DNA from: Sneathiellales bacterium
GTDB lineage: Bacteria > Pseudomonadota > Alphaproteobacteria > Minwuiales > Minwuiaceae
Direction of reading: 5' to 3'
Length of the DNA stretch: 50,389 nucleotides
Assembly (NCBI GenBank): GCA_026992315.1
Contig: JALXAG010000161.1
Coordinates: forward strand, 1-50,389
In this document: one piece after another, positions 1 to 50,389 of the stretch
Layout: the number at the start of each line of letters is the position of its first letter
How positions within the stretch are numbered: position 1 is the stretch's first letter
The notes under the pieces: generated by a model
Seen by the model: only the letters and a program-made list of their open reading frames with translations
The model's database searches: none
What the model was told of the DNA's origin: nothing
Position numbers and translations under genes: made by a program

Positions 1-546
1 GCTGGCAGAGATATCGAACAGGGCGATGCCGCCGCGAATGCCGATGGTGGCCGAAGGGGTCTTCAGAACAACGGGCGTTTTCTTGCTGATGCGTCCGCCA
101 ACGAAACGGAACAGCCCCTTGGCGGCGCTCAGGGCCAGGGTGCCGGCTTTGGCATCGGGATCGTAAACGAATTTGTCGATGGTGATGGCGCTGGAGGGAC
201 CGACGGTCAGGGCCGATCCGTCAAGAAACAAAAGCTGGGTTTGGCCATCGGGCCCGGTTCTGACCTGTTCCTGAAAGAACATCCGGCTGCCGACCAGAAG
301 CTGCCGGCGCCGATTGTCGGAAATTATTCCTTCCGCATCGGGGTTGACGGCAGTGGCGACGCCGATATCGCGCAGCCCTTCCTCCGCCGCGCGGGCGCCG
401 AAGGACGGGCCGATGCATGCGAAGGTCAGAAAAAAAGCACCCAGAATCGCATGCCGGGCTGCCGTGGCGGGTGTCCGGGTCCGCCGGTGTTTTCTGCCAT
501 TGTGTTTGCTTTTCGCTGTGGCGTTCTTATTGCCGGTTGTTTCCAT
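1..546 (-). CDS. FecR-domain protein, 3' end outside window
   Basis: Open reading frame of 182 codons that starts at 546 and runs off the left edge, so the C-terminus is missing. A basic N-terminal stretch is followed by a hydrophobic segment (about residues 35-52) ending in an Ala-rich site, which looks like a signal peptide and suggests a periplasmic protein. The rest matches the FecR fold as known from family members: 'LLVGSRMFFQEQVRTGPDG', a 'LLFLDGSALTVGP' turn, and 'TPSATIGIRGG' near the edge. In alphaproteobacteria such stand-alone FecR-domain proteins usually have no known partner; they are not necessarily iron-dicitrate regulators. The gene is divergent from the flavin hydroxylase at 737. 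Start chosen because it is the first ATG giving a complete signal peptide; no strong ribosome site is visible. Confidence 0.8.
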   Translation of the reverse strand, partial: METTGNKNATAKSKHNGRKHRRTRTPATAARHAILGAFFLTFACIGPSFGARAAEEGLRDIGVATAVNPDAEGIISDNRRRQLLVGSRMFFQEQVRTGPDGQTQLLFLDGSALTVGPSSAITIDKFVYDPDAKAGTLALSAAKGLFRFVGGRISKKTPVVLKTPSATIGIRGGIALFDISAS

Positions 547-681
547 CTCTCTGTCGCCCCATCCCCGTTAATACGCTGTCATGGGCTTTTTTCTCGCATC
601 AGGGTTCAACCCTAATGCAAATACCCGGTCTGGTTAAGTGATATTGGCCACAATCCGTGCCATGCCTGTGCCGATTAGGGC

Positions 682-715
682 TTGCCGCAATTTATTTTAT
701 GCTTAAAATAAATTG
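682..715 (+). promoter_or_regulatory. Promoter overlapped by a perfect palindromic operator
   Basis: TTGCCG at 682-687 and TAAAAT at 704-709 are separated by 16 bases and resemble a sigma-70 promoter. A perfect inverted repeat with 12-base arms covers the spacer and -10: CAATTTATTTTA (688-699), spacer TGCT, TAAAATAAATTG (704-715). It ends 21 bases before the start codon at 737. A repressor of the TetR or MarR type bound here would block transcription; that is inference, and no adjacent regulator gene is visible. Confidence 0.65.
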
Positions 716-736
716 AAACAGTAAGGGGACGGATAA

Positions 737-3037
737 ATGAAGGTCATGGTTCTGGGCGGCGGTCCCGGAGGATTGTTTTTTGCCATTCTGATGAAGCGCC
801 AGCATCCGCACAGCCGCATCACGGTGCTGGAACGCAACCAGCCCGGCGATACCTTTGGCTTCGGCGTTGTCTTTTCGGACGAAACGCTGAGCGAGTTCAT
901 GAGCGCCGATGAAGAAGTCTATCGGGAGATCAGAAGCAATTTCGCCTATTGGGACGAGATCGACGTTCATTTCGGCGGCGAGGTGATCCGTTCCGCCGGT
1001 CATGGCTTTTGCGGGCTGTCGCGGCGGCGGCTTCTGAACATTCTTCAGCGCCGCGCCGCGGATCTGGGTGTGGATGTCCGTTTCGGCACCGAATTCGGCG
1101 GCGATGCCCTGAAGGATTACCCGGATGCGGATCTGATCGTTGCCGCCGACGGCATCAATTCGGCGGTGCGCGGGCATTACAGCGATGCGTTTCGTCCCAG
1201 CCTCGACTGGCGGCAGAACAAATTCGTCTGGCTGGGCACCACCAAGCCGCTCGAGGCGTTCAGCTTCTATTTCCGCGATACTCCCTACGGTCTGTTTCAG
1301 GCCCATGCCTATCAGTTCGAGGAGGGGATGGCGACCTTCATCGTCGAAACCCAGGAGAAGAGCTGGAAGGCGGCGGGCCTGGACAAGGCGGACGAGGCCG
1401 CGACCCTGGCGTTCTGCGAGAAAGTCTTTGCCGAGGATCTGGACGGCCATAAGCTGGTGGCGAACAAATCGATCTGGCGCACCTTTCCCACGGTGCGCTG
1501 CGAAAGCTGGGTTCATGACCGGCTGGTGCTGATCGGCGATGCCGCCCATACGGCGCATTTTTCCATCGGTTCCGGCACCAAACTGGCGATGGAGGATGCG
1601 ATCACGCTGGCCGATGTGCTGAAGCGGCCGGAAGATCTGGCGGATATTCCGGCGGCGCTGCAGGATTACGACCGCCGCCGCCACGATGAGGTTGGCAAGC
1701 TGCAGCATGCGGCGCAGGTATCGCTGGAATGGTTCGAGCATGTACCGCGATACCGCGCCTTTTCGCCCCTGCAATTTGCCGTCAGCCTGCTGTCGCGCTC
1801 CAAGCGGATCACCTATGAAAATCTGCGTCTGCGCGATCCGGCCTTTATCGATGGCGTGCAGCGCTGGTTCGCCGAAGAAGCCTATGCCCAGGCGGGGCGG
1901 GCGGTGCCGGCCGATCCGCCGCCGCCGGCCTTCACGCCGTTTCGCCTGCGCAACATGGTGGTGGAAAACCGCATCGTCGTCTCGCCCATGTGCCAGTATT
2001 CGGCCAAGGACGGGGTGCCGGGACCGTGGCATATGGTTCATCTGGGCAGCCGGGCCGTCGGCGGGGCCGGGCTGGTCTTCACCGAGATGACCGATGTCAG
2101 CGCCGACGGGCGCATCACGCCGGGCTGCACGGGATTGTACAACGATGTTCAGGAGGCGGCCTGGAAGGATATTGTCGATTTCGTCCATGAGCACACGCAG
2201 GCGAAAATCTGCATGCAGATTTCCCATGCCGGGCGCAAGGGGGCGACCTGCCTGCCATGGGCCGGCGGCTACGACGAACCGCTGAAGGATGGCGGCTGGC
2301 CGCTGATCAGTGCTTCCCCCATTCCCTATCTGCCGCACAGCCAGGTGCCGAAGCAGATGGATCGCGAGGACATGGACCGGGTGCTCGGCGATTTCGCTGC
2401 CGCCGCCCGGCGCGCCCTGCGGGCCGGTTTCGACATGCTGGAAATACACATGGCCCATGGTTATCTGCTGTCCAGCTTCATTTCCCCGGCAACCAACAGG
2501 CGCCAGGATGAATATGGCGGCGATCTGGCCGGGCGGATGCGCTATCCGCTGGAGGTGCTCGATGCCGTGCGTGCCGCCTGGGGGGCGGAAAAACCCTTAT
2601 CCGTGCGTATTTCGGCGGTGGACTGGCTGCCCCCCGGCCAGGGGCTTGAGGAAGACGAGGCCGTGGAAGTGGCGCGCATGCTCAAGGAACATGGCGCGGA
2701 TCTGATCGATGTCTCCAGCGGTCAGACAACGCCGGAGGCCGAACCGGTTTACGGGCGCATGTATCAGGTGCCCTTCGCCGATGCCATCAGGCAGGAAGCC
2801 GGTATCGCCACCATGGCGGTCGGCAACATCACCAGCGCCGATCAGGTCAGCACCATCATTGCGGCCGGGCGGGCCGATCTGGCGGCGCTGGCGCGGCCGC
2901 ATCTGGCCGATCCCTATTTCACCCTGCATGAGGCGGTCAATCTGAACCGGCCCGATATTCCGTGGCCGAAACAATATCAGGCGGGTGCGGAACAGGCGTT
3001 TCTGCTGGCGGAACGCGCCCGGGCCGAACAGCAATAA
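737..3037 (+). CDS. Bifunctional aromatic-CoA hydroxylase / OYE-type reductase (salicylyl-CoA 5-hydroxylase or 2-aminobenzoyl-CoA monooxygenase/reductase type)
   Basis: A 766-residue two-domain flavoenzyme. Residues 1-390 are a class A FAD monooxygenase: a Rossmann GGGPGG at 6-11 and the FAD-binding '[14 protein letters not shown]' near 265. From about residue 398 to the end it is an NADH:flavin oxidoreductase of the Old Yellow Enzyme family ('[12 protein letters not shown]', 'QISHAGRKG', '[13 protein letters not shown]', 'NRRQDEYGG'). This fusion and length are known for salicylyl-CoA 5-hydroxylase/oxidoreductase and for 2-aminobenzoyl-CoA monooxygenase/reductase, which hydroxylate and then reduce an aryl-CoA thioester in the cytoplasm. 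The substrate cannot be decided here because no other gene of either pathway is adjacent. Start supported by AAGGGG seven bases upstream. Confidence 0.9.
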
Positions 3038-3091
3038 AGAGGATACCGCCTTATCTTCTGGGGAGGGGAGGAAGAACGGCCGTCCGTCAAG

Positions 3092-3115
3092 AAAAACCCC
3101 GGCCGGGGCCGGGGT
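3092..3115 (-). terminator. Rho-independent terminator of htpG
   Basis: On the minus strand ACCCCGGCC and GGCCGGGGT form a perfect 9-bp GC stem (3096-3115, two-base loop, so in practice a shorter stem with a larger loop), followed by a T run at 3092-3096. It lies 26-49 bases beyond the htpG stop. There is no T run on the plus-strand side, so it should not terminate the convergent gene ending at 3037. Confidence 0.8.
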
Positions 3116-3140
3116 CGTTACGGGCTGTTCACGGGGCGGT

Positions 3141-5108
3141 TTATCGGTCCTCTTCCGCCTTTGCCGTCTTGTCGGCGGATTCTGCGGATTTCTCAGCGGT
3201 ATCGTCCGCCGCTGCGGGGGTCTGTCCGTCCGCGTCTTCCGGCAGGGCGCGCAGCAGAAATTCCGACTGGCGCCGTGCGAAGGCAGCCGGATCGGGCAGG
3301 GGTTCGCCTTCGATGACCCGGGCCTGATCCAGCAGCAGATGCGCCGCATCCTCGATCAGCTTGCGCGCGGCCTTGTCCTTTGCCTTTGCCGCCAGATTGC
3401 GGATCAGCGGATGATCGGGATTGATTTCCAGAATCCGCTTGTTCAGGGCTTCGAGCTGGTTCTGCTGTTTCAGCAGCCGCTCCAGATGCATGTCCAGCCC
3501 CGTATCGCCGGCAACGAGACAGACGGCGCTGCTCGTCAGGCGTGCCGATGAACGCACGTCGCTGACCTCATCGCCGAGGGCCTGCTTGAAAATGGCGGTG
3601 AGCACGGCGATGTCGCCCTTGGCTGCGTTCTCCTTCTTTTCATCGCCCTTGTCGTCCTTGGCGGCGATATCGTCGAGATCCGCCTGCCCGCGGGTGACGG
3701 AACGCAGGGGCAGCCCCTCGTATTCATCGCTCATCTGCGGCCAGAAATCGTCGATCGGGTCGGTCAGCAGCAGCACGTCGATGCCGCGGGCGAGATAGCC
3801 TTCGAGCTGCGGGCTCTGGCGCAGGGCCTCGCTATCCTCGCCGGTGATGTAGTAAATGGCCTTCTGCCCTTCGACCATGGCGTTGCGATAGTCTTCGAGG
3901 CTGATCAGCCCATCGCTTTTCGCGCTTCTGAAACGGGCCAGTTTCAGCAGCTTTTCGCGGTTGCCCGGATCCTCATACAGCCCTTCCTTGAGCACGGCGC
4001 CGAAATTGTTCCAGAAGGTTTCATAGGCCTCCTTGTCCTTGGCGGCGCGGCGTTCCAGCTCCTTGATCACCCGTTTGGTGATGGCATTGCGGATATGACC
4101 GATCAGCGGGTTGTTCTGCAGCAGTTCGCGGCTGACGTTCAGCGGCAGATCCTCCGTATCGACCACGCCGCGCAGGAAGCGCAGATAGGGCGGAACCAGA
4201 TCCTCGCAATCCTCGGTGATGAAGACCCGCTTCACATACAGCTTGACGCCGTGCTTGCGTTCCGGGCGGAACAGATCGAAAGGCTTCTGCCCCGGAATGT
4301 ACAGCAGCAGGGTATAGTCCACCTTGCCTTCGACATGGGTATGCAGCCAGCCCCAGGGCTCGTCGAAGGCGTGGGCGATATGGTGATAGAATTCCTTGTA
4401 TTGCTCTTCGCTGATGTCCTGTTTGGCTCGTGTCCACAGGGCCGAGGCCTGGTTGACGGTTTCGCCCTCCTCTTCCGGTGTTGCCTTCAGGCGGATCGGG
4501 ATGGCGATATGATCCGAATAGGTCTTGATGATCTGTCTGATGCGCTCGGCTTCGAGGAATTCATCGGCATCCTTGCGGATGTGCAGAATGACATCGGTGC
4601 CGGGGCCGGGGCGCTCGCCCTCGGCGATTTCATAGCTGCCGGTCCCCTCCGATTCCCAGTGCCAGGCATTGCCTTCGCCGGCTTTGCGGCTAAGCACTTC
4701 CACCTTTTCGGCGACCATGAAACTGGCGTAAAAGCCAACGCCGAACTGTCCGATCAGCGATACCCCGCCATCCTCGGCCTTTTCCATCTGTTCGAGAAAG
4801 GCACCGGTTCCCGAATGGGCGATGGTCCCGAGATTTTCGATCAGGTCATCGCGGTTCATGCCGATGCCGTTATCGCTGACGGTCAGGGTGCGCCTGTCCT
4901 TGTCGATGGTGACGGTGATGGCGAATTCGCCATTGCCTTCGGTCAGTTCGGGGCGGGTCAGGGCCGCATAGCGCAGCTTGTCGCAGGCATCGCTGGCATT
5001 GGAAATCAGCTCCCGCAGAAAGACTTCGCGGTCGCTGTAAAGCGAATGGGTGACGATATGCAGAAGCTTGCTGACTTCTGCCTGGAAATCGAGCTTCTCG
5101 GCGCTCAT
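3141..5108 (-). CDS. htpG: Molecular chaperone HtpG (bacterial Hsp90)
   Basis: A 655-residue cytosolic ATP-dependent chaperone that helps client proteins fold and recover from stress. The N-terminal GHKL ATPase signatures are all present: 'ELISNASDACDK' near residue 33, 'DNGIGM' near 79, 'GTIAHSGT' near 93 and 'IGQFGVGFYASFMVAEKV' near 115. The middle domain has the expected 'NVSRELLQNNP'. It is slightly longer than typical HtpG (about 620-640) because of a charged Ala/Lys/Asp/Glu tail. Start supported by AGGAG upstream. It is monocistronic: an RpoH-like promoter at 5193-5222 and a terminator at 3092-3115 frame it. Confidence 0.97.
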   Translation of the reverse strand: MSAEKLDFQAEVSKLLHIVTHSLYSDREVFLRELISNASDACDKLRYAALTRPELTEGNGEFAITVTIDKDRRTLTVSDNGIGMNRDDLIENLGTIAHSGTGAFLEQMEKAEDGGVSLIGQFGVGFYASFMVAEKVEVLSRKAGEGNAWHWESEGTGSYEIAEGERPGPGTDVILHIRKDADEFLEAERIRQIIKTYSDHIAIPIRLKATPEEEGETVNQASALWTRAKQDISEEQYKEFYHHIAHAFDEPWGWLHTHVEGKVDYTLLLYIPGQKPFDLFRPERKHGVKLYVKRVFITEDCEDLVPPYLRFLRGVVDTEDLPLNVSRELLQNNPLIGHIRNAITKRVIKELERRAAKDKEAYETFWNNFGAVLKEGLYEDPGNREKLLKLARFRSAKSDGLISLEDYRNAMVEGQKAIYYITGEDSEALRQSPQLEGYLARGIDVLLLTDPIDDFWPQMSDEYEGLPLRSVTRGQADLDDIAAKDDKGDEKKENAAKGDIAVLTAIFKQALGDEVSDVRSSARLTSSAVCLVAGDTGLDMHLERLLKQQNQLEALNKRILEINPDHPLIRNLAAKAKDKAARKLIEDAAHLLLDQARVIEGEPLPDPAAFARRQSEFLLRALPEDADGQTPAAADDTAEKSAESADKTAKAEEDR

Positions 5109-5192
5109 TGCTACGCTTCTCCTGTTCTGCCGTCATATGCCGCGGCACGGCGGACGACCGCGGCTCTTTCCTGAAACTGCAACGCTGCCCCA

Positions 5193-5222
5193 TAGATGGG
5201 ATGCCGGGTTGCGGCCATCAAG
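5193..5222 (-). promoter_or_regulatory. RpoH (sigma-32) heat-shock promoter of htpG
   Basis: On the minus strand CTTGATG (5222-5216), a 15-base spacer, then CCCATCTA (5200-5193). This closely fits the sigma-32 consensus CTTGAA / CCCATnTA. The predicted transcript would start near 5186, about 80 bases before the htpG start, inside the only gap upstream of the gene. The motif fit plus position before a classical heat-shock gene makes it convincing. Confidence 0.82.
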
Positions 5223-5231
5223 AGGGGGCGG

Positions 5232-6464
5232 TTACAGGGCGATGACCGGTCGTGCAGAGGCACCCGCCGGCTGCCCGCGGCGCAGCAGCAGGCGGTGATT
5301 GGCCGGATCGGCGGCAGCGGCGATATCCTCTGCCGGATTGCCCTCGACGATCAGCAGATCGGCGATGGCGCCGGCTTCGATCCGTCCGTGATCCTCCAGG
5401 CGCAACAGATCGGCGGCGGTGCTGGTGGCGGCGATCAGGGCATCCAGCGGGCGCATGCCCGCCTCGACCATCAGGGCCAGTTCCTGCGGATTTTCGCCAT
5501 GCTGATTGAAGGGCGTGCCGGCATCGGTGCCCATGGCGATGCGTCCGCCTGCCTGATAAAACATGGCGAAGGCCCTGATGTGGCGCTCATAGACCCGCTC
5601 GCTCTTTTCGATGATGAAGGCGGGAATGCCGTTGTCGCGGTTCTTCAGAATATTGGCCACGGCGGAAAGGGTCGGTACCAGGAAGGTGCCGCGTTCCAGC
5701 ATCTCGCGGAGGCATTCATCGTTCATGAAGATGCCGTGTTCGATCGAGGTGACACCGGCGCGCACGGCATTCAGAATGCCTTCGGCGCCCTGGGCGTGCG
5801 AGGCGGTGGTGCGGTGGAAGCGTTCGGCCTCGGCCACGCCTGCGGCCAGTTCCGCCTCGGTATAATGGGCGTCTTCGGGGTTGACGCCCGGGGTCATGAC
5901 GCCGCCGGTCGCCATCAGCTTGATCACATCGGCGCGCTTGTGGATATTGGCCCGCACCGCCCTGATCACCTCATCGCGTCCGTCGGCGATGATGCCGGAG
6001 CGGTTGCCATGCCCGCCGGTCATGCAGATCATCCGCCCGCAGGCCCGCATTTCCGGCCCCTGAAACGTTCCGGCGTTGAGGGCATCGCGCACATCGATAT
6101 CGACGTAATTATGCCCGCCGCAATCGCGGATGGCGACGATGCCCGCCTTCAGGGTTTTCTGTGCCCTTTCCAGCGCTTTCAGGGCCAGGGCCGCATCGGA
6201 AAGCTTGCCCTGGGCGGTGCCCGGATCGGCCTCGGCCCCCAGCGTCAGATGGACATGACAGTCGATCATGCCGGGCATCAGCGTCAGGTCGTCTCCTGCG
6301 GCATCGAGCACGGTGCCGGCAAAGCCTTCGAAGCTGGCAGGCACGTCGATGGCGGCGATGCGCCCGTCTTCGATCAGGACGGCGCGCGGCGCCTCGATCA
6401 TGTCGTGGCCGTCGAAAATGCGCATGCCGGAAATCAGGATCTGCACGTTGTTGCCTCCATTCAT
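5232..6464 (-). CDS. Metal-dependent amidohydrolase (imidazolonepropionase/prolidase-like)
   Basis: About 410 residues with the amidohydrolase TIM-barrel metal ligands in order: 'DCHVHLTL' (HxH), 'VIKLMATGGVMTPG' (the lysine that is carboxylated in this family), 'ASHAQG', 'IEHG' and 'MGTDAGTP' (final Asp). It probably hydrolyses a C-N bond in a small cytoplasmic substrate such as a dipeptide or lactam; the exact substrate is unknown. The ATG at 6464 overlaps the stop of the upstream glutathione-transferase gene (ATGA), implying coupling. An in-frame GTG at 6446 has a better ribosome site (GGAGG, seven bases away) and may be the real start. It forms a two-gene operon with the GST gene. Confidence 0.88.
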   Translation of the reverse strand: MNGGNNVQILISGMRIFDGHDMIEAPRAVLIEDGRIAAIDVPASFEGFAGTVLDAAGDDLTLMPGMIDCHVHLTLGAEADPGTAQGKLSDAALALKALERAQKTLKAGIVAIRDCGGHNYVDIDVRDALNAGTFQGPEMRACGRMICMTGGHGNRSGIIADGRDEVIRAVRANIHKRADVIKLMATGGVMTPGVNPEDAHYTEAELAAGVAEAERFHRTTASHAQGAEGILNAVRAGVTSIEHGIFMNDECLREMLERGTFLVPTLSAVANILKNRDNGIPAFIIEKSERVYERHIRAFAMFYQAGGRIAMGTDAGTPFNQHGENPQELALMVEAGMRPLDALIAATSTAADLLRLEDHGRIEAGAIADLLIVEGNPAEDIAAAADPANHRLLLRRGQPAGASARPVIAL

Positions 6465-7168
6465 GACTGACGACGGAAAACCGGGGCATCGCGCCCCAAT
6501 CCGCCATAAAGGGCGCCGACGCGTCCGAACCATGCCCCTTCGGGGGTGGCAGGATCGAGGCGCACGCGCTCGGAAATGCAATGGGCCCACTGAAAGGCGG
6601 AATAAACGATGTAATCGGCATAAAGCGGTGCCTTGCCGCCAATGAACGGCGCTTCTTTCAGCCGGGCGCGCAGAGGGGCTAGGATTGCCGGCAGTTGCGC
6701 CAGGGATTCGGGGGCGCGGGCGGCGATTTCCTCCAGCGGCGCGCCAAGGCGGGCCTCGCGGCTTGTACGGAAATAGGCGCGGTTTTCCTCATCCAGCGCC
6801 GCTTCGATATCGAGAATGATTGCCGGCAGGATCAGCGGATGAACGCTTCGTTCCGTCCAGTGCTTGTAGAAACGGGTCAGTTCCCTGCCTGCAGTGTCGC
6901 CGAACAGGGCGGGAGCCTGCGGTTTTGCCGCTTCGAAGGCATCGGCGATGGCATCGGAATTGTCATAAACCCGTCCGTTCCAGACCATGAGGGGCGCCGT
7001 GCCGGCATTGGCGCCCTCCGCATCCAGGCGGGATTTTTCGATAAAACGCCAGGGAACATATTCTGCCCCGATGCCCTTATGCGCCGCCGCCAGCTTCACC
7101 CGCCAGCAATAGGGCGAGAAGCGCACGGCCGCATCCGCGCCCGCCAGATCGTATATTTTTGCCGTCAT
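6461..7168 (-). CDS. Glutathione S-transferase, LigE/beta-etherase-like
   Basis: A 235-residue protein with an N-terminal thioredoxin-like glutathione-binding half and an all-helical C-terminal half. 'SPYCWRVKLAAAHKG' near residue 19, 'APLMVWNGRVYDNSDAIA', 'GGKAPLYADYIVYSAFQWA' and the closing 'GGLGRDAPVF' resemble, from memory, the LigE lignin beta-aryl etherase group (SPYVWRTKYALKHKG, ADY, GGLGRDA) more than other GST classes. It likely uses glutathione in the cytoplasm to cleave an ether or to conjugate or isomerise an aromatic compound; true etherase activity is not shown. First gene of an operon with the amidohydrolase (ATGA overlap). Start chosen at ATG 7168 with GGAG just upstream; ATG 7189 is an alternative. 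Confidence 0.82.
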   Translation of the reverse strand: MTAKIYDLAGADAAVRFSPYCWRVKLAAAHKGIGAEYVPWRFIEKSRLDAEGANAGTAPLMVWNGRVYDNSDAIADAFEAAKPQAPALFGDTAGRELTRFYKHWTERSVHPLILPAIILDIEAALDEENRAYFRTSREARLGAPLEEIAARAPESLAQLPAILAPLRARLKEAPFIGGKAPLYADYIVYSAFQWAHCISERVRLDPATPEGAWFGRVGALYGGLGRDAPVFRRQS

Positions 7169-7295
7169 CTCCGCCCCCGTGAGCCCCATGAATGGTTCCG
7201 GCCAATCTGTCCGAGTATGGACGTTCTGAAAAGCATTTTTTGCATCGAAACGATGCCGGGGGCTGCGGCGGAAGCTGTGACTGGATAAGCTGGGT

Positions 7296-7363
7296 AAAAA
7301 AATAGACCCGGCAACAATGGTGGGGGGGGACGGCGGAGGGGTCGCCTTTCCATTGCTGCCGGG
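7296..7363 (-). terminator. Leader terminator/attenuator candidate before the GST operon
   Basis: Minus-strand RNA pairs CCCGGCAGCAAUGG (7363-7350) with CCAUUGUUGCCGGG (7320-7307) over 14 bp including one G-U wobble; on the plus strand that position is an A-C mismatch, so the RNA that folds is the minus one. A run of seven T follows at 7302-7296. The loop is 29 bases and pyrimidine-rich. It lies 128 bases before the GST start, so it would end transcription inside the leader, or end a short antisense transcript. Confidence 0.6.
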
Positions 7364-7443
7364 CCTGGCCACGGATAGATATCTAGGGGTGCTTTCCGGC
7401 AACAGCGAGGTCATATTAGGGCCATATTGTGGCGGCGGCATTT

Positions 7444-7463
7444 TATTTGTTGGTGCACAAATA
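7444..7463 (+). promoter_or_regulatory. Inverted-repeat operator candidate before ABC transporter operon
   Basis: TATTTGT (7444-7450), a six-base spacer TGGTGC, and ACAAATA (7457-7463) form a perfect dyad 28 bases before the permease start. The position suits a repressor site over or just after a promoter. The regulator is not identifiable in the window. Confidence 0.5.
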
Positions 7464-7490
7464 TCATGTATCCTGCATCGGGGAGAAGGG

Positions 7491-8441
7491 ATGAGCGTAT
7501 TTCTGTTCAAAAGGCTGCTGACCTTTCTGGTGACGTTGCTGGCGGCATCGATGCTGACCTTCGCGGCGCTGGAGTTGCTGCCCGGCGATCCGGCGCTGGT
7601 CATTCTGGGGATCGATGCCTCCCCCGATGCGGTGGCGGCGCTCAGCCGCGAAATGGGTTTCGATCAGCCGGCCTGGCTGCGTTACGCCCGCTGGATCGGC
7701 GGGTTGCTGCAGGGGGAATTCGCCGACAGCTACACCTATAAGGTCCCGGTGTGGGAGCTTATTCGCGACCGTCTGATCATCACCGTGCCGCTGGCGGTTT
7801 TCGCCATGGTACTGACGACGATTTTCGCCTTCCTGCTGGGTATCTATGCCGCCTCCCGGCACAACCGCCCGGGGGATGTGCTGGTGATGGGCTTCAGCCA
7901 GCTGGGCATCGCCGTTCCCAATTTCTGGCTGGCGATCCTGCTGATCGTGCTGTTTGCCGTCAAGCTCGGCTGGTTCAAGTCCGGCGGTTTTCCGGGCTGG
8001 GATGCCGGTTTCTGGGAAGCGCTGAAGGCCTTGCTGCTGCCGGCGATCGCCCTGGCGACGGTGCAGGGGGCCATTCTCGCCCGTTTCACCCGATCCTCGC
8101 TGCTGGAGGTGATGCGCGAGGATTTCGTCCGCACCGCCCGGGCCAAGGGGCTGAGCCGCCGGGCGGTCTTGTGGCGGCATGTATTGCGCAATGCGCTGAT
8201 TCCGGTGGTGACGATCATGGGGTTGCAGTTTGCTTCGCTGCTGGCGGGGACCATCGTCGTCGAGAACGTTTTCGCCATTCCGGGGCTGGGGCGGCTGATC
8301 TTCCAGTCCATCGGCAACCGCGACATCGTCGTTGTCCGCGATGTGGTGCTGATGCTGGCGGCGCTGGTGGTGGCGATCAATTTTCTGGTCGATCTGCTTT
8401 ATGCGGTGATCGACCCGCGGCTGAAGGCGCATGACATATGA
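7491..8441 (+). CDS. dppB: ABC transporter permease, DppB/OppB type
   Basis: A 316-residue inner-membrane permease of the peptide/nickel importer family. The N-terminal 'FKRLLTFLVTLLAASMLTF' helix and 'LPGDPALVILG' are typical of the DppB subunit, about six membrane segments follow, and 'RTARAKGLSRRAVLWRHVLR' near 215 is the EAA coupling loop that contacts the ATPase. Start ATG 7491 follows GGGAGAAGGG directly. First gene of a four-gene operon; its stop overlaps the next start by four bases (ATGA). The usual solute-binding protein gene that precedes this subunit is absent, so the substrate (peptide, metal-chelate, opine or other) cannot be named. Confidence 0.93.
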   Translation: MSVFLFKRLLTFLVTLLAASMLTFAALELLPGDPALVILGIDASPDAVAALSREMGFDQPAWLRYARWIGGLLQGEFADSYTYKVPVWELIRDRLIITVPLAVFAMVLTTIFAFLLGIYAASRHNRPGDVLVMGFSQLGIAVPNFWLAILLIVLFAVKLGWFKSGGFPGWDAGFWEALKALLLPAIALATVQGAILARFTRSSLLEVMREDFVRTARAKGLSRRAVLWRHVLRNALIPVVTIMGLQFASLLAGTIVVENVFAIPGLGRLIFQSIGNRDIVVVRDVVLMLAALVVAINFLVDLLYAVIDPRLKAHDI

Positions 8442-9325
8442 GCATGCAGCAAGCGCAGCCGGCTTCATTGCTCTCGCGCCTGACGCGCGGCAACGGCTTT
8501 TGGGCGAGGGCGCTGCGTCACCGCAGTTTTCTCGCCGGCGGGTTTCTGAGCCTGCTGCTGGTGCTGATGGCGGTGGTTTCCGCCTTCTGGACCCCGTACG
8601 ATCCGACAAAGATGAACTTCCGTCTGCGCTTTGCCCCGCCCAGCGCCGAACACTGGCTGGGCACCGATCATTTCGGCCGCGATCTGTTTTCGATCATTCT
8701 GACCGGCGCGCAGAATTCCATCCTGGTGGGGGTGGTGTCGGTGGCCATCGGCCTGAGCTTTGGCGTGGCGCTGGGGCTGCTGGCCTCGGCCCGGCGCGGC
8801 ATGACCGAAGAGCTGGTGATGCGTTTCAGCGATTTCGCCTTCGCATTTCCGGCGATATTGCTGGCGGTGATGTTCGTCGCCGCCCTCGGGCCGGGATCGG
8901 CCAATGCCATTCTGGCCATCGGCGTTTACAACATTCCGGTATTCGCCCGTCTTTCCCGCGGTGCCGCCAATGCGGTGTGGACGCGCGAATACATCCTTGC
9001 CGCCCGGACCGCCGGCAAGGGCCGGTTGCGGATCACCATCGAACATGTGCTGCCCAACATTCTGCCGGTGATCATCGTTCAGGCAACGATACAGTTCGCC
9101 CTGGCCATTCTTGCGGAGGCGGCGTTGTCCTATCTCGGCCTCGGTGCCCAGCCGCCGGCGCCTTCCTGGGGGCGGATGCTGTCGGAGGCGCAGACCCTGA
9201 TCTACAAGGATCCGATGCTGGCGGTCTATCCCGGTCTTGCGATCGCGCTGTCGGTATTGGGTCTCAACCTGCTGGGCGACGGGCTGCGCGATATCATCGA
9301 TCCGCGTCTGTCGCGCAGGAGGTGA
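8438..9325 (+). CDS. dppC: ABC transporter permease, DppC/OppC type
   Basis: A 295-residue inner-membrane permease, the partner of the DppB-type subunit. 'APPSAEHWLGTDHFGRDLFS' near residue 66 is the hallmark periplasmic motif of DppC/OppC proteins, and 'AARTAGKGRLRITIEHVLPN' near 187 is the EAA coupling loop. 'ALSYLGLGAQPPAPSWG' near 225 is also characteristic. Translationally coupled to the gene before it (ATGA) and followed after two bases by the first ATPase gene. Confidence 0.93.
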   Translation: MSMQQAQPASLLSRLTRGNGFWARALRHRSFLAGGFLSLLLVLMAVVSAFWTPYDPTKMNFRLRFAPPSAEHWLGTDHFGRDLFSIILTGAQNSILVGVVSVAIGLSFGVALGLLASARRGMTEELVMRFSDFAFAFPAILLAVMFVAALGPGSANAILAIGVYNIPVFARLSRGAANAVWTREYILAARTAGKGRLRITIEHVLPNILPVIIVQATIQFALAILAEAALSYLGLGAQPPAPSWGRMLSEAQTLIYKDPMLAVYPGLAIALSVLGLNLLGDGLRDIIDPRLSRRR

Positions 9326-9327
9326 TC

Positions 9328-10308
9328 ATGGAAACCGTGCTCGAAGCCGACCGGCTGACCGTGACCCTGCAGACTGCCGCCGGGCCGGCGCGGGCGGTGC
9401 GCGATCTGTCTTTCTCGCTGCAGCGGGGGCGTTGCCTCGGCATTGTCGGCGAATCGGGCTGCGGCAAGTCGATGACGGCCCTGGCGATCATGGGCCTGTT
9501 GCCCGAGGGCGCGCATACTGCCGGGCGGGTGCTGCTGCACGGGGAGGATCTGCTTGCCCTGGACGATGCGCGGATGTGCGCGATCCGCGGCGACCGCATC
9601 GCCATGATCTTTCAGGAGCCGATGACCTCGCTCAACCCGCTGCACCGGATCGGCGATCAGGTGGGGGAAGCGCTGCGCCTGCACAAACGGATGGGAAGGC
9701 GGGAAGCATGGGAGAAGGCGCTTTTCCTGCTGGAGCGGGTCGGCATTCCCGATCCGCACCGGCGCATCGGCCAGTATCCGCACCAGCTTTCCGGCGGTCA
9801 GCGCCAGCGGGTGATGATCGCCATGGCCCTGGCCAACGAACCGGATGTCCTGATCGCCGACGAGCCGACCACGGCGCTGGATGTGACCATCCAGCGCCAG
9901 ATTCTCGACCTTATTCAGGATCTGGCAGCGGAAACCGGCATGGGGCTGATCCTGATCTCCCACGATCTGGGGGTGATCGCGGAAAACGCCGATGACGTGC
10001 TGGTGATGTATGGCGGCATGGTGGTGGAACAGGGTTCCTCCGAGGCGATTTTCCGCCGGTTCGCCCATCCTTATGCCCAGGGGTTGTTTGCCGCCATCCC
10101 GAAGCTGGGGGCGGGGCGGGATACCCGGCTGAGGACGATACCGGGCACGGTGCCCGATATCGCCGACCTGCCGCCGGGCTGCCCGTTCCAGAACCGCTGT
10201 CCGCGGGCCGAAGCGGTCTGTGCCGTGACCGTGCCGCCGATGGAACGGGTCGGCGAAGGCCATCGGGCCGCCTGTCTGTTCCTCGACAAGGCGGAGGCGG
10301 GCGCATGA
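9328..10308 (+). CDS. dppD: ABC transporter ATP-binding protein, DppD type
   Basis: A 326-residue cytoplasmic ATPase. Walker A 'GESGCGKS' near residue 43, Q-loop '[11 protein letters not shown]' near 95, signature 'LSGGQRQRV' near 153, Walker B '[12 protein letters not shown]' near 175 and the switch His in 'ISHDLGV'. The C-terminal region has the Cys-bearing oligopeptide-transporter motif '[15 protein letters not shown]'. ATG 9328 has AGGAGG a few bases upstream. The stop overlaps the next start (ATGA). Works as a heterodimer with the following gene product to drive import through the two permeases. Confidence 0.93.
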
Positions 10309-11336
10309 GCGGGCAGGGATACGCGCGGGAGAATGTCGCCATGTCGGACAGGGCCATGACGGACAAGGATGTCCTGGCGGTATACGATCTGCACAAACAT
10401 TATCCGCTGCCGCGCGAATCCCTGTTTCGCGAAGCCGGGCGGGTCTATGCGCTGAACGGGGTCGATCTGCGTCTGGGGGCGGCCGGCAGTTTGGGCATCG
10501 TCGGCGAATCGGGCTGCGGCAAGTCGACGCTGGCCCGCCTCGTCATGGGGCTGGAGGTGCCGACGGCGGGGCGGGTGGAAATACTGGGCAGGGACATCGC
10601 CGCCATGCAGGGCGCGGAACTCCGCCATCACCGCCGGCATTTTCAGATGGTCTTTCAGGATCCGTTCGGATCGCTTGACCCGCGCCAGAAGGTCGGGCGC
10701 ATCGTTGCCGAACCCCTGCATGTTCTCGGCGGGAGCGACGCGGCGCAAAGGGCGGAGATGGTCGCGGCGGTGCTGGAGCAGGTGGGCCTGCGCGCCAGCG
10801 ATCGCGACCGCTATCCCCATGAATTTTCCGGCGGTCAGCGCCAGCGCATCGCCGTGGCCCGGGCGCTGATCACCCGCCCGGCCCTGATCGTCGCCGATGA
10901 AGCGGTTTCGGCGCTGGACGTTTCGGTGCAGGCGCAGGTGCTGAACCTGCTGCGCGACCTGCAGGAAGAACACGGTATCGCCTATTTGTTCATTTCCCAC
11001 GATCTGGGGGTGGTCGATTACCTGTGCGAGGAGGTGGCGGTGATGTATCTGGGGCGTATCGTCGAACGCGCCCCGGCAAAGGCCCTGTTCGCCGCGCCGC
11101 TGCATCCCTATACCCGGGCATTGCTGGAGGCGGTGCCGCGCCCCGAACCCGGACGGCGGGCACGAATGGTGCTCGGCGGATCGGTTCCGGCCCAGACCGG
11201 AAGGGGGCGCGGCTGCGTCTTCGCCGGCCGCTGCCCGCGCGCCGCCGCCCGCTGCCGCGGGGAAGAGCCGCCTCTGATCGGCCATGGCGACGGCCATTTC
11301 GCCGCCTGTCATTTTCCCGGCGATTTCAGCGGCTGA
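10305..11336 (+). CDS. dppF: ABC transporter ATP-binding protein, DppF type
   Basis: A 343-residue second ATPase of the transporter. Walker A '[18 protein letters not shown]' near residue 66, Q-loop 'FQDPFGSLDPRQKVG' typical of the DppF/OppF subunit, signature 'FSGGQRQRIAVARAL', Walker B 'LIVADEAVSALDVS' and 'ISHDLGVV'. The C-terminus again has the Cys-rich motif ('GCVFAGRCPRAAARC'). Start taken at the ATGA overlap with the preceding gene; ATG 10341 is an in-frame alternative. It is the last transporter gene; the DUF2794 gene follows after 107 bases. Confidence 0.92.
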   Translation: MSGQGYARENVAMSDRAMTDKDVLAVYDLHKHYPLPRESLFREAGRVYALNGVDLRLGAAGSLGIVGESGCGKSTLARLVMGLEVPTAGRVEILGRDIAAMQGAELRHHRRHFQMVFQDPFGSLDPRQKVGRIVAEPLHVLGGSDAAQRAEMVAAVLEQVGLRASDRDRYPHEFSGGQRQRIAVARALITRPALIVADEAVSALDVSVQAQVLNLLRDLQEEHGIAYLFISHDLGVVDYLCEEVAVMYLGRIVERAPAKALFAAPLHPYTRALLEAVPRPEPGRRARMVLGGSVPAQTGRGRGCVFAGRCPRAAARCRGEEPPLIGHGDGHFAACHFPGDFSG

Positions 11337-11443
11337 ACGGCTGCCGCTTTCAGGCTGTTCGCGCCGTCGTGTTTTTGTCATACTGAAGGAAAGCGGCAAG
11401 GCGATCCGTGCCGCTTCAGGGTGTGAAAGACGGCGGAGGGCGA

Positions 11444-11845
11444 ATGGGCGAGATTCTCAGCCTCGATGAAAACGCAAGCGCCTTCCGCCCGGCCGCGGCA
11501 TCCGCCGGGCCGGGCGGGGGGGAAGGATCGTCGGGGCGTCATCGCCAGCGTCCCTTTTTCGACCGGCGGGAACTTTCCCTGATCATGAACGTCTACGGTC
11601 TGATGGTGGCGCGCGGCGAATGGCGTGATTACGCCATCGCCCAGGGGCGGGAACGCTGCCGTTTCGATGTGTTTCGCAAATCCTCCGACGTGGCCCTGTT
11701 TTCCGTCGTCAAGCAGCCGTCGCTGGCGCGGCGACAGGGGATGTATGCGGTGATCGGCGCTTCGGGCCGGATTCTGAAACGCGGTCACGATCTGGCGCAG
11801 GTCCTGCGCGTTTTCGACAAGGCGAGGCTGAAACCGGTCGATTAG
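11444..11845 (+). CDS. DUF2794 family protein
   Basis: A 133-residue soluble protein of unknown function. A low-complexity N-terminus is followed by the family core: 'FFDRRELSLIMNVYGLMVARGEWRDYAI' region from about 42, 'FDVFRKSSDVALFSVVKQP', and 'LARRQGMYAVIGASGRILKRGHDLAQVLRV'. From memory this is DUF2794, which I know mainly from alphaproteobacteria. ATG 11444 has GGAGGG upstream. It may be co-transcribed with the ABC genes or separate; no terminator is obvious in the 107-base gap. No function is proposed. Confidence 0.85.
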   Translation: MGEILSLDENASAFRPAAASAGPGGGEGSSGRHRQRPFFDRRELSLIMNVYGLMVARGEWRDYAIAQGRERCRFDVFRKSSDVALFSVVKQPSLARRQGMYAVIGASGRILKRGHDLAQVLRVFDKARLKPVD

Positions 11846-11873
11846 GATCAGGCCCTGGCCAGGCGGTCTTAGG

Positions 11874-13250
11874 TCAGGTTTTTTCGGTCAGGCTTTCCTT
11901 CAGGGCATCGGCGGCGCGGGCGGCTTTTTCTTCGCTGGCCCGGGCGGCGCGGTCCTGTCCGTCCAGACGCTGGGCGCGGGCCAGCAGCCGCCAGCCCCAG
12001 GGGACGGCGGGGCGGGTTTCGGCCCGTTCCCGCAGGGTGGCGATCACCATGTCCGGGCGGTTGGCGGCCAGGGCGCAGTCGATCCATTCCTGAACGAAGA
12101 GATCGCGCTGGGCATGGCTGCCGCCGATGGCCTGGAAATCGCCGATGACCGCATTCATCGTATCCGCGGCCCCGGCGGGGTCGCGCCGGCGGCGCTGCAT
12201 GGCGCGGGCGAAGGGTATGCAGACCTCCCGCCAGGGCGGATCGTCGTGCTGTGTTTCCATGCCCGCGATGAAGCCCGCTGCGGCGACATCGTCATTGGTG
12301 CGCAGCAGGGCCTTCAGATAGTGCAGGTCGAGAAACGGCAGATCGTGCACCAGATCGCGTTTGCCGATATGCTCCGCGACATCCTGCCAGCGCCTTCCCG
12401 TGTCGATGCCGCGCAGTTCCAGCCGCCACAGCAGGGAAACCGCCCCGGCCTGATCCTGGCTGTAGCTTTTATCCACGCCCCAGATGCGTGTGTCGAACAG
12501 CTTCAGCACCGCATCCGCCTGTCCGGCATCGAGCAGAAACAGCCCCAGATGCCACCAGTTGTGGGTGTACATGAAGGAGTTGCACCGCTCCCAATAACCG
12601 GTATTTTCCTGCATCCATGCGATGCCTTCGCCCACCTGGCCCCGGGTTTCCAGCACATGTGCCACGGCATGATGGGCCCAGGCTTCCCCGGGGTTGAGGG
12701 CGACGGCCTGTCGGGCATGGGCCTCGGCCTCGCTCAGGCGGTGATTCTGTTCCAGGGCGAAGGCCATCATGCCCAGGGCATGGGCGCAGTCCGGGCGGGC
12801 GGCCAGCGCCGCCTTGCCCAGGCGCAGCATGCCTTCATCGTTGCCCAGATTGAAATAATGGGTCTGGCCCAGCTTGATGCTGAAGATATCGCCGGGATAT
12901 TCCGCCGCCAGTTTCTCGTGCCGGGCCGTCGCCGTGATCATGTCGCCGCGCCGCCAGGCATCGGTTGCCTCGAACAGCAGGATTTCCCGTTTGGTGGCCC
13001 CGCCCAGGGCCTGGCGGGCCCGGTCGAGATAGCGGCGTGCCAGATCGCGCCCTTCGGCGTTTTCCATGAACAGGCCGAGAATGGCGGCATGGGTCTGGAC
13101 GGCGGGGCAGGCGGGATCGTCATCCGCCGCCGCGAAGATAACGGCGAAATCGGTGCCGTAGGACAGAAAGCTGTTGGTGAAGCGATCCAGCGCGGCGATG
13201 GTTGCGGGCCGATCCGTCGCCACCTCGTTGCCCCAGCGGTCCGTCAGCAT
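11874..13250 (-). CDS. Tetratricopeptide-repeat protein, TTC38/StaR-like
   Basis: A 458-residue all-helical repeat protein, close in length to the TTC38 family (about 470), which is found in bacteria, plants and animals and has no firm biochemical role. TPR-like pairs run along the length ('AEAHARQAVALNPGEAWAHH' near 185), and the diagnostic 'YTHNWWHLGLFLLDAGQ' lies near 235. There is no signal peptide, so it is probably cytosolic. ATG 13250 has GGAGGGG upstream. It sits downstream of acnA but a strong terminator separates them, so it is likely expressed alone. It is tail-to-tail with the DUF2794 gene. Confidence 0.85.
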   Translation of the reverse strand: MLTDRWGNEVATDRPATIAALDRFTNSFLSYGTDFAVIFAAADDDPACPAVQTHAAILGLFMENAEGRDLARRYLDRARQALGGATKREILLFEATDAWRRGDMITATARHEKLAAEYPGDIFSIKLGQTHYFNLGNDEGMLRLGKAALAARPDCAHALGMMAFALEQNHRLSEAEAHARQAVALNPGEAWAHHAVAHVLETRGQVGEGIAWMQENTGYWERCNSFMYTHNWWHLGLFLLDAGQADAVLKLFDTRIWGVDKSYSQDQAGAVSLLWRLELRGIDTGRRWQDVAEHIGKRDLVHDLPFLDLHYLKALLRTNDDVAAAGFIAGMETQHDDPPWREVCIPFARAMQRRRRDPAGAADTMNAVIGDFQAIGGSHAQRDLFVQEWIDCALAANRPDMVIATLRERAETRPAVPWGWRLLARAQRLDGQDRAARASEEKAARAADALKESLTEKT

Positions 13251-13286
13251 GTGTCCCCTCCGATGATTTTCGCCGATCGCATCATG

Positions 13287-13315
13287 AAAAAGGCGGGGCG
13301 TCAACCGCCCCGCCT
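13287..13315 (-). terminator. Rho-independent terminator of acnA
   Basis: Minus-strand RNA forms a perfect 10-bp stem, AGGCGGGGCG / CGCCCCGCCT (13315-13291) with loop GTTGA, followed directly by a T run (13291-13287). It lies 27 bases beyond the acnA stop and before the TPR gene. Confidence 0.88.
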
Positions 13316-13341
13316 CATCCGTTCCGGTTTGTCCCCTGCCG

Positions 13342-16020
<2,679 letters not shown>

Positions 16021-16664
16021 GGTTGTCTCCTTGTTGTGATCGCGGTGTTGTGATCGTGGTGCATCGATCATCACGCCAGGCGGATGATCGCGATGAATCC
16101 CGGCGCCGCGACGGCCAGCGCCTTGACCCCGTAACGGACGGGGGCGCGCCCGATGGAAGGCGCCCCCTGGCGGGGTGGCCGGTACTGTCGGTCTGGCGAC
16201 TTTCACGTATGGCGGTGTTTTGCCGCAAATAAGGCCGTTTGCCAAGGAATTTCCCCATGTCCTGAAGGCATTGCGTGCAGAGTGCGGCGGAACAGCGCAG
16301 GGAACTGTGTGCTGCTTGACGCTATAAGTCTGGTTGATTATTGAAGTTTCCGTGCAGTGAAAAGCATGAGCCGGACATAAAAACAATATTCGGCGGCTAT
16401 GGGAGGTAAGATTCTTTCGGGCGGGTTGCGATGCCACCGGATCGGCCGATCGGTGACGCATCAGAAGGCCGGACGCTCCGCCATTGAGAATGGACGCCTG
16501 GGGCAAATGAATGCCTGGGGCGAACGGAGGTCAGGTCCTGTTCCGATCCTTTTGCTTACCGCTGATTTTTGAGGCTATGTCCGTGCGGGTCATGGGCCGG
16601 GCTTTCCGGCATGGTGCTTCCGGGCACGGAAACGGTTTAACTGATTGTAATGGGGACCGACTGA
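16021..16664. other. Long divergent intergenic region between acnA and the CoA-ligase/ABC operon
   Basis: 644 bases without a convincing gene. Near acnA an 8-bp GC stem (16140-16147 with 16160-16167) could fold in its leader. A perfect 12-base palindrome GATCGGCCGATC lies at 16440-16451. A possible plus-strand promoter is at 16316-16344. Two copies of GCCTGGGGC lie at about 16496 and 16512. I see no tRNA and no clear small protein. Confidence 0.6.
16316..16344 (+). promoter_or_regulatory. Possible promoter for the CoA-ligase/ABC transporter operon
   Basis: TTGACG (16316-16321), a 17-base spacer and TATTGA (16339-16344). The -35 is good and the -10 modest. It would leave a leader of about 310 bases before the start at 16665, which is long, so another promoter nearer the gene is possible. 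Confidence 0.3.
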
Positions 16665-18629
16665 ATGTCAGACGTGCAGGCGGCAATCGAACGGTACGAT
16701 ACCTTTCCCAAGATCTTGCTCCGCAATGCCGAAACGATGGGCGAGAAGACAGCCTATCGCGAGAAGGATCTGGGGATCTGGCAGTCCTGGACATGGGCCG
16801 AAACGGCTGACAATGTCAGGGCCCTGGCCTGCGGGCTGGCGGCGATGGGGCTGAAGCGCGGCGACAAGATCGGCATTGTCGGCAGCAACCGGCCCCGGCT
16901 GTATTGGGTGTTTGCGGCAGCGCAGTCGCTTGGCGCCGTGCCGGTGCCGGCCTATCAGGATGCCGTGGCCGAGGAGGTCGCCTATGTCCTGAATCACGCC
17001 GATGCCCGCATGGTGGTCTGCGAGGATCAGGAGCAGGTCGATAAGGTCCTTTCGGTCATGGAGGAGCTGCCGGCGCTGGAAGCCATCCTCTACGAGGACG
17101 ACCGGGGCATGCGCCATTACGATCAGGAGTATCTGCATTATTACGACACGGTGCAGGAAAAGGGCCGTGCCTTCGATCGCGACAACCCGGATTTCTTCCT
17201 CAAGGAGGTCGCCGCCGGCAAGGGCGAGGATGTGGCCGTGATGGTTTACACCTCCGGCACGACCGGCCGTCCGAAGGGGGTGATGCACAGCCACAGGGCG
17301 CTGATCGAATCCGCGCGCCTGGCGGCGGAATTCGAGGGGCTGGATCCCTCCGATGAAGTGCTGTCCTATCTGCCGATGGCCTGGATCGGCGATCATTTCT
17401 TCTCCTATGCGCAGCACCTGATCATCGGCTACACGGTCAATTGCCCGGAAAGCGCCGATACGGTGACGGCCGATCTGAAGGATATCGGTCCGACCTATTA
17501 TTTCGCGCCGCCTGCGGTGTTCGAATCGATCCTGACGCAGATTCACATCCGCATGGAGGATGCGGGCAAGTTCAAGCGCTGGCTGTTCGATACCTTCATG
17601 AAGGTGGCCGACCGGGTCGGCGTGGATATTCTCGAAGGGCGTCCGGTGCCGCTGAAGGACCGTCTGCTCTATGCATTGGGCGAGATTCTGGTTTACGGTC
17701 CGCTGAAGAACAATCTCGGCATGACGCGCATCCGCCGCATCTTCACCGGCGGCGCGGCCATGGGGCCCGATGTGTTCAAGTTCTTCCGCTCCATCGGCAT
17801 CAATCTCAAGCAGCTCTACGGTCAGACCGAATGCTGTGCCTATGCCTGCATGCAGGCCAATGGCGATGTCTATGCCGATACCGTCGGTCCGGCGGCGCCG
17901 GGCTGCGAGGTGCTGATCGATTCCGAAACGGGCGAGGTGATGATCAAGAGCCCCGGTACCTTCGTCGGCTATTACAAGAACGAGAAGTCGACCAAGGAAA
18001 CGGTCAATGACGAAGGCTGGATCCATACGGGCGATGCCGGAATCATTGCCGATAACGGCCATCTGAAGATCATCGACCGCGCCAAGGATGTGGGCCGGCT
18101 GCGCGACGGTTCGCTGTTCGCGCCGCAATACATCGAGAACAAGCTGAAATTCTTCTCCTATATCCGCGAGGCGGTCGCCCACGGTCACGACCGCGATTAT
18201 GTGACGGCGTTCATCAACATCGACATCAATGCCGTCGGCAACTGGGCGGAGCGCAACGGCATCGGTTACTCCGGCTATACGGATCTGGCCACCCGCAAGG
18301 AAGTGTACGATCTGATTCAGGAGGCGATCGAGAGCGTCAACCGCGATCTGGCGGCGGATGCGGATCTGGCCGGTTCGCAGATCCGGCGCTTCCTGATCCT
18401 GCATAAGGAACTGGATGCCGATGACGGCGAGCTGACCCGCACCCGCAAGGTCCGCCGTGTCGTCATCAACGAGCGCTACGGCAATCTGATCGAGGCGCTC
18501 TATTCGGGGGCCGATCATGTTGCCGTGGAGGCGCAGGTCACCTTCGAGGACGGGCGCAGCGGCACCATCAAGGCCGATCTGAGCATCCGTGACGTCAAGA
18601 CTTTCGAACCTCTTCGCAAGGCAAGTTAG
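16665..18629 (+). CDS. AMP-dependent acyl-CoA synthetase (long-chain FadD-like)
   Basis: A 654-residue adenylate-forming enzyme that would activate a carboxylic acid with ATP and CoA. P-loop 'YTSGTTGRPKGVMHSH' near residue 194, 'FTGGAAMGPD' near 363, 'LYGQTE' near 385, 'DEGWIHTGDAG' near 449, 'IDRAKDVG' near 469 and a C-terminal 'TRTRKVRR'. The overall layout is that of long-chain acyl-CoA synthetases, but the real substrate may differ. It heads an operon with a LivGHMKF-type importer and overlaps in purpose with a second CoA-ligase homologue at 23871, so uptake plus activation of an organic acid is likely. The ribosome site (GGGGA) is weak. Confidence 0.9.
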   Translation: MSDVQAAIERYDTFPKILLRNAETMGEKTAYREKDLGIWQSWTWAETADNVRALACGLAAMGLKRGDKIGIVGSNRPRLYWVFAAAQSLGAVPVPAYQDAVAEEVAYVLNHADARMVVCEDQEQVDKVLSVMEELPALEAILYEDDRGMRHYDQEYLHYYDTVQEKGRAFDRDNPDFFLKEVAAGKGEDVAVMVYTSGTTGRPKGVMHSHRALIESARLAAEFEGLDPSDEVLSYLPMAWIGDHFFSYAQHLIIGYTVNCPESADTVTADLKDIGPTYYFAPPAVFESILTQIHIRMEDAGKFKRWLFDTFMKVADRVGVDILEGRPVPLKDRLLYALGEILVYGPLKNNLGMTRIRRIFTGGAAMGPDVFKFFRSIGINLKQLYGQTECCAYACMQANGDVYADTVGPAAPGCEVLIDSETGEVMIKSPGTFVGYYKNEKSTKETVNDEGWIHTGDAGIIADNGHLKIIDRAKDVGRLRDGSLFAPQYIENKLKFFSYIREAVAHGHDRDYVTAFINIDINAVGNWAERNGIGYSGYTDLATRKEVYDLIQEAIESVNRDLAADADLAGSQIRRFLILHKELDADDGELTRTRKVRRVVINERYGNLIEALYSGADHVAVEAQVTFEDGRSGTIKADLSIRDVKTFEPLRKAS

Positions 18630-18645
18630 AGGCGCAATAGCGAGC

Positions 18646-19437
18646 ATGAGCCAGACAATGCGCGAATTCAACGAGACGCTGCTCAGCGTCGAAAACATCA
18701 GCCTGTCCTTCGGGGCGGTGAAGGCGCTGACCAATATCAGCTTCGAGATCAAGAAGGGCGAGGTTCTCGCCATTATCGGTCCGAACGGCGCGGGCAAGAC
18801 GTCGATGCTGAACGTGATCAACGGTTTCTATCACCCGCAGGAAGGGGTCATCACCTTCCGGGGCGAGAAACGGCGGCAGATGAAGCCGTACGATGCGGCG
18901 CGCCAGGGCATTGCCCGGACGTTTCAGAACGTCGCCCTGTTCAAGGGCATGTCGACGCTGGACAACATCATGACCGGCCGCAATCTGAAGATGAAGAGCA
19001 ATATCCTTTCGGCCGCTTTCTATCTGGGACCGGCCAAGCGCGAGGAGATCGAGCATCGCGCCGTGGTCGAGGAGATCATCGATTTCCTGGAAATTCAGGC
19101 CATCCGCAAGACGCCGGTCGGCCGCCTGCCCTACGGGCTGCAGAAACGGGTCGAACTGGGCCGGGCGCTGGCGGCGGAGCCGGATCTGCTGCTGCTGGAC
19201 GAGCCGATGGCGGGCATGAATCTGGAAGAAAAGCAGGATATGTCCCGCTTCATTCTGGATGTGAACGACCAGTTCGGCACCACCATCGCCCTGATCGAAC
19301 ACGATATGGGCGTGGTGATGGATATTTCCGATCGCGTGGTGGTGCTGGATTACGGGCGCAAGCTGGCCGATGGCACGCCGGATGAAGTGAAGAACAATCA
19401 AGAAGTCATCGAAGCCTATCTGGGCGTCGGTCACTGA
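18646..19437 (+). CDS. livG: Branched-chain-type ABC transporter ATPase LivG
   Basis: A 263-residue cytoplasmic ATPase. Walker A 'GPNGAGKTSMLNVINGFY' near residue 45, Q-loop 'IARTFQNVALF', the LivG-type signature 'LPYGLQKRVELGRALA' replacing LSGGQ, Walker B 'LLLLDEPMAGMN' and 'IEHDMGVVMDISDRVVVL'. Start ATG 18646 lies 16 bases after the CoA-synthetase stop; ATG 18658 is possible. In this operon G comes before H and M, and F after the binding protein. Confidence 0.94.
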   Translation: MSQTMREFNETLLSVENISLSFGAVKALTNISFEIKKGEVLAIIGPNGAGKTSMLNVINGFYHPQEGVITFRGEKRRQMKPYDAARQGIARTFQNVALFKGMSTLDNIMTGRNLKMKSNILSAAFYLGPAKREEIEHRAVVEEIIDFLEIQAIRKTPVGRLPYGLQKRVELGRALAAEPDLLLLDEPMAGMNLEEKQDMSRFILDVNDQFGTTIALIEHDMGVVMDISDRVVVLDYGRKLADGTPDEVKNNQEVIEAYLGVGH

Positions 19438-19455
19438 GCTGGGAGGCGACAGAAC

Positions 19456-20355
19456 ATGGCATTTTTCCTTGAAGTGCTGACGGGCGGCCTGCTGACGGGC
19501 GTGCTGTATTCGCTGGTGGCGCTGGGCTTCGTGCTGATTTTCAAGGCCTCGGGCGTGTTCAACTTCGCCCAGGGGGCGATGGTGCTGTTCGCGGCGCTGT
19601 TTTTCGTCGGTTTCATCGATCTGGGCGTACCGGTCGTTCTGTCGGCGATCCTGACGATTGCGGTGATGATTCTGCTTGCCTATCTGATCGAACGGCTGGT
19701 GCTGAGCCATCTGGTCAATCAGGAGGCGATCAGCCTGTTCATGGCGACGATCGGCATCAGCTATTTTCTCGACGGCTTCGGCCAGACCATCTGGGGCAGC
19801 GATATCCGTCGCCTCGATATCGGTCTGCCGCAGGATGCCTTCGTTTTCGGCGCTTCGGTGCTGGGCGACGATATTTTCGTCAATGAGCTCGATGTCGTTG
19901 CCGCCGTCGTCGCCGGCGCCCTGGTGGCGGTGCTGGCGGTCTTTTTCAGCAAAACCAAGATCGGCCGTGCCCTGCGTGCCGTGGCGGACGACCATCAGGC
20001 GGCCATGTCGGTGGGCATTCCCCTGCGCAGCATCTGGATGATCGTCTGGGCGGTGGCCGGCATCGTCGGCCTGGTCGCGGGTATCATGTGGGGTGCCAAG
20101 CTCGGCGTGCAGTTCAGCCTGTCGCTGGTGGCCCTGAAGGCGCTGCCGGTGCTCATTCTCGGCGGCTTCACCTCGGTTCCCGGCGCCATTGTCGGCGGTC
20201 TGATGATCGGTGCGGGCGAAAAACTGGCCGAAGTCTATCTCGGTCCCGTCATCGGCGGCGCCATCGAAGACTGGTTCGCCTATATGCTTGCCATGATTTT
20301 CCTGCTGTTCCGGCCCCAGGGGCTGTTCGGCGAAAAGATTATCGAGAGGATCTAA
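19456..20355 (+). CDS. livH: Branched-chain-type ABC permease LivH
   Basis: A 299-residue inner-membrane permease with about eight hydrophobic segments. 'GVLYSLVALGFVLIFKASGVFNFAQGAM' near residue 15 (the N-terminal hallmark of LivH), 'RALRAVADDHQAAMSVGI' near 170 (EAA-like coupling loop) and 'GGFTSVPGAIVGGLMIG' near 235. GGGAGG lies 13 bases upstream of ATG 19456. Its stop is three bases from the LivM start. Confidence 0.95.
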   Translation: MAFFLEVLTGGLLTGVLYSLVALGFVLIFKASGVFNFAQGAMVLFAALFFVGFIDLGVPVVLSAILTIAVMILLAYLIERLVLSHLVNQEAISLFMATIGISYFLDGFGQTIWGSDIRRLDIGLPQDAFVFGASVLGDDIFVNELDVVAAVVAGALVAVLAVFFSKTKIGRALRAVADDHQAAMSVGIPLRSIWMIVWAVAGIVGLVAGIMWGAKLGVQFSLSLVALKALPVLILGGFTSVPGAIVGGLMIGAGEKLAEVYLGPVIGGAIEDWFAYMLAMIFLLFRPQGLFGEKIIERI

Positions 20356-20358
20356 TCC

Positions 20359-21423
20359 ATGCTTTATCGCGAAGCTGGTCAGTTCAAGACCTCCTATGCG
20401 GCCGACCAGGCGATCTTTCCGCTGGCTCAGGACCGTATCGGCATGGCGATCATTCTGGCCGTGGCCTTCATCGCCATTCCTGCGGTAGCCAACGAATACT
20501 GGCTGCAGACGATCATGATTCCGTTCCTGATCCTTTCCCTGGCGGCGCTGGGGCTGAACGTGCTGACGGGATATGCGGGGCAATTGTCGCTCGGCACCGG
20601 CGGGTTCATGGCGGTGGGGGCCTTTGCCGCCTACAAGTTCGCCACCGCCTTTCCCGAAATGAACATCATTGTCGTGTTCCTCATTTCCGGGCTGATCTCG
20701 GCGGCGGTCGGGATCGTCTTCGGGGTGCCCTCGCTGCGCATCAAGGGCTTCTATCTTGCCGTGGCGACACTGGCGGCCCAGTTTTTCCTGCTGTGGCTGC
20801 TGGTCAAATATCCCTGGTTCTACAATTACGACCCCTCGGGCGTGATTTCGGCGCCGCCGATCGATATTTTCGGCTTCGCCATCGATACGGCGGTCTCGAA
20901 ATACATGCTGACGCTGATCATCGTCTCGGTGCTGGCTCTGGCGACGAAAAATCTGGTGCGCTCGCATATCGGCCGCGGCTGGATGGCGATCCGCGATATG
21001 GACATCGCCGCCGAAATCATCGGCTTCAGGCCGCTGACGACCAAGCTTTCGGCCTTTGCTGTATCCTCGTTCCTGGTCGGGGTTGCCGGGGCCATGTATG
21101 CCTTTCTCTATCTGGGGTCGGTCGAGGCGGCGGCCTTCGATATTACCACCTCGTTCAACATTCTGTTCATGGTCATCGTCGGCGGGCTGGGCAGCGTGCT
21201 GGGCTCGTTCATCGGCGCGGCCTTTATCCTGACCCTGCCGATCTTTCTCGACAATTTTCCGCGCATGCTCGGTTTCGAGATATCGGTTGAAACGGTCACC
21301 CATCTGCAGTTCATGATTTTCGGCGCCCTGATCATCTTTTTCCTGATCGTCGAACCGCATGGGCTGGCGCGTCTGTGGACAATTACAAAAGAGAAGCTGC
21401 GCGCCTGGCCGTTTCCTTATTGA
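20359..21423 (+). CDS. livM: Branched-chain-type ABC permease LivM
   Basis: A 354-residue inner-membrane permease, partner of LivH. 'ALGLNVLTGYAGQLSLGTGGFMAVGAF' near residue 60 and 'GVPSLRIKGFYLAVATLA' near 124 are LivM hallmarks; 'RGWMAIRDMDIAAEIIGF' near 213 is the coupling loop, and 'VGGLGSVLGSFIGAAFI' near 274. GAGAGGA precedes the start. The next gene, the binding protein, follows after 122 bases that hold no clear terminator. Confidence 0.95.
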   Translation: MLYREAGQFKTSYAADQAIFPLAQDRIGMAIILAVAFIAIPAVANEYWLQTIMIPFLILSLAALGLNVLTGYAGQLSLGTGGFMAVGAFAAYKFATAFPEMNIIVVFLISGLISAAVGIVFGVPSLRIKGFYLAVATLAAQFFLLWLLVKYPWFYNYDPSGVISAPPIDIFGFAIDTAVSKYMLTLIIVSVLALATKNLVRSHIGRGWMAIRDMDIAAEIIGFRPLTTKLSAFAVSSFLVGVAGAMYAFLYLGSVEAAAFDITTSFNILFMVIVGGLGSVLGSFIGAAFILTLPIFLDNFPRMLGFEISVETVTHLQFMIFGALIIFFLIVEPHGLARLWTITKEKLRAWPFPY

Positions 21424-21545
21424 GGGTTCGGGTAATATCTGGTGTTGGAGCCAACAGTTCACAGTGCTAAAGTTTCAAGAGTTACGGTTTCCACATGCCG
21501 GGTGGATATAGGTACCGGCAACTCACATGCAGGGAGGAAGAAAGC

Positions 21546-22868
21546 ATGAGTTTTAAAAAACTGGCATTGGCATTGACCGGAGCTGCACTTCTGGCGGCGC
21601 CGGCGGTGTCCTCGGCGGTCGCGGCGGAGAATGAGCAGTTCATTCCCAGCCTCGTCTACCGTACGGGCCCCTATTCGCCGAACGGCACGCCCGTGGCCAA
21701 CGGTTTTGCCGATTACTTCAATATGCTCAATGCCCGCGATGGCGGCATCAACGGTGTCAAGCTGGTGGTCGAGGAATGCGAAACCGGCTACAACACCGCC
21801 AAGGGCGTTGAATGTTACGAACGCCTGAAGGGCAAGGGCCCGACGGGCGCGACGGCCTTCAACCCAATGAGCACGGGCATCACCTATGCCCTGATCGAAA
21901 AGGCGACCGCGGACAAGATTCCGATCATCAGCATGGGCTACGGCCGTACCGCCGCCGGTGACGGCCGGGTCTTCCCCTATGTCTTCCCGCTGGTGACCAC
22001 CTATTGGGACGATGCGACCGCGATCATCAAGTACATCGCCGGTCAGGAAGGCGGCTATGACAAGCTGAAGGGCAAGAAGATCGCCCTGGTCTTCCACAAC
22101 TCCGCCTATGGTAAGGAGCCGATTCCGATTCTGAAGAAGATGGCCGCCAAATACGGCTATAAGTTTTCGGAATTCCCGGTGCAGCATCCGGGTCTGGAGC
22201 AGAAGGCGACCTGGCTGCAGATCGGCCGCCGCCTGAAGCCCGACTGGGTCATTCTCTGGGGGTGGGGCGTCATGAACTCCACCGCCATCAAGGAGGCAGC
22301 CGCCGTGCGTTTCCCGCGTGACAGGATGGTCGGCGTGTGGTGGTCCGGCGCCGAGCAGGACGTGCTGCCCGCGGGCAAGGGGGCGACCGGCTATACCGCC
22401 AGTACCTTCCATGGTGCCGGTGCCGATTACGCCTTCCTGAAGGACATCAAGAAATATGTCTATGATGCCGGTAACGGCAAGGGCAAGAAGGAAAATGTCG
22501 GCCAGGTGCTGTACAACCGCGGTGCCCTGAACGCCATGCTGGAAGCCGAAGCGATCCGCACGGCCCAGGAGAAGTTCGGCAAGCGCCCGCTCACCGGCGA
22601 GGAAGTGCAGTGGGGCCTTGAAAACCTGAACCTGACCGCCGAGCGGATCAAGGAAATCGGTTTCGAGGGCTTCATTGCGCCGCTGAAGATTTCCTGCAGG
22701 GACCATGTCGGTGGCGGCAAGATCCGCATCCAGAAATGGGACGGCAAGAAGTGGGTCTGGGCCTCTGAATGGCTGGAATCGGATCGTTCGATGGTCCGCC
22801 CGATGATCGAGGAAGCCGCAGCCCAGTATGCCAAGGAAAAAGGCATCACGCCGCGCGACTGCAAGTAA
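21546..22868 (+). CDS. Periplasmic substrate-binding protein (Leu/Ile/Val-BP family)
   Basis: A 440-residue protein with a clear Sec signal peptide (MSFKKLALALTG to AVAA, residues 1-27) and a type I periplasmic-binding fold: 'YRTGPYSPNGTPVANGF' at the mature N-terminus, 'ALVFHNSAYGKEPI' near 180, and conserved closing segments. It would capture the ligand and deliver it to LivHM. Its size and sequence belong to the group usually found with acyl-CoA ligases and aromatic or organic-acid uptake rather than amino acids; this is inference from context. Strong ribosome site GGGAGGAAG before ATG 21546. A hairpin after the stop may stabilise its message. Confidence 0.93.
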   Translation: MSFKKLALALTGAALLAAPAVSSAVAAENEQFIPSLVYRTGPYSPNGTPVANGFADYFNMLNARDGGINGVKLVVEECETGYNTAKGVECYERLKGKGPTGATAFNPMSTGITYALIEKATADKIPIISMGYGRTAAGDGRVFPYVFPLVTTYWDDATAIIKYIAGQEGGYDKLKGKKIALVFHNSAYGKEPIPILKKMAAKYGYKFSEFPVQHPGLEQKATWLQIGRRLKPDWVILWGWGVMNSTAIKEAAAVRFPRDRMVGVWWSGAEQDVLPAGKGATGYTASTFHGAGADYAFLKDIKKYVYDAGNGKGKKENVGQVLYNRGALNAMLEAEAIRTAQEKFGKRPLTGEEVQWGLENLNLTAERIKEIGFEGFIAPLKISCRDHVGGGKIRIQKWDGKKWVWASEWLESDRSMVRPMIEEAAAQYAKEKGITPRDCK

Positions 22869-22887
22869 TCGCACAAGCGATTTAACC

Positions 22888-22913
22888 GCCCGGGCGGGGT
22901 TCCCCGCCCGGGC
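22888..22913 (+). promoter_or_regulatory. Intercistronic GC hairpin after the binding-protein gene
   Basis: GCCCGGGCGG (22888-22897) and CCGCCCGGGC (22904-22913) form a perfect 10-bp stem with loop GGTTCC. There is no T run, so it is not a classical terminator. Such hairpins after binding-protein genes commonly protect the upstream message from 3' decay and raise the binding protein above the permease and ATPase subunits. Confidence 0.65.
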
Positions 22914-22993
22914 ACTCCCGGCGGAACATCCGCCGATCCGGCCATGACCGGAAAGATTCCGATCTTATTTTCGTTGAAGTGTGGAGCCCTATC

Positions 22994-23812
22994 GTGAGCG
23001 ACGTCGAAACAGCGCCTCTTCTGCAGATCAACAATATCGAGGTGATCTACGATCACGTCATTCTGGTGCTCAAGGGTGTGTCGCTGGACGTGCCGGAAGG
23101 CGGCATCGTCGCCCTTCTGGGGGCCAATGGCGCCGGCAAGACCACCACCATGAAGGCGATTTCCAATCTTCTGAAGGCCGAGCGCGGCGACGTGACCAAA
23201 GGCAGCATTCTGTTCAGGGGGGAAGAGGTGCACAATCTCAGCCCCGATGTGCTGGTCAAGCGCGGTGTCGTGCAGGTGATGGAAGGGCGCCATTGCTTCG
23301 AACATCTCACGGTCGAGGAAAACCTGCTGACCGGTGCCTATACCCGCAAGGAAGGGGGCAGGAAGATCAACCAGGATCTGGAAATGGTCTATTCCTATTT
23401 CCCCCGCCTGCGGGAGCGGCGCAGTTCGCTTGCCGGGTATGTTTCCGGCGGCGAACAGCAGATGGTGGCGATCGGGCGGGCGCTGATGGCGCAGCCTTCG
23501 CTGATTCTGCTCGACGAGCCGTCGATGGGGCTGGCGCCGCAGCTCGTCGAGGAAATCTTCGGCATCGTCTCCAAGCTGAACAAGGAGCGCAATGTCAGCT
23601 TCCTCGTCGCCGAACAGAATGCCGCCGTTGCCCTGCGTTATGCCGATGCGGGCTATATTCTGGAAAACGGCCGTGTCGTCATGGAAGGCGATGCCAAATC
23701 CCTGTCCGAAAACGAGGATGTGAAGGAATTCTATCTCGGTGTCGGCTCCGGCGACCGGGTCAGTTTCCGCGATACCAAGCATTACCGCCGCCGCAAGCGC
23801 TGGCTGGCCTGA
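22994..23812 (+). CDS. livF: Branched-chain-type ABC transporter ATPase LivF
   Basis: A 272-residue ATPase. Walker A 'GANGAGKTTTMKAISNLL' near residue 42, 'QVMEGRHCFEHLTVEENLL' near 96, signature 'VSGGEQQMVAIGRAL' near 151, Walker B 'LILLDEPSMGLAP'. A basic tail 'DTKHYRRRKRWLA' extends beyond the core. Start taken as GTG 22994 with GTGGAG seven bases upstream; an in-frame GTG at 22979 is less likely. Partner of LivG in powering LivHM. Confidence 0.93.
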   Translation: MSDVETAPLLQINNIEVIYDHVILVLKGVSLDVPEGGIVALLGANGAGKTTTMKAISNLLKAERGDVTKGSILFRGEEVHNLSPDVLVKRGVVQVMEGRHCFEHLTVEENLLTGAYTRKEGGRKINQDLEMVYSYFPRLRERRSSLAGYVSGGEQQMVAIGRALMAQPSLILLDEPSMGLAPQLVEEIFGIVSKLNKERNVSFLVAEQNAAVALRYADAGYILENGRVVMEGDAKSLSENEDVKEFYLGVGSGDRVSFRDTKHYRRRKRWLA

Positions 23813-23870
23813 TTGTGCGGCCTGTCCGTCCGTTCTGATTTGCTGCGATATTTTCCTGGAGGGTGCGGCC

Positions 23871-25112
23871 ATGGGCAATGGCGCCTATTACGACGATCTC
23901 GAAACCCGTGATATGGAGAGCCGCCGGGCGGCGCAGCTGGCGGCATTGCGCGAACAGATCGCCCATGCCAGGGCGCGCGCTCCCTATTTTGCGAAAACGC
24001 TGAAGGGCATCGATGCGGAGGCGATCGCCTCGCTGGAGGATCTGGCGAAACTGCCGGTAACCCGCAAGGCCGATCTGGCCGACCGCCAGAAGGAAGATTC
24101 GCCCCTTGGCGGCCTCAATGCCACCCCCATTGCCGATCTGGCCCATATCTTCATGTCGCCCGGGCCGATTTTCGAACCCGATACCATGCGCCCCGATTAC
24201 TGGCGGTTTGCCCGCTCTCTCTGGGCGGCGGGGGCGCGGCCCGGCGATATCGTTCACAACACCTTCTCCTATCATATGACGCCTGCGGGCATGCTGGTGG
24301 AAAGTGCGGCCCGGGCGATCGGCTGCCCGGTCTTTCCCGCCGGTGTCGGCAATACGGATCTGCAGGTTGAAGCCCTGCAGCGCATCGGCGCACGCTTCTA
24401 TGCCGGGACGCCGTCCTTTCTCAAAATCATTCTCGATCGTGCCGGGGAGCTGGGGGCCGATATCGGCACGCTGACCCATGCCCTTGTCGGCGGGGAGGCC
24501 CTGCCGCCGTCCCTTCGCCAGGAATTCGCGGAACGCGGCGTCAGCGTGCTGCAGAATTACGGCACGGCCGATCTCGGCCTGATCGCTTATGAAAGCGAGG
24601 CGCGCGAAGGCATGATCATCGACGAGGGGGTGATCGTCGAGATCGTTCGCCCCGGCACCGGCGATCCGGTGGCCGAAGGCGAGGTGGGCGAGGTTGTGGT
24701 CACCACCCTCAACCCCGATTATCCGCTGATTCGCTTTGCCACGGGCGATCTGTCGGCGATCATGCCCGGGCAGAGCCCCTGCGGGCGGACCAATCTGCGC
24801 CTCCGCGGCTGGATGGGCCGCGCCGATCAGTCGGCCAAGGTCAAGGGCATGTTCGTGCATCCGCGGCTGGTCGCCGAATTCCTCGCCCGCCATGACGGGC
24901 TCGGGAAGGCGCGGCTGGTGATCGATAATCAGGACAACCGCGACAGCATGGTCCTGCGCTGCGAGGCCGAAAACCCGGATACCTGGGATATCGATGCCCT
25001 GCGCTCCGACCTGCAGGCGGTGTTCAAGCTGCGCGGCGAGGTCGAGATCGTCGCCCCCGGAACATTGCCCAATGACGGCAAGGTGATTGACGATATCCGC
25101 CGTTACGAATAG
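23871..25112 (+). CDS. Phenylacetate-CoA ligase family protein with divergent P-loop
   Basis: A 413-residue protein of the PaaK branch of adenylate-forming enzymes (usual length about 430). Recognisable parts are the N-terminal 'AALREQIAHARARAPYFAKTL', 'ALVGGEALPPSLRQEF' near 200, 'LQNYGTADLGLIAYE' near 225, 'NPDYPLIRFATGDLSAI' near 280, and 'GRADQSAKVKGMFVHP' near 315. However the ATP P-loop expected near residue 90 (SSGTTGKPT in PaaK) is replaced by 'MSPGPIFEPDTM', so catalysis is uncertain. TGGAGG precedes ATG 23871. Last gene of the transporter operon; folB follows closely. Confidence 0.85.
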   Translation: MGNGAYYDDLETRDMESRRAAQLAALREQIAHARARAPYFAKTLKGIDAEAIASLEDLAKLPVTRKADLADRQKEDSPLGGLNATPIADLAHIFMSPGPIFEPDTMRPDYWRFARSLWAAGARPGDIVHNTFSYHMTPAGMLVESAARAIGCPVFPAGVGNTDLQVEALQRIGARFYAGTPSFLKIILDRAGELGADIGTLTHALVGGEALPPSLRQEFAERGVSVLQNYGTADLGLIAYESEAREGMIIDEGVIVEIVRPGTGDPVAEGEVGEVVVTTLNPDYPLIRFATGDLSAIMPGQSPCGRTNLRLRGWMGRADQSAKVKGMFVHPRLVAEFLARHDGLGKARLVIDNQDNRDSMVLRCEAENPDTWDIDALRSDLQAVFKLRGEVEIVAPGTLPNDGKVIDDIRRYE

Positions 25113-25149
25113 ACAACCCGGACGATGTTTCGTTCCGGGAGGGGCTGCC

Positions 25150-25530
25150 ATGCCCGCCAGAGTGTCTGCTTCCTATAGGGTCTTTGTCCGCAATCTTCTG
25201 CTCGATTGCGAAATCGGCGTCTACGATCACGAACGCGGCCGCCGCCAGCGGGTGCGGGTCAATATCGACATGGAAGTGCAGCGCCGCGATGCCGATGCCC
25301 CGGCCGACAGCATGGCTGGCGTCGTTTCCTATGAGGATGTGGTGACGGGGGTGCGCCGTCTCACCCAGAACGGTCATATCAATCTGGTCGAAACCTTCGC
25401 GCTGAAGATCGCCGATTTCTGTCTGGAAAACCCGCAGGTGCTGGCGGTGACGGTCAGTGTCGAAAAACTGGATGTCTATGTCGATGCCGAAAGCGTCGGG
25501 GTCGAAGTGACACGCAGGCGCGGGGAGTGA
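25150..25530 (+). CDS. folB: Dihydroneopterin aldolase family protein
   Basis: A 126-residue protein of the FolB/T-fold family, cytoplasmic; members act on dihydroneopterin in folate synthesis or on related pterins. 'YRVFVRNLLLDCEIGVYDHERG' at 11-32, 'VVSYEDVVTGVRRL' near 58 and 'INLVETFALKIADFCLENP' near 76 hold the conserved Tyr and the Glu of the active site region. The other folate genes are not adjacent, so it could serve a different pterin. GGGAGGGG precedes ATG 25150. It lies between the transporter operon and the ccm operon, 77 bases before ccmA. Confidence 0.86.
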   Translation: MPARVSASYRVFVRNLLLDCEIGVYDHERGRRQRVRVNIDMEVQRRDADAPADSMAGVVSYEDVVTGVRRLTQNGHINLVETFALKIADFCLENPQVLAVTVSVEKLDVYVDAESVGVEVTRRRGE

Positions 25531-25607
25531 AGCGGTGATCGCCCCGGCTGCCGTCCTTCTCTTGCGGCCGATGCCCGGATTGTCTAGGCTCGGGGGGCAT
25601 TGATGTC

Positions 25608-26240
25608 ATGACATTCAGCGGCGAAAATCTGGCCTGTCTGCGCGGCGAGCGCATTGTTTTCCAGAATCTCGGTTTCGAGTTGCGCCCCGGCGGCATGCTG
25701 CTGCTTCTCGGCGCCAATGGCAGCGGCAAGTCCACCCTGCTGCGCCTGTGTGCGGGGTTTCTGCGCCCCTTTGCCGGACGGCTGCTGTATGACGGGGCCG
25801 ATATTTTCTCGCAGAGGGCCGAACACCGCAGCCGCATCTGCTATACCGGCCATCTCGATGCCCTGAAGGCGGTGATGAGCGTGAGTGAAAATCTGCTGTT
25901 CTGGACGCGATTGTCCGGCGGCGATGCGCAACGGCTGGATGAGGCGCTCGATCTGTTCGATCTGGGCGGGCTTGCAGATATGCCGGCGCGGTTTCTTTCC
26001 GCCGGGCAGCGCCGACGCGCCAATCTGGCCCGTCTGGCAATGAGCCGGGCGCCGCTATGGCTGCTGGATGAACCGACCACGGCGCTGGACAAGGCCTCCT
26101 GCGCGCGGCTGTTCGGTCTGATGGCCGCCCACCGGCACGCCGGCGGCATGATCATGGTGGCGACCCATCAGGAGATAGAAGGCGCGGACAGTGCCGTGTT
26201 GCCGCTCGATGATTTTTCACCGGTGGAGGCGGTATTTTGA
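25608..26240 (+). CDS. ccmA: Cytochrome c biogenesis ATPase CcmA
   Basis: A 210-residue ATPase of the CcmABCD complex, which releases holo-CcmE (haem chaperone) in system I cytochrome c maturation. 'ENLACLRGERIVFQNLGFEL', Walker A 'GANGSGKSTLLRLCAGFL' near residue 36, signature 'LSAGQRRRANLARLAM' near 127, Walker B '[13 protein letters not shown]' near 150. First gene of a nine-gene ccm operon. Its stop overlaps the ccmB start. The ribosome site is weak. Confidence 0.94.
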   Translation: MTFSGENLACLRGERIVFQNLGFELRPGGMLLLLGANGSGKSTLLRLCAGFLRPFAGRLLYDGADIFSQRAEHRSRICYTGHLDALKAVMSVSENLLFWTRLSGGDAQRLDEALDLFDLGGLADMPARFLSAGQRRRANLARLAMSRAPLWLLDEPTTALDKASCARLFGLMAAHRHAGGMIMVATHQEIEGADSAVLPLDDFSPVEAVF

Positions 26241-26902
26241 CGGTCTTCTGGGCAGTGGTGCGCCGGGATCTGCTGCTGGCCTTCCGCCAGGGCGGCGGGG
26301 CGGGCATGGCGGTGACGTTCTTTGTGGTGACGGTAACGCTTTTTCCCCTCGGCGTCGGGCCGGAGCCGAACGTTCTGGCGCGAATCGGCAGCGGTGTTGT
26401 CTGGGTTTCGGCCCTGCTGGCGGCGCTGCTGTCGCTGGACCGGCTGTTTCAGGCCGATCTGGAGGATGGCGGGCTCGATCTTCTTTCCCTCAGCCCCGAG
26501 CCGCTGGAAATCATCGTGCTGGCCAAATGCCTGGCGCATTGGCTGTCCACCGGTCTGCCGCTGATTGCGGTGGCGCCGCTGCTGGGACTGCTTATGGGCA
26601 TGCCGGGCGCCGGGATCGGCGGGCTGGTGCTGGCGATGCTGCTGGGCACGCCGGCCCTGTCGCTGATCGGTGCCGTCGGGGCCGGGCTCACCGCCGGGGT
26701 ACGCCGGGGCGGGGTTTTGTTGTCATTGCTGGTGCTTCCTCTATATATCCCCATATTGATTTTCGGCGTTTCCGCGGTCGAGGCGGCGGCAACGGGGCTG
26801 ACGGCGCGGCCGCATCTGCTGATCCTGGCGGCGATGTCGTTATTCACCGCCGTGCTGGCGCCGCTGGCGGCCGCGGCGGCAGTGCGCCTGGCGCTGGAAT
26901 AG
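26237..26902 (+). CDS. ccmB: Haem exporter permease CcmB
   Basis: A 221-residue membrane protein with six hydrophobic segments. 'VRRDLLLAFRQGGG' near residue 6, 'LLAALLSLDRLFQADLEDGGLDLL' near 56, 'KCLAHWLSTGLPLIAVAPLLGLLMG' near 96 are typical of CcmB. The start is TTG 26237, overlapping the ccmA stop (TTGA), with GGTGGAGGCGG a few bases upstream; no ATG fits, so the non-standard start is well supported. Membrane partner of CcmA. Confidence 0.93.
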   Translation: MTVFWAVVRRDLLLAFRQGGGAGMAVTFFVVTVTLFPLGVGPEPNVLARIGSGVVWVSALLAALLSLDRLFQADLEDGGLDLLSLSPEPLEIIVLAKCLAHWLSTGLPLIAVAPLLGLLMGMPGAGIGGLVLAMLLGTPALSLIGAVGAGLTAGVRRGGVLLSLLVLPLYIPILIFGVSAVEAAATGLTARPHLLILAAMSLFTAVLAPLAAAAAVRLALE

Positions 26903-26964
26903 GCACGTTCCGGCGGCAATGAAAAAGGGCCGGAAAGCGGCGGAATTTGCGTCATGTCATGGAA

Positions 26965-26994
26965 TTGCCTTAATCGGACGGGAAAAGCTATGAT
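26965..26994 (+). promoter_or_regulatory. Possible internal promoter before ccmC
   Basis: TTGCCT (26965-26970), 18-base spacer, TATGAT (26989-26994), in the 128-base gap between ccmB and ccmC, the only sizeable gap in the operon. It could add expression of ccmC to ccmI. Confidence 0.45.
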
Positions 26995-27004
26995 CCGTCA
27001 GGAT

Positions 27005-27031
27005 ATGAAAATGAAAAAGGATGCCCTCTGA
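27005..27031 (+). CDS. Eight-codon leader ORF coupled to ccmC
   Basis: ATG 27005 begins MKMKKDAL, with its TGA (27029-27031) overlapping the ccmC ATG (27031) as TGATG. The AAGGA that serves as the ccmC ribosome site lies inside it. It may couple or tune ccmC translation, or may be chance. No homologue is known to me. Confidence 0.25.
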   Translation: MKMKKDAL

Positions 27032-27792
27032 TGCATCGCTTTGCCAACCCGACCCGGTTTCTGCGTATTGCCAATGCGGTTCTGCCCTGGTGCGTGTCGC
27101 TGACGGCGGTGCTGTTCGTGCTTGGTCTGGGTTGGGGGCTGTTCTTTTCCCCGCCCGATTATCAGCAGGGGGAGACGGTGCGCATCATGTATGTGCATGT
27201 ACCCGCGGCCTGGATGGGCCTGTTCATCTATGGGGTCATGGCGGTGGCCAGCGCCGTCGGGCTGATCTGGCGCCATCCGCTGGCGGAGCTGACGGCCAAG
27301 GCCGCCGCCCCGATCGGGGCGGCCTTTACCTTTCTCAGCCTGGTGACCGGGTCTTTGTGGGGCAAGCCGATGTGGGGCACCTGGTGGGTGTGGGATGCGC
27401 GGCTTACCTCGATGCTGATCCTGCTGTTTCTCTATATCGGGTATATCTTTCTGTGGGATGCCTTCGACGATCCCCAGCGCGCCGCCAAGGCCGCCGCCAT
27501 TCTGGCGCTGGTCGGCAGTGTCAATCTGCCGATCATCAAGTTTTCCGTCGATTGGTGGAATACCCTGCACCAGCCCGCATCGGTCGTGACAATGCAGGGG
27601 CCGAAGATCGACAGCGCCATTCTCTGGCCGCTGATCGTCATGGCGCTGGCCTTCAAGGCGTTTTTCGTTTCGGTTCTGCTGGTGCGCATCAAGGCCGAGC
27701 TGGCAGAGCGCAAGCTGAGGATCATGCGCCTCAATCAGGTGGCGCGGGAAAACAGCCGCCTGGGGGCGGCACAGGCAGGGGCTGAAAGCTGA
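27031..27792 (+). CDS. ccmC: Cytochrome c maturation protein CcmC
   Basis: A 253-residue inner-membrane haem-handling protein with six hydrophobic segments, which presents haem to CcmE. The tryptophan-rich haem-binding motif 'WGTWWVWDARLTSMLIL' is at about 115-131, with flanking external histidines in 'YVHVPAAWMG' (H56) and 'WWNTLHQPASV'. The stop overlaps ccmD by one base (TGATG). Confidence 0.96.
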   Translation: MHRFANPTRFLRIANAVLPWCVSLTAVLFVLGLGWGLFFSPPDYQQGETVRIMYVHVPAAWMGLFIYGVMAVASAVGLIWRHPLAELTAKAAAPIGAAFTFLSLVTGSLWGKPMWGTWWVWDARLTSMLILLFLYIGYIFLWDAFDDPQRAAKAAAILALVGSVNLPIIKFSVDWWNTLHQPASVVTMQGPKIDSAILWPLIVMALAFKAFFVSVLLVRIKAELAERKLRIMRLNQVARENSRLGAAQAGAES

Positions 27793-27980
27793 TGAGCGAA
27801 TTTTTCGATATGGGCGGATATGCCGCCTTCGTCTGGCCGGCATATGGCATTGTCCTGCTGGTGCTGGGCGTGCTGGCGCTGCGTTCCGTGCAGCATCTGC
27901 GCCGGGCGGAACGTGAACTGGCGGCACTTCAGGCGCTCAATCCGCGCCGCAGGCGCAGCCGCCAGGGCAAGGGAGGCTGA
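27792..27980 (+). CDS. ccmD: Haem exporter small subunit CcmD
   Basis: A 62-residue protein with one membrane helix ('AAFVWPAYGIVLLVLGVLAL', about residues 10-29) followed by a basic tail. 'MGGYAAFVWPAYG' is the typical CcmD N-terminus. It stabilises the CcmABC-CcmE complex and promotes release of haem-loaded CcmE. The start overlaps the ccmC stop. Confidence 0.93.
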   Translation: MSEFFDMGGYAAFVWPAYGIVLLVLGVLALRSVQHLRRAERELAALQALNPRRRRSRQGKGG

Positions 27981-27981
27981 T

Positions 27982-28428
27982 ATGTCGCCAAAAGCGCGGC
28001 GTATGCGTTTCGTCCTTATCGCGCTTGCGGCGCTGTTTGTCGCATCGGGGCTGATCCTTTATGCGCTGGACGATAATCTGGTCTATTTCTACAGCCCCAC
28101 CGACGTGCAGGAAAAACATATTGCCCCGGATACCCGCATCCGTATCGGCGGTCTGGTCGAGGAAGGATCGGTGGTGCGCAAGGGCAATGACGTCTCTTTT
28201 CGGGTGACGGATCTTTCCAACTCCATTCCCGTGCGTTTTACCGGCGCCCTGCCGGATCTTTTCCGCGAGGGGCAGGGGGTCGTGACCGAAGGCAAGCTGA
28301 CGGCGGACGGGGTTTTCATCGCCTCCGAAGTGCTGGCCAAACACGATGAAAAATACATGCCGCCTGAGGTTGCCGACGCGCTGAAGCGTTCGGGCCAGTG
28401 GCAGGGCAAGGAGGCGGGCGGATCATGA
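27982..28428 (+). CDS. ccmE: Haem chaperone CcmE
   Basis: A 148-residue membrane-anchored periplasmic haem chaperone. A signal-anchor helix (about 10-28) is followed by an OB-fold ('RIRIGGLVEEGSV'). The haem-binding 'LAKHDEKYMPPE' supplies H121, the covalent haem ligand, and Y125. It is the HxxxY type, not the CxxxY variant. ATG 27982 follows GGGAGG. The stop overlaps the ccmF start (ATGA). Confidence 0.96.
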   Translation: MSPKARRMRFVLIALAALFVASGLILYALDDNLVYFYSPTDVQEKHIAPDTRIRIGGLVEEGSVVRKGNDVSFRVTDLSNSIPVRFTGALPDLFREGQGVVTEGKLTADGVFIASEVLAKHDEKYMPPEVADALKRSGQWQGKEAGGS

Positions 28429-30407
28429 TTCCCGAAATAGGACATTTCGCGCTGGTTCTGGCGCTGGTCGTGATGATCGTGCAGGCCGTGATACCCCAGA
28501 TCGGCGCGGCGACCGGCCGCCAGGGCTGGATGAAGGTTGCGGATATGGCGGCGATGACCCAGGTGCTGCTGGTCGGCATTGCCTTTGCGGCGCTGATGAC
28601 CGCCTATATCCAGTCGGATTTTTCGGTGCTTAACGTGGCGGAGAATTCTCATACCGCCAAGCCGCTGCTCTATAAGATCACCGGCGTCTGGGCCAATCAC
28701 GAGGGCTCGCTGTTGCTGTGGATCTTCATTCTGGCGATTTATGGTGCCGCGGTGGCCGTGTTCGGCGATAACCTGCCCCCGACCCTGAAAGCGCGCGTGC
28801 TGGCGGTGCAGGCGACGGTGGGGGTCGGCTTCCTGCTGTTCATTCTGGCCACGTCGAATCCGTTTATCCGTCTCGACCCGGCGCCGTTGCAGGGCAATGG
28901 CCTCAACCCGCTGTTGCAGGATCCGGGTCTCGCCTTTCATCCGCCGTTTCTCTATCTCGGCTATGTGGGGCTGTCGATTGCCTTTTCCTTCTCCATCGCC
29001 GCCCTGATCGAGGGGCGCGTCGATCCCGCCTGGGCGCGTTGGGTGCGGCCCTGGACGCTGACGGCCTGGATCTTTCTGACCATCGGCATCGGCATCGGCT
29101 CCTACTGGGCGTATTACGAACTGGGCTGGGGCGGCTGGTGGTTCTGGGATCCGGTCGAGAACGCATCCTTCATGCCATGGCTGGCGGCGACGGCGCTGCT
29201 GCATTCGGCCATTGTGGTCGAAAAGCGCGATGCGCTGAAGAACTGGACCATTCTGCTGGCCATTCTGGCGTTTTCGCTGTCATTGCTCGGTACCTTTATC
29301 GTGCGCTCCGGCGTGCTGAACTCCGTCCACGCCTTTGCCAGCGATCCGACGCGCGGCTTTTTCATTCTTCTCTTTCTTGCCAGCGTGGTCGGCGGGGCGC
29401 TGTTCCTTTATGCCCTGCGTGCGCCGGGAATGAAGCTGGGCGGCGTTTTCGCTCCCATCAGCCGCGAAGGGGCGCTGGTGCTGAACAATCTGCTGCTGGT
29501 CGCGGCGGCGGCAACGGTGCTGATCGGTACCCTGTATCCCTTGTTTCTCGATGCCCTGACCGGCGAGAAGGTGTCGGTCGGCCCGCCCTTTTATAATGCG
29601 ACCTTCGTTCCCCTGATCGCGCCGCTGCTGGCGACCCTGTCGGTCGGTCCGATGCTGCCCTGGAAGCGCGGCGATCTGGCCGGGGCGCTGTCGCGGCTGA
29701 AGGCGGTCTTTGCCATCGCCTTTCTCGGTGCGGTGCTGACCCTGTGGCTGGCGGCGGATGTGACGCCGTTGTCCATTCTCGGCATTGTATTGGGGCTGTG
29801 GCTGGTTTTCGGCGCATTGGCCGAATTCGCCGACCGCATCAAGCTGTTCGCCATTCCGCTGGAAAAATCCGTCAACCGGGCCAGGGGCCTGCCTAAATCG
29901 GCCTGGGGGATGACGCTTGCACATGTCGGCGTTGGTGTGATGGTTCTGGGCATTACCATATCCGATACCTGGCAGGACGAGGTGCTGACCTCTGCCCGTC
30001 CCGGCGACACCTTGCAGGTGGCCGGATACGATCTGGAGTTTCAGAAGATCGGCACGGTGCCGGGGCCGAATTACCAGGCATTGCAGGCGACCTTCAGGGT
30101 AACCCGCGACGGCGAGCTGGTCACGATGCTCTATCCTTCGGTCCGCACCTTCACCAATCCGCCGATGCAGACGACGGAAGCGGCCATTCGTCCGACATTG
30201 CTGGGCGATATTTATCTGGCGCTGGGCGAGCCGGACGGCGATGGCGCTTATGCCTTCCGCCTTTATTACAAGCCGTTTGTTATCTGGATCTGGCTTGGCG
30301 GGTTGTTCATGGCCATTGGCGGGCTGGTTTCGCTGGCCGATCGACGTCACCGCATTGGTGCCCCGGTGCGCCGTCGTGCCCGCCCGGCGCCCGGCGCGGC
30401 CGAGTAG
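28425..30407 (+). CDS. ccmF: Haem lyase subunit CcmF
   Basis: A 660-residue polytopic membrane protein, the core of the haem ligation complex that attaches haem to apocytochrome c CxxCH sites. The WWD motif 'GWGGWWFWDPVENASFMPWL' lies near residue 234; 'GVWANHEGSLLLW' near 88 and 'FLYLGYVGLSIAFSFSIAAL' near 174 are family hallmarks, and a periplasmic domain precedes the last helix. Start at the ATGA overlap with ccmE. Full length for the family. Confidence 0.97.
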   Translation: MIPEIGHFALVLALVVMIVQAVIPQIGAATGRQGWMKVADMAAMTQVLLVGIAFAALMTAYIQSDFSVLNVAENSHTAKPLLYKITGVWANHEGSLLLWIFILAIYGAAVAVFGDNLPPTLKARVLAVQATVGVGFLLFILATSNPFIRLDPAPLQGNGLNPLLQDPGLAFHPPFLYLGYVGLSIAFSFSIAALIEGRVDPAWARWVRPWTLTAWIFLTIGIGIGSYWAYYELGWGGWWFWDPVENASFMPWLAATALLHSAIVVEKRDALKNWTILLAILAFSLSLLGTFIVRSGVLNSVHAFASDPTRGFFILLFLASVVGGALFLYALRAPGMKLGGVFAPISREGALVLNNLLLVAAAATVLIGTLYPLFLDALTGEKVSVGPPFYNATFVPLIAPLLATLSVGPMLPWKRGDLAGALSRLKAVFAIAFLGAVLTLWLAADVTPLSILGIVLGLWLVFGALAEFADRIKLFAIPLEKSVNRARGLPKSAWGMTLAHVGVGVMVLGITISDTWQDEVLTSARPGDTLQVAGYDLEFQKIGTVPGPNYQALQATFRVTRDGELVTMLYPSVRTFTNPPMQTTEAAIRPTLLGDIYLALGEPDGDGAYAFRLYYKPFVIWIWLGGLFMAIGGLVSLADRRHRIGAPVRRRARPAPGAAE

Positions 30408-30417
30408 GAGATATCCG

Positions 30418-31017
30418 ATGAGCGAAGGCGAAGGAATGGCGAAGGCGCCTGTTTCAACCCTGCGCCGGGTTGTTCTGGCGGCGATTCCCGTTCTGATTTT
30501 TGTGGTGCTGGCGGCGTTTCTGCTGCGCGGTCTCGATCTTAACCCGAAGGAAATCCCGTCGGTAATGATCGACAAGCCGGTGCCGGAATTTTCCCTGCCG
30601 CCGCTGCCCCGGCGCGATGACAAGGGGCTGAGTACGGCGGATCTGAAACAGGGGCAGGTGGCGCTGGTCAATGTCTTTGCCTCCTGGTGTGTCGCCTGCC
30701 GCGCCGAACATCCCATCCTGATGGATCTGAAGGAGCGGGGCATCGTTGCCATCCACGGCATGGATTACAAGGACAAGCCGGAGGATGGCCAGCGCTGGCT
30801 GGAGGATCTTGGCGATCCGTACGATCTGGTCGGCAATGATCTGAGCGGTCGGGTCGGAATAGACTGGGGCGTGTACGGGGTGCCGGAAACCTTCCTGGTC
30901 AGCGGAGACGGGCGCATTTTGTGCAAGCAGATCGGGCCGATCACGCCGAAGATTCTGCGCAATAAAATTCTGCCGGCGATCGAAGCGGCGAAAGCAGGAC
31001 GGAAAGTTACATGCTGA
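30418..31017 (+). CDS. ccmG: Thiol:disulfide interchange protein CcmG/DsbE
   Basis: A 199-residue membrane-anchored periplasmic thioredoxin that keeps the apocytochrome CxxC thiols reduced. One anchor helix (about 17-37) and a thioredoxin fold with active site W-C91-V-A-C94 ('FASWCVACRAEHP'), the acidic 'GVPETFLV' cis-Pro loop, and a closing helix. The CVAC dipeptide is a slight variant of the common CVPC/CPTC. It overlaps ccmH by seven bases. Confidence 0.95.
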   Translation: MSEGEGMAKAPVSTLRRVVLAAIPVLIFVVLAAFLLRGLDLNPKEIPSVMIDKPVPEFSLPPLPRRDDKGLSTADLKQGQVALVNVFASWCVACRAEHPILMDLKERGIVAIHGMDYKDKPEDGQRWLEDLGDPYDLVGNDLSGRVGIDWGVYGVPETFLVSGDGRILCKQIGPITPKILRNKILPAIEAAKAGRKVTC

Positions 31018-31502
31018 CGATCAAGCGCCTGGGGCTGACCCTGGCTTTTCTGGGCATACTGGCCGGGTTGTCGTCCCTGGCGCTGGCCGAACGCCGCCTT
31101 GCCGATCCCGCGCAGGAGGCCCGAGCCGTGGCCTTGCACAAGACCCTGCGTTGTCTGGTCTGCCAGAACCAGTCAATCCATGATTCCAATGCCTCTCTCG
31201 CCCGCGACCTGCGCCAGATCGTGCGTGAACGCATCGAAGCCGGCGACAGCGACGAGCAGGTCATTCAGTATATTGTCGACCGTTATGGCGACTGGGTGCT
31301 TCTCGATCCGCCCTTCAAGCTGAAGACACTGGCGCTGTGGTTCGGGCCGCTGGCCGTTTTCCTGATCGGAGGAATCGGCATGGTGATCTTTTTGCGTAAT
31401 CAGGGCCGCCGTGCCGCCAGCATGAAAAATGCCGCCCCACCCCTGACAGAGGAAGAGCGTCGGCAGGTGCAGCGTATTATCGAGGAAGGGGACGGCCAAT
31501 GA
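31011..31502 (+). CDS. ccmH: Cytochrome c maturation protein CcmH (CcmL type)
   Basis: A 163-residue periplasmic thiol-redox protein. Signal peptide (1-26), three-helix domain with 'LRCLVCQNQSIHDSNA' (C48 and C51, the redox pair that interacts with apocytochrome c), 'RYGDWVLLDPPF' near 95, and a membrane helix ('FGPLAVFLIGGIGMVIFL', about 108-125) followed by a cytosolic acidic tail. The start overlaps ccmG and the stop overlaps ccmI (ATGA). Confidence 0.95.
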   Translation: MLTIKRLGLTLAFLGILAGLSSLALAERRLADPAQEARAVALHKTLRCLVCQNQSIHDSNASLARDLRQIVRERIEAGDSDEQVIQYIVDRYGDWVLLDPPFKLKTLALWFGPLAVFLIGGIGMVIFLRNQGRRAASMKNAAPPLTEEERRQVQRIIEEGDGQ

Positions 31503-33163
31503 TGACGTTCTGGATTATTGCCGGGCTGCTGACCGTTGCCGTGCTGGTCATGCTGGCCTGGCCGCTGTTCGCCAGCGGGGAGGAATTGCACGACCGGGCC
31601 GAATACGACCTGAAGGTTTATCGCGATCAGCTCAAGGATCTGGATACGGATATCGCCCGCGGTCTGCTGAGCGGCGAGGAAGCCGAAAGCGCCCGCCATG
31701 AGATCGAACGCCGCCTGCTGCGGGTAATGCGCGAACAGGAAGACATCAAAAGCGGCGGCAGTCGCCGTTACAGTACGGCCATGGCGGTATTGCTGATTCT
31801 TGCCGTGCCGGCGGCGGCGCTGGGGCTGTATTTCCTGTGGGGACAGCCCGGCATGATCGGGCACAAGGAAACGATGGCGGACCGGGCCCGCCAGCCAAGC
31901 GCGGAGGAACTGGCGCAGCAACAATCGGTACGCGATATGGTCAATCGCCTGGCTGCCCGGCTGAAGGACAATCCGGACGATTATCGGGGCTGGATCATGC
32001 TCGGCCGCTCCTATCGTGTGCTGCGCGATGCGGCGAATGCGGAAAAGGCCTTCGATACGGCCCGCAAACTGCCTGAAGCCGCCGACGACCCCCTGCCCCA
32101 TATGCAATATGGCGAAGCGGTGGTGATGGTGGCCGAAGGCGTGGTGCCGCCCAAGGCGGTGGAGGCTTTCAAGAAGGCCCTGGCGATCGATCCGAAGAAT
32201 CCGGGGGCCCGTTATTATCTGGCCCTGTGGCGCCGGCAGGCGGGGTATCCCAGGCGGGCCTATGACGAATGGGTGGCGCTGGCCAAGGATTCCCCTGCCG
32301 ATGCCCCCTGGCTGCCGGTGCTGCGCGCGCGCATTGCCGAAGTCGGCAAAGAACTGGGTATGGATGAGGAAAAAGCCCTGGCCGGTCTGCCGGTCCCTGC
32401 AGAGCAGCAGGCCGCAGCCGCGCCGGGGCCCAGTGCCGAGGATATGCGCGCCGCGCAGAATATGAGCCCCGAGGAACGCCAGAAGATGATTCGCTCCATG
32501 GTGCAACGCCTGGCGGACCGTCTGAAGGACAATCCGGACGATTATCAGGGCTGGATGCGTCTGGGCCGGGCCTATCAGGTGTTGGGGGAGGCGGACAAAT
32601 CCAAGGAAGCCTTTGCCCGCGCCGAGGCGCTCAAGGGCCGGGGCGGCGGGGAGGAACAAGCTGCCGCTGCGCCGGGACCCAGCGCCGAGGATATGCGCGC
32701 CGCGCAGGATATGAGCCCCGAGGAACGCCAGAAGCTGATCCGCTCCATGGTGCAGCGCCTGGCGGACCGCATGAAGACCAATCCAAAGGATCACCAGGGC
32801 TGGATGCGTCTGGGCCAGGCCTATGATGTGCTGGGGGAACGGGAAAAGGCGCTCGATGCCTTTGGCCGTGCCGCGGCCCTGCGCCCAGATGACGTCGCCA
32901 GCCAGATGGCCTATGCCCAGGCGATGGTGGAGGCCAGCGATCCCAACGGCCCGCTGCCGCAGGATGCGGTGAAAATCTTCCGCCGTGTTCTCGAATTGCA
33001 GCCGGACAATATGAATGCCTTGTGGTTTGTCGGCATGGCCGATGTGGCGGCAGGCGACAAGGATGCTGCCCGTGAAAAATGGGAACGGATCCTGAAGCGG
33101 CTGGATCCGCAAAGCCGCGAATACGCCATCGTCAAACAACGTATCGCGGAACTCGGTTCCTGA
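31499..33163 (+). CDS. ccmI: CcmI/CycH apocytochrome c chaperone with repeated TPR units
   Basis: A 554-residue protein: N-terminal double-helix membrane module ('FWIIAGLLTVAVLVMLAWPLF' and a second helix near 92-118) enclosing a cytosolic loop with 'VYRDQLKDLDTDIARGLLSGEEAE', then a long TPR region that would bind the apocytochrome C-terminal helix. It is longer than many CcmI because a unit of about 83 residues is tandemly repeated: 'PSAEDMRAAQNMSPEERQKM' with 'MVQRLADRLKDNPDDYQGWM' occurs twice almost identically, and a more diverged copy precedes it. Last gene of the ccm operon. Confidence 0.94.
   Translation: MMTFWIIAGLLTVAVLVMLAWPLFASGEELHDRAEYDLKVYRDQLKDLDTDIARGLLSGEEAESARHEIERRLLRVMREQEDIKSGGSRRYSTAMAVLLILAVPAAALGLYFLWGQPGMIGHKETMADRARQPSAEELAQQQSVRDMVNRLAARLKDNPDDYRGWIMLGRSYRVLRDAANAEKAFDTARKLPEAADDPLPHMQYGEAVVMVAEGVVPPKAVEAFKKALAIDPKNPGARYYLALWRRQAGYPRRAYDEWVALAKDSPADAPWLPVLRARIAEVGKELGMDEEKALAGLPVPAEQQAAAAPGPSAEDMRAAQNMSPEERQKMIRSMVQRLADRLKDNPDDYQGWMRLGRAYQVLGEADKSKEAFARAEALKGRGGGEEQAAAAPGPSAEDMRAAQDMSPEERQKLIRSMVQRLADRMKTNPKDHQGWMRLGQAYDVLGEREKALDAFGRAAALRPDDVASQMAYAQAMVEASDPNGPLPQDAVKIFRRVLELQPDNMNALWFVGMADVAAGDKDAAREKWERILKRLDPQSREYAIVKQRIAELGS
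32411..32880 (+). repeat. In-frame tandem duplication inside ccmI
   Basis: DNA at about 32411-32659 and about 32660-32880 is nearly identical over long stretches, with an offset of 249 bases (83 codons); for example GAGGATATGCGCGCCGCGCA occurs at 32438 and 32687. The copies encode a linker plus a TPR pair. A third, diverged protein-level copy lies at about 31890-32080. Confidence 0.85.
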
Positions 33164-33260
33164 AGACGGCATTTCCTTGACGAATACCGTTTGCGACGGG
33201 CAGTCAGCTTCTGTGAAACAGTTGTCTGGTCGGTGTTTGTGCCGGCAGGCCTGCTTATGG

Positions 33261-33462
33261 CAAAAAAATGCGGAGACACCGGGGGGATGTCTCCGCCTGA
33301 AGCCATTCGACCTAGGTCGAAGGCCCCAAAAGGTATTGCGGCATCTCAAGCTGACCAGGATAATCCCGGGCAGCACTGTGAATAAAGCAAGGAGCGTGCC
33401 AGTTTCCTGTTACCGGTAAATGGCACGAAACAAGGGATGGGGCCAAGGTCTGATTGTTTCGT
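33261..33462 (-). ncRNA. Candidate structured RNA (or structured yciB 3' UTR)
   Basis: The minus strand contains five consecutive helices ending in a terminator: ACGAAACAA/TTGTTTCGT (33462-33425), overlapping and mutually exclusive with CGTGCCA/TGGCACG (33427-33395); CCGGG/CCTGG (33369-33355); a 12-bp stem built on TTCGAC-CTAG-GTCGAA (33327-33299, one bulge); and the terminator stem (33295-33271). Two of these need G-U wobbles that exist only on the minus-strand RNA, so that strand is favoured. A weak promoter (TTGCCA 33480-33475, 16 bases, AACAAT) would give a transcript of roughly 185 nt. No known family recognised. Confidence 0.45.
33262..33295 (-). terminator. Rho-independent terminator
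   Basis: Minus-strand RNA folds CGGAGACA (33295-33288) with TGTCTCCG (33278-33271), then CA and a run of seven T (33268-33262). It would end the yciB operon about 240 bases beyond its stop, or a separate small RNA. Confidence 0.82.
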
Positions 33463-33533
33463 TATGGGACATGTTGGCAAAAAAGCCCACAAACGCCCTA
33501 AATTGACACATATGTATCAGAATGGGGCGGTTG

Positions 33534-34124
33534 TCAGTCGCCTTTGCCTTCAGCTTCCAGGCGTTTGGCCGCCCGCAATATCAGCGGCGTCTGGGCAAGG
33601 CTGAACAGGATGGTCAGCGGCAGAATGCCGAACACCTTGAAGCTGACCCAGATATCGGTGGGATAGGACCGCCAGACATATTCGTTCAGCGCTGCCAGCA
33701 GCACGAAAAAACCGGCCCAGCGCAGGCTCAGGATGCGCCAGCTTTTTTCATCGAGATGCAGCATGTGCCCGAGCACCAGCTTCAGGGCCGAGCGGCCGGC
33801 AATCTGCCCGCCGAGGATCAGCCCGGCAAACAGCAGGTTGACGATGGTCGGCTTGATCTTGATGAAGATCTCATCCTGCAGATAGAGGGTCAGCCCGCCG
33901 AAGAACAGCACGAATACCGCCGTGATCAGCGGCATCGCCGGCAGGCGGCGTTCGGTGACATAGGTGTAGCCGAGGGCGATGACGATCGCCACCATGAAGG
34001 CGGCGGTGGCGGCGTAGATGCCGAATTTGGCATTGACCAGAAAGAAGACCAGCAAGGGGCCGAATTCGGCGGCCAGCCTGGCCATGCTGCCTGCGCCGGA
34101 GGATGTCTTGCGGGCGGGGGTCAT
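33534..34124 (-). CDS. yciB: Inner membrane-spanning protein YciB (septation protein A family)
   Basis: A 196-residue membrane protein with about five hydrophobic segments. 'EFGPLLVFFLVNAKFGIYAATAAFMVA' at 20-46, 'FGGLTLYLQDEIFIKIKPTIVNLLFA' near 95 and 'WRSYPTDIWVSFKVFGILPLT' near 150 are family hallmarks. YciB proteins are linked to cell envelope and division, but their biochemistry is unsettled. Last gene of a minus-strand chain dapF-mtaB-ftsY-yciB; start overlaps the ftsY stop (ATGA). Confidence 0.93.
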   Translation of the reverse strand: MTPARKTSSGAGSMARLAAEFGPLLVFFLVNAKFGIYAATAAFMVAIVIALGYTYVTERRLPAMPLITAVFVLFFGGLTLYLQDEIFIKIKPTIVNLLFAGLILGGQIAGRSALKLVLGHMLHLDEKSWRILSLRWAGFFVLLAALNEYVWRSYPTDIWVSFKVFGILPLTILFSLAQTPLILRAAKRLEAEGKGD

Positions 34125-35062
34125 TTATTCGCATCCTCTTCGCTCAGGCCGCACAGGGCTTCGGCGAACTGGCGGGCATCGAAGGGTCTGAGATCCTCGG
34201 CCCCCTCGCCGACGCCGATGGCGTGCACCGGCAGGGCGAACTTATCGGCCAGCGCCACCAGCACGCCGCCGCGGGCGGTGCCGTCCAGCTTGGTCATGAC
34301 CAGACCCGTGACCTGGCAGACCTGCTGGAATACCTCGACCTGCGAGAGGGCATTCTGCCCGGTGGTGGCATCGAGCACCAGCAGCACCGAATGGGGCGCT
34401 TCGGGGTCGATCTTCTTCAGCACGCGGGAGATCTTCTCCAGCTCTGCCATCAGATGGCTCTTGTTCTGCAACCGCCCGGCCGTATCGATCAGCAGCAGGT
34501 CCATGTTCTGCTCCTTCGCCTGCTGCAGGGCGCCATAGGCCAGCCCCGCGGCATCGGCGCCGGGTTTTCCCGCGATGACCGGGCTGGCGGTGCGCTTGCC
34601 CCAGATCTGAAGCTGTTCGATCGCCGCGGCGCGGAACGTGTCGCCCGCCGCCATCATCACCTTCAGCCCCTCGGCGGTGAAATGCCTGGCCAGCTTGCCG
34701 ATGGTGGTGGTCTTGCCGGTGCCGTTGACGCCGACGACAAGAACCACATGCGGCTTATGGGCCGGATCGGGGATGAGGGGTTTGGCAACGGGGGTCAGAA
34801 TCGCTTCGATTTCATCGGCGAGGGCCTCGCGGATTTCCCGCTCGCCGACATCCTTGTTGAAACGGGTCCTGGCGATATTGGCGCAGATCCGCGCCGAGGT
34901 CGTGACACCGAGATCGGCGGCGATCAGCAGCTCTTCCAGCTCTTCGAGGGCCTCGTCATCCAGTTTGCGCTTGGTGAACAGGCTGGAAATATTGCCGGTC
35001 AGGGCGGATGTGGATTTCTTCAGCCCCCTGGTCAGGCGGGAGAACCAGTTTTTCTCGCTCAT
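34121..35062 (-). CDS. ftsY: Signal recognition particle receptor FtsY
   Basis: A 313-residue SRP GTPase that docks ribosome-nascent chains at the membrane. A short basic N-region, N domain helices ('LDDEALEELEELLIAADLGV'), then G motifs: P-loop 'GVNGTGKTTTIGKLA' near 108, 'DTFRAAAIEQL' near 138, 'DTAGRLQNKSHLM' near 190, 'TKLDGTARGG' near 250. It lacks the long acidic A domain of E. coli FtsY, as is usual in alphaproteobacteria. The start overlaps the mtaB stop (ATGA). Confidence 0.97.
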   Translation of the reverse strand: MSEKNWFSRLTRGLKKSTSALTGNISSLFTKRKLDDEALEELEELLIAADLGVTTSARICANIARTRFNKDVGEREIREALADEIEAILTPVAKPLIPDPAHKPHVVLVVGVNGTGKTTTIGKLARHFTAEGLKVMMAAGDTFRAAAIEQLQIWGKRTASPVIAGKPGADAAGLAYGALQQAKEQNMDLLLIDTAGRLQNKSHLMAELEKISRVLKKIDPEAPHSVLLVLDATTGQNALSQVEVFQQVCQVTGLVMTKLDGTARGGVLVALADKFALPVHAIGVGEGAEDLRPFDARQFAEALCGLSEEDANK

Positions 35063-36351
35063 GCTTTGCTTCCGATCAGTGTGCTGCCTTTGCGCCGCAG
35101 GATGCGGGTGTTCACAACGGTGCCGGGCGGGGCCGCATGGTCCGTCCGGACCGTGGCGAAATGACGGCTGCGGCCGATAGTGCCCTTTTCCATCAGAATA
35201 TCGGTTTCCCGGCCGATGAAACGGTCGAGGAAATCGGCCGCTGCCGCCTCGCCGGCGGCACGCAGGCGGGCGGCGCGTTCCTTGCGCAGGGGGGGCGGAA
35301 CCTGGGGCATCCGTGCCGCCGGCGTTCCCGGGCGGGGGGAATAGGGGAAGACATGCAGCCAGGTCAGGCCGCATTCCCCGACCAGCTTCAGGGTGTTGGC
35401 GAACATCTCCTCCGTTTCGGTGGGGAAGCCGGCGATGATGTCGGCGCCGAAGACGATATCGGGGCGCAATGCGCGGGCGCGGGCACAGACGGCGAGGATG
35501 TCGGCACGGCTGTGACGGCGCTTCATGCGCTTGAGGATCATGTCGTCCCCGGCCTGCACGGACAGGTGCAGATGCGGCATCAGGCGCTCTTCCTCCGCGA
35601 TCAGGCGCCAGAGATCCTCGTCGATTTCCACCGGGTCCACCGAGGACAGACGCAGCCGCTTCAGCTGCGGCACATGGGCCAGCAGGCGACGCACCATCTG
35701 ACCCAGGCTCGGCCGGCCGGGCAGATCGGCGCCGAATGAGGTGATATCGACCCCGGTCAGGACGATTTCGCCATAACCGTTATCGACCAGCCTGCGGGCC
35801 TGGGTGAAAATCTCGCCCATGGGCACGGAGCGGCTGTTGCCGCGGCCGTAGGGGATGATGCAGAAGGTGCAGCGGTGATCGCAACCGTTCTGTACCTGCA
35901 AAAAGGCGCGGGCGCGCCCTTCCAGCCCTTCGATCAGGTGGCCGGCGGTATCCCTGACGCTGAGAATGTCGTTGACGCGGATGCGGTCTGCGTCCTCCCC
36001 CGCCGGCAGGAAGCTTTCTGCCTGCAGCTTCTCCATGTTGCCGAGCACCAGATCCACTTCTGCCATCGCGGCAAAGCGTTCGGGATCGATCTGGGCGGCG
36101 CAGCCGGTGACGACGATCCGTGCATCGGGATGACGGCGGCGCGCCTTGCGCACAGCCTGGCGGGCCTGACGTTCGGCCTCGGCCGTGACGGCGCAGGAAT
36201 TGATCACCACCATGCCCGAGACATTCGCGGCCCGGGCATGCTGGCGGATAATTTCCGATTCATAGGCGTTCAGGCGGCAGCCAAAGGTGATGATTTCCAC
36301 CTCCTGCGCATCGTCCGCCGCCGCCGTGTTCCTTGCCGCCGTCATGGTCAT
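35059..36351 (-). CDS. mtaB: tRNA (t6A37) methylthiotransferase MtaB
   Basis: A 430-residue radical-SAM enzyme adding a methylthio group to t6A at tRNA position 37. N-terminal UPF0004 domain with three cluster cysteines ('FGCRLNAYESE', 'INSCAVT', 'VTGCAAQ'), radical SAM motif 'CDHRCTFCIIPYGRGNSRS' near residue 155, and a C-terminal TRAM-like domain. RLNAYES and YGRGNSRS favour MtaB over MiaB. Start at 36351 overlaps the dapF stop (ATGA); ATG 36345 is an alternative. Confidence 0.93.
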   Translation of the reverse strand: MTMTAARNTAAADDAQEVEIITFGCRLNAYESEIIRQHARAANVSGMVVINSCAVTAEAERQARQAVRKARRRHPDARIVVTGCAAQIDPERFAAMAEVDLVLGNMEKLQAESFLPAGEDADRIRVNDILSVRDTAGHLIEGLEGRARAFLQVQNGCDHRCTFCIIPYGRGNSRSVPMGEIFTQARRLVDNGYGEIVLTGVDITSFGADLPGRPSLGQMVRRLLAHVPQLKRLRLSSVDPVEIDEDLWRLIAEEERLMPHLHLSVQAGDDMILKRMKRRHSRADILAVCARARALRPDIVFGADIIAGFPTETEEMFANTLKLVGECGLTWLHVFPYSPRPGTPAARMPQVPPPLRKERAARLRAAGEAAAADFLDRFIGRETDILMEKGTIGRSRHFATVRTDHAAPPGTVVNTRILRRKGSTLIGSKA

Positions 36352-37226
36352 GCACCCGCAAGATCGGCGGCGACGGGCATGGAGGGATCGAGCAGGGCGG
36401 CTGCCAGCCTGCCGCGGAAACTGACGCTGGCCGGCCCCGTCATGATGACGTGATTGTCTTCGCGCCATTCGATATCGAGCGCGCCGCCATCGAGCACGAT
36501 CCGCACCTTCCGGCCGGTGAGCCCGCGTCGCGCCGCGGCCACGGCGGCAGCGCAGGCGCCCGAACCGCAGGCCTGCGTGATACCGGCGCCGCGTTCCCAC
36601 ACTCTTTGACGCAGGCGGTTTTCGCCGGCGGGCGAGACGACGGAAACATTGACCCGGTCGGGAAACAGCGGATCGTGTTCGACCAGCGGCCCGACCCTTG
36701 CCAGATCGACGGCTTCCGCATCTTCGACGAAAAACACCGCATGCGGATTGCCCATGCCGACACAGCAGGGATCCTTCAGCACCGGGGCGCTGGCCGGTCC
36801 CAGGGTGTAGGGAACGTGCAGCGTGTCATGGGCTTCGGCCAGCGGGATGTCCTGCCAGTTCAGCCGTGCCGGTCCCATATCGACGGCATAACGGCCGTCA
36901 TCCGTATGGCGGCATTTCAGGATGCCCGATACGGTTTCGATGGCGATTTCCTCACCGCCGCCGCGATGATGCAGCAGGGCGGCGATACAACGGGTGGCGT
37001 TGCCGCAGGCGCCCGCCTCGCTGCCATCGGCATTGTAGATGCGCATGAAGGCATCGGCGCGGCGGGACGGCTCGATAACGATAAGCTGGTCGCAGCCGAC
37101 CCCCTGATGGCGGTCGGCGATGCGGGCGATCTGCTCCGCATTCAGGCGCAGCGGGGCAGCGGCGGCGTCGAAAATGACGAAGTCGTTGCCCAGCCCGTGC
37201 ATTTTCAGAAATTCGGTGGCGGTCAT
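36348..37226 (-). CDS. dapF: Diaminopimelate epimerase DapF
   Basis: A 292-residue cytoplasmic enzyme converting LL- to meso-diaminopimelate for lysine and peptidoglycan. N-terminal 'FLKMHGLGNDFVIFDA'; the two catalytic cysteines lie in 'GACGNATRC' (about residue 79) and 'ACGSGACAA' (about 224); 'MGNPHAVFF' near 164. First gene of the dapF-mtaB-ftsY-yciB chain. The ATG at 37226 sits 63 bases from the TetR gene stop. Confidence 0.96.
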   Translation of the reverse strand: MTATEFLKMHGLGNDFVIFDAAAAPLRLNAEQIARIADRHQGVGCDQLIVIEPSRRADAFMRIYNADGSEAGACGNATRCIAALLHHRGGGEEIAIETVSGILKCRHTDDGRYAVDMGPARLNWQDIPLAEAHDTLHVPYTLGPASAPVLKDPCCVGMGNPHAVFFVEDAEAVDLARVGPLVEHDPLFPDRVNVSVVSPAGENRLRQRVWERGAGITQACGSGACAAAVAAARRGLTGRKVRIVLDGGALDIEWREDNHVIMTGPASVSFRGRLAAALLDPSMPVAADLAGA

Positions 37227-37288
37227 AGCGGGGTTATAGGGCGGCAGGGACGGGGAGTCCAGATTTCCCCTGTCCGGGTGCCGTCGCT

Positions 37289-37951
37289 TCAGGCTGGTTC
37301 CGGCAGTTTCAGCCCCAGATTGGCCAGGGCGAAGGCGGCCGCATCTGCAAGCGCGATGCCTTCGGGGCGGGAACGGGCGAGAACCCGCATGCCCAGCAGG
37401 GTCGCCAGCAGCATGCAGGCGGCCTGATGAGGGTCTATGGCCCTGTCGATGGCGCCGTTTTCCCGGGCTTCGGCAATCGATGTTTCGAGAAAGGCGGCAA
37501 CATCGCGCTGGCTGTTGGTGACGATATTCCGAATTTCCGGATCGTGGGGGGCCAGTTCCAGGGCCGTATTGGTCATGAAGCAGCCGCAATCGCCCCGGCG
37601 GCGCCCGGCTTCCTGTACCGTGTCGGCGAAAAAGGCGGTCAGTGCCTCTTCCGGCGGCAGCTTGCGCCAGCGGGCGAATTTGCTGCGGCGGCGCTCGTCG
37701 AACATTTTCAGCGCGGCGATGAAGATGGCTTTCTTGTCGCCGAAGGCAGCATAAAGCGAGGCACGGTTGACTCCCGTTGCCCTGACCAGATCGTCGTAAT
37801 TGGTCTGCATGTAGCCCTGTTTCCAGAACAGGCGCATGGCGGCGCGCAATGCCGCCTCTTCGGAAAACTGCCTCGGTCTACCCACGGTTTCGCCAGTCCA
37901 TCTCTCTTGCCTGATATGCGTGCTTTGCGCCCCTCTTTTATCAATCGTCAC
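37289..37951 (-). CDS. TetR/AcrR-family transcriptional regulator
   Basis: A 220-residue one-component regulator. The DNA-binding helix-turn-helix is 'NYDDLVRATGVNRASLYAAFGDKKAIF' (about residues 51-77), preceded by 'EEAALRAAMRLFWKQGYMQT'; the C-terminal ligand/dimer half is not diagnostic. Start is probably GTG 37951; GTG 37885 ('VGRPRQFSEE') gives a more typical TetR N-terminus but has no ribosome site. It is divergent from the hydroxyproline-type operon and could control it through the palindrome at 37995-38015, although the GntR regulator at 41415 is the other candidate. Confidence 0.88.
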   Translation of the reverse strand: MTIDKRGAQSTHIRQERWTGETVGRPRQFSEEAALRAAMRLFWKQGYMQTNYDDLVRATGVNRASLYAAFGDKKAIFIAALKMFDERRRSKFARWRKLPPEEALTAFFADTVQEAGRRRGDCGCFMTNTALELAPHDPEIRNIVTNSQRDVAAFLETSIAEARENGAIDRAIDPHQAACMLLATLLGMRVLARSRPEGIALADAAAFALANLGLKLPEPA

Positions 37952-37994
37952 CCTAACCTGCCAACAGGGAAATGTAAAAAAGCCTGGATCGGCA

Positions 37995-38015
37995 TATTGT
38001 ATCCAATATACAATA
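37995..38015 (+). promoter_or_regulatory. Palindromic operator before the hydroxyproline-type operon
   Basis: TATTGTAT (37995-38002), spacer CCAAT, ATACAATA (38008-38015): a perfect dyad with 8-base arms, 59 bases before the start at 38074 and 44 bases before the TetR start. The TTGTAT/ATACAA half-sites resemble those of FadR-subfamily GntR regulators. The second arm contains TACAAT, a possible -10 element. Confidence 0.65.
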
Positions 38016-38073
38016 AAGGCGGCGCTGGCAGAGGAACGGTGCCGGCAAGGAAATAGGCGAAGGGGTGGGCAGC

Positions 38074-39099
38074 ATGCCGGACTTCTGGAACAGTCTGCGG
38101 GGGCGGCGGATTCACTGTATCGACATGCATGTGGCGGGGGAACCGCTGCGCATCGTGAGTGCAGGGCTGGACCTGCCCGAAGGAGGGTCGATCCTCCGTC
38201 AGCGCGCCTATCTGGCGGAGGATGCGGATTGGCTGCGCCGGGCGCTGATGCTGGAACCGCGCGGTCATGAAGGGATGTATGGCGCCGTTCTGGTACCGGG
38301 GCACGATCCGGCGGCGGTATTCGGTGCCGTTTTCATGCATAACGAGGGTTACAGCACCATGTGCGGCCATGCGGTGATCGCCCTGGGCCGTTATGCGGCG
38401 GATAGCGGCTTGGTAACGGGTGGGGCGGGATTCGTCATCGATTGTCCCTGCGGCCCGGTCGATGTGACGGTGGCTTCGGATGGCACGGTCAGCTTCACCA
38501 GCGTTCCGGCCTTTGTCGTCGCCCGCGATGTGCCGGTGCGCATCGACGGCTTCGCCCCCTTTCAGGCCGATATCGCCTATGGCGGTGCCTATTATGCCAT
38601 TCTGCCGCTGGCACGGCTGGGGATCGAATGGGGCCGCCTGCCGGTCGGGGAGCTGGCCGGGATCGGGGAAAGGATCACCCGGGCGCTGGCCGATGCGGTT
38701 TCCCTGCCGGGGGAGGCGGCGCTGGCCTTTCTCTACGGCACCATTTTCACCGATGGGGTGGAGGATGCGGCCCAGGTCAGCGACAATATCTGTATCTTTG
38801 CCGGGCGACAGATCGACCGCAGTCCGACCGGCTCCGGGGTGACGGCGCGCATGGCCCTGCGTGCCGCTGACGGGCGGGCGCGGCCCGGGCAGACGCATCG
38901 CTTCCGCAGCATCACCGGCGGTGAGTTTCACGCCCGCCTCGCCGCGGCGCCGGGGGCGGATGGAACCGTCCGGGTCACCGTCGGCGGCCGGGCTCATTAC
39001 ACGGGCAGAAGCGAATTTCTCATCGAGGACGAGGATCCGATCGGCCGGGGTTTCCTGCCGGGCCGGTCGCTGCCGGAAAAAGGGCAAGACAATGACTGA
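38074..39099 (+). CDS. Proline-racemase-family protein, likely trans-3-hydroxy-L-proline dehydratase
   Basis: A 341-residue cytoplasmic enzyme of the proline racemase fold. The first catalytic position is Cys97 ('MCGHAVIALGRY'), but the second is Thr252 ('IDRSPTGSGVTARMA') instead of Cys. In this family Cys/Thr marks trans-3-hydroxy-L-proline dehydratase (as in human L3HYPDH), Cys/Cys marks epimerases or racemases. So dehydration rather than epimerisation is expected. ATG 38074 has AAGGGG eight bases upstream. First gene of the set with a D-amino-acid dehydrogenase and a second family member. Confidence 0.88.
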   Translation: MPDFWNSLRGRRIHCIDMHVAGEPLRIVSAGLDLPEGGSILRQRAYLAEDADWLRRALMLEPRGHEGMYGAVLVPGHDPAAVFGAVFMHNEGYSTMCGHAVIALGRYAADSGLVTGGAGFVIDCPCGPVDVTVASDGTVSFTSVPAFVVARDVPVRIDGFAPFQADIAYGGAYYAILPLARLGIEWGRLPVGELAGIGERITRALADAVSLPGEAALAFLYGTIFTDGVEDAAQVSDNICIFAGRQIDRSPTGSGVTARMALRAADGRARPGQTHRFRSITGGEFHARLAAAPGADGTVRVTVGGRAHYTGRSEFLIEDEDPIGRGFLPGRSLPEKGQDND

Positions 39100-40336
39100 A
39101 GGCCGCATCGCCGTGATCGGCGGCGGGGTGATCGGCGTGGCGGTGGCGGCCATGCTGGCCCTGCGCGGCAGAAGGGTTGATCTGTTCGAAAGGGAGGGAA
39201 TCGCCGCCGGTGCCTCCTTCGGCAATGGCGGCGGTATCGCGGTCAGTGAAATCGTGCCCCTGTCCGGCCCCGGCATGCTGCGCCATGTGCCGGGCTGGCT
39301 GTTCGATCCGGAAGGGCCGCTGGCCATTCGCTGGCCCGATCTGCCGGCACTGACACCCTGGCTGTGGCGTTTTCTGCGGGCGGGAAAACCGGATCTGGTG
39401 GAGCGGCAGGCACGGGCCCTGGCGGCACTGATGGATCAGGTCTATCGGCAATGGCAGCCGCTGCTGGCGGCGGCCGGACTGACGGGCATGCTGCGGCGGA
39501 ACGGGGCGATCACGGTCTACCGCGACCGCGGAACCCTGGCCGCCGATCGTTTCGGCTGGGCGCTGCGTCGCCGTCATGGGGTAGCGGTCGAGGAATTGTC
39601 GGCAGAAGATATCCGCGATCTCGAACCGGCGCTGGCCGACGGTTTCGTCGCGGGCATGCGCACACCCGACTGGGGTCATGTCAGCGATCCGGCCGGGCTG
39701 GTGGCCGGGTTGTGGCGCTTTGCCGAGGGGACGGGCCATGCCACCCTGCATCGCCGGGGCGTGCGCGGCATAAGGCCGCTGGCTGCGGGCGGTGAGCTTC
39801 TTGCCGAGGGGGGAGAGACCGCCCGCTTCGATCGTATCGTCATCGCCGCCGGCATCTGGTCGCAGGCATTGTGTGCCGGGCTGGGCTGGCGGGTGCCGTT
39901 GGCGGCGGAACGGGGCTATCATGTCACCCTGCCGGCTCCGGGGGTGGCGCTGCGCGGCATGGTCACCTTCGGGGAGCGGAAATTCGTCGCCACCTCCATG
40001 GATATGGGGCTGCGCCTGGCCGGGACGGTGGAGCTTGCCCGGGCAGAGGCGCCGGAAAACTGGCGCCGGGCCGATATTCTGCCCGAAATGGCGAAACGCT
40101 ATTTCAACGGATTGCACACACAAGGGGGCAGCCGCTGGATGGGGCCGCGGCCATCCCTGCCGGACAGCCTGCCGGTGATCGGCGCCGATCCGCGCCATAA
40201 GGGCATTTATCATGCTTTCGGTCATGGCCATCTGGGGCTGACCCAGGCGGCGGTGACCGCCGCGATGATCGCCGATCAGATCATGGGGCGCAGGCCCGCC
40301 GTCGATCCGGCGCCCTTCTCCATCGCGCGGTTCTGA
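39092..40336 (+). CDS. FAD-dependent D-amino-acid dehydrogenase (DadA-like; D-hydroxyproline candidate)
   Basis: A 414-residue flavoenzyme: dinucleotide-binding 'RIAVIGGGVIGVAVAAMLALRG' at 5-26, 'GASFGNGGGIAVSEIVPLS' near 45 (DadA hallmark), a DAO-type substrate domain, and the closing 'GIYHAFGHGHLGLTQA' FAD contact near 375. It would oxidise a D-amino acid to an imino acid. Next to a 4-hydroxyproline-type epimerase the natural guess is cis-4-hydroxy-D-proline, giving a pyrroline carboxylate. The start overlaps the previous stop by eight bases. Confidence 0.88.
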   Translation: MTEGRIAVIGGGVIGVAVAAMLALRGRRVDLFEREGIAAGASFGNGGGIAVSEIVPLSGPGMLRHVPGWLFDPEGPLAIRWPDLPALTPWLWRFLRAGKPDLVERQARALAALMDQVYRQWQPLLAAAGLTGMLRRNGAITVYRDRGTLAADRFGWALRRRHGVAVEELSAEDIRDLEPALADGFVAGMRTPDWGHVSDPAGLVAGLWRFAEGTGHATLHRRGVRGIRPLAAGGELLAEGGETARFDRIVIAAGIWSQALCAGLGWRVPLAAERGYHVTLPAPGVALRGMVTFGERKFVATSMDMGLRLAGTVELARAEAPENWRRADILPEMAKRYFNGLHTQGGSRWMGPRPSLPDSLPVIGADPRHKGIYHAFGHGHLGLTQAAVTAAMIADQIMGRRPAVDPAPFSIARF

Positions 40337-40365
40337 CAGGGTTTCGGGAAAGACGAGGCAGCAAT

Positions 40366-41370
40366 ATGGCACGGCATACGTTCTTCTGTATCGATGCGCA
40401 TACCTGCGGCAATCCCGTCCGCGTCGTCGCCGGCGGCGCGCCGGCGCTGGAAGGGGCGGATATGAGCGCGCGGCGGGCGTATTTTCAGAAGCATTACGAC
40501 TGGATCCGTACCGGGCTGATGTTCGAACCGCGCGGTCATGACATCATGTCGGGCAGTATTCTCTATCCGCCGTTGCGCGAGGATTGCGACATGGCGATCC
40601 TGTTCATCGAGACCAGCGGCTGTCTGCCCATGTGCGGCCATGGCACCATCGGCACGGTGACCGTGGCGATCGAACACGGGCTGGCCCGGCCCCGGCAGGA
40701 GGGTCTGCTGCGCCTCGATACCCCGGCGGGACGGGTCGATGCCCATTACAGCATGAAGGGGGGCAAGGTCGATCGCGTGCGCCTGCGCAATGTCCCCTCC
40801 TTCCTGGCGGCGCGGGATCTGGAGGTCGAGTGCCCCGATCTCGGGCGGTTGCGCTTCGATGTCGCCTATGGCGGCAATTTCTACGCCATCATCGAGGAGC
40901 AGGAGAATTACCGCGGTCTCGATGCCCTTTCGGTGACGGATATCCAGCGTCTCAGCCCCGGGCTGCGCCAACGCATCAACGAACGCTACGCCTTCGTGCA
41001 TCCGCAGGATGCCAGCATCCGGGGCCTCAGCCATGTTCAGTGGACCGGACGCCCGCGCCATGAACAGGCGGCGGCGCGCAATGCCGTTTTCTACGGCGAC
41101 AAGGGGATCGACCGTTCCCCCTGCGGCACCGGCACTTCGGCGCGGATGGCGCAGCTGCATGCCCGGGGCCGGCTGAAGACGGGCGAGGAGTTCGTGCATG
41201 AAAGCATCATCGGCAGCCTGTTCACCGGCCGGATCGAGGACGAAACCGAGATTGCCGGCCAGACGGCAATCGTCCCCTCCATCGAAGGCTGGGCGCGGAT
41301 CACCGGCATGAACACAATCTTTATCGATGAAGAGGACGACCCTTACGCCCACGGCTTTTTGTTGACCTGA
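40366..41370 (+). CDS. 4-hydroxyproline 2-epimerase-like (proline racemase family)
   Basis: A 334-residue cytoplasmic enzyme with both catalytic cysteines: Cys90 ('LPMCGHGTIG') and Cys253 ('RSPCGTGTSARMA'), which act as the acid/base pair. The SPCGTGTSARMA region and neighbouring dehydrogenase favour hydroxyproline epimerase (trans-4-hydroxy-L-proline to cis-4-hydroxy-D-proline) over proline racemase. It is a paralogue of the Cys/Thr enzyme at 38074. The later pathway steps (pyrroline-hydroxycarboxylate deaminase, semialdehyde dehydrogenase) and a transporter are not in the window. Confidence 0.9.
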   Translation: MARHTFFCIDAHTCGNPVRVVAGGAPALEGADMSARRAYFQKHYDWIRTGLMFEPRGHDIMSGSILYPPLREDCDMAILFIETSGCLPMCGHGTIGTVTVAIEHGLARPRQEGLLRLDTPAGRVDAHYSMKGGKVDRVRLRNVPSFLAARDLEVECPDLGRLRFDVAYGGNFYAIIEEQENYRGLDALSVTDIQRLSPGLRQRINERYAFVHPQDASIRGLSHVQWTGRPRHEQAAARNAVFYGDKGIDRSPCGTGTSARMAQLHARGRLKTGEEFVHESIIGSLFTGRIEDETEIAGQTAIVPSIEGWARITGMNTIFIDEEDDPYAHGFLLT

Positions 41371-41414
41371 ACGCCGCCGTGCAGGAAGCTGCCCTCACGC
41401 AACCGGGAGGGGAG

Positions 41415-42320
41415 ATGAAAAGGGTCAGGCACTCACATGTGGAGCTGGCGCGGCGGATTGTGGAGACGATCCGCCTTCAGGGCTGTGCCCGGGGTCATCA
41501 CCTGACCGAACAGGGGCTGGCCGATGCGCTGGGGGTGTCGCGCTCGCCGGTGCGCCGGGCACTGGCGCTGCTGGCCGATGCCGGGTTGCTGCATTACGTG
41601 CCGAAGCAGGGCTATTTTCTTGCCCGCGATGGCGACGCCCTGGAAATGGCGGATCCGGCCCTGCCACGCACTGGCGAGGAGGCGCTGTACATGCGCATCG
41701 CCAACGACCGTTTTGCGGACAGGCTTTCCGGCAGCGTGACGGTGGCGGATCTGCTGCGCCGCTATGACGTCAGCCGTTCGCTGATGATGAAGGTGCTGAC
41801 GGCGATGGCCGGCGAAGGGCTGGTGGAACGGGCCGGCGGGCAGCGCTGGCATTTCCTGCCTACCCTGAACGATCCCGATGCCTATGAGGAAAGCTACCGT
41901 TTCCGCCTTCTGGTGGAGCCGGCGGCGCTGCTGTCGCCCTCCTTCATGCTGGATCCGGCGCTTCTGCGCCATCTGCGCCGCAGTCATCGGCGCCTGGTCG
42001 AGGGGGCGGTCTATCGCATCGGCATGGGGGAGTTGTTTGAAATCGATGCCCGCTTTCACCTGGCGCTGGGAGAGGCATCGGGTAACCGCTTCCTTGCCCA
42101 GGCCATCGGCCATCAGACCCGGCTGCGCCGTCTCAGCGAATATCAGTTTTCCGAGGATCGTGACCGCCTGCGCGCCAGCGCCCTGGAACATCTGGCCATT
42201 CTCGATGCCATCGAGCAGGGAGACATGACCCTGGCCGCCCGGCATATGCGCGAGCATATTCGGGTTTCCTGCGAACTGCGCCCCGAATTCACGGCCGGGC
42301 CGGAAAACGATATGCTCTAG
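41415..42320 (+). CDS. GntR-family regulator (FCD type) with two winged-helix-like domains
   Basis: A 301-residue regulator. Residues 5-70 are a GntR winged helix ('LTEQGLADALGVSRSPVRRALALLADAGLLHYV'). Residues about 90-155 look like a second winged helix ('VTVADLLRRYDVSRSLMMKVLTAMAGEGLVERAGG'). Residues about 165-290 are the helical FCD ligand domain ('FEIDARFHLALGEASGN', 'EHLAILDAIEQGDMTLAARHMREHI'). Typical FCD GntR proteins are about 220-250 residues with one winged helix. Probably controls the upstream catabolic genes. Start ATG 41415 follows GGGAGGGGAG. Its stop shares the palindrome CTAG with the convergent gene. Confidence 0.88.
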   Translation: MKRVRHSHVELARRIVETIRLQGCARGHHLTEQGLADALGVSRSPVRRALALLADAGLLHYVPKQGYFLARDGDALEMADPALPRTGEEALYMRIANDRFADRLSGSVTVADLLRRYDVSRSLMMKVLTAMAGEGLVERAGGQRWHFLPTLNDPDAYEESYRFRLLVEPAALLSPSFMLDPALLRHLRRSHRRLVEGAVYRIGMGELFEIDARFHLALGEASGNRFLAQAIGHQTRLRRLSEYQFSEDRDRLRASALEHLAILDAIEQGDMTLAARHMREHIRVSCELRPEFTAGPENDML

Positions 42321-43816
42321 CGCACCAGCTTGATGCGGTTGCCGGGGCGGATGGCGACATCGCCGTTCAGCAGATCGAACCAGCCGGCGCGGATTTTGGC
42401 GGGCAGGCGCATGCGGGCGATCAGGCCGCGGCGGGTTTCCCCGGCCGCGATGCGATGGATGCGGATATGACGGGCCGCAGGCACCGGATCGTCAGGACCC
42501 AGGCGCCTGAAACGGTAGGTCATGCGTTTCAATGCCGTCAGATCCGCCGTGCCGATGCGTTCGGGCAGAAGGATCTGAAAGCGGAATATCCGCCCGCTGG
42601 AAAAGCGGATGGCGACCAGACGCAGATCGTAGCTGCGTCCGCCCCGGCGAACCCGGGTCAGCGCCGTGGCGGCGGGCAGGCCGTTGATCGAGATCGCCTG
42701 AACGTTCTGCGGTTTGAAGCCGCGCCCCCAGTAATCGAAGATGTAGCGGGTCATGCCCATGCGCCGCCGCGCCAGCTTGCGGTTCTGTTCCTCGTCGAAG
42801 ATGACGGTGATCCGGCCCTTGGTCAGCAGAATGAAGTCTTCGTTGTTATCGACGGTAAAACCCGGCGGAACGGGAAAGGAAAAGCCGATGGCGGGATGGT
42901 AGAATATGCCGTCGCGGAGGAAGCCGTCGCGGTCGCTGTCGCCGAACAGCATGCCGTCGATGGCATCCAGATGCGCATTGCGGCGGCGGATGCCCGCCTT
43001 TCCGGCCAGACTGGCCAGGCGCCGGGCTTCGAGAATGCGTTCGGGCGTCGGCGGATGGCTGGCGAAGAGCGAATTACCGCCGCGCCGCTTTCCCTGAGCC
43101 TTCAGGAACTGTTCGTGTTTTTCGAGGCGGCCCAGGAAACGGGCGGCGGCATAAGGGTCGTAGCCGGCGCGGATGAGATAGCGGATGCCGAGGGCATCCG
43201 CCTCCAGCTCCTGCTCGCGCGAATAGGCGGATAAATACAACTGGCCGCCAAGATCGCCGAGGCGGGCGATCTGGTTGTTGCCGGTCACCGCGCCGAGAAT
43301 GGCAACTCCGAGATTGATGCCCATGGCGCGGTTGATACGGTTGGCAGCATGGCGGGCGACCACATGGCCGATTTCATGGGCGAGGACGCTGGCCAGCTCG
43401 GCCTCGTCCCCGGCCAGGGCCATCAGCCCCCGGGTGACATAGACATAACCGCCCGGCAGGGCGAAGGCATTGATTTCCGGGCTGTCGAGGATGGTCAGCG
43501 TATAGCGGAAGCCCTTGTCGCGTTTTGCGGTTTCCGTCTGTGCGCCGATGCGGGCGACGATGGCGGCGGCATAGGCGCCGGGGCGGGTTTTATCGTAAAG
43601 GCCGTAACGCTTGAGAATTTTGCGGTGTTCGCGGGCGCCGATCTCGCTTTCGGCGGCGGGGGGCAGCAGCGGGGTGAACTCTTCCCGCCCGGTGGCGGGA
43701 TTGACCTGGCCGCCGCAGCCGCCAAGCATAAGCAGCAGCATCGCCACGGCCAGCAGGCGCGCCACGGCGGCGCGGCAGAACAAGGGCGCGCAGGTGAACA
43801 GGCTGTTTCGTCTCAT
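42317..43816 (-). CDS. M48-family metalloprotease, predicted lipoprotein (BepA-like)
   Basis: A 499-residue zinc protease. Lipobox 'LMLGGC' gives a lipidated Cys34. Zinc site 'HEIGH' at 147-151 inside 'LASVLAHEIGHVVARHAANR', third ligand Glu in 'EQELEADALGIRYL' near 203. The C-terminal half has a beta-rich region and ends in a LysM-like segment ('FDLLNGDVAIRPGNRIKLV'), which may bind peptidoglycan. Such proteins degrade or mature outer-membrane proteins. The start overlaps the stop of the nuclease-fold gene (ATGA). Confidence 0.92.
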   Translation of the reverse strand: MRRNSLFTCAPLFCRAAVARLLAVAMLLLMLGGCGGQVNPATGREEFTPLLPPAAESEIGAREHRKILKRYGLYDKTRPGAYAAAIVARIGAQTETAKRDKGFRYTLTILDSPEINAFALPGGYVYVTRGLMALAGDEAELASVLAHEIGHVVARHAANRINRAMGINLGVAILGAVTGNNQIARLGDLGGQLYLSAYSREQELEADALGIRYLIRAGYDPYAAARFLGRLEKHEQFLKAQGKRRGGNSLFASHPPTPERILEARRLASLAGKAGIRRRNAHLDAIDGMLFGDSDRDGFLRDGIFYHPAIGFSFPVPPGFTVDNNEDFILLTKGRITVIFDEEQNRKLARRRMGMTRYIFDYWGRGFKPQNVQAISINGLPAATALTRVRRGGRSYDLRLVAIRFSSGRIFRFQILLPERIGTADLTALKRMTYRFRRLGPDDPVPAARHIRIHRIAAGETRRGLIARMRLPAKIRAGWFDLLNGDVAIRPGNRIKLVR

Positions 43817-44760
43817 GGCCCGATCCATTCTATCTGCTCCGGGTGGGTGACGGCGATGAACGGCCCGTCCTTGTCCCGCCGGACCCAGCCGCGCAGACGC
43901 AACGGCTGTCCGCTTTCGGACAGGGCGGCCTTGCGGGCAGCGGGCATCGCCCGCAGGGCGGCAGCGGTGAGGTGCGCGCTCAGCCCCTCTATGTCTGCTG
44001 TCGTTTCGCTCATGCGTAGCGGCGGGTTTCTCTCCGTCAGGTGTAGTATGGCCGAACGGCCCCGCCGGCGGAAGGGGCCTGTTCGTGCGCGGAAGATCTG
44101 AAAGCTGCCGACCAGCCGCCCGGCTTCCCCCGGGCGGCGCAAGGCATAGAAGGGATGATCCCATATCCCCGCCCGCCGCGCCCGTGCCGCCGCTTCCAGC
44201 GCCAGCATCTCGGCCGCCAGCGCCCGGTTATCGGCAAAAGTATAGACCCGCGCCAGCCCGGCGCGCAGCATTTCCCCCTGCAGCCACAATTCGTCATCCT
44301 CGCGGGCCATATGGGCCAGCATCCGCCCGTGCCGGTCGTATCGCCGCCCGCCGGCGAACAGGAGGAAATCACGCCCCATCGCCAGTTCTTCCATATATTC
44401 CCGTGCGGGTTGTCCCAGTGGCCAGGGGGCGAAATTACGACGGCCGAGCGCGATTTTCGGCGCCTGTATGCCGACAAGACGGACGATGCGCCCATCGGCC
44501 AGGGTAACGGTATCGCCATCGCTGATTTCGGCGACGGTGCCCCGCCCCAGGGGGAAGAGTCGATGGCGGGCAGGCAGGGCCGGAACGGGCCGGGCGGCGA
44601 CGGGCGAAGCAGGGGCAGGAAGGGCCGCCCGCCCCGCGCCGAGCGCGATCAGGCCGGGCAGTAGTGCCAGCAGGCGGCGGCGGTTCAGGCTGAATGCGGA
44701 CGGGTGCAGAATCGGGTCCTCTGGCAAAACTGGTGGTTGGAAGCGGCGTGTCATTAGCAT
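43813..44760 (-). CDS. Secreted thermonuclease-like (SNase-fold) protein
   Basis: About 315 residues. A signal sequence with a run of arginines ('LNRRRLLALLPGLIALGAG', about 25-43) suggests export. The staphylococcal nuclease-like OB fold is at about 70-205: 'VAEISDGDTVTLADGRIVRLVGIQAPK', 'YDRHGRMLAHM', 'GLARVY', 'EAAARARRAGIW'. Key Arg and Asp/Glu positions appear largely kept, but activity is unproven. A C-terminal segment 'RLRGWVRRDKDGPFIAVTHP' resembles a second small beta domain common in alphaproteobacterial members. Start may be ATG 44754. Operon with the M48 protease. Confidence 0.88.
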   Translation of the reverse strand: MLMTRRFQPPVLPEDPILHPSAFSLNRRRLLALLPGLIALGAGRAALPAPASPVAARPVPALPARHRLFPLGRGTVAEISDGDTVTLADGRIVRLVGIQAPKIALGRRNFAPWPLGQPAREYMEELAMGRDFLLFAGGRRYDRHGRMLAHMAREDDELWLQGEMLRAGLARVYTFADNRALAAEMLALEAAARARRAGIWDHPFYALRRPGEAGRLVGSFQIFRARTGPFRRRGRSAILHLTERNPPLRMSETTADIEGLSAHLTAAALRAMPAARKAALSESGQPLRLRGWVRRDKDGPFIAVTHPEQIEWIGP

Positions 44761-44806
44761 AGACTGGCGCCCGAATATGGCAATTCACGGCAATCTGGGG
44801 GTTGAG

Positions 44807-45322
44807 GTGCGCGTTTTATCCATGCTGGCGGTTGTGTTGTTCCTGTCCGTCCCTGCTATCGGCGATGCCCGCGCGGCGGGGGATGACGACCCGGCCTTCA
44901 TCGCCTTTTCCGCCGCCTATTTCGATGTCAACAAGCAGGACGATACGGCAGGGGAACTGCGCATCGAATACCGTTCGAACAAGCGCTACTGGATCTTCAA
45001 GCCCTTCGGCGGTGTGATGGCCACCAGCGATGCGGCCTTTCATGCCTTTGCCGGGGTCGGGATCGACCTTTATTTCGGCCGCCGTTTCGTGGTGACGCCG
45101 AGCTTCGCCCCCGGTGTCTATTTCAGGGGCAGCGGCAAGGATCTGGGCTATCCGCTGGAATTCCGCTCCCAGATCGAATTCGCCTGGCGTTTCGACGATC
45201 GCTCCCGCCTCGGGATCAGCCTCAACCATATTTCCAACGCCAGCATCGGCGACCGGAACCCGGGGGTCGAGAGCCTGGCGATCACTTATTCGCTGCCCTT
45301 TTCAACCATCTTCGGCAACTGA
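44807..45322 (+). CDS. pagL: Lipid A 3-O-deacylase PagL-like
   Basis: A 171-residue outer-membrane beta-barrel hydrolase that removes the 3-O acyl chain of lipid A. A signal peptide (to about 'DARA') precedes alternating beta strands. The catalytic arrangement of PagL is exact: His141, Ser143 and Glu155 in 'NHISNASIGDRNPGVESL' (same spacing as H126/S128/E140 of the Pseudomonas enzyme), and the protein ends in an aromatic-poor strand '...IFGN'. Start taken as GTG 44807 with GGGGG upstream; ATG 44777 and ATG 44822 are alternatives. Divergent from the nuclease-fold gene. Confidence 0.88.
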   Translation: MRVLSMLAVVLFLSVPAIGDARAAGDDDPAFIAFSAAYFDVNKQDDTAGELRIEYRSNKRYWIFKPFGGVMATSDAAFHAFAGVGIDLYFGRRFVVTPSFAPGVYFRGSGKDLGYPLEFRSQIEFAWRFDDRSRLGISLNHISNASIGDRNPGVESLAITYSLPFSTIFGN

Positions 45323-45345
45323 CTTTATCTTCGGCAACTGACCTT
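45308..45345 (+). repeat. 19-bp tandem duplication across the pagL stop codon
   Basis: ATCTTCGGCAACTGACTTT (45308-45326) is followed immediately by ATCTTCGGCAACTGACCTT (45327-45345), one mismatch. The first copy holds the last three codons and the TGA stop of pagL. This looks like a recent replication slip; it does not change the protein. Confidence 0.9.
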
Positions 45346-45618
45346 CCCTCTGCCGGCTGATTTGCGCCCGGCGCGATTCGCGCGTCGCGACGTCTGCTTC
45401 GGTTCGCATGCCGGGGTGCAGGCAGGGGGCGGAACCGTCCGGGCAACGGTCATGCCGACGTTCCGGCTGGATTTTCATGCTCTTAAACAACATATAAAAA
45501 ATGTATATCATGAAAAAGACTCATTTTTCTTGATAAAATATGTCGATGCCCTATTTTCCATGTACAAACGTATAGCAAATTTAATCACATGATGTTCTTG
45601 TGAATTAAGGAGGGCGCC
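45346..45618 (+). promoter_or_regulatory. AT-rich leader and promoter region of the sulfite reduction operon
   Basis: The gap before the DUF2849 gene turns from GC-rich to markedly AT-rich at about 45475-45600, unlike the rest of the window. TTGATA (45530-45535), 16-base spacer, TATTTT (45552-45557) is a reasonable promoter. A small dyad GAAAAA (45512-45517) / TTTTTC (45524-45529) overlaps its upstream edge. A strong ribosome site AAGGAGGGCG precedes ATG 45619. A CysB-like activator could act here, but no site is certain. Confidence 0.45.
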
Positions 45619-45927
45619 ATGACCGCCAGCGTTATCACCGCATCTTCACTGGCCCTGGGCCACGTCGTCTATCTGCGCCAGGAGGGTGAATGTTGTCGGT
45701 GGCTGAGCGATATCCAGGCCGCGACCCTTTTCGGCGACAACGATCTGGAAGCCGCCATGGTCAGCGCCGCCGCTGCGGTGGCAGCCAATGAAATCGTCGA
45801 TCCCTATGCGATTGCGGTCGATGTCAGGGGCGGTCGGATCGAGCCGCTGAGCCTGCGCGAACGCATCCGCGCCCATGGCCCGACCGTTGCCGGTGACAGC
45901 GCCCCGGCACCGCGTTCGGCCGCCTGA
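45619..45927 (+). CDS. DUF2849 protein of the sulfite reductase operon
   Basis: A 102-residue small soluble protein. 'VITASSLALGHVVYLRQEGE' at 5-24 and 'YAIAVDVRGGRIEPLSLRERIRAHGP' near 64 fit DUF2849, a family found directly before cysI in many alphaproteobacteria. Its role is unknown; a helper in sulfite reduction, for example in electron transfer or assembly, is suggested only by the conserved gene order. Strong ribosome site. 28 bases before cysI. Confidence 0.88.
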   Translation: MTASVITASSLALGHVVYLRQEGECCRWLSDIQAATLFGDNDLEAAMVSAAAAVAANEIVDPYAIAVDVRGGRIEPLSLRERIRAHGPTVAGDSAPAPRSAA

Positions 45928-45955
45928 ACAGGACAATATTCCAGGAACGAAACCC

Positions 45956-47605
45956 ATGTACCGTTATGATGAATTCGATCACCGCCTGCTGAGCCAGCGC
46001 ATCGGGCAATTCCGCGATCAGGTCGCGCGCCGCCTGTCCGGTCAGCTCGACGAGGATGCCTTCCGCCCCCTGCGCCTGCGCAATGGCGTTTATCTGCAGC
46101 TCAATGCCTACATGCTGCGGGTGAACATTCCTTATGGCCTGCTTTCGTCGCGTCAGTTGCGTCGCCTGGCCGATATCGCCGAACGCTATGACCGCGGCTA
46201 CGGTCATTTCAGCACCCGCCAGAACATCCAGTTCAACTGGCCCAGGCTGGTGGATATTCCCGACATGCTGGCCGAACTGGCGGAAGTGGAGATGCATGCC
46301 ATGCAATCCAGCGGCAACTGCATCCGCAACATCACCGCCGATCACCTGGCCGGCATCGCCGCCGATGAGGTGGCCGATCCGCGCCCCTATTGCGAGATCA
46401 TCCGCCAGTGGTCGACCCTGCATCCGGAATTTTCCTTCCTGCCGCGCAAGTTCAAGATCGCCGTCAGCGGTGCCGCGCGCGACCGGGCCGCGGTACATGT
46501 GCACGATATCGGCATCCGCATCCGCCGCAACGAGGCAGGCGAGATCGGTTTTCATATTCTCGTCGGCGGCGGTCTGGGGCGCACGCCGGTCATCGGCAAG
46601 ACGCTGCGCGAATTTCTGCCCGAGGCCGATCTGCTCTCCTATCTGGAGGCGGTGCTGCGCGTCTACAACCGTTATGGCCGCCGCGATAACAAATACAAGG
46701 CGCGGATCAAGATTCTGGTCAACGATCTCGGCATCGGGGCTTTTGCCGCGCTGGTCGAGGAGGAGTGGCAGCGCCTGCGCCACAGCGCCCTGCGTCTGGG
46801 GCCCGCGGATATCGAACGGATGAAGGCGCATTTCCCGCGTCCGGATTACCTGCCGCCGGTCAACGATACAAGCGAGTATGAGGCCCTGCGCCGCGACGAT
46901 CCGGCCTTCGACCGCTGGGCAGAGAATGCCGTGTTCAGCCATCGTCAGCCCGGTTATGGCATCGTCATGGTGTCGCTGAAGCGGTCCGGACGGCCGACCG
47001 GGGATATGCGCGCCGATGAGATGCGCGCCCTGGCCCGCCTGGCCGAAGAATACGGTTTCGGCGAGATCCGGGTGACGCATCGGCAGAATCTGGTGCTGCC
47101 GGATGTGCCGCTGCACCGCCTGCCCTCATTATGGCGGGAATTGACGGCGCTGGATCTGGCCATGCCCAATCATGGCCTGCTCAGCGATATCATCGCCTGC
47201 CCCGGCATGGATTACTGCGCCCTGGCGACGGCGCGTTCCATCCCCGTGGCCCAGGCGATCGCGGAGCGTTTCGACGATCTGGATTACCTGCACGATATCG
47301 GCGATCTCAGCCTCAATATCTCGGGCTGCATCAATTCCTGCGCCCATCACAATGTGGCCAATATCGGCATTCTGGGCGTCGATAAGCGCGGGCAGGAGGT
47401 TTATCAGATCACCCTTGGCGGTTCCTCCGGCGACGATGCCGCCATCGGCAAGCGCATCGGCCCTGCCCTGCCGGCGGAGGACGTGCCCGCCGCCATCGAG
47501 GGGATCGTCGAGGCCTTCCTGGCCGAACGCGAAGGGGATGAGCGTTTCATCGACACCTATCGCCGTGTCGGCGATCAACCGTTCAAGGAGAGGGTCTATG
47601 CCTGA
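45956..47605 (+). CDS. cysI: Nitrite/sulfite reductase, sirohaem haemoprotein (CysI-like)
   Basis: A 549-residue cytoplasmic enzyme reducing sulfite to sulfide with sirohaem and a [4Fe-4S] cluster. Two ferredoxin-like halves, 'GYGHFSTRQNIQFNWP' near 80, 'QSSGNCIRNIT' near 120, and cluster ligands C415, C421 ('ACPGMDYC') and C458, C462 ('GCINSC'). The family also covers nitrite reductases, but the cysH, cysG and DUF934 neighbours mean sulfite. No CysJ flavoprotein is adjacent, so the electron donor is probably a ferredoxin or the product of a helper gene. Overlaps the next gene by eight bases. Confidence 0.94.
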   Translation: MYRYDEFDHRLLSQRIGQFRDQVARRLSGQLDEDAFRPLRLRNGVYLQLNAYMLRVNIPYGLLSSRQLRRLADIAERYDRGYGHFSTRQNIQFNWPRLVDIPDMLAELAEVEMHAMQSSGNCIRNITADHLAGIAADEVADPRPYCEIIRQWSTLHPEFSFLPRKFKIAVSGAARDRAAVHVHDIGIRIRRNEAGEIGFHILVGGGLGRTPVIGKTLREFLPEADLLSYLEAVLRVYNRYGRRDNKYKARIKILVNDLGIGAFAALVEEEWQRLRHSALRLGPADIERMKAHFPRPDYLPPVNDTSEYEALRRDDPAFDRWAENAVFSHRQPGYGIVMVSLKRSGRPTGDMRADEMRALARLAEEYGFGEIRVTHRQNLVLPDVPLHRLPSLWRELTALDLAMPNHGLLSDIIACPGMDYCALATARSIPVAQAIAERFDDLDYLHDIGDLSLNISGCINSCAHHNVANIGILGVDKRGQEVYQITLGGSSGDDAAIGKRIGPALPAEDVPAAIEGIVEAFLAEREGDERFIDTYRRVGDQPFKERVYA

Positions 47606-48107
47606 AATCGTTGCGATCAACGGCGCCAAGCCCGGAACCGACTGGCTGTTTGCCGAAGATGACGAGGTCGTGGCGCCGGATCGCCCGGCAGTTTTCTCCC
47701 TGTCCCGCTGGCTGGAGGCGGGCGGCAGGGGCGATGCCGGGCTGTTGCGGGGGGTCCGCCTGGATCCGGCGGACGATCCGGCCCTGCTGACGGGGCGTCT
47801 GGACGGGGTGGCGATGGTGGCGCTGCATTTCCCCGACCTCAACGAGGGGCGGCCCTACAGCCAGGCCCGTTTCCTGCGTGCCGAGCTTGGCTTCGGCGGT
47901 GAAATCCGCGCCCGCGGCGCCGTGCTGGCCGATCAGCTCTTGTTCATGGCCCGTTGCGGCTTCGATGTGTTCGAACTGGCCCCGGGGGTGGATCGCCAGG
48001 TGGCGCTGTCGGCGCTGTCGGCATTCGATATCGCCTATCAGCCGGCGCTGGCCGCGGGGAATGGCGATACGCTCTACAACCGGCTGCGCGCGGGGAGGGG
48101 GGCATGA
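47598..48107 (+). CDS. DUF934 protein of the sulfite reductase operon
   Basis: A 169-residue protein: 'VALHFPDLNEGRPYSQARFLR' near 76, 'LGFGGEIRARGAVLADQLLFMARCGFDVFEL' near 98. This is the DUF934 family, regularly found between cysI and cysH and annotated as probably involved in sulfite reduction. It may serve the electron supply or assembly of CysI; that is inference. Start overlaps cysI and the stop overlaps cysH (ATGA). Confidence 0.9.
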   Translation: MPEIVAINGAKPGTDWLFAEDDEVVAPDRPAVFSLSRWLEAGGRGDAGLLRGVRLDPADDPALLTGRLDGVAMVALHFPDLNEGRPYSQARFLRAELGFGGEIRARGAVLADQLLFMARCGFDVFELAPGVDRQVALSALSAFDIAYQPALAAGNGDTLYNRLRAGRGA

Positions 48108-48814
48108 GCGCGGCGGAAAAGATCGATATCGTCTCCCGCGCCGCGGCGCTGGAGGCAGAATACCGCAGCATGACGGCGCGCGCGATTCTGGAGGCTGCGA
48201 TCAGGCGCCATTTCCCCGGGCGCATTGCCATGACCAGCTCGTTCGGTACCGAAGCGGCGGTGCTGTTGCATCTGGTGGCGCAGGTGGCGCCCGATCTGCC
48301 CATTCTGTTCATCGATACCGGCAAGCTGTTCGGCGAGACCCGGCGCTATCAGCAGGAACTTTGCGCCCGTCTGGGGCTGAGCGATATCCGGGTGCTGTCG
48401 CCGGCGGCGAAGGATGTGGCCGAACGGGACCCCGACGGGCTTTTGTTCACCCGCGATGCCGATGCCTGCTGCGATATCCGCAAGGTACGCCCGCTGGCGT
48501 CGGCGCTGGAGGATTTCGATGCCTGGATCACCGGGCGCAAGCGCTATCAGGGCGGGGAGCGGGAGAATCTGCCCATTTACGAGGCCCGCGGCAGGCGGAT
48601 CAAAATAAATCCGCTGGCCTACTGGACGGCAGAGGATATCGATGCCTATTTTGAGGAACACGACCTGCCGCGCCATCCGCTGGAAGCGGACGGCTACCGG
48701 TCGATCGGCTGCATGAGCTGCACGGCACGCACCGCTCCGGGTGCCGATCCGCGCTCCGGCCGGTGGGCGGGGCAGGCGAAAACCGAATGCGGGATCCATA
48801 TCAGCCTGGGGTAG
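48104..48814 (+). CDS. cysH: (Phospho)adenylylsulfate reductase CysH, [4Fe-4S] type
   Basis: A 236-residue cytoplasmic enzyme giving sulfite from adenylylsulfate. 'TSSFGTEAAVLLHL' near 44, 'FIDTGKLFGETRRY' near 69, cluster cysteines C122-C123 ('DACCDIRKV') and C203/C206 ('GCMSC'), and catalytic C229 in 'KTECGIH'. The four cluster cysteines indicate the iron-sulfur type that uses APS, in contrast to the cluster-free PAPS reductases. ATP sulfurylase genes are not in the window. Three bases before cysG. Confidence 0.94.
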   Translation: MSAAEKIDIVSRAAALEAEYRSMTARAILEAAIRRHFPGRIAMTSSFGTEAAVLLHLVAQVAPDLPILFIDTGKLFGETRRYQQELCARLGLSDIRVLSPAAKDVAERDPDGLLFTRDADACCDIRKVRPLASALEDFDAWITGRKRYQGGERENLPIYEARGRRIKINPLAYWTAEDIDAYFEEHDLPRHPLEADGYRSIGCMSCTARTAPGADPRSGRWAGQAKTECGIHISLG

Positions 48815-48817
48815 GTC

Positions 48818-49810
48818 ATGCGTCATTTTCCTCTGTTCTACGACCTGCGTGGCCGTAAGGTTCTGGTCGTGGGCGGGGGGGCGATGGCGGCGCGCAAGGC
48901 GTCGGCGCTGGCGCGTGCCGGGGCGCAGGTTCACATCGTTGCCGATAGGGTGGAGGCACCGGTCCGGGCCCTGCTCGATGACGGGCGGGCCGTGCTGGGT
49001 GCCGATCTTTTCGTCCCCGATCTGCTGGAGGGGATGACCCTGGCGGTTTCCGCCAGCGGCGAGGATGAGACGGACCGCGCCGTTTCCGCCGCGGCAAAAG
49101 CGCGTGGCATTCCCGTCAATGTCGTCGATAAGCCGGCGCTGTGCAGCTTTTACCTTCCTTCCATTGTCGATCGCTCGCCGCTGGTGGTGGCCGTATCTTC
49201 CGGCGGTGCGGCGCCGGTTCTGGCCAGGGGGGTGCGGGCGCGTATCGATGCCATGCTGCCCGCCGGTCTCGGCGCCCTGGCGGCCATGGCCGGGCGCTGC
49301 CGGCAACGGGTCGGCGAGCATTTGCAGCAAGGGCGTCAGCGTCTGCGCTTCTGGAACTGGGTTTTCCGCGGCCCGGTGGGCGAACGGGCCCTGTCCGGCG
49401 ATATCGGGGGGGCGGAGGACGATCTGCTGCACGCCCTGACGGATCCGGATGCCCCGTGGCGGCGGGATGGCGGCAGGCTGCATCTTGTCGTCGCCCCCGG
49501 CGGGCGTTCGGATCATATCACCCTTGCCGCCCTGCAGATGATGCAGGAAGCCGATATTCTCTTTCACGATACGGGGATCGCCCGCGAATTGTGCGATCTG
49601 GCCCGCCGCGATGCCGATCTGGCGGCGGTGGCGGCGGAAGAACCGCTGGAGGCAATCGCCGCAGCGCTGGCCGATGGCCGCCGTGTCGTGCGCCTGTTCT
49701 CCGCGTCCCCCGATACCGCCCTTCTTTCAGCCTATGAAACGGCGCTGGGGCCGGGGCGGGCGGTTGTTCTGCCCTATCCGGCCATGGACGCGGAAAACGG
49801 CCAATCCTGA
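48818..49810 (+). CDS. cysG: Sirohaem synthase, dehydrogenase/ferrochelatase half with degenerate methyltransferase remnant
   Basis: A 330-residue protein, shorter than full CysG (about 460). Residues 1-205 are a complete precorrin-2 dehydrogenase/sirohydrochlorin ferrochelatase: 'VLVVGGGAMAARKASALARAG' at 15-35, Asp104 in 'NVVDKPALCSFYLP' and Ser128 in 'VSSGGAAPVLAR', matching the catalytic numbering of enterobacterial CysG. Residues 214-330 resemble only the start of the methyltransferase domain ('GRLHLVVAPGGRSDHITLAALQMMQEADILFHD'), with the GPG loop altered and the later motifs missing. It makes sirohaem for CysI; the methyl transfers must come from another gene. Confidence 0.9.
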   Translation: MRHFPLFYDLRGRKVLVVGGGAMAARKASALARAGAQVHIVADRVEAPVRALLDDGRAVLGADLFVPDLLEGMTLAVSASGEDETDRAVSAAAKARGIPVNVVDKPALCSFYLPSIVDRSPLVVAVSSGGAAPVLARGVRARIDAMLPAGLGALAAMAGRCRQRVGEHLQQGRQRLRFWNWVFRGPVGERALSGDIGGAEDDLLHALTDPDAPWRRDGGRLHLVVAPGGRSDHITLAALQMMQEADILFHDTGIARELCDLARRDADLAAVAAEEPLEAIAAALADGRRVVRLFSASPDTALLSAYETALGPGRAVVLPYPAMDAENGQS

Positions 49811-49812
49811 GT

Positions 49813-50389
49813 TCAGTGCCTGCGGATAAAGGGGGCCAGCAGCAGCCCTGCCGCCAGCCCGCCCAGATGCGCCTGCCAGGCGATGGTGGCACCGCCGGGG
49901 GCGGTAATCCCCGGTATGGCGAAGACGAGGTTGAGGCCGATCATGACGATAAGGAAGGTGACGATGCGCCGGGTCCGGTCTGCCCGGTGGGCGAACATGG
50001 CCGGCAGGCTGGCGCCCATCAGCGCATAGACGCCCGCCGATGCCCCCAGCACCACCGCATCCGGATTGCCGCCAAGCGCCATATGGGCAAAGGCCCCGGC
50101 AATGCCGCCGGTGATGAAGACGGCGAGAAAGCGCAGCGTTCCGGCCTGACGTTCGATGATGCTGCCGAAGGCGAGCAGAAAGCCGGCATTGATCAGCAGA
50201 TGCATCAGATCGTAATGCAGGAACATATAGGTGACCAGCGGCAGTGCCGCCATCGGCTCCAGACCCCCGGCCGCCTGCATATGGGCCTCGAACAGGGCGG
50301 GGATGAAGGAAAACCGCGCCAATGCCCATTCCAGGCTGCGCTCCCCGGCCAGATTGAGCAGGGCATAGATGGCGATCATGATCAGGGTC
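49813..50389 (-). CDS. Rhomboid-family intramembrane serine protease, 5' end outside window
   Basis: At least 192 codons, open to the right edge; ATG 50379 is an internal or possible start, but the frame continues upstream. About six membrane helices. 'LVTYMFLHYDLMHLLINAGFLLAFGSIIE' holds the usual H-x4-N region, catalytic Ser in 'GASAGVYALMGA', and catalytic His in 'WQAHLGGLAAGLLLAPFI'. It would cleave membrane-spanning substrates. Convergent with cysG, three bases between stops. Confidence 0.9.
   Translation of the reverse strand, partial: TLIMIAIYALLNLAGERSLEWALARFSFIPALFEAHMQAAGGLEPMAALPLVTYMFLHYDLMHLLINAGFLLAFGSIIERQAGTLRFLAVFITGGIAGAFAHMALGGNPDAVVLGASAGVYALMGASLPAMFAHRADRTRRIVTFLIVMIGLNLVFAIPGITAPGGATIAWQAHLGGLAAGLLLAPFIRRH

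Follow-up and report, generated by a model that had tools for sequence, protein, structure and literature searches.

Among the described systems, the one closest in regulation to the locus analysed here is CouR of Rhodococcus jostii RHA1, a MarR-type repressor that, according to its description (PMC4737184), recognizes inverted repeats on its own promoter and on further cou promoters, and of which the DNA binding is abolished by p-coumaroyl-CoA, not by p-coumarate. The CouR box, cATTGA-5 bp-TCAATg, lies over the -35 box (PMC4737184). For the enzymes, the closest system is the aerobic 2-aminobenzoyl-CoA pathway of Azoarcus evansii, for which a review (PMC4539516) gives an aryl-CoA ligase, a monooxygenase/reductase flavoenzyme and beta-oxidation. 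As in the case of CouR, our sequence-level results point to MarR-type control of an aromatic catabolic regulon, with inverted repeats on the promoters of both the regulator and its targets, but the site found here, TTTTAAGCTTAAAA, is located over the promoter spacer and the -10 box and not over the -35 box. As in Azoarcus evansii, genes are predicted for an aryl-CoA ligase, a monooxygenase/reductase flavoenzyme and beta-oxidation-type enzymes, but the hydroxylase gene is separated from the rest and carried on a different contig. The 2-aminobenzoyl-CoA clusters of Azoarcus evansii (those of Schuhle 2001) reportedly include a MarR gene.

The window, that is, the whole stretch of 50,389 nucleotides that was analysed, has a GC content of 63%. 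Within the 190-bp gap between its first gene, on the minus strand, and the following gene on the plus strand, we identified a perfect inverted repeat, CAATTTATTTTA-TGCT-TAAAATAAATTG, with 12-bp arms. The features of this region are as follows.

1 to 546, minus strand: FecR-domain gene (domain search), divergent and cut by the contig start
682 to 687, plus strand: -35-like hexamer TTGCCG (promoter scan; the offset of its TTG recurs in site-bearing upstream regions)
688 to 715, no strand: inverted repeat, proposed MarR operator, with arms at 688-699 and 704-715 and a 4-bp spacer at 700-703 (conserved upstream of orthologues)
704 to 709, plus strand: -10-like hexamer TAAAAT, lying in the right arm of the dyad
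723 to 728, plus strand: purine-rich AAGGGG, ribosome-binding-like, 8 bp 5' of the ATG (by eye)
737 to 3037, plus strand: gene for a bifunctional aryl-CoA 5-hydroxylase (FAD monooxygenase)/old-yellow-enzyme (OYE) reductase of 766 aa (NF006101; PF01494 and PF00724)

The 766-aa product matched NF006101, the family of salicylyl-CoA 5-hydroxylase, over nearly its full length with 1157.5 bits (curated cut-off, 1078), and carries the fused FAD monooxygenase (PF01494) and OYE (PF00724) domains; the protein thus combines an aryl-CoA hydroxylase with a reductase in one chain, in good agreement with the naming of this gene in the preliminary description. To our knowledge, the name of the family does not distinguish enzymes for salicylyl-CoA from those for 2-aminobenzoyl-CoA. 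It had also been stated that no regulator gene adjoins the palindrome, which holds for the immediate flanks (the FecR-domain gene on one side, htpG downstream of the hydroxylase gene on the other), but a likely regulator was found behind the same site on another contig, as described below. The FecR-domain gene is not thought to belong to the regulon.

The palindrome was initially placed at 682-715; the dyad exists as described, with its perfect 12-bp arms, but it occupies 688-715, and the start at 682 takes in the -35-like hexamer. It was also held to be AT-rich within GC-rich DNA and unlikely by chance. Both statements withstood analysis: the arms are almost all A/T, and the window holds two perfect 12-bp inverted repeats with spacers of 0-8, against a mean of 0.095 in 200 resamples, none of which gave such a dyad with arms of at least 80% AT (here and for the hydroxylase upstream regions and MarR loci below, the controls were drawn by first-order Markov resampling and are no exact shuffles). 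The second dyad of the window, at 22888-22913, is GC-rich and perhaps a terminator.

The palindrome ends 21 bp 5' of the hydroxylase gene and spans, as had been claimed, a predicted promoter, covering the spacer and the -10 box of the sigma-70-like arrangement TTGCCG(682)-16-TAAAAT(704-709). This promoter scored 9/12, a weak call on its own because a scan of 301 bases should yield 0.5 such matches by chance. The prediction gains support because a TTG at the identical distance from the dyad recurs in 9 of the 44 site-bearing upstream regions (the window counted in). A TTG at offset +8 is equally frequent (9) and corresponds to the TTGAAA variant of the site itself, and the remaining offsets listed, those with at least 4 occurrences, gave 4 or 5 each.

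When the 3.15-Mb genome was scanned for the core sequence ATTTTAWGCTTAAA, a pattern picked after the three sites had been seen, it was found at exactly three places, one in the window and two on contig C209, all of which precede genes of the proposed regulon; the reversed-pattern control gave no match at one mismatch or fewer. At two mismatches the true and control counts were alike (6 and 5 versus 7 and 5), and thus no regulon members beyond the three sites are claimed. Using the window-arm pattern with up to 3 mismatches, we detected the first C209 site (987-1008), but this detection was no better than the control, since 3 forward places stood against 5 reversed ones. The consensus derived from orthologue upstream regions, scanned independently over C209, returned sites at 989-1006 and 8520-8537. 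These two copies precede a MarR-containing aryl-CoA-ligase operon (a) and an ABC transporter operon (b), respectively.

C209 1023-1886: SDR, first gene of operon (a) (Pfam)
C209 1889-2362: MarR regulator, operon (a) (PF12802, PF01047)
C209 2359-3186: enoyl-CoA hydratase (ECH), operon (a) (NF006107, over cut-off)
C209 3189-4376: acyl-CoA dehydrogenase (ACAD), operon (a) (Pfam)
C209 4373-5815: OYE, operon (a)
C209 5840-7495: aryl-CoA ligase of the benzoate-CoA-ligase family, operon (a) (TIGR02262, 376.9 bits; cut-off, 375.25)
C209 from 8701: ABC transporter set, operon (b), behind the second C209 site

In a PDB sequence search, the best match of the ligase was the anthranilate-CoA ligase 4wv3. 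The binding protein and the first permease of operon (b) are of the branched-chain-amino-acid/urea type, with scores under the curated NCBIfam cut-offs, and the binding protein matches Pfam PF13458; a further permease and a pair of ATPases are putative, named from their sequences. Elsewhere in the genome, a gentisate 1,2-dioxygenase is encoded at C78:19792-20796 (570 bits, over the family cut-off), and contig C78 holds no core copy at 2 mismatches or fewer. A weak AT-rich dyad with 3 mismatches to the window-arm pattern is located at 4616-4637 of contig C205 (L088), among genes (3554-7777) which, by eye, are presumably a benzoyl-CoA epoxidase (box) cluster; regulation of the BoxR type was considered for this place, but it was left outside the regulon.

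Conservation was tested on 84 hydroxylase loci plus the window; 83 were scored after removal of two without an N-terminal match (L204 and L210), and among these 83, L041 has 71 bp of upstream sequence only. Three hydroxylase genes of the class survey with truncated starts (G239, G005 and G081) and the relatives matching one half of the protein only (L011-L026, L028, L029 and L043-L063) were left out. The site, with at most 2 mismatches in the 12 core positions and within 200 bp upstream, was found for 45 of the 83 orthologues versus 2.2% of resamples: 15 of the first 19, among which were the upstream regions inspected before the consensus was written, and 30 of the 64 fetched later. Related genomes, such as three of Neorhizobium, were counted separately, and 43 of the 45 site 26-mers are distinct. 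Among 80 genes with 590 bp or more of upstream sequence, an open frame on the same strand that stops within 60 bp of the gene, by which a gene looks operon-internal, was observed for 23 of 31 siteless genes versus 6 of 43 site-bearing ones (about 600 bp upstream examined), a crude test given the chance open frames of GC-rich DNA; six genes with 3 mismatches were placed in neither group, and two of these look operon-internal. The sites are distributed mostly in Alphaproteobacteria, the class surveyed, with outside examples in Woeseia (L008) and Cupriavidus (L027) at 2 mismatches and Sulfuritalea (L004) at 3. Upstream of the hydroxylase gene of one alphaproteobacterial MAG (L003, 4936-4985), the same dyad has perfect 23-bp arms, either real or an assembly effect. 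In seven orthologues (L181, L183, L185, L187, L190, L199 and L207), a second CTTGAAAT-like half-dyad was noticed by eye directly 3' of the first, which suggests that two overlapping operators may be present there.

The C209 MarR protein matches PF12802 (50.6 bits) and PF01047 (43.9 bits), both over the cut-offs, in its winged-helix domain. Its best PDB sequence match is 3boq (E 5.7e-22), labelled 'Transcriptional regulator, MarR family'; the names of its PDB matches are mostly generic, and CouR is not identifiable among them. The predicted structure (pLDDT 84.5, pTM 0.68) has the MarR fold, with a best fold-comparison score of Z 14.8, and with Z 14.2 (rmsd 3.5, 133 aligned) against E. coli MarR 1jgs and Z 14.0 (rmsd 4.0, 138 aligned) against the SlyA-DNA complex 3q5f; the domain match outweighs this fold match, because helical models can reach such Z values. 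Four residues of the recognition-helix region (V73, G76, N77 and T79) are invariant in 16 aligned MarR relatives, as would fit a fixed operator.

A relative of this MarR protein at E<=1e-10 was found in all 18 of the hydroxylase-bearing genomes searched. For 20 MarR regions (our own and 19 fetched), the site precedes the MarR transcription unit in 11 (L087, L121-L129 and L131), overlapping the start of the SDR alignment in L125, while L130 is truncated where its contig stops. The other eight (L132-L139) have no good site at MarR itself: in L134, L136, L137 and L138 it lies instead before the hydroxylase gene of the same region (L134 carrying an additional weak site, 6 mismatches, before its MarR gene), L135 has only a weak site, also of 6 mismatches, before its ligase gene, and none was found in the MarR regions L132, L133 and L139. 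In a larger set of 45 MarR loci (L092-L111 and L211-L235), which are the best-scoring and not all of them, a site of no more than 2 mismatches was detected within about 1.5 kb in 27 loci versus 1.2% of resamples, the one counted for L106 belonging to the neighbouring hydroxylase, and no such site was detected in the other 18.

The two genes also occur together. Of 385 genomes of the class, the hydroxylase is encoded in 71, the MarR in 67 and both in 62 (Fisher p 2e-55, uncorrected for relatedness); at the threshold used, 9 of the 71 hydroxylase carriers have no MarR and 5 of the 67 MarR carriers no hydroxylase. The exact core is present in 9 of 60 relatives searched: in the SDR-MarR region of G002 and G007, before the hydroxylase of G058 (by coordinates), and at four places of G018, two before its hydroxylase and SDR-MarR operon and two (L253 and L254) with no close regulon gene beside them. 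Four further genomes with the exact core (G023, G025, G055 and G067) are not among the 71 hydroxylase carriers.

The conservation, the further copies in the genome and the association with a MarR gene support the earlier proposal of a repressor operator on the hydroxylase promoter, and we propose with considerable confidence that 688-715 is the operator of the MarR-family repressor encoded on the other contig (G000:C209:1889-2362). From the site, its copies, its conservation and its MarR association, all established by computation, we infer binding and repression, together with the inducer, the substrate and the cargo of the transporter. A dimer of the C209 MarR would cover the spacer and the -10 box and block RNA polymerase, and it would also occupy the sites in front of its own operon (SDR-MarR-ECH-ACAD-OYE-aryl-CoA ligase) and of the ABC transporter operon. 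Repression may be tight, as had been proposed at first. Release by a ligand would induce the ligase, the transporter and the hydroxylase together, and a repressor shared by three sites would thus join the induction of uptake, CoA activation, ring hydroxylation/reduction and beta-oxidation. The inducer may be the aryl-CoA product of the ligase reaction, most likely 2-aminobenzoyl-CoA, or the free acid; the aryl-CoA is favoured because CouR responds to the aryl-CoA of its own pathway.

Since the genome encodes 23 proteins with PF12802 matches, 14 of them over the cut-off, the dyad could serve another MarR-like protein, or a TetR regulator. We consider this improbable, because the C209 protein is the only one in its own genome to match the regulon MarR at E<=1e-10, its operon itself carries the site, a site is present at 27 of the 45 MarR loci, and hydroxylase and MarR are found together in 62 of the 385 class genomes. 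A perfect dyad could also stem from a terminator of transcription, from an RNA hairpin or from chance, and AT-rich intergenic DNA is common, but such an origin is scarcely credible: the flanking genes diverge (1-546 minus, 737-3037 plus), so that neither reads into the dyad, and this orientation and the A/T-rich arms led us to reject a terminator or hairpin, just as chance was rejected after the conservation before orthologues and the lack of AT-rich dyads among the window resamples.

Anthranilate is the likeliest substrate, since the best PDB sequence match of the ligase is an anthranilate-CoA ligase and the regulon includes enzymes of the beta-oxidation type, which the 2-aminobenzoyl-CoA route requires (PMC4539516). 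The same operator and MarR could instead control a salicylate pathway (salicylyl-CoA to gentisate), with salicylate or salicylyl-CoA as the inducer, as the NCBIfam name of the hydroxylase and the gentisate dioxygenase gene on C78 would suit. This we hold to be unlikely, though by no means negligible: no core copy within 2 mismatches on C78 places that dioxygenase under the same operator, the regulon has SDR, ECH, ACAD and OYE, which suit a route by beta-oxidation, and the best PDB match of the ligase is to an anthranilate enzyme.

Among the titles and abstract openings listed by literature searches, mostly without subscription papers, none concerned this operator, and the motif as a text string gave no match; BadR is named in the references of PMC4992971. 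It is conceivable, if somewhat short of probable, that an undescribed regulon of Alphaproteobacteria and some other proteobacteria is represented here, in which a MarR protein with the conserved TTTTAAGCTTAAAA operator would sense 2-aminobenzoyl-CoA itself and coordinate how anthranilate is imported, activated, hydroxylated and degraded by beta-oxidation, also in genomes whose hydroxylase gene has moved out of the cluster; two overlapping operators seem to serve some of the orthologues.

Judged from the sequences, this is very probably a MarR-regulated switch of the ordinary bacterial kind, with a clear motif and target set conserved among relatives. Ordinary as the mechanism itself is, an aromatic-acid pathway of bacteria that have received little study gains a candidate regulator, an operator and a list of targets, and the motif can be used for finding the regulon in other genomes and for assigning a function to uncharacterised MarR proteins.

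Follow-up and report, generated by a model that had tools for sequence, protein, structure and literature searches.

A candidate sigma-54-dependent small RNA with a C-rich terminator loop between yciB and ccmI of a Sneathiellales bacterium

To our knowledge, the well-characterised small RNAs (sRNAs) that depend on sigma-54 (Qrr, CrcZ and GlmY) come from Gammaproteobacteria. CrcZ and CrcY titrate Hfq/Crc through repeated motifs. The Qrr sRNAs of the Vibrionaceae are sigma-54 dependent, with LuxO or SypG as the activator, and for Qrr1 control by sigma-54 is established (PMC10162802). CrcZ and CrcY of Pseudomonas and Azotobacter are described as sRNAs linked to sigma-54 (PMC6292655). In Helicobacter pylori the C/U-rich terminator loop of RepG binds a G repeat (PMC8295292), and in Xanthomonas the C-rich loops of sX13 act upon G-rich motifs close to sites of translation initiation (PMC3771888).

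Here we analysed a 50,389-nucleotide stretch of DNA from a Sneathiellales bacterium (contig JALXAG010000161.1; hereafter the window, meaning this whole stretch). We favour, with a probability of roughly 0.6, a lineage-specific, sigma-54-dependent sRNA of about 112-115 nt that is encoded on the minus strand and would act in trans by pairing of its C-rich loop, probably together with Hfq. Such an sRNA is probably new and in no catalogued family, though its type of regulator is already known.

A structured minus-strand RNA and its promoter

The candidate RNA sits between the convergent genes yciB and ccmI (Table 1). A sequence-only reading of this locus had described tandem stems that pair best as minus-strand RNA and end in a stem followed by seven T. 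The stems are present and the minus strand is favoured: the RNA read from 33382-33262 has a folding energy of -55.4 kcal/mol (z -5.7), which no shuffle equalled, against -45.2 kcal/mol (z -2.7) for the plus strand of the same segment. The stem at 33355-33369 contains, as described, a G-U pair that becomes a mismatch on the plus strand. Moreover, the 112-nt core (-52.9 kcal/mol) was more stable than 716/716 GC-matched segments that we drew from the window, both strands included. The terminal stem was recovered by a scan for hairpins of at least 8 bp with a loop of 3-9 that end no more than 2 bases from a T6 run; among the hairpins detected in this way, the terminator at 33296-33270 with its T7 is unique in the 50-kb window. 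The core observation, a stable structured RNA on the minus strand, is sound and lies beyond chance level. The U tail would be a likely contact for Hfq.

Table 1. Features of the yciB-ccmI region and of a speculative target in the window.
Feature	Position	Strand	Basis or remark
yciB/ispZ, septation protein A	33534-34124	minus	
ccmI	31499-33163	plus	
Hairpin with T6 trailing yciB, probable yciB terminator	33479-33545	minus	fold z -3.2; upstream of the sRNA promoter
Inverted repeat ACGAAACAA-N20-TTGTTTCGT, 9 bp, DNA	33425-33462	.	centred some 68 bp before the predicted start
Sigma-54 promoter TGGCACG-CTCC-TTGCT (-24/-12), exact consensus	33386-33401	minus	the window's only match without a mismatch
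Predicted small RNA, about 112-115 nt, three hairpins	33262-33376	minus	promoter, fold and terminator
Hairpin P1 (GCUG-CCGGGA-UUA-UCCUGG-CAGC), RNA 5' end	33350-33374	minus	MFE structure and centroid
Hairpin P2 around palindrome UUCGACCUAGGUCGAA	33297-33329	minus	MFE structure and centroid
Terminator hairpin P3, 11 bp, 5-nt C loop (CCCCC)	33270-33296	minus	fold and terminator scan
CCCCCC, proposed pairing site	33281-33286	minus	5/6 C unpaired in the predicted ensemble
Seven T behind the terminator stem, U tail	33262-33268	minus	sequence and terminator scan
GGGGGG, speculative target of the C loop	25592-25597	plus	10 nt before the ccmA start

The RNA is preceded, at the appropriate spacing, by a perfect sigma-54 promoter. 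Genome-wide we identified seven exact TGGCACGN4TTGCW sites, this one included, and each of the remaining six has a plausible ORF start no more than 120 bp downstream (three PEP-CTERM, one flagellin-like and two others). Transcription from sigma-54 promoters usually starts about 12 nt past the C of the -12 element. Placed by this spacing, the start of the sRNA would lie at about 33375 (33374-33377), a position that coincides with the foot of hairpin P1. The sequence-only reading had instead proposed a weak promoter and an RNA of about 185 nt. That sigma-70-like match (9/12, at 33480-33453) is close to chance (1 found vs 0.4 expected), and the length is revised to about 112-115 nt, the sigma-54 start being some 70 nt further downstream.

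Two stems, at 33395-33427 and 33425-33462, had been taken for the alternative states of an RNA switch. Both lie 5' of the predicted start, hence outside the transcript, and as DNA elements they cannot form such a switch. A riboswitch or attenuator was rejected on these grounds and on the nature of the 3' neighbour: the only gene downstream is ccmI in antisense, and the RNA is therefore not the leader of any gene. The sigma-54 promoter makes the finding sharper and easier to test than the switch did. Its -24 element is overlapped by the inverted repeat at 33395-33427; the repeat at 33425-33462 is a candidate activator site. A 9-bp repeat like the latter arises in 1.2% of mononucleotide shuffles. 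It occurs once in the genome; we rejected it as a regulon motif, there being no further good copy.

The same strand and the position directly downstream of yciB, together with the strong terminator that closes the region, would also suit a tandem terminator region in which any RNA is decaying yciB 3' UTR. We regard this as quite unlikely, given that the perfect promoter separates yciB from the hairpins. Moreover, since a hairpin with T6 already stands directly behind yciB, the RNA is probably not the yciB tail. The hairpin behind yciB includes the palindrome TGATACATATGTGTCA (33504-33519), which is either a piece of the yciB terminator or a protein site. Elsewhere in the genome all copies of it carry two mismatches, and as a regulon motif it was rejected for want of a second good copy.

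The RNA and ccmI (stop at 33163) converge across a gap of 99 bp, and the terminator scan found no plus-strand terminator in 33000-33700. This arrangement leaves room for a cis-antisense role, in which the sRNA pairs over its full length with the read-through 3' UTR of the ccm operon and so changes the stability of the ccm mRNA. However, the RNA ends at about 33262, short of ccmI itself, full-length pairing would be slowed by the three stable hairpins, and that ccm transcripts reach the RNA region is an assumption. Action in cis is thus unlikely in our view, and we retain the trans-acting sRNA as the preferred reading.

Family tests, homologue searches and similar layouts elsewhere

The sRNA has no Rfam match at threshold, which together with the fold and the terminator supports the earlier view of a free-standing structured RNA outside the Rfam families. 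The best sub-threshold match was to tfoR (RF02100), which scored 28.7 bits where the gathering score is 70. The likeness to this Vibrio RNA consists of a hairpin followed by a terminator with loop UCCCCCCGG, which the alignment places in both. However, the tfoR model also scores 22-30 bits at unrelated loci, some apparently within genes, in 7/289 alphaproteobacteria; because these scores are comparable, we ascribe the match to a generic likeness of hairpin and C-loop terminator and reject membership of tfoR as chance-level. CcsR1 (RF02791; 16.7 bits, E 0.32, against a gathering score of 65.3) was likewise rejected, as was Qrr, whose Rfam model gave no match even at E 5.

The genomes searched for homologues all came from outside the genus. 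BLASTN against 60 relatives, a search of sigma-54 sites around yciB at other loci of the order and a search of plasmids each returned nothing convincing. A covariance model that spans promoter and RNA found no homologue among 9 genomes from the order or 385 from the class; its best other matches scored 25.5 and 24 bits and on reading lack a sigma-54 promoter. Since this model was built from one sequence, it could miss distant homologues. The lack of a found homologue counts against the sRNA reading, which has no support from conservation or covariation. It would also suit a silent stretch in which the promoter match and the hairpins arose by accident. We consider such a coincidence very unlikely, as an exact promoter, a top-ranked fold and a strong terminator follow each other in the right order and at the right spacing. 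The promoter combined with C5 and T5 at the same spacing occurs at this locus alone among 385 alphaproteobacterial genomes; a reversed control of the pattern gave no match among the listed genomes.

We also scanned a genome collection for TGGCACN5TTGCW followed by C5 and T6 at similar spacing, which yielded at least 117 stretches. Of the matches listed, about 35 fold as RNAs of approximately 93-133 nt that are closed by a final hairpin and leave the C run unpaired, at least in part; predicted ORFs overlap several of these. The candidates form distinct groups that appear unrelated in sequence to the window RNA. A Desulfuromonas-type group comprises at least 11 loci, with an exact promoter and 120-131 bp from there to the T run. 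In the 11 listed, the terminator loop segment UCUCUCCCCC is invariant and two base pairs of the stem differ in both partners. Neighbours, where read, include genes named by eye as ptsP-like and as coding for a 4Fe-4S protein. Two loci of this group were tested against Rfam and had no match. The group is a candidate for a conserved sigma-54-driven sRNA. Further groups listed combine a sigma-54 promoter with an RNA of about 100 nt and C-rich loops; they come from Gammaproteobacteria (three loci), Coriobacteriia/Actinobacteria (two loci) and others (two pairs: L184 and L145; L213 and L136). Some loci of these further groups overlap predicted ORFs.

An Rfam match was absent in all 18 of the 18 analogue loci tested. 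Because the search pattern itself demanded the C run, the analogues show recurrence, not enrichment or common descent with the window RNA. We tentatively suggest, as a possibility that we hold to be doubtful, that they and the window RNA belong to an unrecognised and repeatedly evolved class of sigma-54-driven, free-standing sRNAs with a C-rich terminator loop, which would have many lineage-specific members and span Desulfuromonadales, Gammaproteobacteria, Coriobacteriia and others. If true, such a class would give sigma-54 activators a general route to control mRNAs with G-rich leaders. Recurrence across several phyla, if robust to controls, would tie signalling through sigma-54 to the regulation of such leaders by C loops.

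Candidate activators, mode of action and targets

The genome encodes RpoN, nine sigma-54 enhancer-binding proteins and Hfq, the last on the ntrX contig; the machinery for a sigma-54-dependent sRNA is thus present. PrsR, NtrC, FlbD, PspF and NtrX score above curated cut-offs, whilst one LuxO-like, one AtoC-like and two further NtrC-family proteins fall below them. The LuxO-like protein is a sigma-54 activator in an alphaproteobacterium that reaches 543 bits against a cut-off of 800. On its 7-kb contig we noticed no Qrr-like gene beside it. Five genes for proteins with PEP-CTERM-like tails share a TGTCG...TACA box, and 67-81 bp downstream of it comes a sigma-54 promoter that is exact or has one mismatch. 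This box, which in the PEP-CTERM promoters here reads TGTCG-N8/9-TACA, is likely the PrsR site, and the genome has PrsR. As activator of the sRNA, PrsR was rejected: the matching place upstream of the sRNA holds only TGTC-N10-ACA, an incomplete box.

We propose that an enhancer-binding protein would activate, driven by ATP, the sigma-54 polymerase at 33401-33386, and that the sRNA would be expressed only then. The transcript would run from the foot of P1 to the C-loop terminator and U tail. Its CCCCC(C) loop may then pair in trans with G-rich sequence in or close to ribosome-binding sites; such pairing would alter the translation or stability of the target mRNAs, probably with the help of Hfq. 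In the predicted fold the C-rich loop is unpaired, as in the RepG/sX13-like mode of action.

Within the window, G5 occurs in 2/41 crudely predicted leaders. One of these is the G6 run ahead of ccmA, the gene that opens the adjacent cytochrome c maturation cluster, and the duplex with the C loop is predicted at about -17 kcal/mol. G6 runs number about 18 in the window, and ccmA is for that reason a lead only; that its leader is a target seems improbable to us. Any assignment of targets is weakened by a loop just 5 nt wide and by G runs being common in a GC-rich genome. GGGGGG is scarce in the whole window (25 matches vs 82 expected), and 24/25 matches are on the plus strand.

The predicted RNA also contains the start of a 10-codon frame, MPQYLLGPST from the ATG at 33344, and might be a short mRNA for this or another small peptide, alone or beside a role as sRNA. 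No ribosome-binding site is evident ahead of it, the frame runs into the stable P2, and codon conservation has no relatives for comparison. We consider a coding role highly improbable.

Comparison with described sRNAs

With CrcZ and CrcY the window RNA shares the link to sigma-54 described for them (PMC6292655), and this likeness would allow a protein-titrating RNA that pairs with no mRNA, in the manner of CrcZ/CrcY for Hfq/Crc or of Rsm RNAs for CsrA. Unlike CrcZ and CrcY, however, the window RNA has no evident repeats: neither A-rich nor GGA motifs recur visibly in its sequence, and its C-rich loop is single. Titration of a protein is accordingly very improbable.

Set beside C-loop regulators, the trans-acting sRNA that we prefer resembles RepG in that the C-rich loop of its terminator hairpin is the only evident pairing site. 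For RepG pairing is proven, whereas here it is inferred, and the loop here is C6 with no U stretch; we found no evidence for common descent of the two. Like sX13, the window RNA is a compact hairpin sRNA bearing a C-rich loop. It differs in having one such loop, whereas sX13 has three and is independent of Hfq.

The window RNA differs from the Qrr sRNAs in having no Qrr match in Rfam and in not adjoining a luxO-like gene. The LuxO site TTGCAWWWTGCAA (motif from PMC10162802) was absent from the 180 bp upstream, as read by sequence. It resembles the Qrr sRNAs in being free-standing and of similar size and in the pairing of sigma-54 with an enhancer-binding protein, and its genome also has a LuxO-like protein. 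As an alphaproteobacterial case that brings together a perfect promoter, a terminator of its own and a fold that is blank in Rfam, it is directly testable.
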